Positions 1-64,000 of a stretch of 64,000 bases of DNA are shown here, piece by piece. Below the pieces are notes generated by a model. It was not told the DNA's origin and did no database searches. It saw only the letters and a list, made by a program, of their open reading frames with translations. Every line of letters begins with the position of its first letter. Position 1 is the first letter of the stretch. The stretch comes from Subtercola frigoramans. Lineage in GTDB: Bacteria; Actinomycetota; Actinomycetes; Actinomycetales; Microbacteriaceae. The translations under genes and the position numbers were made by a program. The stretch covers positions 1,178,001 to 1,242,000 of the forward strand of contig NZ_JAFBBU010000001.1 in assembly GCF_016907385.1 (NCBI RefSeq), written 5' to 3'.

Positions 1-2
1 CT

Positions 3-1430
3 GAGCTCGACAGTTTTGTGCAGCAGCAACGATCTGATCTCGGTCTGCCGGGTGTCGCGGTCGTCGTGCTCTCCAAGAACGTGGTCATGTTCGAGGGAGC
101 CTATGGGAGCGCCGGGCCCGCCGGTCGGCCGGTCACCATCAACACCCCCTTCGCGCTGGGGTCGACGTCGAAACAGTTCACTGCTCTGGCCGTGCAGCAG
201 CTGATCGTGCAGCGCCGAGTCACTCTTGTGGACACGGTCGGCGCGCTCCTACCCGAGCTGAGCGGCGGGAGCAGTCCGTTCGCGGGCGTAACCATTGCAC
301 AGCTGCTCAGCCACACTTCAGGAATCAGTACGCACGAGGGCGATGAAGAGTTCAACCCGTGGCCGTCGGTAACGTCAATCGACGACGAGACCCGACGAGT
401 GCTGCAATCGCAACCTGTCGGGCCGGCGGGGGCTGACTTCGAGTACTCAAACGCCAACTATACGATTCTCGGCGCGATCATCGATCACATCACCGGACTG
501 TCCTTCGAAGACGCGCTCCAGACTCTGGTGGTGGTGCCTCTCCGGTTGACGTCGACCACGAGTGATGAACGTGTCGCTCAATCAAGGGGGCTGGCTGACG
601 GGTACTACCCGTGGTTCGGCGCATTCAGCACCGCAACCCCAGGAGCATGGTGGCCGATGGGTGCACCCTCTGCGTTCATCACCTCGACCGCGACGGATCT
701 CACACGTGTCTTGCAGGCACAGCTGGGTGCATCATCCGGAATCGACGCGTCGACGCTCGAAGCGTCTCGCACGCCGTTGACCCGGGTGGACCAGTACAGC
801 CAGTACGCGAGCGGCTGGTACGTTCGCCCCTTCTGGGAGTTGCACGACAATGACGAGAACGGTCTGGACCCCAGCCTGCCGACGTTGTGGGAGCACCCGG
901 GTAGTACGGAGCGGTCGATGTCGTATCTGGCGTTCGCGCCGTCGATGGGCCTCGGCGTTGTTGTGTTGAGCAATTACGCCCTCGGTACAGACCAGGACAA
1001 ACTGTCGCGCTTCACGACGGCGCTGCTTCACAAGATCGTCGGCACGACCGACTCGCCGGCTTCGGTCGACGCGCTCACTTCGGCAGCGCCGTTGTTGATG
1101 GTCGCGCTTCCGATTGTTCAGCTACTGATGTTCGGGTGGCTCGTGTTCGCTCTCGCACGGCCTCGCCCGTCGCGTGTCGGCAGGTGGATGCCGCTCCTTG
1201 TGGGAGGGTTCGTTACGATTGCCACTGTCTTCATAGCCGTGGTCGTGGTGCCAGGGCGCACCGGGGCATCGCTTTTTGAGCCGAGCTGGTGGAACAGCAC
1301 GCCGGATCTCGCGGTCTCGGTCGGTGTCGTGTTGTTGTTTGCTGTGGGCTGGGTCGTGGCGTTCGCGGTGGCGCTTCTCAAGCGGCTCGTGCGTCGGCCT
1401 TCGGGAGTGAGTGACGCCGTGCGGAGCTGA
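3..1430 (+). CDS. Serine hydrolase, beta-lactamase/PBP4-like (S12) family, membrane-anchored; 5' end outside window
   Basis: Serine hydrolase of the class C beta-lactamase / DD-peptidase (MEROPS S12) family. The reading frame is open from the window edge and already reads as the family's N-terminal segment before the first GTG at 18, so the true start probably lies upstream. The nucleophile motif S-T-S-K (SxxK) is encoded near 165-176, the second motif is Y-S-N (near 441-449), and the third motif position reads H-P-G-S rather than the usual (H/K)-T-G. The last ~110 residues form three or four hydrophobic segments, which should anchor the catalytic domain to the cytoplasmic membrane with the domain outside. 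The substrate cannot be deduced: many S12 proteins act as peptidoglycan peptidases or esterases rather than beta-lactamases. Confidence 0.85.
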   Translation, partial: ELDSFVQQQRSDLGLPGVAVVVLSKNVVMFEGAYGSAGPAGRPVTINTPFALGSTSKQFTALAVQQLIVQRRVTLVDTVGALLPELSGGSSPFAGVTIAQLLSHTSGISTHEGDEEFNPWPSVTSIDDETRRVLQSQPVGPAGADFEYSNANYTILGAIIDHITGLSFEDALQTLVVVPLRLTSTTSDERVAQSRGLADGYYPWFGAFSTATPGAWWPMGAPSAFITSTATDLTRVLQAQLGASSGIDASTLEASRTPLTRVDQYSQYASGWYVRPFWELHDNDENGLDPSLPTLWEHPGSTERSMSYLAFAPSMGLGVVVLSNYALGTDQDKLSRFTTALLHKIVGTTDSPASVDALTSAAPLLMVALPIVQLLMFGWLVFALARPRPSRVGRWMPLLVGGFVTIATVFIAVVVVPGRTGASLFEPSWWNSTPDLAVSVGVVLLFAVGWVVAFAVALLKRLVRRPSGVSDAVRS

Positions 1431-1561
1431 AGTGTGGCGCTCACCTTGTGAAAACGCAGTCTTGTCCTGCACATTTGGGGTGGGGAAGTAGTTGTGTACT
1501 GGTGTTGGTGGAGGCCGTCGTTTAGTGAGGGATTGTCAGTGGCTGGTGTTCGAATGGGGGT

Positions 1562-3118
1562 ATGAACACACCAGCTGCCGGATCTTCCGGGTCGTCGCCT
1601 GAGGGCTTGGATGACCCTCGGGCTTCTGCGTTGCGGTCGGCGGTGGAGGCGGTGGTGTTGTCTGGTGGGTTTGGGGCTGCCGCGCCGTGTGGGCTTGCCG
1701 GGGAGGAGCTCCTTGCCTGGGCGGTGGCTGGTGAGGCGTTGATGCGATGTGCGGAGGGGATCGTTGTCGAGGCGGCCGGGGAGCTTGCCGAACGATCCAA
1801 ACATGAACACGGTGATGACAGGTTGACGGTGAAGCACGGGTGCGCAGATGTCGTGTCGCTGATCAGTAGCTTGACGGGAGTGTCGAAGAAGACCGCGGCA
1901 GGCCGGGTGCGACTCGGTACGGCGGTTAGGTCCTCGATGTCTGCGGTGGGGTTGCCGAATGAGAGTAGTTTCCCTTCCGTTCAGGAGGCTCTGCGTTCTG
2001 GCCGGCTCGGCGTTGACAGTGCCCACGTCATCACTCGCATGCTCGGGGAGTCGGCAAAACGGGTGGGGTTCGGTGCGGATCTTCATGAGTGTGAACGGAT
2101 GGTGGTGCTCGCCGCTGACCCGACGACAGATGTGGGTCTGGGGTTGTCGGCGGATCAGGTGGCGATCATGGTGGCGCAGTGGCAGGGGCATCTGGATCCT
2201 GATGGTGCCGAGCCGACCGCGAAGGAGTTGGAGGACAAGCGCGGCTTGTGGTTGCGGCAGCAGGCTGACGGGAGTTTCAAGGTCGGTGGTCTGTTGACGG
2301 CGGTGCAGGGTGCGAAGTGGCAGGCCATCGCCCAAACCATCCTGAGCCCGAGATTGCCTCGATTCGGCGGCCCCGATGACAAGAACTGTGACAGCGATGC
2401 TCCGAATGACCATCGTGCGCCTAGCGGCGGTGGCGCTCCTTCGCGCAGTGGTGAATCTTCTGGCCCGCGTTTCGACGCCGACGACACCGACGACACCAAC
2501 GACACCAACGATGAGGTGAGCCCGGTGTTGGCGGACACTCGTAGTCGTGAGCAGTTGCTCGCTGATGGGTTTACGGCGTACATCGACCGGGTCGCGGGGT
2601 TACCCGACATGCCGGTGTTGTGTGGGGCGCGTCCGACGGTCAACGTGCACGTCACCCTCGAGAACATCGTCGAGGGTCGGGGTGTGGGCTGGGTCGACGG
2701 TGTTGACCAGCCCGTCCCGGTATCAACCGTTGAGCAGCTGTTGTGTCACGGGGATGTGATTGCGACGCTGATGCGTGAGGGGCGGGTGTTGCAGCACGGG
2801 AAGACGAAACGGTTGTTCACTCCGGCGCAGAACCGGGCCCTCGCCGCCCGGGACGGCGGGTGTGTGTGGCCGGGCTGCGGGAGACCTCCGTCGTGGTGTG
2901 AAACCCATCATGTTGTCGACTGGCGCGACAAGGGATACTTACCCGGCCGGACAGATACTGACAATGGGGTGCTGCTGTGTCATTTTCATCACTCGAACGT
3001 GCATAAGAGCCGATGGAAACTCGTCATGCGCGCCGGCGCACCGCACATCATCCCGCCGCCCGAGATCGACTGGACACAAACACCCCGACCCTGCACCGGG
3101 CGACGAACACGACAATGA
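1562..3118 (+). CDS. DUF222 / HNH endonuclease domain protein (13E12 repeat family)
   Basis: A 518-residue protein with an N-terminal DUF222 region (about residues 20-340) and a C-terminal HNH nuclease fold. The nuclease part shows C-V-W-P-G-C, then C-E-T-H-H, a D-N-G-V segment and L-C-H-F-H-H, which are the Zn-binding cysteines and the catalytic/metal-binding histidines of HNH enzymes. Genes of this family occur in many copies in actinobacterial genomes and their biological role is unsettled. A D-D-T-D-D-T-N-D repeat separates the two domains. The ATG at 1562 follows a G-rich leader. A 15-nt stretch of that leader (1534-1548) recurs at 34820-34834 in front of a shortened copy of this gene. 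Positions 1431-1561 hold no other gene. Confidence 0.9.
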   Translation: MNTPAAGSSGSSPEGLDDPRASALRSAVEAVVLSGGFGAAAPCGLAGEELLAWAVAGEALMRCAEGIVVEAAGELAERSKHEHGDDRLTVKHGCADVVSLISSLTGVSKKTAAGRVRLGTAVRSSMSAVGLPNESSFPSVQEALRSGRLGVDSAHVITRMLGESAKRVGFGADLHECERMVVLAADPTTDVGLGLSADQVAIMVAQWQGHLDPDGAEPTAKELEDKRGLWLRQQADGSFKVGGLLTAVQGAKWQAIAQTILSPRLPRFGGPDDKNCDSDAPNDHRAPSGGGAPSRSGESSGPRFDADDTDDTNDTNDEVSPVLADTRSREQLLADGFTAYIDRVAGLPDMPVLCGARPTVNVHVTLENIVEGRGVGWVDGVDQPVPVSTVEQLLCHGDVIATLMREGRVLQHGKTKRLFTPAQNRALAARDGGCVWPGCGRPPSWCETHHVVDWRDKGYLPGRTDTDNGVLLCHFHHSNVHKSRWKLVMRAGAPHIIPPPEIDWTQTPRPCTGRRTRQ

Positions 3119-3243
3119 CAATGACAATGACGATGACGATGAACGCAGCTGTGATGCCATTATTCGGCTGAGCTCCGACCTGGTCGGCTCAGCACGGCTG
3201 CGGTGAAGAAGCATGCTGCGCCAGCGAAGGTGCCGGCGTTTGC

Positions 3244-3792
3244 TCAGAACAGGCTCAGCAGGTCATCGGTAGAGGGGAGCACGTACGCGCCGATGGCCGA
3301 CAGGCCGAAGAGCACAGAGCCGGACATGTTCAGCCAGGTGCATCGCCACGCTCTGGCTTGGGGATCCCAGAGGGAATCGCGCTCTGTTGTTGCGACGACG
3401 GCCAGCGCACTCGATACGAGGAAGGCAACTGACCCGAATGCGTCGGGGCGCCATCCTCCGTGAAGGCGTGATGCGGCGTTCACGGAGACGATGAGCGCGG
3501 AGACCGTGCTGACGTTGAACAGCAGGCTGCCAGCGAATTGCACGGCGGCTGCCCACCAGTCGAAGGTGTCGGGTCGGTTCACGGATCGTGAGGGAGGCCG
3601 CTTTCCGCTGAGGCTCAATTGGATGAAACCCGCTGTCGTGAAGAAGAGCGACCCGGCGAAGAAGGTTGCGTTCACGACAATGTCACCGACTGCCTGCTGG
3701 AAGAACGGAACCGCACCCAGCAGGAACAGCAGTGATCCGGCTGCGAACCCCTACGCCTCACGGCGCAGTCGCACAGCGGGTGCCACCTTCAT
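3244..3792 (-). pseudogene. YrhK-like integral membrane protein, interrupted by an in-frame amber codon
   Basis: The intact part (GTG at 3675 down to 3244, 143 residues) encodes a small membrane protein with four hydrophobic segments, resembling YrhK-domain proteins. The same frame continues upstream without interruption as further family-like sequence (G-F-A-A-G-S-L-L-F and on to F-F-Q-Q) to a single TAG (plus-strand cta at 3751-3753). Beyond that it continues for 13 more codons to an ATG at 3792. That ATG has a TAGACT box exactly 6 nt upstream, the leaderless start pattern used by other genes here. The simplest reading is a nonsense mutation at codon 14 of a ~180-residue gene. Internal initiation at the 3675 GTG would lose the first membrane segment. 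A sequencing error cannot be excluded. Confidence 0.7.
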
Positions 3793-3925
3793 CGGCACAG
3801 TCTAGAGGCTCGGATGTACGTGCTGGATTGAATCTTTTGCCTCAGTTATCGGTGCTGGCGGCGGCGGAATGGCGGGAGTATTCTGGGCCGCATAACACTG
3901 GGCCGCAGAACAAGGAGGTTCGACG

Positions 3926-4174
3926 ATGCCACAGTTCATGGACGTGCACGACGGGTTCGTCGGAGTCACAGAAGATCAGCTCGCCGCTGCTCACCAGGCT
4001 GATCTCGACGTCGAAGCTGCGGAGGGTGTGCACTTCGAGAAGGCATGGCTCGACCCGAAGTCGGGCAAGGTCTTCTGCCTCTCGACGGGCCCTTCCAAAG
4101 AGGCTGTGATGCGCGTGCACGAGAAGGCCGGGCATCCTACCCACGAGGTGTACGAGCTGGCCGTCGAGGTCTGA
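3926..4174 (+). CDS. SCO4226-family nickel-binding protein (DUF4242)
   Basis: An 82-residue protein matching the SCO4226 / DUF4242 family along its whole length: it opens M-P-Q-F-M-D-V-H, contains E-G-V-H-F-E-K-A-W in the middle and a V-H-E-K-A-G-H-P motif near the end. The Streptomyces coelicolor member is a small ferredoxin-fold protein that binds nickel through histidines; its cellular task is not settled. A strong ribosome binding site (AAGGAGG) stands 6-7 nt before the ATG. The stretch 4175-4317 that follows contains no gene, only imperfect repeats rich in GACGTGCACGC-like units with self-complementary GTGCAC segments. Confidence 0.85.
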   Translation: MPQFMDVHDGFVGVTEDQLAAAHQADLDVEAAEGVHFEKAWLDPKSGKVFCLSTGPSKEAVMRVHEKAGHPTHEVYELAVEV

Positions 4175-4317
4175 TTTACGTCAAACGTCTGCTGACGCTC
4201 TGACGCTCTGACGTGCACACGCACGTGCACGCCCACGCAGTGACGTGCACGCGGACGTTGTGACACGCACGAAGCTGTGACAGGCGCGAGCACGCGATAG
4301 CGCTGTGACGCGTTTGC

Positions 4318-4590
4318 TCACGCCGTGGCAAACCGCTTCGCCGATCGGGCCTTGGCTTTCTCAGCCTCAATCTCGCGGTTCTTTGGCGGAGTCGTCGCCA
4401 CGAGATCCTCGAGCAGATGACGCGAGAGGTGAGCGATCTCGGCGACAGCATGTTCGAATGCCTCGGTGTTGGCCTTCGACGGCTTCGTGACCCCGCTGAT
4501 CTTGCGCACGTACTGCAGTGCAGCGGCGTGTACTTCGTCGTCGGTGGCGGCGGGCTCGAAATTATGCAGTGTATGGATGTTCCGGCACAT
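4318..4590 (-). CDS. DUF2277 domain protein
   Basis: A 90-residue protein that begins M-C-R-N-I-H-T-L-H-N-F, the hallmark of DUF2277, followed by the conserved A-L-Q-Y-V-R-K-I-S-G and K-P-S segments and a basic C-terminus. The family is widespread in actinobacteria and has no established function. The start overlaps the last 29 nt of the DUF2306 gene upstream on the same strand. A TAGCGT box (plus 4597-4602) lies 6 nt before the ATG, so it may also be transcribed separately as a leaderless mRNA from inside the upstream gene. Confidence 0.85.
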   Translation of the reverse strand: MCRNIHTLHNFEPAATDDEVHAAALQYVRKISGVTKPSKANTEAFEHAVAEIAHLSRHLLEDLVATTPPKNREIEAEKAKARSAKRFATA

Positions 4591-5350
4591 GGGTAAACGC
4601 TACGCCTCTCGCCCTGCGAGCGCGACGACGGATGATCAACTCAGCCACTGCGAGGTTGACGACCCAGGCTGCGCCCATCAGAATCGTCCGCGAGAGTTCG
4701 TGGGTCTTGCCGAACATGAGCGCGCCCGGGATGAGGAGGATGGCCTGGGTGCCGGCGGCCATTCCGATGGCGTAGGCACGCGTCATCCAGTCGCCGTGGG
4801 AGACGAAGTCTCGTCTAGTGATCGCACGAATACCGAGCAGGATGCCCGCCACCATGGCGGAACCGAACAGGATCCTGAGGGCGGAGAGGGCGAGGCCGTC
4901 GCCGACCGGGTGGGGGTAGAAGACGACCATCCACATTCCGGAGAGCGCCGTCAGGAGCCCTGCCGGGATGAGGATGGTGCCGGACACGCGGTGCCAGCGG
5001 TGCCCCGCGCGTCGCAGTGTGGGAGCGAGTCGCAGTGCAGGAACGAACTGGAACGCGCCGAGCAGGCTAAAGATTGTGACGCTCACGATGTGCACGAACA
5101 CGGGGATGGGCGAGTCGATGAACCGTGAGTTTGCGACGGTCTCAGCGGCACCTCCGCTCAGTTCGGTGACTCGCACAGCGCCCGCGATTAAAGGGATGAG
5201 GCTGAGTAGAATCAGCCCGGCGGGGGCGAGCCACGAACATCGGGAGGCCGGTGTGGATGCCTGGAACGAACGCGTTCGGGCTGTTTGAGTTGCTTGGGCC
5301 GCGTTGGGGGTCGTTCCGGGGGTGGTACCGCGAGTGGTGTTGACGGGCAT
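4562..5350 (-). CDS. DUF2306 family multi-pass membrane protein
   Basis: A 262-residue integral membrane protein with about six hydrophobic segments after a hydrophilic, Thr/Ala-rich N-terminus of about 40 residues. The pattern H-I-V-S-V-T-I-F, then R-R-A-G-H-R-W-H-R-V-S-G and a later S-H-G-D-W-M-T-R-A-Y segment is typical of DUF2306, a family with conserved histidines in membrane helices and no agreed function. An AAGGAG ribosome binding site stands 8 nt before the ATG at 5350. The gene overlaps the start of the downstream DUF2277 gene, suggesting co-transcription. Confidence 0.8.
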   Translation of the reverse strand: MPVNTTRGTTPGTTPNAAQATQTARTRSFQASTPASRCSWLAPAGLILLSLIPLIAGAVRVTELSGGAAETVANSRFIDSPIPVFVHIVSVTIFSLLGAFQFVPALRLAPTLRRAGHRWHRVSGTILIPAGLLTALSGMWMVVFYPHPVGDGLALSALRILFGSAMVAGILLGIRAITRRDFVSHGDWMTRAYAIGMAAGTQAILLIPGALMFGKTHELSRTILMGAAWVVNLAVAELIIRRRARRARGVAFTHVPEHPYTA

Positions 5351-5427
5351 CGTACGTTCTCCTTCTGCGAGGCGAATGGTCGTGGATAGGTGGGAGCGCG
5401 ACTGCTGGTCGGTGATCGCTGCTCGTT

Positions 5428-5473
5428 GATCATTACTGAGTGATCGCTACTCGTTGATCACTACTGAGTGATC
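5428..5473 (-). terminator. Tandem pair of small hairpins, probable transcript end
   Basis: Two near-identical inverted repeats: GATCATT-ACTG-AGTGATC at 5428-5445 and GATCACT-ACTG-AGTGATC at 5456-5473, the second a perfect 7-bp stem with a 4-nt loop. They begin at the stop codon of the small gene on the minus strand and precede the DUF2306 gene. No U-tract is present, so termination is inferred from position and structure only. Confidence 0.4.
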
Positions 5474-5753
5474 ACAGCTGCGCGAACTCCTCGCCGGCCA
5501 ACGCGTTGACGGAGAGGAGTGTCACGCCCAGATCGCGGACGCGCCGGAGCAACCCGTGAAGGGCAGCCTGATCGACGACGGTACCCGTGAGGGTGGTGCA
5601 TCCGTCTGCTCCGTTCGTGAGTGTGAAGCCCTCGAACCAGTCGCTCCATCGGGGATCAAGCTGCCCTTCGAGGCGAATCTCGTAGGCGCTCATCGCACTG
5701 TGGTGGGTTGCGCTGTGGTTGCTTGCACTGTGGTCCATTGCGCTGGGCTTCAT
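5472..5753 (-). CDS. Conserved small protein, second gene of the DUF4386 operon
   Basis: A 93-residue soluble protein. Its core (Y-E-I-R-L-E-G-Q-L, then W-F-E-G-F-T-L, a glycine turn, V-V-D-Q-A-A-L-H-G-L-L and R-D-L-G) belongs to a small actinobacterial family of unknown function often found beside DUF4386 membrane proteins and LuxR-type regulators. The ATG at 5753 overlaps the TGA of the upstream gene (ATGA), implying translational coupling. The first 20 residues (H-S-A/H-S-T type) are encoded by four 15-bp repeats and precede the Met (M-S-A-Y) where homologues would be expected to begin; the repeat may therefore be an added N-terminal extension. Confidence 0.75.
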   Translation of the reverse strand: MKPSAMDHSASNHSATHHSAMSAYEIRLEGQLDPRWSDWFEGFTLTNGADGCTTLTGTVVDQAALHGLLRRVRDLGVTLLSVNALAGEEFAQL

Positions 5754-5754
5754 C
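5695..5754 (-). repeat. 15-bp tandem repeat covering the gene start, 4 units
   Basis: Four units of 15 bp beginning at 5695, 5710, 5725 and 5740, of the form GC(A/G)CTGTGGT plus five variable bases; the last unit is diverged. It encodes the His/Ser/Ala-rich N-terminus of the small protein and includes its start codon. Confidence 0.8.
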
Positions 5755-6571
5755 GCACCGTGAGGTCGAGATGAACCTGGTCAGCGTTCTGGGCAGTCAT
5801 CTTCGTGACGTTCGAGAAGAGCGAAATGCCGAGCCACACCAGTGCGAGGCCCATGGGAACGGCGGCCATGCGTTCCAGCGTGTGAGGGAGCAGTGCGCCA
5901 GCCACGGGGGTGATGGCGGCAGCAGCAATGAGCAGGATGCCTGCACCACGGGAAAGCACACCGGCCCGGATGATCGCAATACCGAACAGCAGCGCACCGC
6001 CGACGTACAGCACGGCTCCGACCTGGGGGAGTGCAGCCAAGGGACCGAGGTCGGTGACTGCGGGGTAGCGGCCGAAGAGGCCGACGAAGTCGACGGAAAC
6101 CTGCGGCGCGGCCGTGACGAACAGCGGTGCGATGAGCGCCTCAGCGAAATTGAATGCCGATTGAAGAATGAAGAATGAAGCGAACATCAGGTAGCCGATG
6201 AGCCCGAGTACGCCAAGTTTTCGCACGTGGCTGAGGTAGATGCCCGTGATGCCGATGAGCGCGAGAACGGCTTCGGTGAAGCTGAGGACGTGCACGATCA
6301 TCCATTGCGGTGTGGAGAGAGACGCAACAACATCGGCGGGGTGGATGAACTGGATGACGATGTAGATCAGCCCGGCGAGGGCGGCCGCGATGGCGCTGAC
6401 TCGGGTGAGCGCGGCGGGGGTGATGCCCTTGGGGGAGGTGCGCTTGGGAGAGGTGTTGGGCGAGGTGCGCTTGGGGGAGGCGCCCTGGGGGGAGGATGCG
6501 GCGGTGGCGGCTTCAGGGGAGGCGGTGGGGGTGCTGCCTGAGGGGGTGATCGCGGGCGGGGTGATGTTCAT
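5750..6571 (-). CDS. DUF4386 domain membrane protein
   Basis: A membrane protein of about 273 residues with six to seven hydrophobic helices, preceded by a Pro/Ser/Thr-rich N-terminus. The helices carry the DUF4386 pattern (A-L-A-G-L-I-Y-I near the first helix, an N-F-A-E-A segment, and a central loop with R-Y-P). The ATG at 6571 has an AAGGAG ribosome binding site 8 nt upstream and is preferred over an in-frame start 17 codons earlier. The N-terminal ~50 residues are encoded by imperfect 12-15-bp repeats. The promoter region in front of it contains the TGTGGTGA cluster at 6641-6696, and the upstream neighbour is the large LuxR-type regulator on the same strand, a likely controller. Confidence 0.8.
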   Translation of the reverse strand: MNITPPAITPSGSTPTASPEAATAASSPQGASPKRTSPNTSPKRTSPKGITPAALTRVSAIAAALAGLIYIVIQFIHPADVVASLSTPQWMIVHVLSFTEAVLALIGITGIYLSHVRKLGVLGLIGYLMFASFFILQSAFNFAEALIAPLFVTAAPQVSVDFVGLFGRYPAVTDLGPLAALPQVGAVLYVGGALLFGIAIIRAGVLSRGAGILLIAAAAITPVAGALLPHTLERMAAVPMGLALVWLGISLFSNVTKMTAQNADQVHLDLTVR

Positions 6572-6640
6572 GGGTGACGCTCCTTCAGTCGAGATGGCCG
6601 GGGCGTGTTTGCCTGGGCACACTCGAAAGATACGGATGCG

Positions 6641-6696
6641 TGTGGTGACGGGGCATCACCACATCGGGAGTTCATGTGGTGATTGTGGTGTGGTGA
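6641..6696. promoter_or_regulatory. Cluster of four TGTGGTGA octamers, candidate operator
   Basis: The octamer TGTGGTGA occurs at 6641-6648, 6675-6682 and 6689-6696 on the plus strand and inverted at 6656-6663. Together they create overlapping inverted repeats; the longest is a perfect 10-bp palindrome ATCACCACAT-N9-ATGTGGTGAT at 6655-6683. The cluster lies 70-125 bp upstream of the DUF4386 start and just past the stop of the LuxR-type regulator gene. It could be the binding region of that regulator or the end of its transcript. Confidence 0.5.
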
Positions 6697-6761
6697 CTGC
6701 TGTGTGGGGAACGTGGGTGGAAAACTTATAGGGGGGAACGTGGAGTGGCGGTAGCAGGGCG

Positions 6762-9700
6762 CTAAAGGAGGCCCAGCGATGCGCCTCGGCGAACGGCCTC
6801 AGCGCGGCTGTTCACCTCGAGCTTCACGAAGATGTGCTTCGTGTGGGTGCGCATGGTGTTGAGCGAGACGTAGAGCTCGCGGGCGATCTCGGGGCCCGAG
6901 AGCTCGGTGGCCAGCAGTCGCAGGACGTGCAACTCGCGTTCGCTCAGTATTCCGTTCTGTATCCGGTTCTCTACCCCACTCTCTACCCCACTCTGTATCC
7001 CACGCTGCATCCCGTTTAGTGCAGTCTGGCCGGAAGGAGGCGGAAGGACTGAGCTGACCGAACTGACGGAACTGACTGAACTGCCCGTGACGGCCGGGCC
7101 TTCGCGCAGAGCCATGGTGAGCTGGCGAACAAAATCAGGCCGGATGCCTGCGTCGGCCGCAACGCGGAGCAGAGCCAGCATCGGGGCTCCCTCGTCGAGG
7201 AACAGGCGCAGGTGACCTTCGGGTTCGGCGAGCGCGAGGGCGCGTTCGAGCGACTCGAGCGCGAGCGAGGTTTCGCCTTGCGCCTGGAACGCGGGGGCCT
7301 GGAAAGCGGGGGCCTGGAACGCGGGGGCCTGGAAAGCGGGGGCCTGGAACGCGGGGGCCTGGAACGCGGGGGCCTGGAAAGCGGGGGCCTGGAACGCGGG
7401 GGCCTGGAACGCGGGGGCCTGGAAAGCGGGGGCCTGGAACGCGGGGGCCTGGAAAGAGAGGGCCTGGAAAGAGAGGGCCTGAAGCACGAGGATTTCGCTG
7501 GCTACACACAGCCGATGGCCGTCTTCAGCCGCTTTGAGCAGTCGAGCGAGCAACACCCGCGCACTGTCGAGGGAGTCGCCGTGAGGGTTCAACCAGTGCT
7601 CGGCCAGCAGAAGCCTGGCGAGGGTGACGTGCCCGAACTCGCGGAGATAGTGCGGTTCATCCGTGACATCCAGACCCTGTTCCTCGACCCACGCGCGGGC
7701 CTCGGGGACGAGCCCCTGCCTGAGGTGGATGCGTGCGCGCATCCCGCCGATCGGGCGAACGTCGGGAAAGAACCCGCGGCGGTAGTGTTGCTCTGCCTCT
7801 ACCAGCGCATCGAGAGACAGCCCGTAGTCACCTTCGGCCTCGTGGACTCGTGCCGTGGCCACGAACCAGCGGTAGCGGTGTTCGTGCGAGAGGGCGGCGT
7901 CGCCGAGCTCGGTGCTCGCCGCCAGGTGGTGTTTCGCCAGCGCGAGTTCGTTGCGTTCGCGCAGCACATCGGCGAGGCCCGCGTGGAGGTCGGCCGTGGG
8001 CTGCCCGCTGGTGCCATGCCCGCTGTTGCCTTGCCCGCCGCTGTCACGCCTGCCGTTGCCCTGCCTGCCATGAGCATGTCCGATCGACTGCTGCAGTGCA
8101 TCCTCGTACCTTCTCTCAGCTTCGCGCAGTCGGCCGAGGGGAAGCAGCATGTCGGCGATCACCATGGTCGTGCTGAGGGCATCCGTGAGGTTTCCCGCCA
8201 GGCGCAAGCTGGTCGCCGACGCCCCGAACGCGTTCACGCCCGCCTCGAGGTCACCGCTCGCCCACGAAGCGATACCCAGCAGGCCGGCCGACGCGCCCCG
8301 GCCCAGGTGATCGTCGGGGCCCGTCGCATCGAAGGCTCGCTGGGCGTGCAGCGTGAGACCAGCCTGGTCTCCGGTTGCCAACGCGATGGATGCCCGGTAG
8401 AGCTCGATCGTCACCGGCAGTGTCTCCAGCTCCCCGCCGGGTTCTGAGCTGTGGGCGTGTGCGTCGCCATCGCCATTGCCATCGCCATTGCCATCGGCAT
8501 TGCTTGCGAGCAGCTGTTCCGCTTGAACCAGCTGACGCTCGACCGAAGCGATGTCACCGGCGACCAGCGATGACCAGGCGGAGAACACGAGCAGCACGGG
8601 CCTGCGCTCCTTGGTCTCGTCGGGAAGCCGCGCCAACCAAGCGAGGAGAGTCGAATCCTGCCTGCTCTTCCGCACGCCCGGGATGGTCAGCTCGATCAGA
8701 CGAGCTGCTCGTTCGAAATCGGGTGCCTCGAAAGCATGCCTGATTGCCTCTTCGGGTGATCCGTTCAGCTCGAACCACGTGCTGGCGCGAATGTGCAGTT
8801 CACCGACGTCCGGTTGGCGTGCGTGCAGTTCGCGGTCGTCGGGTGCATGGGTCGGGGAGGGGGTATTCGCGAGCAACCTCGAGCGCAACACATCGGTGAA
8901 GAGGTGGTGATACCGATACCACTGCCGCCGGTCATCCAGAGGCACAATGAAGAGGTTCGCCCGTTCGAGCGACTCGAGCATCGCGGCGCTGTCGGTGTGC
9001 CCGGTCACGGCGTCGCAGAGCGGGCCGCTGAGACGCTCGAGGATGGCAGTCTGGCCGAGGAACTCGCGGACCTCATCGGGAACGTGGTGGAGCACCTCTT
9101 CGGCGAGGTAGTCGATGACGAACCGGTTGCTGCCGGTGAAGGCGTCGATGAACGTGTCGATCATGCGAGGCGCATCGGTGCTGTCGCGTAACGAACCCAA
9201 CGAGAGCGCGGCGAGCTGGAGCCCGGCGATCCAGCCCTCGGTGCGCGTCTCGAGGGCCACGACATTCTCGGGGGTGAGCGAGAGACCCGTCACCTGGGCG
9301 AGGAATGCGGCTGCCTCGTCGGGGGTGAATCGCAGATCGGCCGCGCGCACTTCGGTCAGGTTGCCGCCCGCCCGCATCCGTGCCAGCGGGAGGAGGGGAT
9401 CGGAGCGACTCGACAGAGCGACGTGCATCGTGGCGGGAAGATGATCGAGCAGAAAGACGACCGCGTCACGCACCCTGGCGTCTTCGATGAGGTGGAAGTC
9501 GTCGAAAAAGAGGATCAGGGGGCTGGGCTTGTGGTTTGTGCTGGCGTTCCCGTGGGAGACGGCGGTGCCGTCAGAGATCGCGTTGATGAGCGCGGTCAGG
9601 GTTGCTTCGGCAGATGCGCTGGGGTCGACCTCACCTGTTCCCGTGCCCGTGCCCGATCCCGTGCCGTCACCGATGCCGATGCCGATGCCCGGCTCGGCCT

Positions 9701-9983
9701 GATGCAGGGTTGCGGCCAGGTAGCTGAGGAACCGGGCGAGGTCGTTGTCGCGCTCGTCGAGTGACAGCCACGCAATGCGCACCCGCGGATCCCGCTGGCG
9801 CGTGTGGTCGATCCACTCGGCGAAGAGCGTGGTCTTTCCGAACCCGGCCGGCGCTGAGACGAGGGTCAGCTTTCGCCCGGCCCGAACGCCTGCGCCCAGC
9901 TGGTCGACGAGGCGGGGCCGTGAGATCGCCTGGGGTCGCGGTCGCGGCACGAAGAGCTTTGTAGCCAGAACAGGCATCGCCAT
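6762..9983 (-). CDS. LuxR-type transcriptional regulator of the MalT/LAL (STAND ATPase) class
   Basis: A 1073-residue regulator. The N-terminus has a P-loop ([10 protein letters not shown], about residues 43-52) and a Walker B-like L-I-L-F-F-D-D-F-H segment near residue 160, the signature of MalT/LAL STAND ATPases. A long helical TPR-like region follows, and the protein ends in a LuxR HTH ([13 protein letters not shown] and [11 protein letters not shown]) in the last 65 residues. Such proteins bind ATP and an inducer, oligomerise and activate nearby operons. Simple-sequence inserts are numerous: G-T-G-S-G-T-G, G-N-G-D repeats, eleven Q-A-P-A-F copies shortly before the HTH, and S-S-V repeats. 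The minisatellite segment should act as a flexible linker between sensor and DNA-binding domains. The gene precedes the DUF4386 operon on the same strand. Confidence 0.9.
7291..7485 (-). repeat. 15-bp coding minisatellite (Q-A-P-A-F), 11 near-identical plus 2 diverged units
   Basis: On the plus strand the unit GCGGGGGCCTGGAA(A/C) repeats eleven times without other change from 7291 to 7455, alternating irregularly between final A and C. Two diverged units (GAGAGGGCCTGGAAA and a partial one) follow to about 7485. In the gene it encodes eleven Q-A-P-A-F pentapeptides and two Q-A-L-S-F. Near-identity between copies points to recent expansion. Confidence 0.95.
8007..8066 (-). repeat. 15-bp tandem repeat inside the LuxR-type regulator gene, 4 units
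   Basis: Units at 8007, 8022, 8037 and 8052 of the form GC(T/C)GTTGCCNTGCC(C/T) with substitutions. It encodes a Gly/His/Ser/Asn-rich loop in the TPR-like region. Confidence 0.7.
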
Positions 9984-10163
9984 GCGCTCATCCTAGGATG
10001 CAGCGCTCGCTCCCGTGGCACTCCCGCGTGACACTCGCGCATAGCAACGCTGGCCCACCCATCCCCGGCAGAGCCGCGGGACCTTCGACTCTTCCCGGGC
10101 AACGGGCAACGGGCAACGATATGGAATAGACAGGGAATAAAAGAAGAGGGAACGGGAGTCATC

Positions 10164-10688
10164 ATGCGAGCGCTGGTCGTCTATGAATCACTGTGGGGCA
10201 ATACCGAACAGGTCGCACGAGCAATTGCAAGCGCGCTCGAGTCGACGATGAGCGTCGAGCTGGTCGACTCCGACGCGGCACCGCCCACTGTCGACGGCTA
10301 CGACCTGTTGGTTGTCGGAGGGCCGACCCATGCCTTCTCCATGACGCGGGAGGCCACCCGCGAAGGAGCGGTGAAACAGAACGGCGCGCCGAGGGCACCG
10401 AAGCGGGGTATCCGCGAATGGATCGCCCAGCTGCCTGCGGACGAACTCCATCTCTCTGAACAGCGCCTGCCGGCCATCACCTTTGACACGCGAGTGGATG
10501 CTCCCCGCCTGCCAGGTTCGGCCGCCAAGGGTGCTCGCCACGAGCTTCGCTCACTCGGCTTCGACGTGCGCATCAAGCCCCAGTCGTTCCACGTTCACGG
10601 GTACGGTGGACCACTGATCGACGGGGAGATTCGTCGCGCAACGGACTGGGTGAGGGAGTTCACGGCTGAGCTCGCTCTGCCGGTCTGA
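10164..10688 (+). CDS. Flavodoxin family protein
   Basis: A 174-residue protein opening with A-L-V-V-Y-E-S-L-W-G-N-T, the FMN-phosphate-binding loop of flavodoxins (usually S/T-x-T-G-N-T), followed by D-L-L-V-V-G-G-P-T-H-A-F, the second FMN-binding loop. It should be a soluble FMN carrier or NAD(P)H-linked flavoprotein; the redox partner cannot be told. A GGGAG ribosome binding site precedes the ATG. The gene is convergent with the following hydrolase gene; the 68-bp gap holds two and a half copies of an 18-bp repeat (GGTCTGACTGACAGTGCC type) and no clear terminator. The 180 bp between this gene and the LuxR-type gene hold no gene. Confidence 0.85.
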   Translation: MRALVVYESLWGNTEQVARAIASALESTMSVELVDSDAAPPTVDGYDLLVVGGPTHAFSMTREATREGAVKQNGAPRAPKRGIREWIAQLPADELHLSEQRLPAITFDTRVDAPRLPGSAAKGARHELRSLGFDVRIKPQSFHVHGYGGPLIDGEIRRATDWVREFTAELALPV

Positions 10689-10756
10689 CTGACAGTGCCG
10701 GTCTGACTGACAGTGCCGGTCTGACTAAACTCGGGGCCGGCGTCGACGTGAGTGCA

Positions 10757-11827
10757 TCATCCATGAACGCAGCGGGCCACGATGTCCCTGGCTGCGCGCC
10801 TGCCTTCGGGCGCAGGGACCAGCGGATACACGTGTACCGCTCCCGGGCACACGTCGACGGTCACGTGCCAGTCGACTCGCCCGGATCTCTCGTGAAGCAC
10901 CTGGACGTCGGGGTAGAGAATGTCGCGCGTGCCGATGTAGATGTGCGTGGGTGGCAGCCCTTGCAGGCTGCCGGAAATCGGGCTGAGCCGCGGGTCTGTC
11001 GGGTCGTCGCCTCCGGCCCAGGCGAGGCCTTCCTCCCGAAGCGCAACGGCACTGAGCCAGGGGTCGTGACGGTGGAATTCGTCGATCTCGGGGTTCGTGA
11101 GGGTCAGATCGAGCCACGGGGAGATGAGGAGGAGTTGCCGAGGCATCGGCGGGTGGACTCGGGCGGGCACCTGGCCAGGTCTGGGTGTGGGTGTGGGTGT
11201 GGGTGTGGGTGCTGGTGTAGCCCTGAAGGTCTGGGCCAGGCCGAGGGCCAGTGCGCCACCGGCAGAATCGCCGACGATGGTGACGTTCTGTGACCCTTCT
11301 TCGTCGAGTAGTGCACGATAGACCTCGGTCACGAACGGGTAGGCGTCGCGGTGGGTGTATCGCGGCGCGAGCCCGTAGTCGGATACGTCGACGCGAAGCC
11401 CGGCATCGACCATCTGGGAGACCAACGACCAGTGTTGTGGAGCCATGCCGTTGACGTATGCGCCGCCGTGGAGGTAGAGAACGGCGCGGCGCTGGGGCGG
11501 TTGCACATCGGGATGCATTCCGGAGCTCGCAGCAGGATTCTCGCGTCGCGGGCGGACGGAGTAGTTCGTGAAGTCGCCGAATCGTTGGTCGATGACGATG
11601 TGGCGAGTGCGCAGCGATTGTGGCGGTGTCGATTGAGGCTTCTGCTTGGCGAGGGCGGCTTGCACCTGCCCAATCGTCGTCGACCCAGGTCTCTTTGTGG
11701 CTCGGAGCAAGAGCGCGACTGCCTTCATCTGCACGCTGGTCATGAGTCGACCACCGACCCGGCCGTCATCGTCGTGCGCCGTCTGTACTCCATCGCTCAA
11801 GCGTAACGGCGTTCGGTTGTGCGTCAC
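10757..11827 (-). CDS. Alpha/beta hydrolase, hormone-sensitive-lipase-like esterase
   Basis: A hydrolase of the HSL / steryl-acetyl-esterase group. The oxyanion motif is Y-L-H-G-G-A-Y (about residues 148-154), the nucleophile elbow is G-D-S-A-G-G (about 210-215), and later G-T-R-D-I-L and G-A-V-H-V segments supply the Asp and His of the triad. These enzymes cleave esters of small acyl chains in the cytoplasm. A T-P-T-P-T-P repeat (GGGTGT units at 11179-11215) sits after the nucleophile. The longest frame begins at 11827, but the Met at 11743 (M-T-S-V-Q-M-K) fits the family's usual N-terminus better; neither has a strong ribosome binding site. Confidence 0.8.
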   Translation of the reverse strand: MTHNRTPLRLSDGVQTAHDDDGRVGGRLMTSVQMKAVALLLRATKRPGSTTIGQVQAALAKQKPQSTPPQSLRTRHIVIDQRFGDFTNYSVRPRRENPAASSGMHPDVQPPQRRAVLYLHGGAYVNGMAPQHWSLVSQMVDAGLRVDVSDYGLAPRYTHRDAYPFVTEVYRALLDEEGSQNVTIVGDSAGGALALGLAQTFRATPAPTPTPTPTPRPGQVPARVHPPMPRQLLLISPWLDLTLTNPEIDEFHRHDPWLSAVALREEGLAWAGGDDPTDPRLSPISGSLQGLPPTHIYIGTRDILYPDVQVLHERSGRVDWHVTVDVCPGAVHVYPLVPAPEGRRAARDIVARCVHG

Positions 11828-11983
11828 GGGCGCCGATCTGAGTCACGGAGGGCGACCTCTTTCTCGCGCAGATGGCTCAGGCGGTGGATGCCCGGCGCGC
11901 GGGCGCCCCGCACTGACCCACGGGAGCAGGGTAGAGCACTGGCGTGCGTCGCAGCGGTGTAGCACTGCGATAGATTCGACCCC

Positions 11984-12916
11984 ATGCGGCTCGGAGTACT
12001 CGACATCGGTTCGAACACGGTTCATCTGCTTCTTGTCGACGCTCACCCGGGCGCACGGCCGATACCGTTCGGCTCACACAAGAGGCCGCTTCAGCTCGTG
12101 GCGTTCCTCGACGAGGCGGGCGCGATCTCCGAACAGGGTCAGCGCGAACTCATCGATTTCATCACCGAGGCGGCGGAGTTCGCGCGCAGCAACGACGCCG
12201 AAGACCTGCTGGCCTTCGCGACCTCGGCCATTCGCGAATCGGCGAACGGCCCGCAGGTGCTCGAGCGCGTGCGGGTCGAGACCGGTATCGTGCTCACCGA
12301 ACTCAGCGGCGCCGATGAAGCGGCCTCGACGTTTCTCGCGGTGCGGCGCTGGTACGGCTGGGGGTCCGGCACGATTCTGAACCTCGACATCGGCGGCGGA
12401 TCGTTCGAGCTCGCGATGGGTGCCGACGAGCATCCGGAGCTCGCTGTGTCGGTGCCACTGGGGGCCGGTCGTCTCACCTGGGATCACCTCGACGCAGACC
12501 CGCCGACGGCCAAGAGCGTGAAAGCGGCGCGCAAGTACATTCGGCAGGTGCTTGCCGAACCGATCGCCGCGTTCGCCGAACTCGGAACGCCGACGATCGT
12601 CGCCGGTACCTCGAAGTCGTTCCGGTCGCTGGCCCGCATCACCGGCGCAGCTCCCCGGGCGGCCGGCCCCTACGTCAAGCGCGAGCTGTTGCTGCACGAC
12701 CTCACTCTCTGGACAAACCGCCTCGCTGCGATGACGGCCGAAGACCGGGCAGAACTGCCGGGCGTATCGGATGTTCGGGCGAAACAGCTTCTGGCAGCAG
12801 CGCTCGTGGCCGAAGCCGCCATGGCGGGGCTCGGGGTCGATGCGCTGCAGATCTGTCCGTGGGCACTTCGCGAAGGACTCATTCTTCGCCGGTTCGACCA
12901 TCTGCAGTCCGCGTAG
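11984..12916 (+). CDS. ppx: Exopolyphosphatase / pppGpp phosphohydrolase family (Ppx/GppA)
   Basis: A 310-residue protein of the ASKHA-fold Ppx/GppA family: the phosphate-1 motif L-D-I-G-S-N-T-V-H-L starts at residue 6 and the phosphate-2 motif L-D-I-G-G-G-S-F-E-L lies near residue 137. It should remove terminal phosphate from polyphosphate or convert pppGpp to ppGpp in the cytosol. The length fits the short actinobacterial forms that lack the C-terminal HD domain. A TAGATT box (11971-11976) lies 7 nt before the ATG, so the transcript is probably leaderless. The segment 12917-13130 downstream holds no gene but includes a GT-rich stretch with repeated CAGCGTGGCGTG units. Confidence 0.88.
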   Translation: MRLGVLDIGSNTVHLLLVDAHPGARPIPFGSHKRPLQLVAFLDEAGAISEQGQRELIDFITEAAEFARSNDAEDLLAFATSAIRESANGPQVLERVRVETGIVLTELSGADEAASTFLAVRRWYGWGSGTILNLDIGGGSFELAMGADEHPELAVSVPLGAGRLTWDHLDADPPTAKSVKAARKYIRQVLAEPIAAFAELGTPTIVAGTSKSFRSLARITGAAPRAAGPYVKRELLLHDLTLWTNRLAAMTAEDRAELPGVSDVRAKQLLAAALVAEAAMAGLGVDALQICPWALREGLILRRFDHLQSA

Positions 12917-13130
12917 AACAGTCACTTCCGCACGAGCAATCGCGGTTTCACAATCGGATTCACCCGATCCAGCTTTCCCGCCGACGAGTGACCACGACAT
13001 AATCGTTTCTGGTGGTGTGCGCTCGCGACGCTTGGCGTGTGTCGGTGTGTGTGTGTGCATCAGCGTGCATGTATCAGCGTGGCGTGAATCAGCGTGGCGT
13101 GTCTTGGTGGGGCGTGGGGAGAGGCAAACA

Positions 13131-15260
13131 GTGGCGAGCCGGTTCGGTATGACGGTGTCTGCGGATTCGAGGCGACCTGGGTTCAGCATCCAGACGAAGC
13201 TTCTGGTCATGTTGCTCGGTGTGAGTATCGGTTCTTCGGTGGTCGTGGGGCTGGTGGGCTACGTCTCAGGCTCTGACTCGCTGAGGCAGGCCGCCTATGC
13301 GCAGCTGACCGAGACCCGCGAATCCCGGGCGCGGGAGATCACCAATTTCTTCACAACCACTGAGAATTCGCTCGTCGTCTACACGAGGGGCACGACGGCG
13401 ATCAACGCCGTCACCGACTTCACCGCGGGGTACAAGGCTCTCGAGGGCAGCCAGCTGAGTGCCGACCAGAGTTCGGGACTCGACGAGTTCTACACCTCGA
13501 CGTTCGCGCCGGCACTGGCGAAGCGCACGGGTTCGGAGACCTCGGCTGCAGCATTCATACCCACAGACCCGGCCGAGCGGTACCTGCAGGCCACCTACAC
13601 CGACCCCGGGCTCGACACCACCAAGAGCATCTCGGTCGACGATGCCGGAGACGGGAGCGCGTGGTCTGCCGCGAATGCCCGGTATCACGACTACTTCCAC
13701 GAGATCATCGACCGCTTCGGCTATGAGGATGCCCTGCTCCTTGATACCGAAGGTCATGTCGTCTATTCGGCAGACAAGAATGTCGATCTCGGCACGAATC
13801 TTCTGACGGGGCCGTACAAAGGGACCAGCCTCGCCAGCGGGTACACCGAGACCCTGAACTCGAATGTGGTCGATTTTGTGAAGCTGACCGACTTCGAGCG
13901 ATACCAGCCTGCGCTCGGTGCCCCCGTCGCGTGGATCATGTCTCCGGTGGGCGAGAACGGTGTCACCAGCGGCGTGATGGCGTTGCAGGTGCCCATCTCG
14001 CAAATCAATGCCATCATGACGGCAGACAACGGATGGGCTGAAGACGGGCTTGGAGCGACGGGCGAGACCTATCTTGCGGGCCCCGACCTGCTTATGCGCT
14101 CAGTGTCGCGTGAGCTCATCGAGAACCCCGAGCAGTACCAGAAGGACGCCATCTCGGCGGGAACCGCGCCTGAAGACGCAGCACGCGCTGTCGCGGTCAA
14201 GGGCACCATTCTCATCCAGCCCGCTCGGACCGCCCCAGTGAAGGATGCACTCGCCGGGCAGACGGGCCTCGTGCAGGGCACCAGCTACCTCGGGACCGAA
14301 ACGCTGTCGGCGTACGCTCCGCTCGACATCAAAGGCCTGCAGTGGGTGATCGTCGCCAAGATCAATACCAGCGAGGCGTTCTCCGCGGTGAGCGATTTCA
14401 CCAGAAACCTCATTCTCGCGATCGTCGCGCTGATCATCGTGGTCTCGCTGCTCTCACTGGTTCTCGCTCAGGTCTTCGCCCGGCCGGTCCGCCGCCTGGT
14501 GGGGGCCGTGCGCCAAGTCTCAGCAGGTGACCTTGCGGTGGAGGTGCCCCAGGGCGGCCGCGACGAGTTCGGTGACCTCGGCACAGCCTTCAACGAGATG
14601 GCCAGATCGCTGCGCATCAAACAGTCCCTGATCGACGAGCAGTCGGCCGAGAACGAGAAACTTCTGAACACGCTGATGCCCGCTGATGTGGCTCGAAGAT
14701 ACAAAGAGGGCCAGGAGACGATTGCCGACGTTCACCAGGACGTCTCGGTTCTCTTCGCCGATCTCATTGGGTACAACGACTTCTCGGCCTCGTTCCCAGC
14801 GGAGAAGGAGTTGTCCCTGCTCAACGGAATCGTGGCGAGTTTCGACGAGGCAGCCACTCGAATGGGAGTCGAGACCGTACGAACCCTGCGCGAGGGGTAC
14901 CTGGCCAGCTGCGGCCTGGTGGTTCCCCGTATCGACAACGTTCGGCGCATGGTTGACTTTGCCCTCGAACTCAGAAAGATCATCGAACGGTTCAACGGCC
15001 AGCACTCCACGTCGCTCAGCATTCGGATCGGAATCGATGCCGGCACGGTGAGCAGCGGTCTGGTCGGCCGGTCGAGCCTCGCTTACGACATGTGGGGAGA
15101 GGCAGTGAACCTTGCGAACCGGGTGCAGAGCGTCTCGGGTGCGGCGGGAATCTTCGTGAGCCAGTCCGTTCGCGACCGCATGCGTGACGCCGTCGTGTTC
15201 GTCGAAGCAGGCACGCTCGAGACCGCAGACGGTGAACAGACCGTCTGGAAGATCCAGTAG
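13131..15260 (+). CDS. Membrane sensor with dCache-like, HAMP and class III nucleotidyl cyclase-like domains; non-canonical active site
   Basis: A 709-residue protein: one transmembrane helix (about residues 22-46), an extracytoplasmic dCache-like sensor of ~370 residues, a second helix (about 425-450), a HAMP linker and a C-terminal class III cyclase domain (from about 535). The GTG at 13131 is preferred because GGGGAGAGG stands about 6 nt upstream. In the cyclase domain the first metal Asp is present (F-A-D-L-I-G), as are D-M-W-G and the N-L-A-N-R segment with the transition-state Asn and Arg. Where active enzymes have K-T-x-G-D, this protein reads R-T-L-R-E, so the purine-contacting Lys and second metal Asp are replaced. 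Activity is uncertain. It lies 11 nt upstream of a channel gene with a cyclic-nucleotide-binding-like domain, which suggests a paired sensor-channel module. Confidence 0.85.
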   Translation: MASRFGMTVSADSRRPGFSIQTKLLVMLLGVSIGSSVVVGLVGYVSGSDSLRQAAYAQLTETRESRAREITNFFTTTENSLVVYTRGTTAINAVTDFTAGYKALEGSQLSADQSSGLDEFYTSTFAPALAKRTGSETSAAAFIPTDPAERYLQATYTDPGLDTTKSISVDDAGDGSAWSAANARYHDYFHEIIDRFGYEDALLLDTEGHVVYSADKNVDLGTNLLTGPYKGTSLASGYTETLNSNVVDFVKLTDFERYQPALGAPVAWIMSPVGENGVTSGVMALQVPISQINAIMTADNGWAEDGLGATGETYLAGPDLLMRSVSRELIENPEQYQKDAISAGTAPEDAARAVAVKGTILIQPARTAPVKDALAGQTGLVQGTSYLGTETLSAYAPLDIKGLQWVIVAKINTSEAFSAVSDFTRNLILAIVALIIVVSLLSLVLAQVFARPVRRLVGAVRQVSAGDLAVEVPQGGRDEFGDLGTAFNEMARSLRIKQSLIDEQSAENEKLLNTLMPADVARRYKEGQETIADVHQDVSVLFADLIGYNDFSASFPAEKELSLLNGIVASFDEAATRMGVETVRTLREGYLASCGLVVPRIDNVRRMVDFALELRKIIERFNGQHSTSLSIRIGIDAGTVSSGLVGRSSLAYDMWGEAVNLANRVQSVSGAAGIFVSQSVRDRMRDAVVFVEAGTLETADGEQTVWKIQ

Positions 15261-15271
15261 GGCTGCCGCTC

Positions 15272-16675
15272 ATGGCTGACATCTGGAGCGAACCGTGGTT
15301 CGGCCTCGCGCTGGCCATCGCCATTGGGTTGCCCATTGTGCTGGTGATTCTCACCGAGTTGCTCGCGTACCTGGTGAGGCGCGAGCATCCGGCAGCCAAG
15401 CCTGTGCGGTTGCTGCGCAACCTCGTTCTGCCCGTCGGTGCACTGCTGGCGTTGCTGAGCCTGGCGAGCACGTCGCGGGTGGAGATCACCTGGGTTCGCG
15501 TAGTGGCAACGGTCTTCGGCTTTCTGGTCATTCTCCTGCTGCTCTCGAGTGTGAACGTGGTGCTGTTCGGCAACCCGGCAGACGGGAGCTGGCGTGAGCG
15601 GTTGCCGTCGATCTTCATCGACCTGGCCCGGCTCGGCCTGATTCTCGTCGGCCTGGCGCTGCTGTTTTCCTGGGTCTGGGATGCCGACGTCGGCGGCTTG
15701 ATCACCGCCCTCGGTGTGACATCGATCGTGATCGGCCTGGCACTGCAGAACGCGGTCGGCTCGGTGATCTCAGGCCTGCTCTTGCTGTTCGAGCAGCCGT
15801 TCCGCATCGGTGACTGGCTGAATGCCGGCGGTGTACAGGGGCGCGTCGTCGAGGTCAACTGGCGGGCCGTTCACATCGACACCGGCAACGGAATCCAGAT
15901 CATGCCGAACGCGTCTCTCGCAGGGTCGTCGTTCACGAACCTGAGCCAGGCACCCGGTGCCTTTCGCGCGACCGCGACGGTCAAATTCTCGACGGATGAT
16001 CCGCCGCACCAGGTTCTCGAGCTCCTGCAGAGCGTGGCCAACGCCCTGCCGATGCTCGAACGCAGCGAATCGATTGACGCGTCCTATGCCGGAAGCGCGA
16101 CATATTCGATCTCGATCCCCGTGGTGGGGCCCGCCGACGCAGGCAACGCGACGGCGCTCTTTCTGGCGTGGCTCTGGTATGCCGCCCGGCGCGCTGGTCT
16201 TGCGCTCGACAACGATTCGACAGACCCGATTGCCACGCCCGAGCGTCGCGATGAGGCCGTCGCTGCCATGATCCGGGTACTTCGCCTGGCTCCCGGGGAC
16301 TACGGATGGTTGGCTGCCAGGGTTCGCCTTGAGCGCTACGGGCACGGTGAAGTCCTGCATCGCTCGCACACCATTCCCGACGCGTTCCGGTTCGTGATCG
16401 AGGGGGAGGTCATCCTCTCGGTTCCCACAGAATTCGGCGACGTCGCCTTTCAGACCCTTCAGCAGGGCGAGTTCTTCGGGATGCTCGCGCTCAGCCGCCA
16501 GGTCGATGCGAACTCGGCCGTGGCGAAGGGAACCACCACCGTTCTGCTCATCCCGACCAGTGTCGTCGATGAGTTGATCGACGCCAATCCCGGCATCGCG
16601 CGAGACATCGGGCGGATCATCGACCTGCGGAGGGACGCGGCTATCGCGGCGGTGACGGCACTCGGTATTGCGTGA
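15272..16675 (+). CDS. MscS-family channel with C-terminal cyclic-nucleotide-binding-like domain
   Basis: A 467-residue protein with four to five N-terminal helices, the MscS pore helix and beta domain (V-I-G-L-A-L-Q-N-A-V-G-S-V-I-S-G, then F-R-I-G-D-W, around residues 150-190), and a C-terminal cupin-like domain of the cAMP-receptor type (about 360-450). The domain pattern matches the bacterial cyclic-nucleotide-gated branch of the MscS superfamily. In the phosphate-binding cassette the text is G-E-F-F-G-M-L-A-L followed by D-A-N-S-A-V, whereas nucleotide binders have F-G-E and an R-(S/T)-A. Both key residues, Glu and Arg, are missing, so nucleotide binding is doubtful. It is co-transcribed with the cyclase-like gene 11 nt upstream. 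Confidence 0.87.
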   Translation: MADIWSEPWFGLALAIAIGLPIVLVILTELLAYLVRREHPAAKPVRLLRNLVLPVGALLALLSLASTSRVEITWVRVVATVFGFLVILLLLSSVNVVLFGNPADGSWRERLPSIFIDLARLGLILVGLALLFSWVWDADVGGLITALGVTSIVIGLALQNAVGSVISGLLLLFEQPFRIGDWLNAGGVQGRVVEVNWRAVHIDTGNGIQIMPNASLAGSSFTNLSQAPGAFRATATVKFSTDDPPHQVLELLQSVANALPMLERSESIDASYAGSATYSISIPVVGPADAGNATALFLAWLWYAARRAGLALDNDSTDPIATPERRDEAVAAMIRVLRLAPGDYGWLAARVRLERYGHGEVLHRSHTIPDAFRFVIEGEVILSVPTEFGDVAFQTLQQGEFFGMLALSRQVDANSAVAKGTTTVLLIPTSVVDELIDANPGIARDIGRIIDLRRDAAIAAVTALGIA

Positions 16676-16728
16676 GGGCGAGCGGTATTGCGTGAGGTGA
16701 GCGGTACTGCGTGAGGCGAGCGGGCGCC

Positions 16729-17388
16729 CTATGCAGTGGACCGGGTGAGATCGATGACCACGTCGGCCAGGGAGCGTGGACCCTCCCGCGCGATGAAGTC
16801 GTTCTCCTGTTCAGCCCACATCTCCCAGTAGGGCTCATACGTTTCGCCGTCTCGCGCGAGCGCACGATCACGCCTCGTTGCGTCGTCGAGTTCGACCCAC
16901 ACGGTGAGCGTCGCCAGGGCCGCATTCTGGCGGCTGAGGCTGCCGGTGCCTTCGACGAGGAGGGGGAGTGACGGGTCGACGGTGACCCACTCTGCCGCGT
17001 GGCCGGTTGCCCAGTCGTGACGGCGCCAGCCCGGGGCAGCCGGATGATCGCTTGTCGAGTTGGCGCAGGGCGAGAGCAGCGAATCATGCACGTGCCGGCT
17101 GGCCGACTCGAGTCCGCTCCAGCCGGGGTAGATGTCGTCCAAGTGAACGAGAGTGACAGGGGAGTGCCATCGTTCGGTGAGCGCTTCAGCCAGCGCGTTC
17201 GAAAAGTCGGTCTTACCAGAGCCGGATCGGCCGTCGATCAGGATGACAGGGCCCTCCGGCCGAGGCGTGCTGGCCGTCGCAGGAGAGGCCTGAGCTTCAT
17301 CGAGCAGGTTGAGCACAGCATCCACCGCGTCGATGGTCGCGGAGATGTGCAGCACAGTAGTCGCCCGACGCGGGAACGGTGGGGTCAT
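16729..17388 (-). CDS. P-loop ATP-binding protein, uridine-kinase-like
   Basis: About 219 residues with a Walker A motif D-G-R-S-G-S-G-K-T near residue 53 and an L-V-H-L-D-D-I-Y-P-G-W segment, the arrangement of small uridine/cytidine-kinase-like P-loop proteins. Later L-D-D-A-T-R-R-D-R and W-A-E-Q-E segments fit the actinobacterial branch usually annotated only as ATP-binding. The substrate is unknown. The ATG at 17388 overlaps the TGA of the upstream Nudix gene (ATGA), which fixes the start; a longer frame upstream only reads the repeat array of the neighbour in another phase. Third gene of a DUF1304-Nudix-kinase operon. Confidence 0.8.
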   Translation of the reverse strand: MTPPFPRRATTVLHISATIDAVDAVLNLLDEAQASPATASTPRPEGPVILIDGRSGSGKTDFSNALAEALTERWHSPVTLVHLDDIYPGWSGLESASRHVHDSLLSPCANSTSDHPAAPGWRRHDWATGHAAEWVTVDPSLPLLVEGTGSLSRQNAALATLTVWVELDDATRRDRALARDGETYEPYWEMWAEQENDFIAREGPRSLADVVIDLTRSTA

Positions 17389-18203
17389 GTCAACGGGGTA
17401 TGAGCTGCGCCGAACGGCCCTGTGCTGGATGGCCCCGCGCTGGATGGCCCGGCGCTGTATGGCCCTGTGCTGTATGGCCCGGCGCCGAATAGCCCTGAAA
17501 TCGCAGCCCACTGCAGCAACAGCACTGTCTTCGCGTCGACGATTCCGTTACCGATCTGGCCGAGGGCTGCATCGAAGTCGAGCTCGATGTTCTCGATGTC
17601 TTCGCCTTCATCGTGCAGGCCACCGCCCTCGCCGGCCTGCGTGTCGGAGCTGTATTCCGCCGCGTAGAAGTGCAGTTTCTCGGTGACCGAACCGGGGCTC
17701 ATGAAGAGGTCGAACAGGTGGCGGGCGTCGGTGATCGCAAACCCGGTCTCCTCCGCTGTCTCACGGGTGATCGCGGTGAGGGCGTCATCGGAGTCGAGCA
17801 GACCGGCGGGCGCCTCGACGAGGTACCCGTCGGGGTGGCCATTGACATACGCCGGGAATCGGAACTGCCTGGTCAGCAACACCGTGCGGCGTTCGACGTT
17901 GAAGAGCAGGATCGTCGCGCCGTTGCCGCGATCGTACGTCTCACGCTGTTCCGTCGACCAATGGCCGTCGCGGTGCCGAAAGTCGAGCGTCGTCGTGCGC
18001 AGAACGAACCAGTTCGACGACAGCAGGGTCACGTCTCGAACGATCACGTTGCTGTTTCCCGCGAGATCGCGGCCGGCCTGGTCGAGGCCGGTTCGTCCGC
18101 GGCGATCGGGAAGGTGGATGCCCGGCACACCTATGCCCGGCATGCCTGTGTCCGGCACATCGACGTTGGGGAGGGGGGTGTCCGACTCGTCTGCCCTGCT
18201 CAT
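17385..18203 (-). CDS. Nudix hydrolase, ADP-ribose/GDP-mannose pyrophosphatase-like
   Basis: A 272-residue protein with a Nudix domain in the middle. The box reads A-G-L-L-D-S-D-D, then R-E-T-A-E-E-T-G-F (around residues 132-153), with Y-D-R-G-N-G-A-T before it, as in the NudF/NudK group that hydrolyses sugar nucleotides. The first Glu position of the box is Asp, as in several NudK-type proteins. The first ~40 residues contain three 15-bp-encoded G-M-P-G-I-type repeats, and the last ~35 residues are a 15-bp-encoded Gly/Pro/Ser repeat (G-P-Y-S-x, G-P-S-S-x) unlike any Nudix fold. ATGA overlaps with both neighbours indicate translational coupling. Confidence 0.85.
   Translation of the reverse strand: MSRADESDTPLPNVDVPDTGMPGIGVPGIHLPDRRGRTGLDQAGRDLAGNSNVIVRDVTLLSSNWFVLRTTTLDFRHRDGHWSTEQRETYDRGNGATILLFNVERRTVLLTRQFRFPAYVNGHPDGYLVEAPAGLLDSDDALTAITRETAEETGFAITDARHLFDLFMSPGSVTEKLHFYAAEYSSDTQAGEGGGLHDEGEDIENIELDFDAALGQIGNGIVDAKTVLLLQWAAISGLFGAGPYSTGPYSAGPSSAGPSSTGPFGAAHTPLT
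17405..17494 (-). repeat. 15-bp tandem repeat encoding the Nudix protein tail, 6 units
   Basis: Units start at 17405, 17420, 17435, 17450, 17465 and 17480, each ending in GGCC or AGCC and of the form C(T/G)GNGCTGNATGGCC. They encode Gly-Pro-Ser/Tyr pentapeptides at the C-terminus of the Nudix protein. Confidence 0.9.
18117..18161 (-). repeat. 15-bp tandem repeat near the Nudix gene start, 3 units
   Basis: Three units at 18117, 18132 and 18147 around the core (T/C)G(T/C)CCGGCA. They encode repeated Gly-Met/Val-Pro-Gly-Ile/Asp pentapeptides in the N-terminal extension of the Nudix protein. Confidence 0.75.
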
Positions 18204-18586
18204 CGCGCGATCAGCAGAAAGGCGAGCCCGAGCACCGCAGGGGTGCCCTGCAGTGCTGCCGCGCGCAGCCGCTCTCGGCCGGTCGAGAGCAGGACGAGGG
18301 CGGCACTCACGATTGACGCCATCGTGAAGAGTGCGAGTGTGAACCCGGCCTGGTGGAGGTCGGGGATCCAGTACAGCACGAGCCCGATGGCGGCTCCGAC
18401 AGCCAGAAAGAGATTGTAGAAGCCCTGGTTGTAGGCCAGCGGCGCGGTGGTGTCGGCGTCAGCCTGGCTGGTCAGCCCGAAGCGCTTCCAGATTGACGGG
18501 CGGCGCCACTGCATGCTCTCCATGACGAAGATGTAGACGTGCAGCAGAGCCGCGAGAGCGACGAAGACTGTTGCGAGGATACCCAT
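18200..18586 (-). CDS. DUF1304 family small membrane protein
   Basis: A 128-residue protein with four hydrophobic helices and the DUF1304 signatures H-V-Y-I-F-V-M-E-S in the first helix and Y-N-Q-G-F-Y-N-L-F-L in the second. Function is unknown; members are common in Gram-positive bacteria. A TACACT box (plus 18593-18598) lies 6 nt upstream of the ATG, consistent with a leaderless transcript starting at the first gene of the operon. Its TGA overlaps the ATG of the Nudix gene. Confidence 0.87.
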   Translation of the reverse strand: MGILATVFVALAALLHVYIFVMESMQWRRPSIWKRFGLTSQADADTTAPLAYNQGFYNLFLAVGAAIGLVLYWIPDLHQAGFTLALFTMASIVSAALVLLSTGRERLRAAALQGTPAVLGLAFLLIAR

Positions 18587-18617
18587 GCGCCCAGTGTAGA
18601 TCGAGTGGTGCGATCGC

Positions 18618-19787
18618 TCAGCCGCTGGTTGAGTGGCCCGCGGGCGACTCGAGCAGCTGCCACAACCAGTTGGGCCCGCGCACGGCCGCCCCGAGAGATT
18701 CGACCCTGCTCCGGAGTTCGCGGTCGGCAGTCACGACCAGCACCCGATGGCTCGGGGTGCCGGGAGATCCTGGTGACAGGCGTGGCGACAGGCGTGGTGA
18801 CAGGTGTCGCTCGACGGTGTCGACGATCGTCTGGTCGCCGTCAGCTTCGGCGCGAACGATCGAGAGGGCAGTGGCGAGGTCGTGTGCCTTCGCGGGTGCG
18901 CCGGGACGGGCATCCGGATCGGCGGGTGCCTGCCCGGGATGAAGTGGGTCTCCAACGACCGTGCCCCTCGCCTGGCCCTCGACGACGAGCAGGATCGAGG
19001 GCCACCAGGTGGAGCTGCCGCGCTCGCTACCACGCTCGCTGCCACTTTTGGTGCCGTGTTCGCTGCCCGGTTCGCTGCCCGGTTCGCTGCCGTGCGTGAT
19101 GCCGAGTGCCTCCGCAGGAAACCCCTGCAGGGCGAGGCCGGCCAACTCGGTGGCGAAGCGTTCTGTTGCGCCGAGCCTGTCGTTCCACCAGCCGTCGGGC
19201 TTGGAACCGACCACATTCGCCGCATCGACGATGAGAACGGTGCTGCGCTCCAACCCTGTTCGAAGCGCCGGCCACGCCGATTCGAAACCCGGGTGCAGGG
19301 GCAGCGTCGACACCTCGTCGATGGGCACCCAGCGCACCTCGATGCTCTCGGCGTCGGCGATGACGGCGTCAAAGGGTGTCACCACGTCGACGACCACCGT
19401 CGTGTAGCTCCAGAACCCGAGGTCGAGGGTCGAGGTGAACCGGAGGGTGAGGGCCTCAGAGGGAACGCCGGCCTCTTCGTGTGCCTCTCTGATGGCCCCC
19501 TGCACCGAGGTCTCGTCGTGATGGCGAGCGCCGCCGGGCAGCCCCCAGGTGCCGCCGAAGTGGCTCCAGTTGGCCCGGTGCTGCAACAGGATGCCGCGTT
19601 CCGCATCGTGGGCGAGCAGGCCCGCTGCCCCGAACCGGCCCCAGAACCGGCGACCTGTACCGTCTTCGACCCACCCGTCGCCGCTGTCCCGGTTGCCCAC
19701 CAGCGCGGGCGGCACGAAGGAGTGCGGCGAAGGGTGATCCGCCGAGTTTCCTGCAGAATGTGGCGTGGGGTTCGCCGATTCGGTCAT
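18618..19787 (-). CDS. Nudix hydrolase fused to a PIN/NYN-like domain
   Basis: A 389-residue two-domain protein. Residues ~45-175 are a Nudix domain with W-G-L-P-G-G, then R-E-A-H-E-E-A-G-V. Residues ~180-389 look like a PIN/NYN-type nuclease fold: it begins V-L-I-V-D-A-A-N-V-V-G, has a central V-V-E-G segment, E-A-D-G-D-Q-T-I-V, and ends V-V-T-A-D-R-E-L-R-S-R-V then G-P-N-W-L. The acidic residues (D in D-A-A-N, D-G-D, T-A-D-R) are the expected metal ligands. The linker holds G-S-E-P repeats and an L-S-P-R repeat encoded by 12-bp units. Nudix-PIN fusions of this type recur in actinobacteria; the substrate is not known. The start has only a weak -10 like box. Confidence 0.78.
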   Translation of the reverse strand: MTESANPTPHSAGNSADHPSPHSFVPPALVGNRDSGDGWVEDGTGRRFWGRFGAAGLLAHDAERGILLQHRANWSHFGGTWGLPGGARHHDETSVQGAIREAHEEAGVPSEALTLRFTSTLDLGFWSYTTVVVDVVTPFDAVIADAESIEVRWVPIDEVSTLPLHPGFESAWPALRTGLERSTVLIVDAANVVGSKPDGWWNDRLGATERFATELAGLALQGFPAEALGITHGSEPGSEPGSEHGTKSGSERGSERGSSTWWPSILLVVEGQARGTVVGDPLHPGQAPADPDARPGAPAKAHDLATALSIVRAEADGDQTIVDTVERHLSPRLSPRLSPGSPGTPSHRVLVVTADRELRSRVESLGAAVRGPNWLWQLLESPAGHSTSG

Positions 19788-19917
19788 AGCGCAATTTTGC
19801 CATGCACCACAGGAACCCCGTTACACAAACCCAGCGCTGTGACATAAACCCAGCCGAGCCGCAGAACTCGCCGCACGGTTACCGGCTTTACGGCGAGTCT
19901 CCGCATAGGGTGTCGGT

Positions 19918-22900
19918 GTGTGGCGCGCCGATAAGAAACGAGAGTCAGACCCGACAGCGGCTGACAGCAGAATGGCTGACAGCACTGTGCCTGACGACGA
20001 AAGGGCTGCGACGATCTGGGGTCGACGCGGCGACTTTGATGCTGTCCATGGCCGGTCGAGTTCAGGGCTAGGTGCAGGGCCGGGCGAGGGCGGCAAATCG
20101 GGCCTGGTCATCTCGCCCGATGATCTGGTCGAGCCCTCACGGGAACGCTGGCGCGAAGAGCTCCGCGAGCTCGGCGGCGTCTCCTCCCTCCTCCACTTCG
20201 ACGACGCCCCGCGGTCGCGAGTCGACCTGACCACCACCCACCCGAGCGGCCTCGCCCAGTTCATCACCGGCAACGCCACCCTGCTCTCCAGCCTCATCCG
20301 TGACGAACTCGCCCTCCGAAGCGCGCGCATCGCGGCGGGAGCAATCACCGACAAGGGCGTCGAACTCCGTTCGGTGCGGGGCATCGACTCCGTTCACCTG
20401 GCCATCGGTCTCGCCCAGTGGAAGATCACCGACGCCGAGCAGAACGACACGCACTTCACGGCACCGGTTCTGCTGCGCCCGCTGCTGATCCGCCGCTATG
20501 GCCGCGATTTCGAGCTCAAGCTCCGCGGCCTGCCGTTCGTCAATCCCGAACTCGCCCGTGCACTACAGGAACAGTTCCAGATCACCCTCGACGCCGACGC
20601 GATGGTCGCACTCGCCGCCACGAACGGCGTATTCAAACCGCAGCCGGTCATCGACCACCTGCGCGGCCTCACCTCGCACCTGCCGTGGTTCAGTGTTCAG
20701 CCGAGGCTCGTCGTGTCGTCGTTCGCCGATGTCGCCAATTCGATGGTCTCCGATGCGCGGCAGCTCGATCATCCGGTGCTCGATGCACTGGCGGGGTCGT
20801 TGACCGCCAGGCGCGCCGTGCAGGAGTCGTACCACCCCGTCGACGCCACGCCGCAGGATGCCCGGCCGCCGTCGACCGACACGCTCCTGCTCGACGCCGA
20901 TGCCGAGCAGGAGAACGTGATCGCACAGATCTCTGCGGGAAACTCGCTCGTGGTGAAGACCCTGCCGGGGACCGGTGGCACGCAGACCATCGTGAATGCG
21001 ATCGGCTCACTGACCGGCCAGAACAAGCGTGTGCTCGTCGTGAGCCCCCGACGGTTGAGTCTCCGTGGGATCGCGAGGCGCTTCACTGACGTCGGGCTGC
21101 CCGGTATCGCGGTTTCGCCGCGTACCCTTCGCCGCGACCTCATCCAGTCGATCGGGCGCAACGAGAAGGCGACACAGCCTCACGTGGCCGACGTCGACGA
21201 GGCACTCGTACGGCTCCGTCACGTGCTGCTCGACTATCGCGGGTCACTCAGCCGCGTCGACCCATTGCTGAAGGTGTCGGTGCTCGACTCGCTGCGCGAA
21301 CTCGCGCGCCTCTCCCTCCTGCCTCACCCGCCGGCGACCACCGCGCGCCTCGACAGGCAATCGCTCGAGGCGCTGGCCTCGGGCCGGAGCCGGGCGGCAA
21401 AGACCCTGATCAAGGCCGCGGCGCTCGGCGAGTTCCGCTATGGCCCCGACGATTCACCGTGGTACGGCGCGTCGTTCGACTCGGCCGAAGATGCGACCAA
21501 CGCGCACAACACGGCCAAACGAGTGCACCGCACCGACCTTCCCAGCCTGCTGACGCGAGCTTATGAACTCATCGGGCAGACGCACATGCGACAGTTCACC
21601 ACGGTCTCCGAGCTGGGTTCGTACCTGCGCCTGCTGCTCGACATCCGCGAGACGCTCGACAAGTTCCTGCCCGTCGTGTTCGACCGGTCGCTCACCGACA
21701 TCATCGCTGCCACCGGCCCGCGCCGTGATTCCGCCCAGATGACCGGCACCAGTCGCCGCCGTCTGCGCAGCCTCGCCAAGGAATATGTCAGGCCCGGCGT
21801 TCATGTCGGCGACATCAATGCTTCCCTGCGGCGCATCCAGCAACAACGTGTGCTGTGGCACCGGTATGCCGCTGCGGGCATCCCTCCCGAGGTACCGACT
21901 GGACTTGCCGATGTGCAGGTCGCGTTCCAGCGGGTGAATGAAGACCTCCTGCGGCTGGATGTTCCGCTCGGCACACTCGGCACGGCACGGCAGCTCAACG
22001 AACTTCCGATCGGCGAACTGATCGGCCTGCTCGATGCCCTCGCGGCAGACTCTGAGGTGCTGGCCAACCTGCAGGAGCGTACGGCGCTGCTTGACACGCT
22101 CCGCGAGCTGGCGCTCGACCCTCTGCTCACCGACCTCTCGCAGCGGCACGTGCCAGAGAGCGCAGTTGCCGACGAACTCGAACTCGCCTGGTGGCAGAGT
22201 GTTCTCGAGCAGATGCTCGCCAACGACCGCGCGCTGCTGGGTGCGAACACCGGAATTCTCGACCGGCTCGAAGCGGACTTCAGGCTCGTGGACGAGGCGC
22301 ATGCCTCCGTCAGCGGTCAGATCCTGGCCTGGCAGCTGGCCGAGACGTGGAGTGTCGGTGTTGCCGACCATGCCGATGAGGCAGCGTCGCTCAAGTCTCT
22401 GCTTCGCACCGACGTCGTCGATTCCGTCACCCTCCAGCGAGCGGCCCCGTACCTCAGTAAGGTGCTCGCACCGATCTGGCTCGCTTCGCCCTATGAAGTC
22501 GCCGAGATCAGCGACGACATCGTCTTCGATGCGGTTGTGCTCGTCGACGCTGGCGCGACGACCCTTGCGGAGAATGCGGCGGCCATCCGCCGGGCCAGGC
22601 AGGTCATCGCCTTCGGCGACCCCGTCACCCAGACGCCGTCGCGCTTCGAGATCGCCGTGCCTGCAGTCGTACAGCCCGCCCCACGGTCGAGCGTCGCCGA
22701 CACCCGTTCGGTTGAAGAGCGTTCGGTCGAAGAACTGGCCAGCGACTCCGCTCTGGCTCGCCTCGCCGAACTCGTGCCGACCCTGTCGCTTACCCGCAGC
22801 TACCGTGCGGGTGGAGAAGACCTCGCCGAACTCGTCAACCACCGTTTCTACAACGGTAAGATCGATTCCCTGCCCTGGGCGGGCACCTATCTCGGCCACG

Positions 22901-23760
22901 GTAGCCTCACGCTGCACTACCTCGAGGGTGCCGGCGGCATGCCCGACAGCGAGACCGGGGCCGTCGAGAGCGTCGATGCCGAGGTCGAACGGGTGGTCTG
23001 GCTCGTCATGGACCACGCCCAGAAGTACCCGCGCGAATCGCTCATGGTGATCACGGCCAGTGCAAAGCATGCCGTGCGCGTGCAGCAGGCTGTGCTGTCG
23101 GCGTTCGCCAAGCGCAGCGACCTCAGCGACTTCATCCTGAAAGACAGGGCAGAGCCGTTCATGGTCGCCACGCTCGAGCAGTCGGTGGCGCAGAGCCGCG
23201 ACCGCGTGATCTTCTCGGTGGGTTACGGTCGAACCCCGCACGGCAGGGTGTTGACCAACTTCGGGGCCCTCGCGAAACCGGGCGGCGAACGCCTCCTCGC
23301 CATCGGCATGACGCGGGCTCGACGGTCGATGGACATCGTGAGCTGCTTCAAACCCGCCGATATCGACGAAGAGCGAATGAACTTCGGCGTCGTCACGCTT
23401 CGCCAGATCCTCACCGAGGCTGAGAACGGGCCGACCCCTGACACCTTCTCAAGCCCCGGGGATGCCCTGCTGATCGACCTCGCACGGCGCCTCGGTGCCC
23501 GCGGGCTCGAAGTAGCGTTCGAACACCGCGGCAAGCTCACGCTCGTCGCCTCCTACGAGGGCCGGGCCGTTGCCGTCGAGACCGACTCGGTTGTGCACTC
23601 GATGAGCCTCCGCGAGTCACTGCGATTGCGCCCCGACATGCTCAAGCGCCTCGGCTGGCACTACCTCCGTGTGCACAGCTTCGAGCTGTTCACCGACCCC
23701 GAGGCTGTCGCCACCAGGATCGCCACTGTCATCGGGGTGCGCCAGCTCGCTGCTGTGTAG
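19918..23760 (+). CDS. SF1 (Dna2/UPF1-like) helicase-related protein with eroded ATPase motifs and a C-terminal restriction-endonuclease-like domain
   Basis: A 1280-residue protein laid out like actinobacterial DUF4011-type SF1 helicases. At the Walker A position (about residues 348-357) it reads L-P-G-T-G-G-T-Q-T, with no Lys. At the Walker B position (about 874-880) it reads V-L-V-D-A-G-A where helicases have D-E-A-S. Motif III reads G-D-P-V-T-Q-T instead of G-D-x-x-Q-L. Later motifs are better kept: S-Y-R-A-G-G-E-D followed by N-H-R-F-Y, and G-M-T-R-A-R-R near 1130. The last ~90 residues resemble the MTES_1575/Vsr-like nuclease fold (V-A-V-E-T-D, then L-G-W-H-Y-L-R-V). It is probably unable to hydrolyse ATP. 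The GTG start at 19918 has TAGGGT 6 nt upstream, a leaderless pattern. Confidence 0.75.
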   Translation: MWRADKKRESDPTAADSRMADSTVPDDERAATIWGRRGDFDAVHGRSSSGLGAGPGEGGKSGLVISPDDLVEPSRERWREELRELGGVSSLLHFDDAPRSRVDLTTTHPSGLAQFITGNATLLSSLIRDELALRSARIAAGAITDKGVELRSVRGIDSVHLAIGLAQWKITDAEQNDTHFTAPVLLRPLLIRRYGRDFELKLRGLPFVNPELARALQEQFQITLDADAMVALAATNGVFKPQPVIDHLRGLTSHLPWFSVQPRLVVSSFADVANSMVSDARQLDHPVLDALAGSLTARRAVQESYHPVDATPQDARPPSTDTLLLDADAEQENVIAQISAGNSLVVKTLPGTGGTQTIVNAIGSLTGQNKRVLVVSPRRLSLRGIARRFTDVGLPGIAVSPRTLRRDLIQSIGRNEKATQPHVADVDEALVRLRHVLLDYRGSLSRVDPLLKVSVLDSLRELARLSLLPHPPATTARLDRQSLEALASGRSRAAKTLIKAAALGEFRYGPDDSPWYGASFDSAEDATNAHNTAKRVHRTDLPSLLTRAYELIGQTHMRQFTTVSELGSYLRLLLDIRETLDKFLPVVFDRSLTDIIAATGPRRDSAQMTGTSRRRLRSLAKEYVRPGVHVGDINASLRRIQQQRVLWHRYAAAGIPPEVPTGLADVQVAFQRVNEDLLRLDVPLGTLGTARQLNELPIGELIGLLDALAADSEVLANLQERTALLDTLRELALDPLLTDLSQRHVPESAVADELELAWWQSVLEQMLANDRALLGANTGILDRLEADFRLVDEAHASVSGQILAWQLAETWSVGVADHADEAASLKSLLRTDVVDSVTLQRAAPYLSKVLAPIWLASPYEVAEISDDIVFDAVVLVDAGATTLAENAAAIRRARQVIAFGDPVTQTPSRFEIAVPAVVQPAPRSSVADTRSVEERSVEELASDSALARLAELVPTLSLTRSYRAGGEDLAELVNHRFYNGKIDSLPWAGTYLGHGSLTLHYLEGAGGMPDSETGAVESVDAEVERVVWLVMDHAQKYPRESLMVITASAKHAVRVQQAVLSAFAKRSDLSDFILKDRAEPFMVATLEQSVAQSRDRVIFSVGYGRTPHGRVLTNFGALAKPGGERLLAIGMTRARRSMDIVSCFKPADIDEERMNFGVVTLRQILTEAENGPTPDTFSSPGDALLIDLARRLGARGLEVAFEHRGKLTLVASYEGRAVAVETDSVVHSMSLRESLRLRPDMLKRLGWHYLRVHSFELFTDPEAVATRIATVIGVRQLAAV

Positions 23761-23938
23761 CTGTGTGTAGCTGTGTGTAGCTGTGTGTAGCTGTGTGTAG
23801 CTGTGTGTAGCTGTGTAGCTGTGTAGCTGTGTAGCTGTGTAGCTGTATAGCTGTATAGCTGTATAGCTGTATAGCTGTATAGCTGTATAGCTGTATAGCT
23901 GTATAGCTGTATAGCTGTATAGCTGTATAGCTGTATAG
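23753..23938 (+). repeat. Composite microsatellite: 10-bp units (x5), then 8-bp units (x4 and x12)
   Basis: Starting with CTGTGTAG, whose last three bases are the stop codon of the helicase-like gene, the array runs through five perfect CTGTGTGTAG decamers (23761-23810), four CTGTGTAG octamers (23811-23842) and twelve perfect CTGTATAG octamers (23843-23938). Every unit contains TAG. The perfect copies imply recent slippage. It lies between convergent genes. Confidence 0.97.
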
Positions 23939-23967
23939 CGTGTGCTTGGCGCGTGCATGAGCGCGCC

Positions 23968-24192
23968 CTACCAGTGCGGCGGCTTGTCTGCCCTCAGCCT
24001 GTCGTCGTTCGGGCCCGCACCCGGTGCTGTCGCATCTCGGGTGTCGTCGGTGTCTTCCGCGGCCTTGACGACGGCGAGATTCGACCGGAGGGTCTCGGCT
24101 GACTGGGGCCGGGCATCCGAACCGTCTACGGGCTCGGTCTGCACGCGGCGACGCCCGACGCGCCTGACAGGCAATGCTGGTTCGTGCGTCAC
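23968..24192 (-). CDS. Small hypothetical protein ending in R-A-D-K-P-P-H-W
   Basis: A possible 74-residue basic/acidic soluble protein with a GTG start 10 nt after the mscL stop codon, so it would be the last gene of an fmdB-like - mscL - small gene operon. Codon third positions are strongly G/C, as in real genes here, and the C-terminus N-D-D-R-L-R-A-D-K-P-P-H-W resembles tails I associate with short actinobacterial proteins of unknown function. No domain is recognisable. Equally it could be an open frame without a product. Confidence 0.45.
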   Translation of the reverse strand: MTHEPALPVRRVGRRRVQTEPVDGSDARPQSAETLRSNLAVVKAAEDTDDTRDATAPGAGPNDDRLRADKPPHW

Positions 24193-24202
24193 GGGTGGAG
24201 GG

Positions 24203-24691
24203 TCACTCGTTGGGCCACGGGTGACCTGGAGCTCTCGGAGCTTCCGCTGTACCTACACCTGTACCTACGCCTGCGACTGTGTTCGGCCGTTGCGCCGCGG
24301 CGAGCAGATCGCGGATCTCGGCGAGCAGCTCGAGGTCGGTGGGCGGAGCCTCGGCGACCACCTCTTCGGCCGGATTCTGTTTGCTCTTGAAGAACGACAC
24401 CTTCTTGAGGTGGTTGATAGGCAGCACGAAGACGAAGTAGACGACGACAGCGACAAGCAGGAACTGGATGATCGCGCCGAGCACGAGTCCGAACTTGAGA
24501 GTGCTGGCACCGATCTGCACTTGGAACGCGTCGTTCAGGGCTTCAGCGCTGAAGAGCGCAGCGATCAGGGGGTTGAAGATGCCCGTGACGATCGCCGTGA
24601 CGACCGCCGTGAATGCGGCACCGATGACCACGGCGACGGCCAGGTCTATGACGTTGCCGCGCAGGATGAATTCTTTGAAACCTTTGATCAC
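24203..24691 (-). CDS. mscL: Large-conductance mechanosensitive channel MscL
   Basis: A 162-residue protein beginning M-I-K-G-F-K-E-F-I-L-R-G-N-V-I-D-L-A-V-A-V-V-I-G, the amphipathic N-terminal helix and pore-lining first transmembrane helix of MscL. The second helix (Q-F-L-L-V-A-V-V-V-Y-F-V-F) and a C-terminal helix with L-L-A-E-I-R-D-L-L follow. The homopentamer opens under membrane tension and protects against hypo-osmotic shock. The C-terminal ~25 residues are a Gly/Thr/Pro-rich tail. It follows the FmdB-like gene by 9 nt on the same strand and is probably co-transcribed. Confidence 0.95.
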   Translation of the reverse strand: MIKGFKEFILRGNVIDLAVAVVIGAAFTAVVTAIVTGIFNPLIAALFSAEALNDAFQVQIGASTLKFGLVLGAIIQFLLVAVVVYFVFVLPINHLKKVSFFKSKQNPAEEVVAEAPPTDLELLAEIRDLLAAAQRPNTVAGVGTGVGTAEAPRAPGHPWPNE

Positions 24692-24700
24692 AGTGAAGCC

Positions 24701-25087
24701 TTACTTCGACGCGCTTGAAGCGGTGGAGGGGGAGGAGGCGGAGGAGGAGGAGGAGGAGGAGCCTGAACCGCCAGAGCCAGAGCCAGAACTCGAGCCGGAT
24801 GAGCCTGAACCGCTCTCGGACTTCTTCTCACCGGACTTGCTGCCCTCAGATTTGCTGCTTTCAGACTTGCTGCCCTCGGACTTGTTCGCCCTGTCAGACG
24901 AGCTCTTGGTCGCCCGAGAGTCGTTGCGGTAGAAGCCCGAACCGTTGAAGGTGATGCCGACCGGGCTGAACACCTTGCGGAGTTTCCCGCCGCACGCTGG
25001 GCAAACAGTCAGTGAATCGTCGGTGAAGCTCTGCTGAATGTCGAAGGCGTTCTCGCACTCGGTGCATCGGTAGGAATAGGTAGGCAC
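24701..25087 (-). CDS. FmdB-family zinc ribbon protein with Ser/Gly/Lys repeat tail
   Basis: A 128-residue protein. The first ~50 residues are the FmdB zinc ribbon: M-P-T-Y-S-Y-R-C-T-E-C then C-P-A-C-G-G, with four Zn-binding cysteines. In actinobacteria this gene often sits next to mscL and 5-formyl-THF cyclo-ligase, as here; a regulatory role is assumed but unproven. The remaining ~75 residues are low complexity: S-E-G-S-K pentapeptides encoded by 15-bp repeats, then Gly-Ser runs. The fmdB/mscL order and the 9-nt gap suggest one transcript. Confidence 0.88.
   Translation of the reverse strand: MPTYSYRCTECENAFDIQQSFTDDSLTVCPACGGKLRKVFSPVGITFNGSGFYRNDSRATKSSSDRANKSEGSKSESSKSEGSKSGEKKSESGSGSSGSSSGSGSGGSGSSSSSSSASSPSTASSASK
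24834..24893 (-). repeat. 15-bp tandem repeat in the FmdB-like gene, 4 units
   Basis: Units at 24834, 24849, 24864 and 24879 of the form GA(C/T)TTGCTGCCCTC(A/G), with substitutions. They encode S-E-G-S-K / S-E-S-S-K pentapeptides in the tail. Confidence 0.9.
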
Positions 25088-25175
25088 GTGACGCTCTCCA
25101 GATTGGTTCGAACAGAGTTGGGGGTGTGGGGTGTGGGGTGTGGGGCTGTGGTGCAGAGTTACGGAGTGGTTGGAA

Positions 25176-25754
25176 CTAGAACGTCACGATGCGCGTCGGC
25201 GTGACGACCCCGTTGACCGGCTCGTCGTGCACTTCGCGAGGCACGGAGTCGAGCAGTTCGTCGTCGTAGATCACGGCGAAGACGGGCGGGCACTTCTGCA
25301 TCGACCCGAGCGTCTTGTCGAAGTAGCCTCGGCCCCAGCCCATGCGCATTCCGGTGCCGTCGATGGCGGCCGCCGGGACGATGATGAGGTCGACATCGTT
25401 GATGGCGATAGGGCCGAGAAGTTCACCGACAGGCTCAGGCATGCCGAACAGTCCCTCTGTCTCGGTCTCGCCATCGCCGTGGGCCCAGTCAAGCAGCCCG
25501 TCTTCACGGGTGATCGGGAGCAGGGTGCGAACGCCATTCGCGAAGGCCCAGTTCAGGAACGGGCGCGTGTTCGGCTCGTTCGGGGCGGAGAGATAACACG
25601 CCACGCTGCGTGCCTTGTGCTGGCTGGTGAGGGCGATGAGGTGGGCGGTGAAGCCAGCCGTTGCCTCTTCGCGCTCGGTGGTTGTGAGGATTCGCCGTCG
25701 CTCACGGAGCTCGGCGCGCAGAGCGCGCTTGATGTTGCTCGTCTCCGACAGCAT
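25176..25754 (-). CDS. 5-formyltetrahydrofolate cyclo-ligase
   Basis: A 192-residue enzyme that uses ATP to convert 5-formyl-THF to 5,10-methenyl-THF in the cytosolic folate cycle. Family features are the basic N-terminal helix (K-R-A-L-R-A-E-L-R), P-I-T-R-E-D in the middle, D-L-I-I-V-P-A-A-A-I-D, and M-G-W-G-R-G-Y-F-D-K, the ATP/phosphate-binding glycine loop. Length is normal for the family. A TAAAAT box (plus 25761-25766) lies 6 nt upstream of the ATG, so the mRNA is probably leaderless. It is divergent from galU with only 84 bp between the starts. Confidence 0.92.
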   Translation of the reverse strand: MLSETSNIKRALRAELRERRRILTTTEREEATAGFTAHLIALTSQHKARSVACYLSAPNEPNTRPFLNWAFANGVRTLLPITREDGLLDWAHGDGETETEGLFGMPEPVGELLGPIAINDVDLIIVPAAAIDGTGMRMGWGRGYFDKTLGSMQKCPPVFAVIYDDELLDSVPREVHDEPVNGVVTPTRIVTF

Positions 25755-25838
25755 GTTTCGATTTTACGTGCAGTTTTGTAACACCAGTGTTTCGGCGGGT
25801 CCCCTAGAGGGGGGCCAATTTTGGATATTGTTTGACCC

Positions 25839-26726
25839 ATGACCTCATCTATCACCAAAGTTGTGATTCCTGCGGCCGGACTGGGGACTCGTTTCCTTCC
25901 CGCCACCAAAGCCCTGCCCAAAGAAATGCTGCCCGTGGTCGACAAGCCGGCCATCCAGTACGTCGTAGAAGAAGCCGTTGCGGCGGGCCTCGTCGACGTG
26001 CTCATGATCGTCGGGCGCAACAAGAATGCGCTCGCGAACCACTTCGACCGCAACACCGAACTCGAGCACACTCTGGAGGCGAAGGGCGACAACAAGAAGC
26101 TCGCTCTCGTCGCCGAGGCAAGCCAGCTCGCCGACGTCCACTTCGTACGCCAGGGAGACCCGAAGGGTCTCGGACACGCCGTACTGCGTGCCAAGTCGCA
26201 CGTGGGGCACCAGCCCTTCGCGGTGATGCTCGGTGACGACCTGATCGATGCCAGGGACGTCCTGCTGACGAAGATGCTCGACGTGCAGGATGAGCGCCAG
26301 GCCAGCGTGATCGCTCTCATGGAGGTCGAGCCCTCCCAGGCGCACCTCTACGGCATCGCCTCGGTCGAGGAGACCGACGAGACCGACGTCGTGCGCGTCA
26401 CTGGCCTCGTCGAGAAGCCGGAGCCGGGCACCCAGCCCTCGAACTACGCCATCATCGGCCGCTACGTGCTGTGCCCTGAGGTCTTCGACGTGATCGAGGA
26501 TACCAAACCAGGCAAGGGTGGCGAGATCCAGCTGACGGATGCTCTGCAGACGATGATCGCCGGGCCCATCGCCGGCGGGGTCTACGGCGTCGTGTTCCGT
26601 GGGCGTCGTTACGACACTGGTGACCGGCTCGACTACATCAAGGCGATCATCCGGCTTGCGACTGATCGTGAAGACCTCGGCAAAGACCTGCGCCCGTGGA
26701 TCAAGGAATTCGCCGAAGAGCTGTGA
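25839..26726 (+). CDS. galU: UTP-glucose-1-phosphate uridylyltransferase
   Basis: A 295-residue nucleotidyltransferase opening V-I-P-A-A-G-L-G-T-R-F-L-P-A-T-K-A-L-P-K-E, the GalU signature with the nucleotide-binding glycine loop and catalytic Lys. Further conserved segments are V-E-E-A-V-A-A-G, G-H-A-V-L-R-A-K, M-L-G-D-D-L and V-E-K-P. It makes UDP-glucose for cell-wall polymers and trehalose/exopolysaccharide synthesis. A TATTGT box (25826-25831) lies 7 nt upstream of the ATG, a leaderless arrangement. A strong GC hairpin follows the gene. Confidence 0.95.
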   Translation: MTSSITKVVIPAAGLGTRFLPATKALPKEMLPVVDKPAIQYVVEEAVAAGLVDVLMIVGRNKNALANHFDRNTELEHTLEAKGDNKKLALVAEASQLADVHFVRQGDPKGLGHAVLRAKSHVGHQPFAVMLGDDLIDARDVLLTKMLDVQDERQASVIALMEVEPSQAHLYGIASVEETDETDVVRVTGLVEKPEPGTQPSNYAIIGRYVLCPEVFDVIEDTKPGKGGEIQLTDALQTMIAGPIAGGVYGVVFRGRRYDTGDRLDYIKAIIRLATDREDLGKDLRPWIKEFAEEL

Positions 26727-26770
26727 CGCGCGCAGAACTCGATGGCCGACCGGCTCTGACTGTGTGGCTT

Positions 26771-26795
26771 CGGCCGGGCGAATTGCGCCCGGCCG
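26771..26795 (+). terminator. GC hairpin after galU
   Basis: A perfect 10-bp stem, CGGCCGGGCG at 26771-26780 and CGCCCGGCCG at 26786-26795, closes a 5-nt loop 45 nt after the galU stop and 27 nt before the next start. There is no U-tract, as is common for actinobacterial terminators. Confidence 0.65.
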
Positions 26796-26821
26796 GGCCG
26801 CGTAGCTGATTATCATTGCCT

Positions 26822-27475
26822 ATGTTCGTTCCCAGCCTCGCCGAGGGTGCCATTGGCATTCGTCCCATCCGCATCCGTGATTCCAAGGCACTCGAGAACG
26901 AGCTCATCGCCAATCGCACGTGGCTGCGCAAGTGGGAGGCGACCAGCCCGAACGCTCCGATGGCATTCGACACCCGGGCGAGCATCCGGTCACTGCAACA
27001 GAATGCCCGCGCGGGCTATGGCCTGCCGTTCGTCATCGAATACCAGGGTGAACTCGCCGGTCAGCTGAACGTGTCGTCGATCAGCTACGGGTCGGTGTCT
27101 TCCGCCAGCATCGGCTACTGGGTGGCAGAGCGATTCGCCGGGCTGAACATCACTCCGACGGTGGTCGCGCTCGCCACCGACCACTGTTTCTTCTCGGTGG
27201 GCCTTCACCGTATGGAGATCTGCATCAGGCCGGAGAACGCTCCGAGCCTGCGCGTGGTCGAGAAGCTGGGTTTTCGCTACGAGGGGCTGCGACGTCGCTA
27301 CATCCACATCAATGGCGACTGGCGGGACCACTTCTGCTTCGCGCTGGTCGGTGAAGAGCTACCCGTCGGCGTGCTGAGGCGGTGGAAGGAAGGCTCGGTG
27401 CCCGCCGGTCAAGGGAGTGTGCCGGAGCATGACCGACGTGAGGCGCAGACGCCGATTGCAACACGCCCGCGCTGA
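26822..27475 (+). CDS. GNAT N-acetyltransferase, RimJ/RimL-like
   Basis: About 217 residues of the GNAT fold: I-G-I-R-P-I-R-I-R-D at the start, a central strand with G-Q-L-N-V and the S-I-G-Y-W-V-A-E segment, then R-M-E-I-C-I-R-P-E-N-A-P-S-L-R-V-V-E-K-L-G-F-R-Y-E-G, the pattern of RimJ/L-type acetyltransferases that modify ribosomal-protein N-termini or small amines. The substrate is not evident. The ATG at 26822 has a TATCAT box 5 nt upstream and no ribosome binding site. The C-terminal ~30 residues are poorly structured. Confidence 0.88.
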   Translation: MFVPSLAEGAIGIRPIRIRDSKALENELIANRTWLRKWEATSPNAPMAFDTRASIRSLQQNARAGYGLPFVIEYQGELAGQLNVSSISYGSVSSASIGYWVAERFAGLNITPTVVALATDHCFFSVGLHRMEICIRPENAPSLRVVEKLGFRYEGLRRRYIHINGDWRDHFCFALVGEELPVGVLRRWKEGSVPAGQGSVPEHDRREAQTPIATRPR

Positions 27476-27580
27476 AGGCCGGGGTGAAGGCCGCGGTGAG
27501 TTGAGCGATGAGTGCCGCGTATGAGCGACACGCGCTCCAGCCTCAGGCAGATACGGCATTTCGGCTCATACCGTAGACCC

Positions 27581-28684
27581 ATGACATCAGACTGGCTGGG
27601 CGGGGGCCTCATCATCGGCCTCGCCGCCGTGCTCTGGCTGATCTACCTGCTGCCCACCTGGTTTCGCCGGAACGAATACCTCGCCACCGAGCGCAACGTC
27701 GTCCGGCTGCAGCAGACCCTGCGCATTCTTGCTGAGACCAGCGAAGTGCCCGACGAGGTGCGAGTCGAAGCGAGCGCCCGGAGCGTCGTCGAACAGCAGC
27801 GCCTGCTCAAGAAGGTCACCGTGCAGAACACTCCTCCCGCCGTGCGTGCTGCGGCGCACATCCGTAAATCCCGTGCCGTCACAACCGGCATTCTCGTGCT
27901 CTCACTCGTTGTCTCCGTGCTCGGTGCTGTGCAGATCGCCGTGAACGGTACCTGGATCATCCTCGTCGTCGGCCTGCTTGCGGGCCTGCTGTGTGTCACG
28001 CGCCTCGGCAGGCTGGCGAAAGACGGCCGAGCGCTTCGGCTTCCCGGTTCTGCCATGGATGCTGCGGCAGTAGCGTCGCGCCGTTCAGGTTCGTCGGCCG
28101 GGCGTGGCCGTCTTTCACAAGCGGGGCGGGGAAGCTCTGGTGCCGCTTCGTCGTCGTTCGACCATGACGGCGCAGTGGTCGACAGCGCAGAGTTCAACGG
28201 CGCAGAGTTCAACGAGTACGCCGATTCGGCGGAATCGAACAACGAAGGACTCTCGACCGATGCCTCGGGCTCAGGGTCGGCCGTCGACAACGACGGCAGC
28301 TCCTGGACGCCCGTGCCCCTACCCAAGCCGCTGTATGCCGGTCGTGCCGGCCAGCGCCATTTCGTGAGCAGTGCGCCGAGCCTCAGCGATGCCGAGCGAG
28401 CTGCCCTCCAGGCTGAAGAGGTTCTTCGTGCCGCTGCCGCCCAGGCCGAGCAGGCGCTTCGTGCTGCACAGGCGGGGACCATTGATTTCGATTCCGCCGG
28501 AGCGACTGGTCAGGCCGGCGAGTCTGCTGAAACCAACGGAGTTGGCGAGACCCCGTGGGTGCCATCGCCACCCCCCGCTTCCACGGCCCCTTCGAGCAGA
28601 TTCAGTCGCATGGGCATCATCGATGACGCCGAAACCGGTGCACTCGACGTCGATCAGGTGCTTGCGCGTCGACGGGCCGGCTAG
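27581..28684 (+). CDS. Hypothetical membrane protein with long acidic/Ala-rich cytoplasmic part
   Basis: A 367-residue protein, starting at the ATG 27581 because a TACCGT box lies 6 nt before it; an in-frame upstream start adds only basic residues. One helix at the very N-terminus (W-L-G-G-G-L-I-I-G-L), a coiled-coil-like segment, then two closely spaced helices (about residues 105-150) are followed by a long low-complexity region rich in Ser, Ala, Gly and acidic residues, including a duplicated 15-bp unit encoding A-E-F-N-(G/E). The architecture matches a conserved actinobacterial membrane protein of unknown function often found near galU. No catalytic motif is visible. Confidence 0.7.
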   Translation: MTSDWLGGGLIIGLAAVLWLIYLLPTWFRRNEYLATERNVVRLQQTLRILAETSEVPDEVRVEASARSVVEQQRLLKKVTVQNTPPAVRAAAHIRKSRAVTTGILVLSLVVSVLGAVQIAVNGTWIILVVGLLAGLLCVTRLGRLAKDGRALRLPGSAMDAAAVASRRSGSSAGRGRLSQAGRGSSGAASSSFDHDGAVVDSAEFNGAEFNEYADSAESNNEGLSTDASGSGSAVDNDGSSWTPVPLPKPLYAGRAGQRHFVSSAPSLSDAERAALQAEEVLRAAAAQAEQALRAAQAGTIDFDSAGATGQAGESAETNGVGETPWVPSPPPASTAPSSRFSRMGIIDDAETGALDVDQVLARRRAG

Positions 28685-28796
28685 CGTTACCAGAGGCACC
28701 AACGGCACGATGAATCCTGCAATTCCGCCGGTCACGTGGGTCGGTCGTCGTTTGGGGCGGACTCGCTCCCGTGGTAGTCTGAGCGAGTTGTTTTGA

Positions 28797-28869
28797 GGGG
28801 CTATGGCGCAGCTGGTAGCGCGCCTCGTTCGCATCGAGGAGGTCAGGAGTTCGAATCTCCTTAGCTCCA
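28797..28869 (+). tRNA. tRNA-Ala (anticodon CGC)
   Basis: A 73-nt cloverleaf: acceptor GGGGCTA pairs with TAGCTCC (one G-U) with discriminator A; the D-arm carries GGTAGC; the anticodon stem CCTCG/CGAGG closes loop TTCGCAT, giving anticodon CGC (Ala, codon GCG); the T-arm contains GTTCGAATC. CCA is not encoded. It is followed by a strong terminator. Confidence 0.97.
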
Positions 28870-28876
28870 CAACGAC

Positions 28877-28911
28877 AAAAAGGGTCCGCTCGTCGAGCGG
28901 GCCCTTTTTTT
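28877..28911 (+). terminator. Rho-independent terminator of tRNA-Ala
   Basis: A stem GGGTCCGCTCG / CGAGCGGGCCC with a single G-T mismatch, flanked by A5 and T7, begins 8 nt after the tRNA. The T-run makes it a classic intrinsic terminator; the symmetrical A/T flanks let it also serve the opposite-strand bioN transcript that ends at 28939. Confidence 0.92.
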
Positions 28912-28938
28912 CATACGTTCTGGCCCATAACACCACTC

Positions 28939-29610
28939 TCACTCCAGGCCGCGGGCGGCCAGCGCATCGGCCAGGTCGTCGGAGTGTTTCAGCGACATGA
29001 CCAGCAGCGGTACGACGAACGTGCCCAGGCGAACCGGAACGCCCCGAGCCCGCTGGGCCTCGCGGATCGTGCCGGCGAACCCCGCAATCACCGGGATCGT
29101 GGTGATCGTGAGGGCGAGCAACAAACCGATCGCCCGGGGGTTGACGCCGAATCTGGTGAACGGGCCGAGTGCCCGTTCGGTGGAGTCGAGCAGGTCGGGG
29201 ATGCGTGTGGTCAGTGTGATGAGCGAGGCCATCACGATCACGGTCAGAACACGACCCGTCGTCGTTGCGGCGGTCGCGAACGGCACGAAGATGAGCTGCG
29301 TGACGAGCATGACCACCACGACCCACCGGACGGCGAGCACCTGCGCCACGATCTCCCTGGCTCCGAATCCGGCGAGGAGATAGGCGGCAACGGTGATGGC
29401 TGCGGCGACAGGCAGGCTCCACCCGTTGCCTGACCACCCATTGCCTGACCACACGCCGCCTGACCACACGCCGCCTGACCACCCGCTGCCTGCCCACGCG
29501 CTGCCGGCCAGCACGCTGACGGCGATCGCGAAGCAGGCGAAGAGAAGCACTTTCAGGCCGGCCGGTGCGCGGTGCACAAGGCTCGACCCCGGGCGATACA
29601 GCGAGATCAT
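28939..29610 (-). CDS. bioN: Energy-coupling factor transporter transmembrane protein (EcfT/BioN)
   Basis: A 223-residue membrane protein with about five helices, the coupling subunit of an ECF-type vitamin transporter. It starts S-L-Y-R-P-G-S-S-L-V-H-R, typical of BioN/CbiQ, and carries A-L-G-P-F-T-R-F-G and E-A-Q-R-A-R-G-V cytoplasmic coupling segments that contact the ATPase. A loop near residue 45 is a Trp/Ser/Gly repeat (V-W-S-G-G, N-G-W-S-G) encoded by 15-bp units. Last gene of the bioY-ligase-thiolase-bioM-bioN operon, overlapping bioM by 4 nt (ATGA). Confidence 0.85.
   Translation of the reverse strand: MISLYRPGSSLVHRAPAGLKVLLFACFAIAVSVLAGSAWAGSGWSGGVWSGGVWSGNGWSGNGWSLPVAAAITVAAYLLAGFGAREIVAQVLAVRWVVVVMLVTQLIFVPFATAATTTGRVLTVIVMASLITLTTRIPDLLDSTERALGPFTRFGVNPRAIGLLLALTITTIPVIAGFAGTIREAQRARGVPVRLGTFVVPLLVMSLKHSDDLADALAARGLE
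29423..29512 (-). repeat. 15-bp tandem repeat in bioN, 5-6 units
   Basis: Units at 29423, 29438, 29453, 29468 and 29483 of the form (C/A)C(G/A)(T/C)(T/C)GCCTGACCAC (the 29453 and 29468 copies identical), with a diverged sixth at 29498. Encodes the Gly/Trp/Ser-rich periplasmic-side or cytoplasmic loop after the first helix. Confidence 0.9.
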
Positions 29611-30374
29611 GCGTGGTCCCTGGCGTAGCTGTCGATGACGGCCGCCGGCTCACCGAGGTCCACCAGTCGGCCGCCCTCGAACCGGATCGCGACATCGCAG
29701 CGGGCGGCGAGCGCCATGTTGTGAGTGACAAGCACGACCTGCTGGGGCAGCGTGTCGAGCAAATGGGCGCTGATCCTGCGGGTGTTCGCCGCATCAAGCA
29801 GCGCCGTCGGTTCGTCGGCGACCACAAGGCTGGGTTCGGTGATGAGCACGGCACAGAGGGCGAGAAGCTGTTTCTGCCCACCTGAGAGGCTGTGGGCCGG
29901 GGCTTCGGCGTGCTGAGTCAGGCCGAAGGTCTCGAGCGCTTCGGCGACACGGTCGGCAACCTCGATGCGGCTCAGCTTGCGACCGTGAAGCAGACGACCA
30001 CGCAGCGAGAAGGCGACGTCTTCGGCGACCGTGGGCATCACGATCTGGGCGTCGGGGTTGCTGAAGATGAATCCGACCGTGCGGCGCACGTCTCTGCCCT
30101 GCTTCACCGGGTCGAGTCCGTGCACCCGGATCGAGCCTGAGGTGGGTGTGACAAGCCCATTGAGCAGGCGCGCGAAGGTCGACTTGCCCGAGCCGTTCGA
30201 GCCGATCACGGCGATTCGTTTCTGGCTCAGCAGCACCGACACGTTCGTCAGCGCCGGGCGGTCGCCGAATTCGACGGACACGTCGTCAAACACGATCTGT
30301 GGATGCTCGCCCTGCGTTTGCTCGCCCCGTGGATGCTCGCCCTGCGGCTGCTCGCCCTGTGGTTGCTCGCTCAC
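29607..30374 (-). CDS. bioM: ECF transporter ATP-binding protein (BioM-like)
   Basis: A 255-residue ABC ATPase: Walker A G-S-N-G-S-G-K-S-T (about residues 56-64), Q-loop region with F-S-N-P-D-A-Q, signature L-S-G-G-Q-K-Q-L-L, Walker B V-V-A-D-E-P and switch H in V-T-H-N-M. It powers the biotin-specific component BioY together with BioN. The N-terminal ~25 residues are G-E-Q-P-Q / G-E-H-P-R pentapeptides encoded by 15-bp repeats and lie before the first strand of the fold, so they look like an acquired extension. The ATG overlaps the stop of the thiolase gene (ATGA). Confidence 0.88.
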   Translation of the reverse strand: MSEQPQGEQPQGEHPRGEQTQGEHPQIVFDDVSVEFGDRPALTNVSVLLSQKRIAVIGSNGSGKSTFARLLNGLVTPTSGSIRVHGLDPVKQGRDVRRTVGFIFSNPDAQIVMPTVAEDVAFSLRGRLLHGRKLSRIEVADRVAEALETFGLTQHAEAPAHSLSGGQKQLLALCAVLITEPSLVVADEPTALLDAANTRRISAHLLDTLPQQVVLVTHNMALAARCDVAIRFEGGRLVDLGEPAAVIDSYARDHA

Positions 30375-30379
30375 CGCAC
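30305..30379 (-). repeat. 15-bp tandem repeat at the bioM start, 5 units
   Basis: Units at 30305, 30320, 30335, 30350 and 30365, of the form GCTCGCC(C/T)(T/C)G(C/T)G(G/T)(N)T; the last is diverged and crosses the bioM start codon and the overlapping thiolase stop. It encodes the G-E-(Q/H)-(P/T)-(Q/R) repeats. Confidence 0.9.
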
Positions 30380-31616
30380 CACCTCGAAGAGCGCTGCAAC
30401 ACCCATTCCTCCGCCGATCGCGGCAGTCGAGATGCCGAGCGTTCCGGCTGGCGCGCCTGCTCGTACGAGCCGTGAGAAGAGCCGCACGGCCCCGACGGCA
30501 CCGCTCGCGCCCCAGGGGTGGCCGAGGGCGAGGGCGCCGCCATCTGAGCAGACACGATCATCCACTCGGAGCGTCGTAGCGCGGAGGTCGTCGGGCTCGC
30601 CCGTCGTGAGTTCGGCCAGCCCGAGCGCCAGAAGCACAACCAGGGTCTGCGCCGCGAAGGCTTCGACGATCTCGAACGCAGTGATGTCCGCGATGGTCAA
30701 CCCTGCGTCGGCGAGCAGGCGGTCGACGGCGCCGACGGGCCCGATCCCGGGGAGGGCGGGGTCGCAGCCGACTGTTGCGTGCGCCCGCAGTGCCAGGCCG
30801 GGTGCCGTGCCGCGTGCGTGCGCAGGGACGAGTGCGACCGCGGCTGCTCCGTCACTGATCCTGCAGGAGTTGCCTGCCGTCACGGAGCTGCGGCTCCCCC
30901 CGCCAGACGCCAGGCCCTCCTCGGCCGAGGGATAGAGGGGTACGAATCGACCGAGCAACGCGGAGATGCCCGCGCGTGGGCCGTCGTCAGCCTGAATGCC
31001 GCCGACTGCGACGATCTCCTGGCCGAACACTCCACCCTGAGTGGCCGCCACGGCCAGCCGGTGGCTGCGCTCGGCATAGGCATCCTGTGCCGCACGGTCG
31101 ATACCGACGATTCGGGCGAGTGCCTCGGCGGCCGGGCCCATCTCCGGGTCGGGAAAGCCCGTGGGTGCAAACGGCGCTCGCGCGTAGACCCTTCCATCCT
31201 GAATCCGGAGTGGTGCGGTTGAGGCGCTCTCGGTGCCTCCTGCGATGATCATGCGATTGTCACCAGCGCGGATCGATTCCGCGGCCGAGATGATGGCCGA
31301 CAGGCCGCTGCCGCACTGCCTGTCGAGTGTCATCCCCGGCACAACGACGTCGAGACCTGCCGCAAGTGAAGCAGAGCGGGCTACGTTTCCACCCGGACCC
31401 ATGCAGTTGCCCAACAGAACGTCAGCGATCTCCAGCTGCAACCCTGTCGCGCGGTGGGCATCGTCGACACACGACCGGATGATCGGCGCGGCCAGCTCGT
31501 CAGCCGTGACTCCGGCCAGGCCCCTGCCCTTCGTTGTGATGGGGGAGCGGCGTGCGGCGACGATGACGGGCCAGGATGCGCGGTGTGCGCCAGCAGCGTC
31601 AGCAGTGCTAGCAGCG

Positions 31617-31624
<8 letters not shown>
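30371..31624 (-). CDS. Acetyl-CoA acetyltransferase family thiolase (YhfS-like)
   Basis: A 417-residue thiolase. The nucleophile is in L-D-R-Q-C-G-S-G-L-S (about residue 102), the second site in E-A-F-A-A-Q, the conserved His in G-H-P-W-G-A-S-G, and the usual second Cys position near the C-terminus reads A-I-G-G-G-M-G, so the second catalytic Cys appears replaced (commonly C-x-G). The replacement would impair a normal thiolase cycle or mark a specialised enzyme. In Bacillus subtilis the BirA-controlled operon yhfU(bioY)-yhfT-yhfS combines the same three functions, so a role in acyl-CoA supply for biotin metabolism is the likely context. It overlaps the ligase gene by 8 nt. Confidence 0.82.
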
Positions 31625-33137
<1,513 letters not shown>

Positions 33138-33161
33138 ACGCTTGTCGTCACGTGCTTGTCG

Positions 33162-33779
33162 TCACACGCTCATCGACACAGGCTTGCGGACTCCGCTCCC
33201 GAACGCTCGCGGATACGCGCGCCAGAGCGCCATGGTGATGATCGTCGTGACGACGACCTTGATGAGGTCGCCCGGTAGGAACGCGAGCGCTGACACGGCA
33301 GCAGAACCCAGCGGCAGGCCGAGCACAAACGCCTGGACGGGGATGCCGATTGCGTAGACCACGACGATGCCTCCGACCTCGCAGCCGAGAGCTGTGCGCT
33401 GCCAGGTCGGTTTGATGCGGTCGCCGCGCACAATGGCACCGATCACGAAAGCGCCGACGATCCACCCGATGAGGTAGCCCGCCGAGGGGCCCACGAAGAC
33501 GCCGGCGCCACCGCGGCCACCCGAGAGCAGCGGAAGGCCGATCAGCACGAGCACCTCAAAGACGGTCACGGCGGCCGCACCGCGCCACGAACCGAGAATC
33601 GCTCCGGCGAGCATCACTCCCAGAGTCTGCGCGGTGATGGGTACTGCGCCATTGAACGCGGGAATCGCGCTCGGGATGCCCAGCACGGCGATGATCGCGG
33701 CGAAGACGGCGATCTTGGTGATGTCGCGGGTGGTGATGCGTGTGGTGATGTGGGTGTTGTTGCGGGCCTGTCGGGCCAT
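33162..33779 (-). CDS. bioY: Biotin transporter BioY (ECF S-component)
   Basis: About 205 residues with six helices and the BioY hallmarks V-P-I-T-A-Q-T-L-G-V-M-L-A-G, G-R-G-G-A-G-V-F-V-G-P-S-A-G-Y-L-I-G-W and F-L-P-G-D-L-I-K. It binds biotin in the membrane and works with BioM/BioN. The ATG at 33779 has AGGAG 6 nt upstream; an alternative ATG at 33815 has an AATACT box 7 nt upstream and would add 12 residues as a leaderless start. First gene of the five-gene biotin operon; the phased operator array lies immediately upstream. Confidence 0.92.
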   Translation of the reverse strand: MARQARNNTHITTRITTRDITKIAVFAAIIAVLGIPSAIPAFNGAVPITAQTLGVMLAGAILGSWRGAAAVTVFEVLVLIGLPLLSGGRGGAGVFVGPSAGYLIGWIVGAFVIGAIVRGDRIKPTWQRTALGCEVGGIVVVYAIGIPVQAFVLGLPLGSAAVSALAFLPGDLIKVVVTTIITMALWRAYPRAFGSGVRKPVSMSV

Positions 33780-33817
33780 CGTGAGCTCCTGCTGCGTTGT
33801 GGTGAGACGAGACATCC

Positions 33818-33967
33818 TGGCCAGTATTCAGCTGAACAGTATTCAGCTGAACAGTGTTCACCTGCCCTGTGTCCGCCCGGCCAGTGGTGACCCGGCCAGT
33901 GGTGACCCGGCCAGTTTCCACACGGTAAACGGTAACCTGAACAGTGTTCACCTGAACAGTGTTCATG
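33818..33967. promoter_or_regulatory. Ten-unit, 15-bp-phased operator array between bioY and the TetR-family regulator
   Basis: Ten consecutive 15-bp units start at 33818, 33833, 33848, 33863, 33878, 33893, 33908, 33923, 33938 and 33953. Three (33848, 33938, 33953) carry the perfect palindrome TGAACAGTGTTCA and one (33833) a single-mismatch form. The six others (including two identical CGGCCAGTGGTGACC copies) keep the C-A-G-T core or the phase only. The palindrome resembles the published BioQ box (TGAAC-N3-GTT). Intact boxes lie at the two ends, next to each promoter. Confidence 0.85.
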
Positions 33968-33975
33968 ATAGCTGA

Positions 33976-33981
33976 TAGACT
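33976..33981 (+). promoter_or_regulatory. -10 box of the TetR-family (BioQ-like) gene
   Basis: TAGACT ends 7 nt before the ATG at 33989, placing the transcript start at or next to the start codon (leaderless). The last perfect TGAACAGTGTTCA (33953-33965) ends 10 bp upstream, within the -35 region, which predicts autorepression. Confidence 0.7.
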
Positions 33982-33988
33982 AGCCACG

Positions 33989-34684
33989 ATGAACGATGAG
34001 CCTGCAACGACTGCCAAGTCGACCCGTCACTCCCGGGCCGATGTGGTGGATGCTGCACTCGGCATCCTCGACGAATTCGGCCTGCCCGACCTCACCATGC
34101 GTCGACTTGCGGCGAAACTCGACGTGCAACCGAGTGCTCTGTATTGGCACTTCGACAACAAGCAGGCGCTTCTGGCTGCGGTCGCCGACCGGATCATCGC
34201 GGGGGCGCGGGTGCGAGATGTAGCAGAGGCTGCTGGGGATGGCCTGGGCACCAGGGCCTCAGAACGGGCATCCTGGCACGTGACAACCAGGGCAGAGGCG
34301 TTGGCCCTGCGTGACGCGCTGCTCGCGTATCGAGACAGTGCCGAAGTGGTGTCGAGCACCCTGGCGCTTGGACTTGGAGCAGGCGAAGCGCACTGTCGGT
34401 TGGCGGCGGCAATCGCCAGTGGGGGGTTCGATGTGCAGGCAAGCGAGGCATCGGCGTCCGCCCTGTTGCACTACCTGCTCGGCCATGTCTGGCACGAGCA
34501 GCAGAGACTGCAGGCCGACAGTCTGGGGGTCGTGGCGCCTGGCTATGCAGTTCATCCCGAATCCGCGAGTGACGTGCTCGCAACTGGGGGTGGGGCGAGC
34601 CCGGTAGACGGCACAGCAGCGTTCGAATTCGGCCTCACGTTGCTCCTCGGGGGGCTTTCGCAGTTGACACGAGTTCGCAGCTGA
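33989..34684 (+). CDS. bioQ: TetR-family regulator, probable biotin repressor BioQ
   Basis: A 231-residue TetR-family protein: N-terminal HTH (D-V-V-D-A-A-L-G-I-L-D-E-F-G, then L-T-M-R-R-L-A, and P-S-A-L-Y-W-H-F) followed by a TetR_C-type ligand/dimer domain. It is divergent from bioY and shares with it an operator array of TGAACAGTGTTCA boxes. In other actinobacteria BioQ, a TetR-family regulator, represses biotin synthesis and transport genes through such boxes, responding to biotin status indirectly. An in-frame ATG at 33959 lies inside the operator and upstream of the -10 box, so 33989 is chosen. Confidence 0.82.
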   Translation: MNDEPATTAKSTRHSRADVVDAALGILDEFGLPDLTMRRLAAKLDVQPSALYWHFDNKQALLAAVADRIIAGARVRDVAEAAGDGLGTRASERASWHVTTRAEALALRDALLAYRDSAEVVSSTLALGLGAGEAHCRLAAAIASGGFDVQASEASASALLHYLLGHVWHEQQRLQADSLGVVAPGYAVHPESASDVLATGGGASPVDGTAAFEFGLTLLLGGLSQLTRVRS

Positions 34685-34818
34685 CGCAGCTGACGCCGGT
34701 GACGCAGCCTCGGAGTTGACGTGATCGCTTCGTCTATCCACCGTCTCTGGTGCTGCGGCGTGACACGTGCGCAGCAAGGCTTCCGCTCGTTCCTTGCCGT
34801 CACGCAATAGATGAGTGA

Positions 34819-35544
34819 ATGTCAGTGGTTGGTGCAATGCTTGATGCCGATATCGGTGCAGGCGCCGATGCCGGAGGGGGCGCAGATACCAGGGCGGGCG
34901 CAGATACCAGGGCGGGCGTCGAAACCGTAGCGGGCTCGGGCAGCCTGTTTGCTGACCCGCGCTCGAGGCCGCAGCAGTTGCTCGACGGGTTCACCGAACT
35001 GCTCGTCAAGGCTGCCGGTCTACCCGAGATGCCGCGCCTCAACGGGGCCAGGCCAACTGTGAACGTGCACGCGACGATGTCTGACATCCTGAGCGGGCGG
35101 GGTGTGGGCTGGATCGATGGTCTCATCGAACCTGTGCCTGTGTCGACAGTTCAGCAATTGCTGTGCCACAGTGACGTCATCACTACTCTCCTGGGTGAGA
35201 ACGGCCGAGTGATGCAGCACGGCAAGACCCGTCGCCTGTTCACCGCCGCGCAGAATCGAGCCCTTGCAGTGCGCGACGGCGGATGCGTGTGGCCAGGCTG
35301 CGAACGACCGCCGTCATGGGCCGAAACGCACCACATAACGCCTTGGCTCAGTGAGCATCACGGTCCTGTGCGCACCGATATCGACAATGGTGTACTGCTC
35401 TGTCATTTTCACCATGCAAATGTGCACAAATCAGAATGGCGACTTGTCGTGCGCGAGGGGGTGCCGCCCATCATCCCGCCGCCGAGTGTCGATTGGAGGC
35501 AAGTGCCACGGCCCTGCACTCAACGTCGAACCCGCCTGCAATGA
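34819..35544 (+). pseudogene. Internally deleted copy of the DUF222/HNH gene (HNH half retained)
   Basis: A 241-codon frame nearly identical in plan to the last ~195 residues of the DUF222/HNH gene at 1562-3118: R-P-T-V-N-V-H-A-T, G-R-G-V-G-W-I-D-G, the C-V-W-P-G-C zinc motif, E-T-H-H and L-C-H-F-H-H are all kept. The DUF222 domain (~290 residues) is missing, replaced by a short Gly/Ala/Asp stretch encoded by an 18-bp duplication. The leader TGTCAGTGG(C/T)TGGTG of the full-length gene is also kept (34820-34834), and the apparent start codon lies in it. So the change is an internal deletion, not loss of the 5' end. Whether the HNH half is still made is unknown. Positions 34685-34818 hold no other gene. 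Confidence 0.8.
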
Positions 35545-35570
35545 ATCGAGATCGTGCGCCCCGGTGCAAC

Positions 35571-35645
35571 CCGTGAAACAATCTGTGCTGGCTGGAGCGA
35601 TTTATGCTGGCTGGTGCGATCCGTGCTGGCTGGTGCGATTTGTGC
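35571..35645 (+). repeat. 19-bp tandem repeat, 3-4 units, between convergent genes
   Basis: Three units of the form TGCTGGCTGG(A/T)GCGAT followed by four variable bases, plus a partial fourth (TGCTGGCG). They lie between the DUF222/HNH copy and the acyltransferase gene and could not keep a reading frame, so they are independent of coding. Confidence 0.8.
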
Positions 35646-35663
35646 TGGCGCAAACAGCACGCG

Positions 35664-37862
35664 TCACATCAGACCGAGGGCGACGAGAGACTGCAGGATG
35701 ACCGGGCCGATGTGTGCCGAGTATTCCGCCGTGAGGTGCACCGAGTCGTACTTCGTCGGCAGGGTTCCGGCGAAGGCCGGGCACACGCCGTTCGAGCAGC
35801 TGAACGGCAGTGAGGTGACGAAGTGGTCTCCGTCGGCAGTCGCGGCTGCATCGGTGGCGGCAGCAAAGTCCTGCCAGGCCTGGTCGATACCGGCGTTGCA
35901 GTCCTGCGGGCTCGACACCTGGGAGTAACAGCGTCCGAGATCAGTGCCGAGAGGTGGTGGGGCTAGGTAGACCACGCGGCCCGCAGCGTTGTACTTTGCA
36001 CTCTCCGCGGAGGTGGATGAGGTGATGTCGCCGACACTGAGAGGCGTGCCGACGCTCGACGTGCCGAGGGCGAAGGCATTCGAGACGACCACCAGTCGGG
36101 GTGCGTCCGCAGCGATCTTCGCAGCGATGTCGTCTTTTCGCTGGGTGCATGAATCCATCACCCCAGACCCGTCGTTCTGCACCAACACCTCGGTGAACCG
36201 GCAGCCGTACAGCCCGACTGTCGTGATCTGCCACAAGCCGTCGCTTGCTTCGGCGATTTCTTTGAATGCGGGAGCGTAGGCCAGCGCCGTCGAATCGCCC
36301 ACGAGATACAGGTGATTCGGGGCGCTGTGACTGCCCCACGTGCACTCGTCGAAGTTCGGCGTGTCTCCCACCGCGAAACAGGCGCTCGCCGGGCTGTCGC
36401 TCGATGTGCGCGAAATCGCATCGTCGAGCGACGGCGACAGGTCAGTCGGCCACGATGATGACGAAGCCGCTGCAGCCAATTGCGCCTGCAGTGCGACGGT
36501 TGGATCCTGGTCGGGAACGGCGAGACTGGTGGCGATCGGTGATCCGGGCAGTGGTGCATCGCGAAGCGAGACCTCGACCGACACGGCGATGACCGCCACC
36601 AACGCAACGAGGCCGACTGCCGACAGGATGAACTGGGTGCCGAAACGGTCCCTCCACTCCTGCCACGCTGCATTTCGGGCTGCGCGCTTACCACCACGCA
36701 GATCATCTCCGTCGAATTGGGCGCCCGCCTGCGACCCGCCCGTCTGCGACCCGAATCTTTTCAACCAGGGCGATCGATGCAAGGGTTGCTCGATCAGGAA
36801 GTATGAAATCAGAGATGTCGCCAGAATGAGCCCGCCGATGATCAGGGCGTTCTCGAGTGTTGGAGCTGGGAGGAGGAGCAGCGCGAACACGATCACTGGA
36901 AGGTGCCAGAGGTAGAGCGAATACGAGAGATTCCCGACAAACACACTCAGGGCGTTCGTGAGAGGAAAGAGCCCCGTTTTCGACCCTCGGATTCCGGAGC
37001 CGATGACCAGTAGCGTCGCCCCCACGGGTAACGCTGCCCACGGTGCGGGGAACGGGAGAGTGTCGTTGATGACGAAGAGCGACGCAAGCAGGATGATCAA
37101 CCCCACCCATGCGAGAAGAACGCAGAATGCGCGTGGCAGCCTGGCGAAGAGGGGTGCGCAGATGGCAAGAAGTGCCCCCGCACCCAGCTCCCACGCACGC
37201 GAGAATGTCGAGAAGTACGCCTCCGTGGGGTGAGCCGCAGTCTCGGCGAGGCTGAACGCGAAAGAGATGACGACGACGGTGGTCACCACGATCCCGGCGA
37301 TCAGTCGTCCGTGGCCACGCTGAGTGAGCCGCGAACCGAGGGCTAGGCAACCCAGAATGAGCACGGGCCAAACAAGGTAGAACTGTTCCTCGAGGGACAG
37401 GGACCAGAAATGCTGCAGGGGAGACAGTGAGTCTCCGGCTTGAAAGTAGTCGGTGCCCGTCGCTGCGAAATGCCAGTTCGAGACGAAGAAGAAGGCGAAG
37501 ACGGCATCCAGGAGCGTCGAGAGGGCCCTGCCGCGGTTGAACAGGAGGAAGCCGAGCGCCGTGGTGACGACGAGAACAGTCACGGCGGCGGGAACGATTC
37601 TGCGGATTCGGCGGCCGTAGAAGGCTGTGAACGAGTTCGTGGCGGTTGTCTCATGCCTTCGAAACAGCATGTCGGTGATCAGGAAGCCCGAGATCACGAA
37701 GAAGACGTCGACTCCGGCGAAACCTCCGCTGGGCCAGTGGAGCAGATGATCGAGTATCACCGCGATGACGGCCACGGCACGAAGTCCCTGGATGTCGCGT
37801 CGCACGCGGGGCGTGGCGAGAGTGGTTGGCGCGATGCCTTCGACCTGGATCGTGGCTGTCAC
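35664..37862 (-). CDS. OafA/YrhL-type acyltransferase with C-terminal SGNH domain
   Basis: A 732-residue membrane protein. Residues ~25-380 are the acyltransferase-3 domain: R-R-D-I-Q-G-L-R-A-V-A-V, V-D-V-F-F-V-I-S-G-F-L-I-T, R-R-I-R-R-I-V-P-A and a later L-S-Y-S-L-Y-L-W-H-L-P, with about ten helices. After an eleventh helix, residues ~470-732 form an SGNH-type esterase/transferase: Y-L-V-G-D-S-T-A-L-A-Y (block I Ser) and a C-terminal D-S-V-H-L-T-A-E-Y (Asp/His pair). Such proteins O-acetylate cell-wall or exopolymer sugars, moving acyl groups from the cytoplasmic to the outer side. The GTG start has CAGGAGA 5 nt upstream. Confidence 0.9.
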   Translation of the reverse strand: MTATIQVEGIAPTTLATPRVRRDIQGLRAVAVIAVILDHLLHWPSGGFAGVDVFFVISGFLITDMLFRRHETTATNSFTAFYGRRIRRIVPAAVTVLVVTTALGFLLFNRGRALSTLLDAVFAFFFVSNWHFAATGTDYFQAGDSLSPLQHFWSLSLEEQFYLVWPVLILGCLALGSRLTQRGHGRLIAGIVVTTVVVISFAFSLAETAAHPTEAYFSTFSRAWELGAGALLAICAPLFARLPRAFCVLLAWVGLIILLASLFVINDTLPFPAPWAALPVGATLLVIGSGIRGSKTGLFPLTNALSVFVGNLSYSLYLWHLPVIVFALLLLPAPTLENALIIGGLILATSLISYFLIEQPLHRSPWLKRFGSQTGGSQAGAQFDGDDLRGGKRAARNAAWQEWRDRFGTQFILSAVGLVALVAVIAVSVEVSLRDAPLPGSPIATSLAVPDQDPTVALQAQLAAAASSSSWPTDLSPSLDDAISRTSSDSPASACFAVGDTPNFDECTWGSHSAPNHLYLVGDSTALAYAPAFKEIAEASDGLWQITTVGLYGCRFTEVLVQNDGSGVMDSCTQRKDDIAAKIAADAPRLVVVSNAFALGTSSVGTPLSVGDITSSTSAESAKYNAAGRVVYLAPPPLGTDLGRCYSQVSSPQDCNAGIDQAWQDFAAATDAAATADGDHFVTSLPFSCSNGVCPAFAGTLPTKYDSVHLTAEYSAHIGPVILQSLVALGLM

Positions 37863-37878
37863 GCGTCTCCTGCCCGTC

Positions 37879-37942
37879 TCTGTTTGTCCGTTGGTCTGTT
37901 TGTCCGTTGGTCTGTTTGTCCGTTGGTCTCATTGACCGTTGG
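37879..37942 (-). repeat. 16-bp tandem repeat upstream of the acyltransferase, 3 perfect plus 1 diverged unit
   Basis: TCTGTTTGTCCGTTGG is repeated perfectly at 37879, 37895 and 37911, and TCTCATTGACCGTTGG follows at 37927. It starts 17 bp upstream of the GTG and so covers the promoter/leader region, where it may change spacing. Confidence 0.95.
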
Positions 37943-38041
37943 TCTGAACGGCTACCCGGCTACCCGGCTCTCTGGCTGTTTGGCTGTTGGGCCGTTCGGC
38001 CGTTCGGCTGTGTGGTGGTGGGGCTCTCGCTCGAGCCCGAG

Positions 38042-38059
38042 TTTGAGAGCGCTCTCAAA
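38042..38059. promoter_or_regulatory. Perfect 18-bp palindrome, LacI-family operator-like
   Basis: TTTGAGAGCGCTCTCAAA is fully self-complementary with the central CG and the GAGCGCTC core typical of LacI/GalR-family operators in actinobacteria. It lies between the divergent acyltransferase (37862) and lipoprotein hydrolase (38176) genes, 117 bp from the latter. No LacI-type regulator gene is in the window. Confidence 0.65.
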
Positions 38060-38175
38060 TCCAAGTTTCAGTCTAGGCGGGTGAATTGCTCGCCCTGGCC
38101 AGATGACGGGGGTTGGGCGCCGCCAATATAATTCGGGAACGCGCTGAAGCGTGAACCACATGAGAGGGTGCCGCA

Positions 38176-39476
38176 ATGAAGCGATCGACCGCGCAGAGAT
38201 GGTCTTCCGCCCCGGCTGTTGCCGGGCTAGTCGTGGCGCTGGGTCTCGCCTTGAGCGCGTGTGCGCAAGGTTCTGCCCAGACGGTCCCCTCAACTCCGGC
38301 CTCCGCCGCCTCGACGTGCGTCTCCGATGTCGCTTCGGTTGTCAACCGCCAACCCACGTCCCAGATGACCAGCTCCGTCTTGCCAATGGGCCTCACTGCT
38401 TCTTTGGACGCGGCTGCCCGCTCGTCGTTCACGGAAGCGGCATCGCCAGGGGCAATCGTCGGAGTGCGCACGCCGCAGGGCACCTGGATGGCGGCGTACG
38501 GCGTGGCCGATCCGTCGACGGGCGCACCGATGGAGGTGGGCATGCACACTCGAATCGGCTCAGTGACAAAGACGTTCACCGGTACGTTGCTGATGCAGCT
38601 GGCTGAAGACAAGAAGCTTTCGCTCGATGACACGATCGGAAAGTACATCCCCGGCATTCCGAATGGCGACCAGATCACCCTGCGCCAGCTCGCCTCGATG
38701 ACCAGCGGCATTGCAAGCTACACCATGAATTCCTCGTTCACCGACGTGTACTTCGCCAAGCCTGAGACGATCTTCACGCCGACGGAGTTGGTTGCCGCGG
38801 GCGTCGAGAAGTCCCCGATCTTTGCGCCGGGCGAGAAGTTCAACTACTCGAACACCAACACCGTTCTCCTGGGACTGGTCATCGAAGAAGTCACTGATGA
38901 GCCGGTTTCAGACGTGTATGCGCAGCGCATCCTGAAACCCCTTGGCCTGACGAGCACGTCGTGGCCCGGTGACCAGACGGTCATGCCCGAGCCATACGCC
39001 CAGGGTTTCACGCTTCAAGGCGATTTGCGACACCCTCCGCACCGAGCAACGCAACCAATTGGAACCCTGCCTGGGGCTTCACCGCCGGCGAGATGATCTC
39101 GAACACGCCAGATCTGCTCACCTATGGGAGGGCCCTTGCCACGGGCCAGGGCCTGCTCGAAACGGCGAGCCAGACCGAACGCCTGACGTCGTTCCCCGGT
39201 GCTGCCGGGTACGGGATCGCCCTGGGATGCATCGGAGGGTGGGTGGGGCACACCGGCGAGCTTCCCGGGTACAACACCAGCCTGTTCTACGACACGACCA
39301 CAGACACCACTGTTGTGGTGCAGACGAACAGTGACATCCCCTCTGGCGATTGCGAGGTGTCAGCCGTGCTGACGGACGATCCGCGGACGGCGGTGTGCTC
39401 GTCTCCGGCAACACGGATGTTCGTAGCCCTGTCGACCGCGCTCGGCCACACCTTCACACCCAACCCCTCAAAGTAA
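38176..39476 (+). pseudogene. Lipoprotein serine hydrolase / DD-peptidase (S12), frameshifted
   Basis: The first part (38176 to about 39020) encodes a lipobox (L-S-A-C at residues 26-29), the S-V-T-K nucleophile motif and Y-S-N; the second part (about 39030-39476, a different frame) encodes T-N-W-N-P-A-W-G-F-T-A-G-E-M, then the third motif G-H-T-G-E-L-P-G-Y. Both halves are clearly one beta-lactamase-like protein (about 433 residues), but the frame changes between about 39018 and 39035, consistent with a 1-nt loss. In the first frame translation ends at 39096 after about 25 unrelated residues. Without the H-T-G motif the product would be inactive. A sequencing error would produce the same picture. 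Confidence 0.85.
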
Positions 39477-39487
39477 TCTCACTTCGC

Positions 39488-39541
39488 AGCGTGATCCACA
39501 TTCACGGCGTGATCCACATTCACAGCGTGATCCACACTCAC
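39488..39541. repeat. 18-bp tandem repeat, 3 units, between convergent genes
   Basis: (A/G)GCGTGATCCACA(T/C)TCAC repeated at 39488, 39506 and 39524. It overlaps the last 4 bp of the lipoprotein gene on the minus strand and fills the gap to the frameshifted hydrolase gene. No hairpin terminator is visible. Confidence 0.9.
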
Positions 39542-41478
39542 AGCGAGAGGTCGAGTTGGGGCGATTTGCAGGTCTGCCAGACACGAACCCTGGCGCCATC
39601 GATGTCGTTTGCGGCGACGTAGTCTGCTACGGGCTGAGTGTTCTGGATCGTGAGGGTGCCGACCAGCGTGTAGAAGCCGACGATGATGGTGAAGTCGGAG
39701 GACATCGATGCGGGTGGTTTCGCGGTGATCGACTGCAGGCCGGCACCGAAATCGCGAGCCCAGCCGAAGGCGTCGCTCAGACCGGGCAGCGCAGCAGCAG
39801 CGATGGTGACCTGTGCGTTGAACTGCTCGCAGAAGGCCCCGGAGCCGTCATCGGATGGCGTCGGTGCGGTGGCTGGGGTCGGCCCCGGGGTGGGCGTCGG
39901 CTCTTTCGGCGCGTGGTGGATGACCCAGATCATCCCGTCGCCTTTCAGTGTGAGGATGCCGCCGACGCTGCCCGAAATCGATGATTTCACTGACGCCACG
40001 ATCGGGTCGATGATGGTGCCGAGCGCCGTCGAAGCGAGCCCTCGGAGTGGCGACGGGATCTTCGCGAGCAGATTGCTCTTGACCAGCCCGATCTCGTTCG
40101 TCGCGAGGTCGAGGAAGTCGCCGACCTCCTTGCGAGGAATACTGACTGTGACCCGGGACGCCGTAGTGAGCTCGGGGCCTTTTGCCGTCTCGGCGTCTTC
40201 GTGCCCAGTGGAGAACGTCATCGTGGTTGTCTTGTCTGACCCGACGGTCGACGTGAGCGAGTCCGGTGTGATGAGGTCAGCACCGCTGGACTGCGCCCAG
40301 GTCGCCGTGTCGCCAGCTTTCATGAGCTCGGGAATCTTCGCACCGCTCACGTTTGCGCAGTCGACAAGGGCGGCCGGCCAGTCTGTGGTGAGCGACAACG
40401 CAGAGGCGATGAAGGTCCCGCGCACTGTCGCACCGGGGTCGACCGAAAACGGCAGATGATCGCTCGGTTGGGGCTTGATCAGCAGTTTCTCGTTGGTGAA
40501 GTAGCTCAGCACGAGTGAAGCGATGCCCAGCCCTGAAAGCGCGAAGCGCATCGCATCGAGTACCGGTTGCGTCACCACAGAGACCACGCCTTCGACAACT
40601 CCCTGCGCGAGGCCGATTGCCCCGTTGATGAGAGCGCTGAGGACCTTCCCGAAAGGTCCGAGTGCGTCGATGGCCCCGATGACGCCGGGAATGACGCGGA
40701 GAACGTCGAACAGGCCCTGGATGCTCGACGAGAGAAAATTCGTGACCGTGCTGCAGGGGCCAGTAGGTGCCTGGAGCATGCTGTTCTGCAGCATGCTGTT
40801 CTGCAGCATGCTGCTCTGGACCACGCGGCCCGGCAGGTAAGCAGCGCCCTTGATCCCCGAGCTCGTGCCCATGCCCAGACCGGAGGGAGTCGGTGTGAAT
40901 GAATCCGCGGCTGCTGCTGCAGTCATCAGGTCGGAAACGAGGAGGGCGATCACGGCAGTCGGGAACACGATGCCTTGCGCGTGAGTGAAGTCGGCGCCCG
41001 GCTCGATCAGGCTTTTCGCGACGGAAGCTCCCACAAGACCGCTGTCGTTCACATACGACGCGACCAGATAACTTGCGGGTGGCAAGCCCGTCGCAACTGG
41101 CGCCAGAGCGTCGATATCCCTTCCAGAGAGACCAGCCCCGGCATTCGCTTCGGCGATGAGCCGATCTGCCTGGAGCCCGGTGAGCGTCAACGAGGTGACG
41201 GGCCCGGTCACCTCGGATTCGGCATTCACAATGGTGATACCTGACGCTTGGAGATCGGTGCGAGTGAGGTGCGCCGCGGCATTCGTGCTCGGTGAGGGGC
41301 CTGGGGGAGAGCCGACACAGGCACTGACGAGGCTGAGAACAAGCACGGCGACAACGCAGGCTCTGGCCCGTCGCGCCACCCGGTTGGTGCCTGCACGGTT
41401 GGTGGCCACCCGGTTGGTGGCTGCGCGGTTGATCGAATCACGCCTGATCGATGCACGGCTGATGGATGCACGGCTCAT
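39538..41478 (-). CDS. Large predicted lipoprotein of unknown function with repeat-encoded N-terminus
   Basis: A 646-residue secreted protein. A hydrophobic segment (V-V-A-V-L-V-L-S-L-V-S-A-C) ends in a lipobox (S-A-C) near residue 56, so it should be lipid-anchored on the outer face of the membrane. Before it stands an unusually long basic n-region made of A-S-I-S-R / A-T-N-R-V-type pentapeptides, encoded by 15-bp repeats. The mature part shows no domain I recognise: it has several amphipathic/hydrophobic stretches (about 265-330), a Pro/Thr linker (P-T-P-G-P-T-P) near 560, and a C-terminal globular part. A second 15-bp repeat encodes S-M-L-Q-N (40774-40818). Confidence 0.7.
   Translation of the reverse strand: MSRASISRASIRRDSINRAATNRVATNRAGTNRVARRARACVVAVLVLSLVSACVGSPPGPSPSTNAAAHLTRTDLQASGITIVNAESEVTGPVTSLTLTGLQADRLIAEANAGAGLSGRDIDALAPVATGLPPASYLVASYVNDSGLVGASVAKSLIEPGADFTHAQGIVFPTAVIALLVSDLMTAAAAADSFTPTPSGLGMGTSSGIKGAAYLPGRVVQSSMLQNSMLQNSMLQAPTGPCSTVTNFLSSSIQGLFDVLRVIPGVIGAIDALGPFGKVLSALINGAIGLAQGVVEGVVSVVTQPVLDAMRFALSGLGIASLVLSYFTNEKLLIKPQPSDHLPFSVDPGATVRGTFIASALSLTTDWPAALVDCANVSGAKIPELMKAGDTATWAQSSGADLITPDSLTSTVGSDKTTTMTFSTGHEDAETAKGPELTTASRVTVSIPRKEVGDFLDLATNEIGLVKSNLLAKIPSPLRGLASTALGTIIDPIVASVKSSISGSVGGILTLKGDGMIWVIHHAPKEPTPTPGPTPATAPTPSDDGSGAFCEQFNAQVTIAAAALPGLSDAFGWARDFGAGLQSITAKPPASMSSDFTIIVGFYTLVGTLTIQNTQPVADYVAANDIDGARVRVWQTCKSPQLDLSL
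40774..40818 (-). repeat. 15-bp tandem repeat in the lipoprotein gene, 3 units
   Basis: (G/C)AGCATGCTG(T/C)TCTG at 40774, 40789 and 40804; encodes Q-(N/S)-S-M-L pentapeptides. Each unit contains the palindrome GCATGC. Confidence 0.95.
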
Positions 41479-41485
41479 GACTGCC
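41381..41485 (-). repeat. 15-bp tandem repeat across the lipoprotein gene start, 7 units
   Basis: Units at 41381, 41396, 41411, 41426, 41441, 41456 and 41471 with the pattern CGG(T/C)TGNT(G/C)NNTGCN. They encode the basic pentapeptide repeats before the signal peptide, and the last unit extends 7 bp upstream of the start codon. Confidence 0.92.
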
Positions 41486-41735
41486 CCTCACCTTTGTCTC
41501 ACTCTGCCAGACTCGCCGAGTTTTCACACGGGATTGACTTTGGCGGGCGAGTGGCCGTGACGAGCGATTCTCTGTTCAACCAGAATGTGTGTTAGTGTTC
41601 TCCATGCGTGCTTGGTTGCAGACTAGCTTGACTGCAGAACACCTGCGGGAGAAACCCCTCACTGGATGCAAGACGCCACAACACCGCCGAGGCTTGCCTC
41701 GAACTCTCACGCTCCGCATTGGTTAGACATTCACC

Positions 41736-41803
41736 TGTATTCATACAGGCGTGTGTCTCATACAGGCTTGTGTCTCATACAGGCTTTTGTCTCACACAGG
41801 CTT
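41736..41803. repeat. 17-bp tandem repeat, 3-4 units
   Basis: GTGTCTCATACAGGCTT is perfect at 41753 and 41770; TTGTCTCACACAGGCTT follows at 41787, and a diverged unit ending in TCATACAGGCGT precedes at 41736. The 17-bp period rules out a coding role. Confidence 0.9.
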
Positions 41804-41975
41804 ATTTTCTAATACAGTGCCGTTCGTGGGTAACCGTGGTTCGCAGCACAGTGAAGAGCGTCCTTGATTCTTTGATAACTCGGGGCATTCTTTGAAAACG
41901 CGCCGACCACATTGTTCGAATTATCGTCGTGGTCGAATAGCCACAACGGTTGAAGAAGCGAGCGTGAAGAGCCGA

Positions 41976-42027
41976 GCGATTTCCTGTCTGGGCTGACAGA
42001 ACAGGAAATCGCAGCCGGGGCCCGGCT
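41976..42027. other. Two adjacent strong inverted repeats
   Basis: A perfect 12-bp stem (GCGATTTCCTGT at 41976-41987 with ACAGGAAATCGC at 42001-42012, 13-nt loop) is followed without gap by the near-perfect palindrome AGCCGGGGCCCGGCT (42013-42027). The pair lies 49 bp beyond the stop of the minus-strand gene at 42076, so it may be that gene's terminator, but the long-looped first stem is unusual for that. Confidence 0.6.
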
Positions 42028-42075
42028 TCGATTGATGGGCATGCACCTTCTGGCGTGCTGGTGTGCTGGCTGGCC

Positions 42076-42675
42076 TCAGTGATCGCCGTTGTTGTTCACC
42101 GTGACAGACGAGCTGGCCTTCTCCCCATTGTCGCCGACAATCGTGACGGTGTAGCTATGGCTGTCAGGGCAGCCGTACACGAGATCGTCGAAGGAACCCG
42201 ATCCGGGCGCAAGCGGGCCCGCGTAGGGTGCAGCCTGGGCGTCAGAGGTGTCAACGCCGATCCACGCCTCTTTTCCGCCGGTGCTTGTCCAAGTGATGTG
42301 CAGAGGTGTGCTCTGGAATCCGCTCGTGCCCGGCCCTCCGGTGGAGCAGGTGACGGTGGTGGGCGACACAGAGAACGAGGTGACGGCGGGCGTGGACGCT
42401 GAACCAGACGATGACTGCGATGTCGGCGCAGTCGACCCTGGTGCCGCGGGGGTTGATCGCCGTGTCGGCCCAGCAGTCGGTGATGTCGAGGGAGCGGAAC
42501 TGCCTGAAGGCGATGAGCTTGCCGGTGAAGTGCTCGCAGTCGCGGGTGGTTTCGAGGTGTTCTGCTGGAGGACGATCACGGTGATCACCAGACCCGCCAG
42601 CACAAGCGCAGCCACCCCGGAGATCAGCCAGATCATCCGTTTCTTCGTCGTCTGTTGCTTCTTGTCCAGTGTCAT
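42076..42675 (-). CDS. Membrane-anchored extracytoplasmic protein, Ser/Pro/Thr stalk and Ig-like domain
   Basis: A 199-residue protein: short basic N-terminus (K-K-Q-Q-T-T-K-K-R), one transmembrane helix (I-W-L-I-S-G-V-A-A-L), a 60-residue Ser/Pro/Thr/Ala stalk, and a C-terminal domain of ~90 residues with beta-rich text (V-T-C-S, T-P-L-H-I-T-W-T-S, Y-G-C-P-D-S-H-S-Y-T-V-T-I-V-G). Two Cys could form a disulfide, and the pattern resembles an Ig/PKD-like fold. It should be displayed outside the cell. No family is recognised and the function is unknown. Positions 42676-42862 hold no gene. Confidence 0.75.
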   Translation of the reverse strand: MTLDKKQQTTKKRMIWLISGVAALVLAGLVITVIVLQQNTSKPPATASTSPASSSPSGSSAPSTSPTAGPTRRSTPAAPGSTAPTSQSSSGSASTPAVTSFSVSPTTVTCSTGGPGTSGFQSTPLHITWTSTGGKEAWIGVDTSDAQAAPYAGPLAPGSGSFDDLVYGCPDSHSYTVTIVGDNGEKASSSVTVNNNGDH

Positions 42676-42862
42676 GACATCTCCTCATGTTTGCCCTGGG
42701 AGATCACTCTGGCAGATTCGGCGGGAAAGCGCATCCCCAACATGAGCTATTCACCTCATCGATTCACCCTTTTCGATTCACACACAGCAACACGCACGCA
42801 ACACGGCCGATATTTCGGGGTGCTAGCGTCGCGAGCGAATCCGATCGAAAGGCACACCGTTC

Positions 42863-43894
42863 ATGTCGAATACTTCAACCGTCACCCCCGAGTTTCTCGT
42901 CGGATTGCCCAAGTGCGAGCTGCATCTGCACCTCGAAGGTACGTTGGAGCCGGAACTCAAGCTCGCCCTTGCGCGGCGTAACGGCGTCGACATCGGCCAG
43001 AACACTGTGGAGGAGGTGCGGGCGACCTATCAGTTCGATTCGCTGGCCAGCTTTCTTGCGGTGTACTACCCAGCGATGGAGGTGCTCGTCGAGGAACAGG
43101 ACTTCTACGACCTGGCCGCGGCCTATTTCGTCCGGGCAGCGGCCGACGGGGTCCGGAGGGTTGAGGCGTTCTTCGATCCGCAGGCGCACACCTCACGAGG
43201 GGTGCCGATCGCGAACGTGATTCTCGGCTACTCGCGCGCCGCGCGAGACGCCGCTGAACTCGGGGTGTCTGCGGCGCTCATTCTTTGCTTTCTGCGTGAC
43301 TTCTCCGCCGAGAGCGCGCTCGAGACGCTGCGTGAAGCTCTGCCGTTCAAGGAACACCTCATCGGGGTGGGCCTTGACTCCGATGAGCGAGAGAATCCTC
43401 CGGTGAAGTTCCAGCCCGTGTTCGAGCTCGCCAGGGCAGAGGGTCTGAAACTCACCATGCACTGCGACATCGACCAACTCGGCAGCATCGAGAACATCCG
43501 ACAGGTGCTCGAAGACATCGGCGTCGACCGTATCGACCACGGCACGAACATCGTCGAGAGCCCGGCGCTCGTCGCCTTCGCTATCGAACGGGGGGTCGGT
43601 TTCACCACATGCCCCGTATCGAACAGTTTTGTCACAGCAGACATGAAGGCCGACGAAATCGTCCAGCTCCTGCGACAGGGCGCTCTGGTGTGCGTGAACT
43701 CCGACGACCCGGCATATTTCGGTGCCTACATCGCGAAGAACTATGTCGCTCTTGTCGAGAAGGCGGACCTCAGCCTCGATGACGTGGTGGCGTTGGCCAG
43801 GAATTCCTTCGATGCTTCCTGGCTCAGCGACGAAGACAAGGCGGTGTACCGCGCTGAGATCGACGCATACGTCGAAAGGTTCGTGAACGTGTGA
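42863..43894 (+). CDS. Adenosine/adenine deaminase family protein with altered H-A-G-E motif
   Basis: A 343-residue amidohydrolase of the ADA family. The zinc motif H-L-H is at residues 21-23, the proton-donor region (normally H-A-G-E) reads M-H-C-D-I-D-Q at 199-205, D-H-G-T-N follows near 223, and the catalytic Asp pair is in N-S-D-D-P near 279. The Zn-binding His is kept (H200) but Ala-Gly-Glu is replaced by Cys-Asp-Ile. The enzyme should still bind a metal; the substrate may differ from adenosine (for example another aminopurine). AAAGG stands upstream of the ATG with a long spacer. Confidence 0.8.
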   Translation: MSNTSTVTPEFLVGLPKCELHLHLEGTLEPELKLALARRNGVDIGQNTVEEVRATYQFDSLASFLAVYYPAMEVLVEEQDFYDLAAAYFVRAAADGVRRVEAFFDPQAHTSRGVPIANVILGYSRAARDAAELGVSAALILCFLRDFSAESALETLREALPFKEHLIGVGLDSDERENPPVKFQPVFELARAEGLKLTMHCDIDQLGSIENIRQVLEDIGVDRIDHGTNIVESPALVAFAIERGVGFTTCPVSNSFVTADMKADEIVQLLRQGALVCVNSDDPAYFGAYIAKNYVALVEKADLSLDDVVALARNSFDASWLSDEDKAVYRAEIDAYVERFVNV

Positions 43895-43927
43895 AGGTCG
43901 ACGTGTGAAGGTCGACGTGTGACGACC

Positions 43928-43947
43928 GGCGCCTGAAGACAGGCGCC
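43928..43947. terminator. Hairpin between convergent deaminase and luciferase-like genes
   Basis: GGCGCCTG-AAGA-CAGGCGCC forms a perfect 8-bp stem with a 4-nt loop, 33 nt after the deaminase stop and 41 nt from the stop of the convergent gene. No T-run; probably serves both directions. Flanking bases repeat (A)GGTCGACGTGTGA and GCGCCTGAAA units. Confidence 0.65.
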
Positions 43948-43988
43948 TGAAATCAGACGCCTGAAACAGGGAATCGTGAAGCGAACTC

Positions 43989-45050
43989 CTAAGCCGCGAC
44001 ACCCAGCATCGCGTTGGCTGTGAGCTCGACGGAGCGAAGACGGTCGGCGATGTTCTGCGACTGGAAGCCGATGATGAGTTCGTCGGCCTGCGCTGACACC
44101 GCGAATGCCTCGAGGTAATCGCGAACGTCGTCGGGAGTTCCCGCAACGGTGTACTTCATCATGTTCGCGATGCCGCGGCCGTTCGGGGTGGTCAGGAACT
44201 GGTCGATCTCCTCGTCGCTGTACTCTGTTGCCGGGCCAGCAACTGATCCACCGCCTGGTCCACGTGACAGCATTCCCCGAACGCGGGCGCGGCGGGTGGT
44301 GATGAACTGCTGCTGGGCATCCGCTCTGTCATCGGCGGCGATGACGTTGACGCCGGCGATGACGTGCGGTTCGGCCAGCTGCCGCGAGGGGGTGAAATCA
44401 CGGCGGTAGATCGCGACTGCTTCGTGCAGGGCATCCGGTGAGAAATGCGAAGCGAAGGCGTACGGCAGACCGAACGCGGCCGCGAGCTGGGCGCCGAAGA
44501 GCGACGACCCGAGAATGTAGAGCGGCACATCGGTACCGGCCCCGGGAACGGCCTGCACACCGGGCACACGCGATTCGCCTCTCAGGTAGCCCTGGAGTTC
44601 GAGCACGTCCTCGGGGAACTGGTCTGACGATTGCGCGTCGCGGCGCATTGCCCGCATCGTGACCTGATCGCTGCCGGGGGCGCGGCCGAGGCCGAGGTCG
44701 ATACGGTCGGGGTACATGGTCGCCAGGGTGCCGAACTGCTCGGCGATAGTGAGGGGGGCGTGATTCGGCAGCATAATTCCCCCGGCACCGAGCCGAATGG
44801 TCGAGGTCTGGCCTGCGACATGCCCGATCAGGATGCTCGTGGCCGATGACGCGATCGATGCCATGTTGTGGTGCTCGGCGTACCAGACGCGCCGGTAGCC
44901 GTGTTTCTCTGCCGTCTGTGCCAGTGCCACGCTGGCGGCGAAGCTGTCGCGGGCGGACTGCCCGGGTGCGATGGGGGCGAGGTCGAGCACAGAGAGAGCG
45001 ATGTGCTCAGCAGGAACTGTCATATCCGTTACAACAGCGGGGCGGCCCAT
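43989..45050 (-). CDS. LLM-class (luciferase-like) flavin-dependent oxidoreductase
   Basis: A 353-residue TIM-barrel oxidoreductase: [32 protein letters not shown], and D-L-G-L-G-R-A-P-G are the segments shared by the YhbW/MsnO8-like group of bacterial luciferase family proteins. It should use reduced FMN or F420 to oxidise an unknown substrate. Start 45050 has GGGA 6 nt upstream; the Met at 45023 (M-T-V-P-A-E-H) fits homologues better. Convergent with the deaminase gene. Confidence 0.88.
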
Positions 45051-45061
45051 ATCGTTCCCGT

Positions 45062-46294
45062 TCAGTCAGCCGTTTCAACTGCTTCAGCTGCTTCAGCTGT
45101 CTCAGCTTCGTCAGTGGTCGTCACGACAAGGGTCATCACGATCAGCACCACGATGGCGGCCGTCATGATCGCTGACCAGGGGGTGTACGCGCTCACAGCG
45201 ATGAGTACCGCGGCGACCGGGATGATCGTGTTGACCGTTCGGCGTGCGCGAACAAGAGGGTTCCGCGGCCGGATCGCCAGTGCCCACACGCCGAGGATGA
45301 AGACCGCAACGGGAAGGGTGAAGGTGAGCGACGCGGCGGTACTGGTGAGTTCGGTGTGGCCGGCGTAGAACTCCACTGCTACCTCGATACCCGCAGAAAC
45401 CGCACCGGCGGCGGCGAAGATGAAATAGTGCGAGTACCCGAATTTCAGCGATTGGCTCAGGTTGCCCAGGCGCGAGTGCTGAGGCACCGCGAAGTAGATC
45501 CACCACATGCCGGCGACCACGATGAGGCCGCTCGCCGCGAGCACGATGAGGGGCAGAACGTGTTCGGAATCTGTCATTCCGTTGATGATGGCGTTGGCTG
45601 AGCCCAGCAGCCCCTCACCGAGCACGATCAGGGTGAACAGGCCGTACCGCTCTGCGATGTGATGGCTGTGCCAGGGCGTGACGGTCTTGCGTTCAGCCCA
45701 GATCGGAACGAGAACCTCCGCGGCGACCAGCACGAGGAAACTCAGCACGCCGAGTTCAGCGGGCAACAGCAGCCGCAGCACCCAGAAGAGCTGGACGACG
45801 GTGATGCCAGCGGCGTACTTGAGTGCGGTCATCCGGAACCGGGGCGAATTTGCTGCGACTCGGATCCACTGGCTGACCATGGCCAACCGCATGATCACAT
45901 AACCGAAGGTGATGAGTGCGAAGTCTCCGTGCTCCATCGACTGCGGCACCCCGGCCGCCAGGACGAGCACTCCGGCCATCTGCCCGATCGTCGTGACCCG
46001 GTAGAGCCAGTCGTCGTTGTCGAAGGCGGTGGCGAACCAGGTGAAGTTCATCCAGGCCCACCAGATGGCAAAGAACACCATGGCGTAGCTGAGCAGTCCC
46101 GACCAGGCCTGATGCTCGACCTCGAGCGTATGCAGCGACACGGATGCGAAGGAGACGGCGACCACGAAGACGAGATCGAAGAACAGTTCGAGCGAACTCG
46201 CGGCCCGGTGGGCCTCGTGTCTGTCTCTCGGAAGCACTGGGCGCAGGCGAAGCCTCGCAAGTGGTGGCTGGGGGCGTGGCCGGGCAGCTGGCAT
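45062..46294 (-). CDS. Low temperature requirement protein A (LtrA) family membrane protein
   Basis: A 410-residue protein with about ten helices, opening after a Pro/Arg-rich N-terminus with [14 protein letters not shown], the conserved LtrA signature, then [13 protein letters not shown] and [13 protein letters not shown]. LtrA is needed for growth at low temperature in Listeria; its chemistry is unknown. A TAAACT box (plus 46301-46306) lies 6 nt before the ATG, so it is probably leaderless. The C-terminus ends in E-A-A-E-A-E type repeats. Confidence 0.88.
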
Positions 46295-46358
46295 AGGGAG
46301 AGTTTATTCGGGCACAAAGTCACTTCCACTGCCCGCGAGGCAGGCATACAGTGGCACC

Positions 46359-46541
46359 ATGTCCAACCTCAAAGCACAGGCCTACCTGAAGACCGCCCGC
46401 GAACACGCCAGTCTTGCTGCGTACGACATCCAGAAGTTCGAAGCAGACACCCCTGAGCGCCAGTCGATCCACAACCTGCTGAACGCGCTCGACTCGGTGA
46501 TCCAGACGCTCGACGCGCTGGCGGACGACGAGCCGGCGTAG
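46359..46541 (+). CDS. Small conserved protein of 60 residues
   Basis: A 60-residue acidic, helical, soluble protein (A-Y-L-K-T-A-R-E-H-A-S-L, then H-N-L-L-N-A-L-D-S-V-I-Q-T-L-D-A-L) without a known domain. A TACAGT box (46347-46352) lies 6 nt before the ATG, a leaderless start, and codon use is like that of neighbouring genes, so it is likely expressed. It is divergent from the LtrA gene with 64 bp between starts. Function unknown; two short amphipathic helices suggest a helical hairpin. Confidence 0.7.
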   Translation: MSNLKAQAYLKTAREHASLAAYDIQKFEADTPERQSIHNLLNALDSVIQTLDALADDEPA

Positions 46542-46595
46542 CTCGGGCTGTCGTTCCTGCTGCCCTGGTGGTTTTGGCTAACGTTGGTTCTGGCC

Positions 46596-47552
46596 CTACT
46601 GTTTCGAGGGCCGCCACGCGCGCTCGAACGGCAGCCGCCAGGCGTTCGGGGCGATCAGCTGGTGGATGGCGTTCGGCCCCCAGGTCCCGGGCGCGTACGT
46701 GCGCACGGGAGGTGGGTCTTCTAGCAGTGGTCTGGAGATCTCCCAGAGGCGCTCGATGCCCTCTGCGGTCGTGCACAGCGTGTGGTCGCCTCGCATCCGG
46801 GTCGATCGGCCGCATCGAGCGGAAGACCTTGTTCTTCTCCTCGCTGATCGCCCGCGGTTCGAGAGCAGTCGGTGGCTCCATCGCCATGAACGCGAGAATC
46901 TGGAAGAGGTGCGTGACGACCATGTCTTTGAAGGCACCGGTTGACTCGTAGTACTCTGCGCGCCGATCGAGGCCGAGTGTCTCTGGCACATCGATCTGCA
47001 CGTGCGCGATGAAGTTTCGGTTCCAGATGGGTTCGAAGAGCCCGTTGGCGAAACGGAACGCGAGGATGTTCTGGGCAGGCTCCTTGCCCAGAAAGTGATC
47101 GATCCGAAAGATCTGGTTCTCGAAGAAGGTCTCGTGCAGCTTGGCGTTGACCTCGACGGCGCTCGCTAGGTCGGTGCCGAAAGGCTTCTCCATGATGATG
47201 CGGGAGTGGTCGACGAGATCGGCGTCGGACAGCATCCGCACCACCGCGAGGGCGGCCTTGGGCGGAACGCTCAGGTAGTGCAGTCGCCTAGCGCCTGCCC
47301 CGAGCAGGTCTTCTGCGTCGCGCACGGCTTCGGCCAGGGCATGCTCGGGGCCAGCGACGACAGAATGAGGTGCGCGAGGCCGGGGATCAGCTTTCGCCGT
47401 GCGAGGTCGCCGGTTGCGCCGAACAGGACGACCACGTGGGGTGCGATGGCGTCGGAGGTGTCGAGGTGGTCGTTTTCGTCGTCAGAGGTGATCACATTCG
47501 AGATACTGGCAGCGTCGAGGTGCCGGCGGGCGAATCGCACACAAACCTTCAC
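46596..47552 (-). pseudogene. zwf: Degraded glucose-6-phosphate dehydrogenase (zwf) with two internal deletions
   Basis: Three pieces in alternating frames reproduce G6PD text in order. The N-terminal piece has [19 protein letters not shown] (NADP-binding). The middle has [10 protein letters not shown], then I-M-E-K-P-F-G-T-D and R-I-D-H-F-L-G-K-E (the catalytic site), ending at R-S-M-R-P-I-D-P. The C-terminal piece is D-H-T-L-C-T-T-A-E-G-I-E-R-L-W-E-I then G-T-W-G-P-N-A. Relative to a normal ~470-510-residue enzyme, roughly 70 residues are missing between pieces 1 and 2 and roughly 130-150 between pieces 2 and 3, and the frame shifts at both joints. No functional enzyme can be made. The true zwf must be elsewhere if the pathway operates. 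Confidence 0.85.
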
Positions 47553-47595
47553 GAACCCGAAACATGGCTGTATTTGTTCGGCGCTCGTTCTTTAT

Positions 47596-48036
47596 TTATT
47601 CGGCGCTCTGCACACGGTCGAGCAGCTGACGCCAGGGGCCGTTGAGTTCGGATTCAGCCAACACGGCACTGCGCTCCGGCTGCACTGTATTGGTGGTTGA
47701 GACTGTGTTGTTGGTCGAGACTGTGTCGTTCGTCGAGGCTGTGTTGTTGGTTGAGACTGAAACGCTGATTCGGTAGCTGAAGCGGTCGGGGACAGGGCTT
47801 GCGCTGGGGCCGGCATTGGGGCCGACACTCGCGCCTGCGCCGGGGGTGTCGGCCCCGCGCCAAGAACACTGATCGAGCAGAGCGCTCCAGGCGCTGATAT
47901 CGGCTTCGCTGGTCGCCTCTGCTGTCCAGGTGCGGTTCAGGCCCGCGAAACCGCCCGAGCGCACGATGGAGACTCGAAGCTTCGGAGCCTCAGGCGGTTG
48001 GGCACGGGTCTCTGGGGTTTCAGGTGTGTGAACCAC
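47596..48036 (-). CDS. Emfourin-like inhibitor of the adjacent M4 protease
   Basis: A 146-residue protein with R-V-S-I-V-R-S-G-G-F-A-G-L near the start and D-R-F-S-Y-R-I-S-V in the middle, the pattern of emfourin, an inhibitor of protealysin-like M4 peptidases encoded in the same operon. The gene overlaps the 3' end of the protease gene by 17 nt. A segment of ~25 residues rich in S-T-N-N-T-V, encoded by four 18-bp repeats, is inserted after the D-R-F-S-Y strand. Emfourin should bind the protease active site in the cytoplasm or during secretion, so the insertion in its central region is notable. Confidence 0.82.
   Translation of the reverse strand: MVHTPETPETRAQPPEAPKLRVSIVRSGGFAGLNRTWTAEATSEADISAWSALLDQCSWRGADTPGAGASVGPNAGPSASPVPDRFSYRISVSVSTNNTASTNDTVSTNNTVSTTNTVQPERSAVLAESELNGPWRQLLDRVQSAE
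47687..47758 (-). repeat. 18-bp tandem repeat in the emfourin-like gene, 4 units
   Basis: Units at 47687, 47705, 47723 and 47741 of the form GTGTTGTTGGT(C/T)GAGACT with a few substitutions. They encode V-S-T-(N/T)-(N/D)-T hexapeptides. Confidence 0.92.
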
Positions 48037-49174
48037 TCTTCAAGACTCCCACTTTCACCCATGCTGCGCCAACGGCGTCTGCCTCTGGTGAAGCGGCTCC
48101 GTAGCGGAGAGTTGCGGCCCCCACGGTCGCTCTGGCGAAGGTGGCGAAGTCGGCAGCGGCAGGCAGGAGGGTGGGCGCGCTCGCTGCTGTCATGGTGTCG
48201 TACCAGATCTGGCCTGCGCGCTCCCAGGCGAAGCCGCCGAGTTCCAGGGCGGCGAGTGAAAAAGCCCGGTTGGGGATGCCCGAATTCAGGTGCACCCCGC
48301 CGTTGTCGTCGGTCGTCTTCACGTAGTGCGCCATGTCGGCTGGCTGCGGGTCCTTGCCGAGCACGTCGTCGTCGTATGCCGTGCCGGGAGCAGTCATCGA
48401 CCGGAGCGCAGTGCCCTGCACTGCGGGGGTGAAGAGCCCCTCGCCGACGAGCCAGCTGGCTTCTGCGGCGGTCTGGTTCTTCTGGTGCTGCTCGACCAGC
48501 ACCCCCATCACGTCGGAGAACGACTCGTTGAGGGCGCCGGACTGGCCCTCGTAGGCCAACCCGGAGCTGAACTGGGTGACACCGTGGGCCAGTTCGTGAC
48601 CGATCACCGAGACGGAGGCGGTGAAACGGCCGAAGACTTCGCCGTCACCGTCGCCGAACACCATTCGTTCGCCGTCCCAGTAGGCATTGTCGTAGCCGCG
48701 CCCGTAGTGCACCGTGGCGAGCAGGGGCAGGCCCTTGCCGTCGATCGAGTCACGCCCGAACACCTGGCTGAAGAGGTCGAAAGTAGCTCCGAGGCCGTCG
48801 TACGCCTCGGTGACCGTCACATCTGCCGTTGCCGATTGACCCTCGCGGCGAACGATTTTGCCGGGCAGCTTTTCGGCACCCTGGGCGTCGAAGATCGTGC
48901 GGTGCACGACCGGGGGGACGACGTGGTGCACGACCGGGGGGATAGCCGGGTGAGCGCTCGATCGGACCGTCGATTGGGCCGTCGATTGCGCTGTCGAACG
49001 GAGAGTGCTGGCGATGGACTGCTGCACCTCCGTTGCGTGGAGGCGGCGCTCTTCGTGCAGGGGCTCCGTGCCCTCAAGTGCGCGCCGCGCGGCGGCGGCG
49101 GCAACGGCCATTCCGTGCTCGTCGGCCTGGGCGATCTTGGCCAGAAGATACGGAGGAACAATTGAATGCTTCAT
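48020..49174 (-). CDS. M4 family (protealysin-like) zinc metallopeptidase
   Basis: A 384-residue protease. It starts with a short propeptide carrying the P-P-Y-L-L motif typical of protealysins, has no evident signal peptide, and contains the zinc motif G-H-E-L-A-H-G-V-T near residue 192 with the third ligand in G-A-L-N-E-S-F-S-D-V-M-G. The transition-state His lies in G-V-H-L-N-S-G-I-P-N-R-A-F. Protealysins mature by autocleavage and are linked to host-cell or envelope processes. An unusual V-Q-Q-S-I-A linker with Ser/Thr/Ala/Gln repeats lies between propeptide and catalytic domain. A TAGGGT box 6 nt before the ATG suggests a leaderless transcript; emfourin follows. Confidence 0.9.
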   Translation of the reverse strand: MKHSIVPPYLLAKIAQADEHGMAVAAAAARRALEGTEPLHEERRLHATEVQQSIASTLRSTAQSTAQSTVRSSAHPAIPPVVHHVVPPVVHRTIFDAQGAEKLPGKIVRREGQSATADVTVTEAYDGLGATFDLFSQVFGRDSIDGKGLPLLATVHYGRGYDNAYWDGERMVFGDGDGEVFGRFTASVSVIGHELAHGVTQFSSGLAYEGQSGALNESFSDVMGVLVEQHQKNQTAAEASWLVGEGLFTPAVQGTALRSMTAPGTAYDDDVLGKDPQPADMAHYVKTTDDNGGVHLNSGIPNRAFSLAALELGGFAWERAGQIWYDTMTAASAPTLLPAAADFATFARATVGAATLRYGAASPEADAVGAAWVKVGVLKSGSHT

Positions 49175-49205
49175 GGAGAGACCCTAAGGCAGGCCGCCGA
49201 CAGTG

Positions 49206-49634
49206 TCACGGAACTCGGTTCTCCACGCGCCAGACGAATTTCAGCGCTGACCAATCGGAGTCGAGAGCGGCCACCTTCACGTCGACAATGCCGAAGGTGA
49301 GCGCGGCTTCGCGGATCACGCTGTCGCCGAGGTCACTTGTGTGACCGGCTGCCTTGCGGGGCCAGGCGATCCACAGCGCTCCGGCGGGGAAGATGCTCGT
49401 TGAGAGTGCCGGCAGCCGATCGGGTAGTTCGGTGGCATGCCTGAAGAACGAAACGACCAGGTCGGCAGGAACGGGAACGCGCACTGATTGCAGGCCGGGC
49501 GGAGGAGAATCGAGCATCCAGCCGGGAGGTGCTTCGTCGAGGCAGACTCGCATCGCTGGTTTGAGTCCGAGCTTGCGTGCTTGGGGTGTGAGGGAGTAGC
49601 CGGCCTGGGCAGAAGGGGCATCGTCCGCGTACAT
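49206..49634 (-). CDS. DUF3052 family protein
   Basis: A 142-residue protein: A-G-Y-S-L-T-P-Q-A-R-K-L-G-L-K-P near the N-terminus and W-I-A-W-P-R-K-A-A-G, then G-I-V-D-V-K-V-A-A-L-D near the C-terminus are DUF3052 landmarks. Members occur across actinobacteria; function unknown. A TACAAT box (plus 49641-49646) lies 6 nt before the ATG, so the mRNA is probably leaderless; the gene is divergent from the methyltransferase gene with 33 bp between starts. Confidence 0.85.
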   Translation of the reverse strand: MYADDAPSAQAGYSLTPQARKLGLKPAMRVCLDEAPPGWMLDSPPPGLQSVRVPVPADLVVSFFRHATELPDRLPALSTSIFPAGALWIAWPRKAAGHTSDLGDSVIREAALTFGIVDVKVAALDSDWSALKFVWRVENRVP

Positions 49635-49667
49635 GGGTCGATTGTAGGGGACGCACCGGCCGTGCTG

Positions 49668-51440
49668 ATGCAGTTGAATGGATCGGTGAGTTCACCCTTG
49701 ATTGCCCGACTGCGCCGAGACCTGATCACCTCCTCGTTCACCGTTGAGACTGTGGGGGAGCTGTGGGGGGAGGAGGCGGCCGCAGCGCTCTTTCGAGGGC
49801 AGAGGTTGCCAGCCGTTCGGGCGCTGCGTCGGCGCCGGGTCGACGGTGTTGTGCAGTCGAAGGCGGAGACGCTGGCCGCGGTGTTCGTTCTGAACGTTCC
49901 GGTCTCGCGCGAGCAATTGGATGATGCTCTTCCGCAGCTCGGATCCCGGGGTGCTGAGCAGCTGGGCTTGGTGGGTCCTGCGTCTGGCCAGTCGGCGCCC
50001 GGCGACCATGCCTTCGTGTCAGCGCGGCTCGACCTTCGTCCATACAGTTTTGTCGACAACTTCGGGGCGGGGAGCTGGTGGATCGTCTCGGATCTGGGGG
50101 AGACGGCGCTCGGGCGGCCGCTGGATGTGGATCATGTGCTGGGGGTGGGTGGAGCATCCATGACCCTCAGCGGGTTGATGCTCACGACCCACGTCGGCAG
50201 CGTGCTCGATCTGGGTACGGGGTGCGGCATCCAGGCCATGCACGCTTCGCGACACGCCGAACGGGTGGTGGCGACCGACATCTCGGCCCGGGCGCTGGAA
50301 CTAGCGGCGCTGAACGCCGAGCTCAACGCGATCGACAACATCGAATTCCGGCTCGGGAGCCTGTACGAGCCGGTCGCGGGGGAGAGATTCGATCAGATCG
50401 TGTCGAATCCGCCGTTCGTCATCACGCCGCGGACGGAGGGTGTGCCGCTGTATGAGTACCGGGATGCCGGGCTGGTGGGTGACGCGCTGGTTGCGGCGGT
50501 CATCCGGGGGGCTGAGCAGCACCTCGCAGAGGGTGGTGTCGCCCAGCTGCTGGGGAACTGGGAATATCGTGCGGGTGCGGGTGCGGGTGCAGGTTCAAAC
50601 GCAAACGCAAACGCAAACGCAAACGAAGGCGCAGGCGGAGAGGGAAGTGCGGGAGCAGGCGCAGCTGGAGGTGCAGTCGAGCCCTCTGACGGTCTCGACC
50701 GGGTGAGCGCGTGGACGAGCGAGACGAATCTCGACGCGTGGGTCATCGAGCGAGAACTGCAGGATGCCGCGCAGTACGCAGAGACGTGGATTCGTGATGG
50801 TGGCACGCGGCCGGGCACACAGGAATTCGACGAACTCTATGCGGCCTGGCTCGACGATTTCGATTCCAGGAGTGTGAAGAGCGTGGGATTCGGCTACGTG
50901 CTGCTGCGGCGAAGGGCCGCCCCGCCTTCGGGTGGCAGCACTGCGGGTAGGAGCACTGTGGGTAGGAGCACCGCTGGTAGCAGCACCTCAGGCACCAGCA
51001 CCTCAGGCACCAACGCCGCACGCCTCCGCCGTTTCGAACGGCTCACCGACGCGCGCGGCTCGAACCCTGCGGGTCTCGGCCAGTACTTCGAGGCCAGCCT
51101 TGCGGGCTTCGACTGGCAGTCGGCGCAGTCAGACAACGCGCTTCTCGGCTCGACCGTCACCTACGCACACGATGTGACCGAGGAGCGACACTACTGGCCC
51201 GGCCAGGAGAACCCCACGGTGATGACGCTTCGACAGGGAAGCGGATTCGCCCGCTCGGTGTCGCTGGATACGGCGCTCGCGGCGCTGGTGGGGGCATGCG
51301 ACGGTGACCTGGCTCTCGGCCAGATCATCGGGGCGCTTGCGCACCTGCTCGAGGCGGACGAGACCGAGTTGGTCGCAGATCTGCTGCCTCGGGTGCGAGG
51401 TCTGGTGAACGACGCGTTCCTGGTGCCCCAGGTCGAATGA
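49668..51440 (+). CDS. Class I SAM-dependent methyltransferase (DUF7059/DUF7782-type)
   Basis: A 590-residue protein. The SAM-binding loop is V-L-D-L-G-T-G-C-G-I-Q near residue 178 and the catalytic motif is I-V-S-N-P-P-F near 245, which is typical of N-methyltransferases acting on nucleic acid bases or glutamine (HemK/RlmG-like). An N-terminal helical domain and a C-terminal domain flank it, as in the actinobacterial DUF7059/DUF7782 proteins. Two low-complexity insertions are present: A-G-A-G-S-N-A-N-A-N after the catalytic core and a 15-bp-encoded G-R-S-T-V repeat before the C-terminal domain. The ATG at 49668 is preferred because a longer frame would run through the divergent DUF3052 gene. 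Confidence 0.85.
   Translation: MQLNGSVSSPLIARLRRDLITSSFTVETVGELWGEEAAAALFRGQRLPAVRALRRRRVDGVVQSKAETLAAVFVLNVPVSREQLDDALPQLGSRGAEQLGLVGPASGQSAPGDHAFVSARLDLRPYSFVDNFGAGSWWIVSDLGETALGRPLDVDHVLGVGGASMTLSGLMLTTHVGSVLDLGTGCGIQAMHASRHAERVVATDISARALELAALNAELNAIDNIEFRLGSLYEPVAGERFDQIVSNPPFVITPRTEGVPLYEYRDAGLVGDALVAAVIRGAEQHLAEGGVAQLLGNWEYRAGAGAGAGSNANANANANEGAGGEGSAGAGAAGGAVEPSDGLDRVSAWTSETNLDAWVIERELQDAAQYAETWIRDGGTRPGTQEFDELYAAWLDDFDSRSVKSVGFGYVLLRRRAAPPSGGSTAGRSTVGRSTAGSSTSGTSTSGTNAARLRRFERLTDARGSNPAGLGQYFEASLAGFDWQSAQSDNALLGSTVTYAHDVTEERHYWPGQENPTVMTLRQGSGFARSVSLDTALAALVGACDGDLALGQIIGALAHLLEADETELVADLLPRVRGLVNDAFLVPQVE
50570..50640 (+). repeat. 6-bp tandem repeats in the methyltransferase gene
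   Basis: A run of GTGCGG/GCGGGT units is followed by AACGCA repeated five times (about 50599-50628) and GGCGGA-like units. It encodes alternating Gly-Ala and Asn-Ala residues in a linker. Confidence 0.9.
50931..51020 (+). repeat. 15-bp tandem repeat in the methyltransferase gene, 6 units
   Basis: Units at 50931, 50946, 50961, 50976, 50991 and 51006 of the form GG(T/C)A(G/C)(G/C)AGCAC(T/C)NNN. They encode G-(R/S/T)-S-T-x pentapeptides between the catalytic and C-terminal domains. Confidence 0.95.
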
Positions 51441-51530
51441 CTCCTGCTGCGGGGATGCCCGCCGCCCACGTGCGATCTGCAGAGGGGTGAGCTTCGCTTT
51501 GAGTTCCGCTCGGTCCAGGAGAACACCGGC

Positions 51531-53165
51531 TCAGCCGCGACGGCGCTTCGCCTTGTCGAAGTCGCGGGTGAGGCCGGTGCCCACGAGGATGCCGAGGGCG
51601 ATGGAGAACAACGAGAGCGCCGTCGTCACGAGAGTGGAGACGCTGGCTGCAGCCCCGCTCACAGCCGTCTGCGCAGCGGCCTCGTTGATCCCGATGAATC
51701 CCAGGGCGCCGGGCACCAGCAGCCAGAACGAGGCCAGCATCATGACGGTCGCGGGCGGCGCCGTTCTGAATTGAGCGAAGAAGCGGCTGAGCGGCACGAC
51801 GACGAGAGCTCCGACGAACCCTGCCAGCTCGGGCCCGATGACGATGGCGCCGAGGGCCTGGGCACCATACGATGCGAACAGCGCAACCACGATCCAGAGC
51901 AGTGCGCGGGGAGGTGCTGAGAGAAAGAGCAGGAAGCCCACCGCGACGAAGGCTACGCCCACCAGTGGTGCCCACCAGCCGAGGGTCTGGCCCGTCGTCG
52001 TCACGGTGACGTTGCCTGTCACCGTGAGACCGGCGATGACTCCGAATGCAAGCAGGAGCAACTGCGCCACACCGTAGACGATCCGACTCGCCCCGGCGAT
52101 GATCTGATTGCTGGTGAGCTCGATCGACGCAACCGTGAGTGTGAGCCCCGGCAGAAAACTCACCAGCGCCGGGGCGATGAGCTTCAGTGGGTCGTCGCCG
52201 ACGGCATTTGCGAGAAAGAGAGAGGTGACGACGGTGACGATGAACGCCGCGAACACCGGCATCGCGCTCGCCACTGTGGGCAGGCGTCGGCCGAGCAACA
52301 GCAGCACACCAACCAGCGCACCCAGTAGAACGTAGGCAGGCAGTGCGGCGACGGTGGGATTCAGCGTCAGCCCGAAACCGAGACAGAGCACGGTGTGGCC
52401 CAGCACGGTCATCCATGGCCCGAAGCGCGGCGGCGCTGCCCTGATCGCGGCGAGACGGTCGAGCGCATCGTCGGGATTCAGAGTGCCTCTGCGTGCATCG
52501 TTCACGAGCCGCTCGATCGCTGCGGCCTGGTCGAGCCGGATCGAAACCGTCGAGACGGTGTCGAGGTCGGTGCGGCCCGCGCGGGCGATCCCCGGCTCGC
52601 CGGGTCTGGGCGCACCTGGTCTGGGCACACCAGCACCAGAACCGGGACCGCGCTGGTGGCGCGAATCGGTGTGGCCGAGCACGATGCGTTGCGCCCCGGT
52701 CTCGAGCGAGATCGACCCCGTCACCGGGCTTTCGCCGGGTCCGGCGATGGCATCGAGCTGCAGGATGACCATGGTGGGCAAGACGGCGATCCGGATGCCC
52801 GTCAGCTTGTAGGTCGCGGCGATCTCGTACAGCGTCGATTCGACGTCGTTGGTGGCCTGGCTCGACGCGAGCATCGCCACTCCGAGAGTGCGGAGCATTG
52901 TGAGGATCGCTGTGTCCTTCGTCGCCGCTGCGATCTCGGCCGCATCCGGGTCGAGGGGAACCGGCGGTTTCAGTGTCTTGCCGAGGAGTCTTCTGGCTGA
53001 GCTGCTGGCGGAGTGCCATGCTCGGCGAGGGTCGCTGTGTCGCGTTGCGGGTTGCGGCGTGGGCTCCGGTCGAGGTTCGAGCGCAGAATCGAGCGCAGAA
53101 TCGAGCTCAGAATCGAGCCGGGACTCGCCCTGTGGCTCGGGTTGGTGTTCAATTCGACCGGGCAT
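51531..53165 (-). CDS. Threonine/serine exporter family protein (ThrE)
   Basis: A 544-residue protein with the ThrE arrangement: an N-terminal soluble domain with A-S-S-Q-A-T-N-D-V-E and T-G-S-I-S-L-E-T-G-A (~130 residues after a disordered tail), then ten helices in two sets (the ThrE and ThrE_2 halves: F-G-L-T-L-N-P, L-P-G-L-T-L-T-V-A-S-I-E, V-P-L-S-R, L-L-V-P-G-A-L-G-F-I-G). It should export threonine and serine using the proton gradient. The N-terminus contains L-D-S-E-L-D-S-A-L 12-bp repeats, and a Gly/Pro repeat lies in the soluble domain. It begins 9 nt after the dienelactone hydrolase stop, on the same transcript. Confidence 0.85.
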   Translation of the reverse strand: MPGRIEHQPEPQGESRLDSELDSALDSALEPRPEPTPQPATRHSDPRRAWHSASSSARRLLGKTLKPPVPLDPDAAEIAAATKDTAILTMLRTLGVAMLASSQATNDVESTLYEIAATYKLTGIRIAVLPTMVILQLDAIAGPGESPVTGSISLETGAQRIVLGHTDSRHQRGPGSGAGVPRPGAPRPGEPGIARAGRTDLDTVSTVSIRLDQAAAIERLVNDARRGTLNPDDALDRLAAIRAAPPRFGPWMTVLGHTVLCLGFGLTLNPTVAALPAYVLLGALVGVLLLLGRRLPTVASAMPVFAAFIVTVVTSLFLANAVGDDPLKLIAPALVSFLPGLTLTVASIELTSNQIIAGASRIVYGVAQLLLLAFGVIAGLTVTGNVTVTTTGQTLGWWAPLVGVAFVAVGFLLFLSAPPRALLWIVVALFASYGAQALGAIVIGPELAGFVGALVVVPLSRFFAQFRTAPPATVMMLASFWLLVPGALGFIGINEAAAQTAVSGAAASVSTLVTTALSLFSIALGILVGTGLTRDFDKAKRRRG

Positions 53166-53174
53166 CGCGGCGCT

Positions 53175-53996
53175 TCACATTGCGGGGGAGGTGTCAGCCG
53201 GGGAGATGTCAGCAGGGAGATGTGAAGCGAAGAACTCCAGGCTCCTCACCCAGGAGTCGGCGGCCGGCCCTTCACGGTAGGCAGCCGGGTTCGAGTCGTT
53301 GAAGAACGCATGTGCGGCACCGGGGTAACTGACGGCCTCGAAATCCACACCGGATTCCCTCATCTGCGTGGAGAGCGCTGGCACCGCGGAGAACAGCGTG
53401 TGGTCGTCTTCGCCGACGAAATAGAGCACTGGGCAGTCGATCTCTCTGAGCAGTTCGTTGGTGAAGTTGGCGTAACCGTAGAACGGCACGGATGCCCGGA
53501 CCCTCGAATCGGCGACCGCGAGACTGAACGCGTAGCTGCCTCCGAAGCAGAAGCCGGTGACGCCGACCCGGCCGTCGACGCCCTGCAGTGCTTCGAGGTA
53601 GTCGACACACTGGACGAGCTTTGTGATGGCCGAGGCGGCGAACTCCGGAACAGCGACGGGGGCCATCAGCTCACGCAGTCGTGGCTGGGCCGCAGTGCGC
53701 ACCTCGGGGTCTTCTGCGAACAACTGCTGCTGCAGCACGGAGGCGTCTTCGGCGCTCACCGCCAGGGCGCCCATCAGGTCGGGAGCCAGCGCGATGTAGC
53801 CTTCGGCGGCATAGCGATCGGCGATGCTTTCGATGTGATCGACGAGACCCCAGACCTCGTGGATGACGATGACCGCGCCCTTGATCTGGGTGGCAGGGAG
53901 GTCTGGAGACGCGAGGTACGCTTCGAAGTACTCGCCGGGTGAACCCAGCTGCACTCGCTTGCTTGTTGAGTTGCCAATGATGGGGCTGCTACTCAC
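53175..53996 (-). CDS. Dienelactone hydrolase family protein
   Basis: A 273-residue alpha/beta hydrolase. The nucleophile elbow is G-F-C-F-G-G-S (the Cys nucleophile of DLHs), preceded by V-I-V-I-H-E-V-W-G-L and followed by F-V-G-E-D-D-H-T and G-A-A-H-A-F-F-N, the Asp and His. It hydrolyses lactone or ester bonds in the cytosol; the carboxymethylenebutenolide context of aromatic breakdown is not visible here. The GTG start at 53996 has CGAGAAGTTCC upstream, with no clear ribosome binding site. Upstream (53997-54109) is a 12-bp repeat (ATGTCTCTGCTG) and no gene. Confidence 0.88.
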   Translation of the reverse strand: MSSSPIIGNSTSKRVQLGSPGEYFEAYLASPDLPATQIKGAVIVIHEVWGLVDHIESIADRYAAEGYIALAPDLMGALAVSAEDASVLQQQLFAEDPEVRTAAQPRLRELMAPVAVPEFAASAITKLVQCVDYLEALQGVDGRVGVTGFCFGGSYAFSLAVADSRVRASVPFYGYANFTNELLREIDCPVLYFVGEDDHTLFSAVPALSTQMRESGVDFEAVSYPGAAHAFFNDSNPAAYREGPAADSWVRSLEFFASHLPADISPADTSPAM

Positions 53997-54049
53997 GGAA
54001 CTTCTCGATTCTGCGTTCAGAGTGGGTGTTCGCCCTTACATTCTGACCC

Positions 54050-54090
54050 ATATGTCTCTGCTGATGTCTCTGCTGATGTCTCTGCTGACC
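54050..54090. repeat. 12-bp tandem repeat between the dienelactone hydrolase and ABC operons
   Basis: ATGTCTCTGCTG repeats at 54051, 54063 and 54075 and is followed by GACCCGTACGGGT, whose last 12 bases form a perfect palindrome (54088-54099). It lies upstream of the dienelactone hydrolase start and downstream of the ABC ATPase stop. Confidence 0.85.
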
Positions 54091-54109
54091 CGTACGGGTA
54101 TGCCGCCCG

Positions 54110-55894
54110 CTACTCGGCTGCGCGCAGGGCTCGCAGGGCATCCCGCCGCTTTGCCTGCTCGATCGGGTCGGGAACGGGCAGTGACGCGAGGAGGCGCTGG
54201 GTGTAGGGATGCTGGGGGGCACCGAGTACCTCGGCGCCTGTTCCCTCTTCGACCAGCTTGCCCTTGTAGAGCACGGCGATCCGGTCGGCGAGCAGGTCGA
54301 CAACGGCGAGGTCGTGGCTGATGAACAGTGCGGCGAACCCGAATTCGCGTTGCAGTTCGGCGAAGAGCTCGAGCACCCTGGCCTGCACGGAGACATCGAG
54401 CGCAGACGTGGGCTCGTCGGCGATCAGGAGGGTCGGTTCAAGGGCCAGGGCGCGGGCGAGGCTGGCGCGCTGGCGCTGGCCGCCGCTCAGCTCGTGCGGG
54501 TAGCGGTCACCGAAGGCCTTCGGCAACTGCACGGCCTCGAGGAGCTCGTCGACACGTCTGCGGGCATCGCCCGGGTTGCGTGCGACGCCGTGCACGATCA
54601 ACGGTTCTGCGACGCACTCGGCGATGGTGAGCAGCGGGTTGAAGCTCGACGCCGGGTCCTGAAAGACAAACCCGATGTCGCGCCGTGACTTCTTGAACGT
54701 TCGTTCGCGAACGCCGTTCATCTCGTGTCCCAGCACGGTGAGTGACCCACCGGTGACCCGGGTGAGACCGGCTATCGCGCGGCCGATGGTGGTCTTTCCC
54801 GATCCGCTCTCGCCGACCAGGCCGAGCACTTCGCCCGCACGGATCTCGAAACTGACGCCGTCGACGGCGACGAATCCGCCTCGACCGAGCCGGCCGGGGT
54901 ACTGGATGCCGAGCTGGTCTGCAACCACGACAGGGGTGGCATCCTGCCAATCTGCCAGGCGGGCAGAGGCGCGTTCTGCGGTCTGCAGGGCTCCCTGGCC
55001 GACGTGGGGAACCGACGCCAACAGGGATTTCGTGTACTCGTTCTTCGGGTTCGAGAACAACGTCACAGCGTCGGCCTCTTCGACGACTCTGCCCTGGTAC
55101 ATGACCGCTACGCGGTCGGCGAGGTCGGCCACGACGCCCATGTTGTGAGTGATCAGCACGATGGCGGTGCCGAACTCGTCCCGGCATCGACGCAGGAGGT
55201 CGAGGATCTCGGCCTGCACCGTCACATCCAGGGCCGTTGTCGGTTCATCGGCGACGATGAGCCCCGGGTCGAGAACAAGGGCCTGCGCGATGACGACGCG
55301 CTGCTTCTGGCCGCCCGAGAACTGGTGCGGGTAGTAGTTCACCCTCGTATCGGGGTCGGGTATTCCGACCCGACCGAGAATCTCGATGGCCTTCGCCTTC
55401 GCCTCGGCGCGTGAGTACTTTCCGTGCGCGCGAAGCCCCTCGGCGATCTGCCAGCCGACGGTGTAGACGGGGTTGAGCGCCGTCGATGGCTCTTGGAAGA
55501 CCATCGCGGCGTCAGAGCCACGGATGCCCCGCAGCTGTTTCTTCGACAGCGAGATCACGTCGTTCGTGACAGTGTCCCGATTGGCGTTGCCGCCGCGCCT
55601 GGCAAGAATTACGGCACCGCGCGCAGTCGCGGTCTCGGGGAGGAGGCCGAGGATCGTCTTCGCCGTGACGGTCTTGCCGGAGCCGCTCTCTCCGACGATC
55701 GCGAGCACCTCGCCGGCTGCGACCGAGAGACTCACTCCGTCGACGGCTTTGATGGCACCGGCGTCGGTTGCGAAGGAGACCTCGAGGTTGCGGATGTCGA
55801 CGACAGGCCGGTTGTCGCCTGGCCCTGCCTCACGATTCTGATTCTGATTCCGATTCTGATTCTGATTCTGGTTCTGGAGATCCCGCGCATTCAT
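54110..55894 (-). CDS. Fused peptide ABC transporter ATPase (OppD-OppF/DppD-DppF)
   Basis: A 594-residue protein with two complete ABC domains. Each has Walker A G-E-S-G-S-G-K-T, a signature (S-G-G-Q-K-Q-R-V in the first, S-G-G-Q-R-Q-R-A in the second) and Walker B D-E-P-T-(T/S)-A-L-D. The first half continues with the OppD-type loop R-D-E-F-G and H-N-M-G-V. The N-terminus reads Q-N-Q-N-Q-N-R-N-Q, encoded by a 6-bp repeat before the first strand. It energises the oligopeptide importer with the DppB/DppC permeases; its ATG overlaps the permease stop (ATGA). Confidence 0.92.
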   Translation of the reverse strand: MNARDLQNQNQNQNRNQNQNREAGPGDNRPVVDIRNLEVSFATDAGAIKAVDGVSLSVAAGEVLAIVGESGSGKTVTAKTILGLLPETATARGAVILARRGGNANRDTVTNDVISLSKKQLRGIRGSDAAMVFQEPSTALNPVYTVGWQIAEGLRAHGKYSRAEAKAKAIEILGRVGIPDPDTRVNYYPHQFSGGQKQRVVIAQALVLDPGLIVADEPTTALDVTVQAEILDLLRRCRDEFGTAIVLITHNMGVVADLADRVAVMYQGRVVEEADAVTLFSNPKNEYTKSLLASVPHVGQGALQTAERASARLADWQDATPVVVADQLGIQYPGRLGRGGFVAVDGVSFEIRAGEVLGLVGESGSGKTTIGRAIAGLTRVTGGSLTVLGHEMNGVRERTFKKSRRDIGFVFQDPASSFNPLLTIAECVAEPLIVHGVARNPGDARRRVDELLEAVQLPKAFGDRYPHELSGGQRQRASLARALALEPTLLIADEPTSALDVSVQARVLELFAELQREFGFAALFISHDLAVVDLLADRIAVLYKGKLVEEGTGAEVLGAPQHPYTQRLLASLPVPDPIEQAKRRDALRALRAAE

Positions 55895-56961
55895 GATTTC
55901 CGCCCACCTTCTGTGTGAACGGCTTCGGCGCTGTCATCGAACAGCGCTCCACCTTCGAGCCCGCCCAGCCCGCCTGGGCCCGCATCGAGCGAACCTCCGG
56001 GAACCACGGAGGTCTGGGCGACGTCGCCGGCGGCAGCGGCCACGGCGCGGCGACCGCGGAGGCGCGGGTCGGCCAGGTCGTTCAGGCTCTCGCCAACGAG
56101 CGTGACGCCGAGCACCGACAGCACGATGGCAAGCCCTGGGAACACGGCGGTCCACCAGATGCCGCTCGTCACATCCGAGAGTGACTTGTTGAGGTCGTAA
56201 CCCCATTCTGCGGCAGAAGTCGGTTCGATTCCGAAGCCGAGAAAGCCGAGCCCCGCGAGTGTGAGAACGGCTTCAGAGGCGTTGAGCGTGAAGATGAGTG
56301 GAAGCGTCCTGGTGGAGTTGCGGAGTACGTGCCGCACCATGATGCGTGTGTTCGAAGCGCCCATGACCTTGGCCGATTCGACAAATGCCTCGCCCTTGAT
56401 GCGCACCGTCTCCGCGCGGATCACCCGGAAGTACTGCGGAATGTAGACGACGGTGATCGAGATGGCGGCGGCGAGAATACCGCCGTACAGGCTCGACTGG
56501 CCCCCGGAGATCACGATCGACATGACGATCGCGAGCAGCAGCGACGGGAAAGCGTAGATCGCGTCTGCCAGAACGACGAGGATCCGGTCGAGCCAGCCGC
56601 CGAAATACCCGGAAACGAGTCCCAGAAGCACTCCGGCGAAGATCGAGAGGATGACCGCGACCACCATCACCTCGAGCGCCGTCTGTGCTCCCCAGATGAC
56701 CCGGGAGAACACGTCGTAGCCGCCGACCGTCGTGCCCCAGATGTGCTCGGGGCTCGGGGGCAGCTGGGCGCCGAAGGGGCCGTCCGGGCCCCTCAGCTGT
56801 GCGAAACCGTAGGGGGCTATCCATTGGGCGAACACGGCGCACACGATGAAGACTGCCGTGAGAATCAGGCCGGCGACGAGCATCCCTCGCTGCAGGCCGA
56901 CGCTCTGCCGGAGCTGGTGCACGACGGGTAGGCCTGAGAAGAGGCGTTTGCTGGCAGCCAT
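55891..56961 (-). CDS. Peptide ABC transporter permease (DppC-type)
   Basis: A 356-residue permease with six helices: N-terminal A-P-Y-G-F-A-Q-L-R-G-P-D-G-P-F-G and G-T-T-V-G-G-Y-D-V-F-S-R-V-I-W-G are the DppC/OppC text, and the EAA loop near G-A-S-N-T-R-I-M-V-R-H-V-L contacts the ATPase. A cytoplasmic tail of ~45 residues, Gly/Ala-rich, follows the last helix. It starts 1 nt after the DppB gene and overlaps the fused ATPase gene. Confidence 0.9.
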   Translation of the reverse strand: MAASKRLFSGLPVVHQLRQSVGLQRGMLVAGLILTAVFIVCAVFAQWIAPYGFAQLRGPDGPFGAQLPPSPEHIWGTTVGGYDVFSRVIWGAQTALEVMVVAVILSIFAGVLLGLVSGYFGGWLDRILVVLADAIYAFPSLLLAIVMSIVISGGQSSLYGGILAAAISITVVYIPQYFRVIRAETVRIKGEAFVESAKVMGASNTRIMVRHVLRNSTRTLPLIFTLNASEAVLTLAGLGFLGFGIEPTSAAEWGYDLNKSLSDVTSGIWWTAVFPGLAIVLSVLGVTLVGESLNDLADPRLRGRRAVAAAAGDVAQTSVVPGGSLDAGPGGLGGLEGGALFDDSAEAVHTEGGRKS

Positions 56962-56962
56962 G

Positions 56963-58135
56963 TCAGTACCTCACTCTCGGGTCGATCAGCGCGGCGATGA
57001 CGTCGACGATGAAGTTGGTCAGCGCGACGATCACCGCCAGCAGGGCGACGATGCCCTGCACTGCGACGAAGTCGCGAGCCGCGAGGTACTGGGCGAGCTG
57101 GAAGCCGAGGCCCTTCCATTCGAAGGTCGACTCGGTGAGCACGGCACCGCCGAGCAGCAGGGCGATCTGCAGCCCGATCACGGTGATGATCGGGATCAGT
57201 GCCGGCTTGTAGGCGTGCTTTCGCACGAGCCGGTATTCGCTCACACCCCGGGAGCGGGCCGCGTCGACGTAGTCGGTCGAGAGGGTTCCGATGACGTTGG
57301 TGCGAACCAGCCTCAGAAAGATGCCCGCCGTGAGGAGCCCGAGGGTGATGGCGGGCAGCACGGCGTGGCTCAGAACGTCAGCGATGACGGCCGGGTCGCC
57401 GGTCTGAAAGGCATCGATCAGGTAGATACCCGTCTTGGTGGGCAGGAACTGCATCGCAAGCTCTGAGCTGGTGGATGCCCGGCCGGCCACCGGCAGAACA
57501 TTCAGCCACACCGAGAACACCAGCTTCAGAAGAATGCCCGCGAAGAACACCGGCGTTGCGTAGCAGAGGATGGCGAAGACGCGGAGCGCGGCGTCTTGCC
57601 CCTTGTCTCGGTGATAGGCCGCGAGCATTCCGAGGGGAATGCCGACGATGAAGGCGACGATGAGGGCGTAGAACGCCAGCTCGAGGGTGGCGACGCCGTA
57701 GGTCAGAAGAATTGTCGTTATCGGCCGGTTGTCGCTGATGCTCGTGCCGAAGTTGCCGGTGACGATCTGACCGAGATATTCGAAGTACTGCACCAGGATG
57801 GGCCGGTCATAGCCCGCAGCGTGGATCCGCTCCTGGAGCTGCGCGCCGCTCAGTCTGCCGCCGAGCGCGGCCGTGATCGGGTCGCCTGTCGAGCGCATCA
57901 GGAAGAAGACCAGTGTGACGAGAATGAAGATGGTCGGGATGATCAGCAGGAACCGTACGACGATGTAGCGGCCGAGCCCGCCACCCGCCGACTTGGACCG
58001 CGGGCTGACGGCCGAGGTGCCGGGCGTGGGTGAGCCGGGTGACTCAGGACCCATGGTCGATATCGTCGCTGTCATCGGTGCCAATCGGGGATCGGGAATT
58101 CGGGTTCGGGTTCTCGTTCGGGTCTGACTGATCAT
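56963..58135 (-). CDS. Peptide ABC transporter permease (DppB-type)
   Basis: A ~390-residue permease: six helices with G-T-S-I-S-D-N-R-P-I (periplasmic loop), L-E-L-A-F-Y-A-L-I and the EAA loop A-R-S-R-G-V-S-E-Y-R-L-V-R-K-H-A. The N-terminal ~65 residues are disordered, with a T-R-T-R-T-R repeat (6-bp units) and Pro/Ser text. The start is uncertain: an earlier GTG (58171) overlaps the hairpin at 58142-58169 and is unlikely; the ATG at 58135 and a later one at 58075 are both possible, none with a good ribosome binding site. The gap to the binding-protein gene contains a terminator-like hairpin. Confidence 0.85.
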   Translation of the reverse strand: MISQTRTRTRTRIPDPRLAPMTATISTMGPESPGSPTPGTSAVSPRSKSAGGGLGRYIVVRFLLIIPTIFILVTLVFFLMRSTGDPITAALGGRLSGAQLQERIHAAGYDRPILVQYFEYLGQIVTGNFGTSISDNRPITTILLTYGVATLELAFYALIVAFIVGIPLGMLAAYHRDKGQDAALRVFAILCYATPVFFAGILLKLVFSVWLNVLPVAGRASTSSELAMQFLPTKTGIYLIDAFQTGDPAVIADVLSHAVLPAITLGLLTAGIFLRLVRTNVIGTLSTDYVDAARSRGVSEYRLVRKHAYKPALIPIITVIGLQIALLLGGAVLTESTFEWKGLGFQLAQYLAARDFVAVQGIVALLAVIVALTNFIVDVIAALIDPRVRY

Positions 58136-58141
58136 GCTCGT

Positions 58142-58169
58142 GGGGCGACCCGACGAATCGGGCCGCCCC
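58142..58169 (-). terminator. Hairpin between the binding-protein gene and the permease genes
   Basis: GGGGCG-A-CCCG ... CGGG-C-CGCCCC: an 11-bp stem with one mismatch and a 6-nt loop, 33 nt after the stop of the substrate-binding-protein gene and just upstream of the dppB-type start. Such hairpins often let the abundant binding-protein message accumulate while reducing read-through to the permeases. Confidence 0.65.
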
Positions 58170-58202
58170 ACTCACACCAGACGGTTGTAGCCAGGCTTCA
58201 AC

Positions 58203-59879
58203 TCAGCCCTTGGAGAGGGCGCCGTAACGGAACTTGAACGAGGCGTCGAGCGTGTCGGAGGTTCCGTTCACGGTCGAGCCGACGACGGCAACCTGCGAGC
58301 CCTGCAGGAACGGGATCGTGGACAGGTCGGCCGCAACCTTGGCCTGGATGTCTTCGATCTCCGAGGTGCGCTTGGCCTGGTCGGTCTCGCCGACCTGCTG
58401 GATGATCTCGTCCTGCACCGCGGTGTTGTCGTAGTGGTTGGCAAGGAAGTTGTCCTTCGAGAAGAACGGCGTCAGGTAGTTGTCTGCGTCGGAGTAGTCG
58501 GGGAACCAGCCGAGCTGGTACGCCGGGTACAGGTCTTTGACGCGGTCCTTCGAGTACTGCACGTAGTCCGTGGACTGGAGGTTCACGGTGAAGAGACCGC
58601 TCGATTCGAGCTGGTCCTTGATGAGTGCGTACTCGTCACCGGACGACGGGCCATAGTGCTCGGTGGCGTACTGCAGGTTTAGGGTCACCTTGCCGGTGAC
58701 TCCGGCGGCAGCGAGGGTCGACTTCGCCTTGTCTGCGCTCGGTTTGCCGCTGCCGTCTCCGTAGAGCCCCTTCAGAACGTCGGTCGCACCCGTGAGCCCG
58801 GCGGGAACGTACGAGTAGAGCGGCGTGTAGGTGCCCTTGTAGACCTGCGTGGCGATCGCATCCCTGTCGATGAGGTCGGCGACGGCCTGGCGAACGGCAA
58901 GAGCCTTCGCAGGATCGGCTTCTGCTGTGGTCGAACCGAAGGGCTGCGTGTTGAAGTTGAAGACGATGTACCGGATCTCGCCGCCGGGGCCGTCGACGAC
59001 CTTGACCTTGGTGTTCTTCTTGAGGTCGTCGATGTCGGTGGCAGACAGACTGCGGAACGCCACGTCGATGTTGTTCTGTTGCACGTCGAGCTTGAGGTTC
59101 GCCGACTCTGCGTAGTACTTGACGTTGACCGTGGCTGTCTTGGCTGCGCCGAGCAGGCCCTGGTAGTTGGGGTTCGCCTTGTACTGGATGGTGTTGTTGA
59201 AGTCGTAACTCGAGATCACGTACTGGCCTGCGAAGGCGTTTCCCTTGACGATGTCCTGGTCGTTGGTGAGCGCGGTGGGGGAGAAGACCTGCTCGTCGAC
59301 GATGGGGCCAGCCGGGCTCGAGAGCACCTGGGCGAAGGTCTGGTCGTTGGGCTGCTTCAGGGTGAAGACGACGGTCGTGGCATCCGGTGCCGCAGTGCTT
59401 TCGAGGTTGCCGAGCAGCGAGGAGGGGCCGTTCGCATCGGCGATGGCGAGCTGGCGGTCGAAGCTGAACTTGACGTCAGACGAGGTGAGGTCGTCGCCGT
59501 TGGCGAACTTCAAACCAGTCTTGAGCTTGACGGTGTACTCCGTCGGCGACGTGAAGGTGGCCGATTCTGCGATGTCGGGTTTCACATCGGGGCTGCCGTA
59601 GGGGCTGTTCATGAGGAAGGGAAAGACCTGGTTCATGACGGCGAATGAGCCGTTGTCGTACGAACCTGCCGGATCGAGCGTGGTGATCTTGTCGGTGGTG
59701 CCGATGGTGATGGCGCTCGCCGTCGCTCCCGACGTGGTGGTCGAACCGCCGGAGCAGCCGGCAAGCACGAAGGCCGACGCAGCGAGAGCCGCGGTCACGC
59801 CGATCAGTCGTGTGCGGGCCAGTTGTGTGCGGGCCAGTCGTGTGCGGGCCAGTGATGCGCGATTCAGCGATGAAGGCAT
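58203..59879 (-). CDS. Peptide ABC transporter substrate-binding lipoprotein (family 5)
   Basis: A 558-residue secreted lipoprotein: lipobox L-A-G-C-S-G-G at about residue 41, then the family 5 (DppA/OppA) fold with P-D-I-A-E-S-A-T-F, T-S-S-D-V-K-F-S-F-D-R, the D-L-I-D-R-D-A-I-A and Y-L-T-P-F-F segments. It binds peptides or opines outside the membrane and delivers them to the permeases. The ATG at 59879 has an AG-rich ribosome binding site; an upstream frame would add 78 residues of non-family text. The n-region of the signal peptide is L-A-R-T-(R/Q) pentapeptides encoded by 15-bp repeats. Confidence 0.92.
   Translation of the reverse strand: MPSSLNRASLARTRLARTQLARTRLIGVTAALAASAFVLAGCSGGSTTTSGATASAITIGTTDKITTLDPAGSYDNGSFAVMNQVFPFLMNSPYGSPDVKPDIAESATFTSPTEYTVKLKTGLKFANGDDLTSSDVKFSFDRQLAIADANGPSSLLGNLESTAAPDATTVVFTLKQPNDQTFAQVLSSPAGPIVDEQVFSPTALTNDQDIVKGNAFAGQYVISSYDFNNTIQYKANPNYQGLLGAAKTATVNVKYYAESANLKLDVQQNNIDVAFRSLSATDIDDLKKNTKVKVVDGPGGEIRYIVFNFNTQPFGSTTAEADPAKALAVRQAVADLIDRDAIATQVYKGTYTPLYSYVPAGLTGATDVLKGLYGDGSGKPSADKAKSTLAAAGVTGKVTLNLQYATEHYGPSSGDEYALIKDQLESSGLFTVNLQSTDYVQYSKDRVKDLYPAYQLGWFPDYSDADNYLTPFFSKDNFLANHYDNTAVQDEIIQQVGETDQAKRTSEIEDIQAKVAADLSTIPFLQGSQVAVVGSTVNGTSDTLDASFKFRYGALSKG
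59808..59867 (-). repeat. 15-bp tandem repeat in the signal peptide of the binding protein, 4 units
   Basis: Units at 59808, 59823, 59838 (T(C/T)GTGTGCGGGCCAG, three near-identical) and a diverged one at 59853. They encode the basic L-A-R-T-R repeats of the n-region. Confidence 0.92.
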
Positions 59880-60080
59880 AGGCGTGACTCTTTCTCTGGG
59901 AGGTGCTGGGAGTGGTTGCTGTGTATCAAGTCTTAACACACCCAGAAAGTGCCTCTGATCCAGACGCGGGAATCCTTGGCGTGACGCAACAGATTGGCCG
60001 TGAATTGCTTTCAGATGAAGCAAAAGTCCGGCTTGAATTCTTTCGGGCGGCGGAATCTGCAGATGTGGTGGCCTTAACGC

Positions 60081-60117
60081 ACAGATGGCCCACCCGCGAG
60101 GCGGGGAGGCCATCTGT
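60081..60117 (-). terminator. Strong hairpin downstream of the lipoprotein gene
   Basis: ACAGATGGCC (60081-60090) pairs perfectly with GGCCATCTGT (60108-60117); the 17-nt interior can pair further (CCCGC with GCGGG). It lies 29 nt after the stop codon of the minus-strand lipoprotein gene. No T-run. The remaining 59900-60080 stretch has no gene. Confidence 0.7.
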
Positions 60118-60145
60118 GAATGCTGCGAATGAAGCGAGAAGCGAA

Positions 60146-60820
60146 CTACTTGGTGTTGACCGTGATCTTGGCGACTCCGACGAGGAGGCCTTCCTTGACG
60201 GCGGTGGTGTTGTAGGTCTTGTTCAGCAGGGCAGCAGCATCAGCGGAGATGTGAACCGTGGTGCCCTCGAGGATGGCCGTGTTGTTCGGGCCGGTCTGCA
60301 GGGGCTTCAGCGTCGAACCGTCGAGGTCGAAGAGGAAGGCCTGCTTGACGACGGAAGCGCCGTTGGCTGACACATCACCGTAGAGCTTCGAGGTGCCCGG
60401 GTCGATGGTGAAGTTGGTCAGGTCGACCTCGGTGCCGCCGGCGGAGAGGCTGAGGCCCGAACCCTCGTGCTTGATGCTGCCCTGGACGTACGGGCGGTAG
60501 GACTGCGACGGGTCGTAGTACTTCACGTTGCCACCGGTGATCGGGAAGGCGAGCACGCCGGCGCTGGAGAGCGTTGCGGTTCCCACCACGCCCGGCGTGA
60601 GGCCGAGTGTCTTGAGGGCTGCGAGGAAGCCTGCGTCAACGGTGACCTCGGTGTCGACACCGCTGAGGGCGGGAATCGAGGCGACCGGGGTGGGCGTCGA
60701 CGACGTCGATGCGGCCGGCGAGGAGCTGGTCGTGCTCGAGGTTGACGAGCAGGCGGCGAGCGAGAAGGCGAGTGCGCCGGTTGCGGCGACGGCCAGAACA
60801 GCGGTGGTGAGCTTGCGCAT
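60146..60820 (-). CDS. Predicted secreted lipoprotein, HtaA-like beta-rich domain (weak)
   Basis: A 224-residue protein: signal peptide with lipobox (L-A-A-C-S-S) at about residue 23, a Ser/Thr/Pro linker of ~25 residues, and a ~170-residue beta-rich domain with V-Q-G-S-I-K-H-E-G-S-G-L-S-L and F-T-I-D-P-G-T-S-K-L-Y-G-D-V. The alternating G-S/I-H/D-P text faintly resembles heme-binding HtaA domains, but key residues cannot be assigned. The ATG at 60820 has GGAA 8 nt upstream and removes a 21-residue non-signal extension. It lies 140 nt downstream of a strong hairpin shared with the ABC region. Confidence 0.7.
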   Translation of the reverse strand: MRKLTTAVLAVAATGALAFSLAACSSTSSTTSSSPAASTSSTPTPVASIPALSGVDTEVTVDAGFLAALKTLGLTPGVVGTATLSSAGVLAFPITGGNVKYYDPSQSYRPYVQGSIKHEGSGLSLSAGGTEVDLTNFTIDPGTSKLYGDVSANGASVVKQAFLFDLDGSTLKPLQTGPNNTAILEGTTVHISADAAALLNKTYNTTAVKEGLLVGVAKITVNTK

Positions 60821-61041
60821 GAGAGATTCCGTTTCTGTAGGTGTTCCGCGCACGCCGAATACCGCTGTGAGCCGTGCGAACAAGTCGCCCTCTCACAGGA
60901 GATCCGGTGCCGTGAGGAACCTGGTTTGTCGGTGTGATTGCCTGACGCTATGAGTTCGGTTCCCTCCCCGAATCGGGTTGGTATCGGTTTTTCTACTCAG
61001 CTGGCTCTCAGGTTCGCCGGGGTTTCGATGTGCCCTGCGGG

Positions 61042-62598
61042 CTACTCAACCGGCGCGGACGCGGGCGCGCGGCCATACACTCGCTGACGGTAGGTGCGGT
61101 GGGCGAGACCGGCCAGCACGACGACGATCGCCAGGGAGAACGACACGCGAGCGACGAGGAGCGTGGGCACCAGCAGCCCGGCCGTGAGCGCAGCAGGAAC
61201 GGCCAGCCATTCCCAGCGACCGCTGAGTGCGATGAACGGCACGAGCAATAGGGCATACCAGGAGTAGTGCGGCGTCACCACCAGGAGCGTGGTGCCGATC
61301 ATGACAACCTGCCCCAGCCACGGGTTTGCGGGGTCCGTTCGGCGCCAGACCAACACAGCCGTGACCAGCAGTACCGCTGCAGCGACAACCAGGGCGGCAG
61401 AGCCGGGCAGGATGATCGACAGCAGTGCGAAGCGGCTGCCGTCGTCATAGCCCTCCTCGGAGAGGTAGCCCGGCAGAAACCCGATCACCGCGATTCCCGT
61501 TGCCAGAACGTAGGGGACGTACACCGCAACGAACGCGAAAGCGGCAGGGATGGCCACTCTGAAGGGGTGTCGGCCGAGAAGAGCGGGTGCGCCGATGACC
61601 GGCACCAGCTTGACAGCGACGGCGAGACCGAACAGCACTCCGCCCGCGATCACCTGCACGCTGCGTACGACGTTCTGCCGTCTGTGCACCCCTGGCCACG
61701 ATGGAGAACCACTCCCGCCCCGGGCATCCACGTCGCTTGTGTGTCGCGCCTGCTCAGCCAGGGCAGACCGGGCAACCAGGAGCGTTGCTGCCAGGAGCAG
61801 GACAGCGGCCAGTGCATCGACGTGCGAATTCGTGACGGCTTCGGCTGCGACGAACGGACTCCACGCCCAGATCGCCGCCCAGCGGGGATTCATCCTCCGA
61901 CGGAGAAGCGTCAGCACCAGGAGGCCCGAGATGGCAACCGAGATGAGGGCGCCGGTGACCTGGAACGGCCAGTATTCGACAGACGGGTCGACGACGAACC
62001 GGACTCCGGCGAAGTACAGCTCGGCTACCGGGGGGTAGATGGTGTGAACCTGGGGGCGATTGATGGCCGTGCAGAGAACGGTGAAGGAGGGAACGCTGAT
62101 CGTGCGCTCGATTCGGGGCCCTTCGCATTGGGGGTGGCTGTCGTTGTCTGGCACCGCGTCGGGAAAGAGCCACGATGTGCGGAAGGGAGCGAGCGCATCA
62201 TCGGCGGGCGTGTGGGCGTACGGCGAGATGCCCTGATTCTGGACGATGCCGTCCCACGCATAGCGCGCCGAGTCCGTGCTGGTGTTGGGTGGCCCCGCGA
62301 GCGCCGCGCCACTCAGCAGGGCGGAGCCCGCGAGCACGAGAACGATTGCGGCGCGTGCCGGCACCTTTCGAACTATCCAGAGCGCTGCCGCGAAGAGCAG
62401 CCAGAGCGCGGCCGTCACCCAGACCACACCCTGCCCGCTCACAGTCGATGCTGCAGGACTGGCAGGGTCGAAGTACCCGAACGTGCCGACCATCAGAGCC
62501 GTAGCGCCAGCCATCAGTGCGAGAAGGAGTGCCAGTATGCCTGTTCGAATGATCGCTCGCCGGTCGTTGACGACGACAGCTGCCGCAGGTGTGTGCAC
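61042..62598 (-). CDS. GT87-like integral membrane glycosyltransferase (DUF2029)
   Basis: A ~518-residue protein with about twelve helices and the mannosyltransferase-type text S-A-R-Y-A-W-D-G-I-V-Q-N-Q-G-I-S-P-Y in the first periplasmic loop, Y-P-P-V-A-E-L-Y-F-A in the second, and T-P-H-Y-S-W-Y near the end. It should transfer mannose or glucose from a polyprenyl-phosphate donor to a cell-envelope acceptor. The GTG at 62598 is chosen because the longest frame starts at 62724 and would overlap the divergent molybdopterin gene; a GATGAT box lies 6 nt upstream. Confidence 0.8.
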   Translation of the reverse strand: MHTPAAAVVVNDRRAIIRTGILALLLALMAGATALMVGTFGYFDPASPAASTVSGQGVVWVTAALWLLFAAALWIVRKVPARAAIVLVLAGSALLSGAALAGPPNTSTDSARYAWDGIVQNQGISPYAHTPADDALAPFRTSWLFPDAVPDNDSHPQCEGPRIERTISVPSFTVLCTAINRPQVHTIYPPVAELYFAGVRFVVDPSVEYWPFQVTGALISVAISGLLVLTLLRRRMNPRWAAIWAWSPFVAAEAVTNSHVDALAAVLLLAATLLVARSALAEQARHTSDVDARGGSGSPSWPGVHRRQNVVRSVQVIAGGVLFGLAVAVKLVPVIGAPALLGRHPFRVAIPAAFAFVAVYVPYVLATGIAVIGFLPGYLSEEGYDDGSRFALLSIILPGSAALVVAAAVLLVTAVLVWRRTDPANPWLGQVVMIGTTLLVVTPHYSWYALLLVPFIALSGRWEWLAVPAALTAGLLVPTLLVARVSFSLAIVVVLAGLAHRTYRQRVYGRAPASAPVE

Positions 62599-62702
62599 TC
62601 GGCAATCATCGCATCCGCGCTGAATCGCGACGTTTAGCACGCGCCACCCACCGATACGGAGCGCCGCTCCGAACACCGTGCATGAGATGGGTGCTGTTGA
62701 AC

Positions 62703-64000
62703 ATGCAACGTGCGGTCGCCGCACCCACCCGCAACCCCCGGTTGGCCGTCGTCATCGGTCGCCTGCTCGCCAGCGCCTTTCTGATCTGCTTCGCAACGGG
62801 CCTCTACAGCCACTTCCTGCAGGAGCCGCTGCCGTGGATGCACTTCGCCACCAGTCCTGCCCAGCTCTACCAGTTCAGCCAGGGGCTGCACATCACCGCG
62901 GGCATCGCCTGCTTCCCGTTGATTCTGGCCAAGCTCTACACCGTCTTTCCGAAACTCTTCGAGACCCCCGCGATCACCGGCCTCGGGTCGGTGCTGGAAC
63001 GGGCATCCATCGCCCTCTTCGTCGGGGCGTCGCTGGTGGAGATCACGATCGGCCTGCTCAACACGTACCAGTTCTACCCGTGGCCGTTCGGTTTTCGCGA
63101 GGTGCACTTCGCTCTCTCGTTCGTGATCATCGGTTCGCTGGCCATTCACATCGGCGTCAAGCTGCCGATCATCGCGCAGTACTGGCGAAAGCGTGACGGC
63201 TACGCGCCAGAGCTCGCGTTCACCGAAGACGAGCGAGACACGATGGATGCTCCGCTCATCGACGCGCTGCCCTCCCGTCTGGCTGCGGTGCCCGGCGCCC
63301 GTGCCGTGTCGGGGGTCACCGGGCGGATCTTCGCGTGGATCGACGGGCCGGCCCCAGAGCCCGCCCTGCCCGCGGACCAGACTCGGCCAGCACCCGAGCA
63401 CGGCGGGTCGGGCGAGGATCCGGACCTGGCGTTTTCCTCGGATGCGCCTCCTTCGCACCAACCGCACCCCGTCGGACGCCGCGCCTTTCTTGCGACGATC
63501 GGTACCGGGGTCGCCGCCGTGGTGGTACTGACGGCGGGGCAGTCGTTCGCGTGGCTGAGCCCGCTGAATGCCTTCGCCCCCCGGGTCAAGGGCATCGGTC
63601 CGCAGGCGGTGCCCGTCAACCGCACCGCCGCCGCCGCCCAGGTCACCAGCACCGCGATGAATCAGGATTGGGCGCTCACCATCTCGAACGCCAGCCAGTC
63701 GCTGAGATTCACCCGGGCGGAACTGCTCGCCCTGCCGCAGACCACCGTCGACCTCCCCATCTCGTGTGTGGAGGGCTGGAGCCAGATGGCCACCTGGCGC
63801 GGCGTGCGTCTCAGTGAGCTGGTCGCGAAGGTGGTCGGCAACGACGCCGCGGCCGGCAGCCAGGCACTCAGGATCACGAGCCTCGAGAAGGAAGGCGGGT
63901 ACCGCGTGACCCAGATGGGATCGGAGTACGTGGGTGACCCGTCCACCCTTGTTGCTCTCGAATTGAACGGCGAGACCCTCGACATCGACCACGGGTTCCC
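62703..64000 (+). CDS. Molybdopterin-dependent oxidoreductase with N-terminal membrane part; 3' end outside window
   Basis: The frame runs open from 62703 past the window end (over 430 codons). The N-terminus has four hydrophobic helices with cytochrome-b-like histidines (F-A-T-G-L-Y-S-H, L-H-I-T-A-G, H-I-G-V-K-L), a linker rich in Pro/Ala, and an internal helix at residues ~262-281 (G-R-R-A-F-L-A-T-I-G) preceded by R-R as in Tat-type anchors. The molybdopterin domain then starts, with the Mo-ligand Cys in I-S-C-V-E-G-W-S near residue 356. It probably transfers electrons between membrane heme and a sulfite-oxidase-like site. GAGATGGG about 10 nt upstream could be the ribosome binding site. 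Confidence 0.85.
   Translation, partial: MQRAVAAPTRNPRLAVVIGRLLASAFLICFATGLYSHFLQEPLPWMHFATSPAQLYQFSQGLHITAGIACFPLILAKLYTVFPKLFETPAITGLGSVLERASIALFVGASLVEITIGLLNTYQFYPWPFGFREVHFALSFVIIGSLAIHIGVKLPIIAQYWRKRDGYAPELAFTEDERDTMDAPLIDALPSRLAAVPGARAVSGVTGRIFAWIDGPAPEPALPADQTRPAPEHGGSGEDPDLAFSSDAPPSHQPHPVGRRAFLATIGTGVAAVVVLTAGQSFAWLSPLNAFAPRVKGIGPQAVPVNRTAAAAQVTSTAMNQDWALTISNASQSLRFTRAELLALPQTTVDLPISCVEGWSQMATWRGVRLSELVAKVVGNDAAAGSQALRITSLEKEGGYRVTQMGSEYVGDPSTLVALELNGETLDIDHGF

Follow-up and report, generated by a model that had tools for sequence, protein, structure and literature searches.

The primary work on BioQ operators, in Corynebacterium glutamicum and Mycobacterium smegmatis, is said to be that of Brune (2012) and Tang (2014). 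BioQ is described as a TetR-type repressor of biotin uptake and synthesis genes (PMC3398298, PMC11089781, PMC4554459). The site predicted for it in Corynebacterium reads TGAAC-N3-GTTCA (PMC3398298), and the relevant section of PMC4554459 gives no direct evidence that BioQ binding needs biotin metabolites. In the parts of these sources drawn on here, the C. glutamicum and M. smegmatis systems are like the locus reported below, combining a TetR-type repressor, the site TGAAC-N3-GTTCA and biotin genes. On the same basis, two differences stand out—here the boxes are arranged in tandem at a fixed 15-bp pitch, in rows that reach ten units in the bioY–bioQ spacer, and control there extends to uptake and synthesis, whereas in a genus without BioB over the cut-off it probably covers uptake only.

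Of the further biotin systems suited to comparison, BioR has a site that differs from that of BioQ, and Bacillus subtilis has yhfS and yhfT, which are thiolase-like and ligase-like. As far as the excerpted text of PMC4554459 goes, BioR boxes likewise occur as two tandem sites before biotin operons in Paracoccus denitrificans and Brucella melitensis, but the repressor, unlike BioQ, belongs to the GntR family, and the copies number two. In the B. subtilis bioY-yhfS-yhfT genes, as outlined in PMC11089781, bioY and downstream partners are likewise under a biotin regulator; repression is exerted by BirA at a bioO sequence, unlike the BioQ type considered here. For QacR and CprB, the part of PMC4150764 used here describes a pair of dimers that approach the DNA from opposite sides, as is proposed below, and reports cooperative binding. 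Those dimers share one site of 22–32 bp (PMC4150764), whereas the boxes of the present locus are complete, non-overlapping and 13 bp long with a 2-bp linker; no site shared by two dimers, as in the QacR/CprB dimer-of-dimers operator, was found among them. The open-access literature searched (subscription papers, the primary BioQ ones included, lie outside it) yielded no paper dealing with both BioQ and Microbacteriaceae.

The locus lies in a stretch of 64,000 nucleotides of Subtercola frigoramans DNA that was analyzed as a whole and is called the window. It is read here, with a probability of roughly 0.65, as a BioQ-type operator serving bioQ and a divergent biotin-uptake operon, with functional pairs of boxes 15 bp apart, a row grown by slippage and an unbound middle. 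Judged from sequence comparison, the array is real and statistically secure, and it is largely explained as a tandem BioQ operator, conserved among relatives, that has here grown beyond its usual size. What is new is comparative, namely the apparently family-wide 15-bp pitch.

The protein encoded at 33989–34684 matches TetR_N (7.2e-13) and TetR_C_1 (1.2e-10) and thus has a TetR-family fold with a helix-turn-helix. Its best solved-chain matches are 5xs9, 5yek and 5yej, titled 'TetR family transcriptional regulator' (E about 3e-28), which we take to be M. smegmatis BioQ; a literature search found no paper for these codes. The next solved match is TetR class G (8.4e-24), and among the NCBIfam models TetR itself scores best, though under its cut-off. 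The divergent bioY and a box equal to the published predicted BioQ site make it probable that the gene is of the BioQ type. Boxes of BioQ type near bio genes had already been proposed by the first-pass annotation, and they are indeed found between bioY and this gene. No BioB match over the family cut-off was obtained in the 12 genus genomes, whereas 7 of 14 control genomes have one; these bacteria thus probably depend on biotin uptake. The features of the locus are collected in Table 1.

Table 1. Features of the bioY–bioQ locus in window coordinates; gene functions are predicted.
Feature	Position	Strand	Basis
Ten-unit 15-bp array	33818..33967	.	Unit split, phase statistics
Unit 1, drifted, TGGCCAGTATTCAGC; half-site positions kept 7/10	33818..33832	.	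Unit comparison
BioQ-type box with one mismatch, TGAACAGTATTCA	33833..33845	.	Pattern search
BioQ-type box, perfect; bioY-side pair with 33833	33848..33860	.	Pattern search
Five drifted in-phase units; half-site positions 4–6/10 each	33863..33937	.	Phase and unit comparison
BioQ-type box, perfect	33938..33950	.	Pattern search
BioQ-type box, perfect; bioQ-side pair with 33938; equals pair position in relatives	33953..33965	.	
Possible bioQ -35, TGAACA, within last box	33953..33958	+	Read by eye
Possible extended bioQ -10, TGA-TAGACT, 7 nt ahead of ATG	33973..33981	+	Read by eye
bioQ, TetR-family repressor	33989..34684	+	Domain and structure-chain matches
bioY, biotin transporter S component	33162..33779	-	Domain search; ORF to 33815
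AMP-binding acyl-CoA ligase, downstream of bioY, same strand	31617..33137	-	Domain search
Thiolase	30371..31624	-	Domain search
Energy-coupling ATPase, BioM-like; best NCBIfam match under family cut-off	29607..30374	-	Domain search
CbiQ-type transmembrane component, BioN-like	28939..29610	-	

Read directly, positions 33818–33967 form ten consecutive 15-bp units (150 bp) comprising three perfect boxes, one single-mismatch box and six drifted units, as the first-pass annotation had it. A pattern search of the window placed the exact TGAACAGTGTTCA box at 33848, 33938 and 33953. Intact boxes lie at both outer ends of the array, again in agreement with the earlier description, in the pairs 33833/33848 and 33938/33953, and the former, on the bioY side, keeps 19 of 20 half-site positions. 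Two drifted units had been called identical, and those at 33878 and 33893 are; four of the inner drifted units, including 33908 and 33923, start with CGG. Tandem rows inside the array are reported by TRF from 33822, 33876 and 33935. Open frames cross the array on both strands, but a repeat of 15 bp, a multiple of three, lets frames stay open, and most relatives have just two units there; on these grounds an interpretation as coding sequence was rejected.

The six drifted units had also been said to keep the 15-bp phase, and for the five inner ones this was borne out statistically. Compared in phase with the TGAACAGTGTTCACC consensus, they match at 46 of 75 positions, whereas shifting the consensus to any of its 14 other registers gives 9–21. 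This value was reached by none of 20,000 dinucleotide shuffles, with the best rotation allowed, and by none of the 63,626 other 75-mers in the window, where the maximum was 38. When one of the two identical units is removed, the remaining four still match at 36 of 60 positions, which none of 20,000 shuffles and none of 63,641 window positions attained. Hence, the phase of the array is not due to chance. The weakest unit, 33923, agrees with the consensus at 7/15 positions, a level attained by 5% of window 15-mers, but it agrees with the neighbour type CGGCCAGTGGTGACC at 10/15, above its 7/15 against the intact box. The inner units retain 0–3 of 6 dyad pairs which, with half-site positions at 4–6/10, is too little for a good site.

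The array had been described as filling the intergenic region without remainder, and this is correct only for a bioY start at 33815, to which the reading frame is open. An AGGAG ribosome site at 33786–33790 on the minus strand, six bases ahead of an in-frame ATG at 33779, suggests that the latter is the true start; the closest relative (G008) carries CATCGTGAGCTCCTGCTGC, at this ribosome site and start, without a change. With that likelier start, the intergenic region would measure about 209 bp (33780–33988), of which the array occupies 150. On the other side, the TGAACA of the last box stands at -35 distance from TGA-TAGACT, and G008 has TAGAGT at the place of the TAGACT of the window. The bioQ transcript could be leaderless. 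A consensus sigma-70 promoter scan of 33700–34050 detected no promoter for either bioQ or bioY.

For comparison with relatives, a protein-picked sample was used for the main count of the pitch, because pattern searches with three mismatches also catch unrelated DNA (L056–L062 and L072 contain neither BioQ nor BioY). Herein, 150 genomes of the family (Microbacteriaceae) were drawn and all those with a BioQ match of E 1e-30 or better were kept (n=33 including the window, with at most 19 candidates scored per genome). In all 33 loci bioY is divergent from bioQ, and 30 of them place the two boxes closest to bioQ at a pitch of exactly 15 bp; the exceptions are two loci at 14 bp (L175, L179) and one with a single box (L180), where a stop codon interrupts the bioQ match. 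The window belongs to the majority, with its boxes at 33938 and 33953 exactly 15 bp apart beside bioQ. The 15-bp phase that the first-pass annotation had expected in related genomes is thus present in 30 of 33 loci, and for the same reason the pitch is no peculiarity of this array. On these comparisons it is a conserved operator property of the family and its usual BioQ spacing.

Within the genus, a close bioQ occurs in 11 of 12 genomes (the twelfth, G011, has a 34% match at best), and a 15-bp box pair adjoins it in all 11; in G007, bioQ is a fragment at a contig end and one box of the pair carries one mismatch. Among the named actinobacterial loci (L005–L013), the pair is found in eight of nine, twice with one mismatched box, and L012 has a single box. 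No box pair was seen at four Proteus TetR matches. A larger set of 80 non-redundant two-box loci, partly fetched by motif and hence biased toward it, shows a pitch of 15 in 76, of 14 in two and of 20 in two. The 76 loci of pitch 15, a set that leaves out the non-BioQ or cut-off loci L014–L018 and L031, L012, L055 and loci with identical operators, reveal how the pair is built. All 152 of 152 boxes have purine-any-pyrimidine as their three central bases, 64 of 76 loci have CC as the linker, and the central bases differ between the paired boxes in 69 of 76. Most pairs are, therefore, not recent copies, so that recent copying does not account for the persistence of pitch and linker. In 50 of the 76 loci, TATAnT follows one base past the bioQ-side box; in many of them, judged by eye, a start codon comes six to eight bases after it, so bioQ may be transcribed without a leader. 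An abutting TATAnT is absent from the window and G008.

Pattern searches extend this picture. Allowing at most three mismatches, the pair was found in 117 of 398 family genomes, with five for the backward control as read from the list. Exact boxes 0–30 bp apart occur in 90 of 398 genomes of the family and 41 of 396 of the order, and no match to the backward control of this pattern was noticed in either list. By reading of the list, box spacing varies more outside the family, where 22 of 34 two-box genomes of the order depart from 15 bp (12 have a pitch of 15, five of 14 and 17 of 16 to 34); in two of the 12 at pitch 15, boxes 30 apart have a one-mismatch box between them. At one locus of another family of the order (L097), two boxes 18 bp apart were seen by eye directly upstream of a biotin-synthase-like gene.

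The same searches bear on whether the boxes might serve a TetR regulator other than the adjacent one, or something other than biotin control. The palindrome occurs twice, 32–34 bp apart, at five loci of the genus g20 without a BioQ or BioY match (L083, L085, L086, L088, L121), and at L083 and L085 it lies, by eye, between an epimerase-like gene and the gene of another TetR protein; the box is, thus, not unique to BioQ. Yet among 94 fetched loci (L050–L143), 62 have a perfect box with a second one (at most two mismatches) 15 bp off, and 60 of these encode a BioQ relative; of the other two, L107 has the boxes beside bioY and L120 has them at a locus with ligase and thiolase genes. As the predicted BioQ site is moreover identical to the box, service to another regulator is highly improbable.

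Control by BioQ appears to be confined to a single locus in this genome, given that three of its four perfect TGAAC-N3-GTTCA boxes lie within the array, while the backward control pattern has no perfect match there. The fourth perfect box is at contig position 3567180, inside a transporter-like open frame, and one-mismatch boxes outside the array are at 55762, 285737, 1954452 and 3371180. No biotin gene was recognised behind any of these five sites (4 kb each, with open frames judged by eye). With two-mismatch sites included, the genome gives 69 forward matches as opposed to 16 for the backward control.

Rows longer than a pair recur among relatives. When successive upstream 15-bp steps are followed and a unit is counted at 7 or more of 12 positions, three or more successive units are found in 22 of 84 loci, a count without the non-BioQ or cut-off loci L014–L018 and L031 in which L005 and L055 are the same DNA counted twice; the background is 1.4% of 15-mers (782 of 55,196 in the same DNA). 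The window scores just two units under this rule because its next unit falls below 7, while G008 has five and L119 and L122 have four. Further examples include L153 with four units at 15 bp (at most two mismatches; about six by eye), L179 with four boxes in a row at 14-bp pitch, and L160, L165 and L167 with three. L105 contains six units with one step of 14 bp. The ten units of the window form the longest row found, other species having one to six; copy number, for which variation between strains had been suggested as possible, does vary between species (1 to 10 units, one genome per species being compared). Altered boxes whose dyad is kept by matching changes were observed in L069 and L153 (TGGAC-GAC-GTCCA and TGAGC-AGT-GCTCA).

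Such rows raise the idea that BioQ coats the whole array as a cooperative 15-bp chain, weak inner units included, so that repression would become steeper or stronger according to how many units there are. The recurrence of longer rows (L153, L179, L160, L165, L167, L105), the dyad symmetry of the altered units in L069 and L153, and the phase kept across all ten units are consistent with it. Slippage alone would preserve the phase, however, and the inner units of the window retain no more than 4–6 of 10 half-site positions and 0–3 of 6 dyad pairs; a continuous chain is, hence, improbable.

Growth of the array by tandem duplication, as claimed in the first-pass annotation, is supported by the comparison of the units, whereas the accompanying picture of a simply decaying middle is not. 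The two identical inner units and the derived CGG start shared by four indicate that drifted units were probably duplicated again after drifting. When the window is aligned with G008, the inner units find no one-to-one partners. The features of minisatellites and slippage are found, namely head-to-tail copies, some identical copies and a unit number that varies among species, and the surroundings are of the same kind. In the window, 59 non-overlapping tandem arrays were counted, three of them operator rows, which amounts to 9.2 per 10 kb; ten samples of 20 kb drawn from this genome gave 36, or 1.8 per 10 kb, so that the window has about five times their mean density. The samples are uneven, with 0 to 11 arrays each, the 11 being at 1.30–1.32 Mb, about 58 kb past the window. 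Five samples each of G008 and G005 gave 1.4 and 2.7 arrays per 10 kb. A period of 15 bp is the commonest in the window (20/59) and in the genome samples (12/36); it is not the commonest in G005 (2/27 arrays), and in G008 (3/14) it is tied with 12 bp (3/14). Slippage can thus explain the growth of the array, which need not have been selected, and may have acted where a 15-bp direct repeat already stood. A further step would be that minisatellite slippage tunes the number of sites, with dimers placed end to end at 15 bp, so that gain or loss of units quickly shifts the repression of biotin uptake; this is a speculative and unlikely extension.

Alternatively, the bioQ-side pair (33938, 33953) might alone be the operator, and the other eight units, bioY-side boxes included, recent slippage without a role. 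Relatives mostly have just that pair beside the bioQ start, and G008 keeps no other pair intact. The window is also rich in repeats, 15-bp ones being the commonest and occurring in coding genes too. Against this, the near-intact bioY-side pair, in comparison with the heavily drifted inner units, looks like selection or very recent copying. A lone bioQ-side operator is, on balance, doubtful, although more than a passing thought. The weaker half of the preferred reading is the role of the bioY-side pair—in G008, where bioY is likewise distant, no pair but the bioQ-side one is intact, which speaks against a need for the other.

In the preferred reading of paired boxes at both ends of a slippage-grown row, a putative BioQ-type TetR repressor would control its own gene and a divergent operon of bioY, ligase, thiolase, bioM-like and bioN-like genes. 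The functional element would consist of two TGAAC-RNY-GTTCA boxes at a pitch of exactly 15 bp, with one BioQ dimer on each and the dimers on nearly opposite faces of the DNA and without overlap. By arithmetic, a 15-bp step corresponds to a turn of about 154° between neighboring boxes, so the earlier statement that neighboring dimers lie on different faces can be sharpened to roughly opposite ones. Most relatives have one such pair between the divergent genes. In this lineage, tandem slippage would have lengthened the row to ten units, and the inserted units would have moved its ends apart, leaving one pair at the bioQ promoter and a slightly imperfect pair near bioY; the inner units, their dyad lost, are probably unbound. 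Most likely, then, BioQ pairs bind both ends and the middle is inert. What the analysis establishes directly is the units, their phase, the pitch conserved in relatives and the gene neighbourhood; binding of the boxes by this protein, a function for each of the two pairs, a single operon and an inert middle are inferences.

The part that merits specialist attention is the fixed family-wide pitch. A 15-bp pitch that is conserved while the spacer bases vary points to a dimer–dimer geometry under selection, an idea that short DNA fragments would suffice to test. Since unit number ranges from one to ten among natural species, these offer a ready series for relating operator number to repression.

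Several repeats elsewhere in the window were observed in passing. Within a 1073-aa frame on the minus strand (6762–9983), a 15-bp unit is repeated about 13-fold at 7282–7481 and encodes a QAPAF repeat. At 23749–23939, 8-mers of the TGTATAGC type pass into 10-bp units. Among the genes of Table 1, 15-bp repeats lie near the N termini of the BioN-like (29419–29505) and ATPase (30304–30370) genes, and short-period runs at 32047–32295 in the ligase gene give rise to poly-Asn and poly-Thr tracts in the protein.
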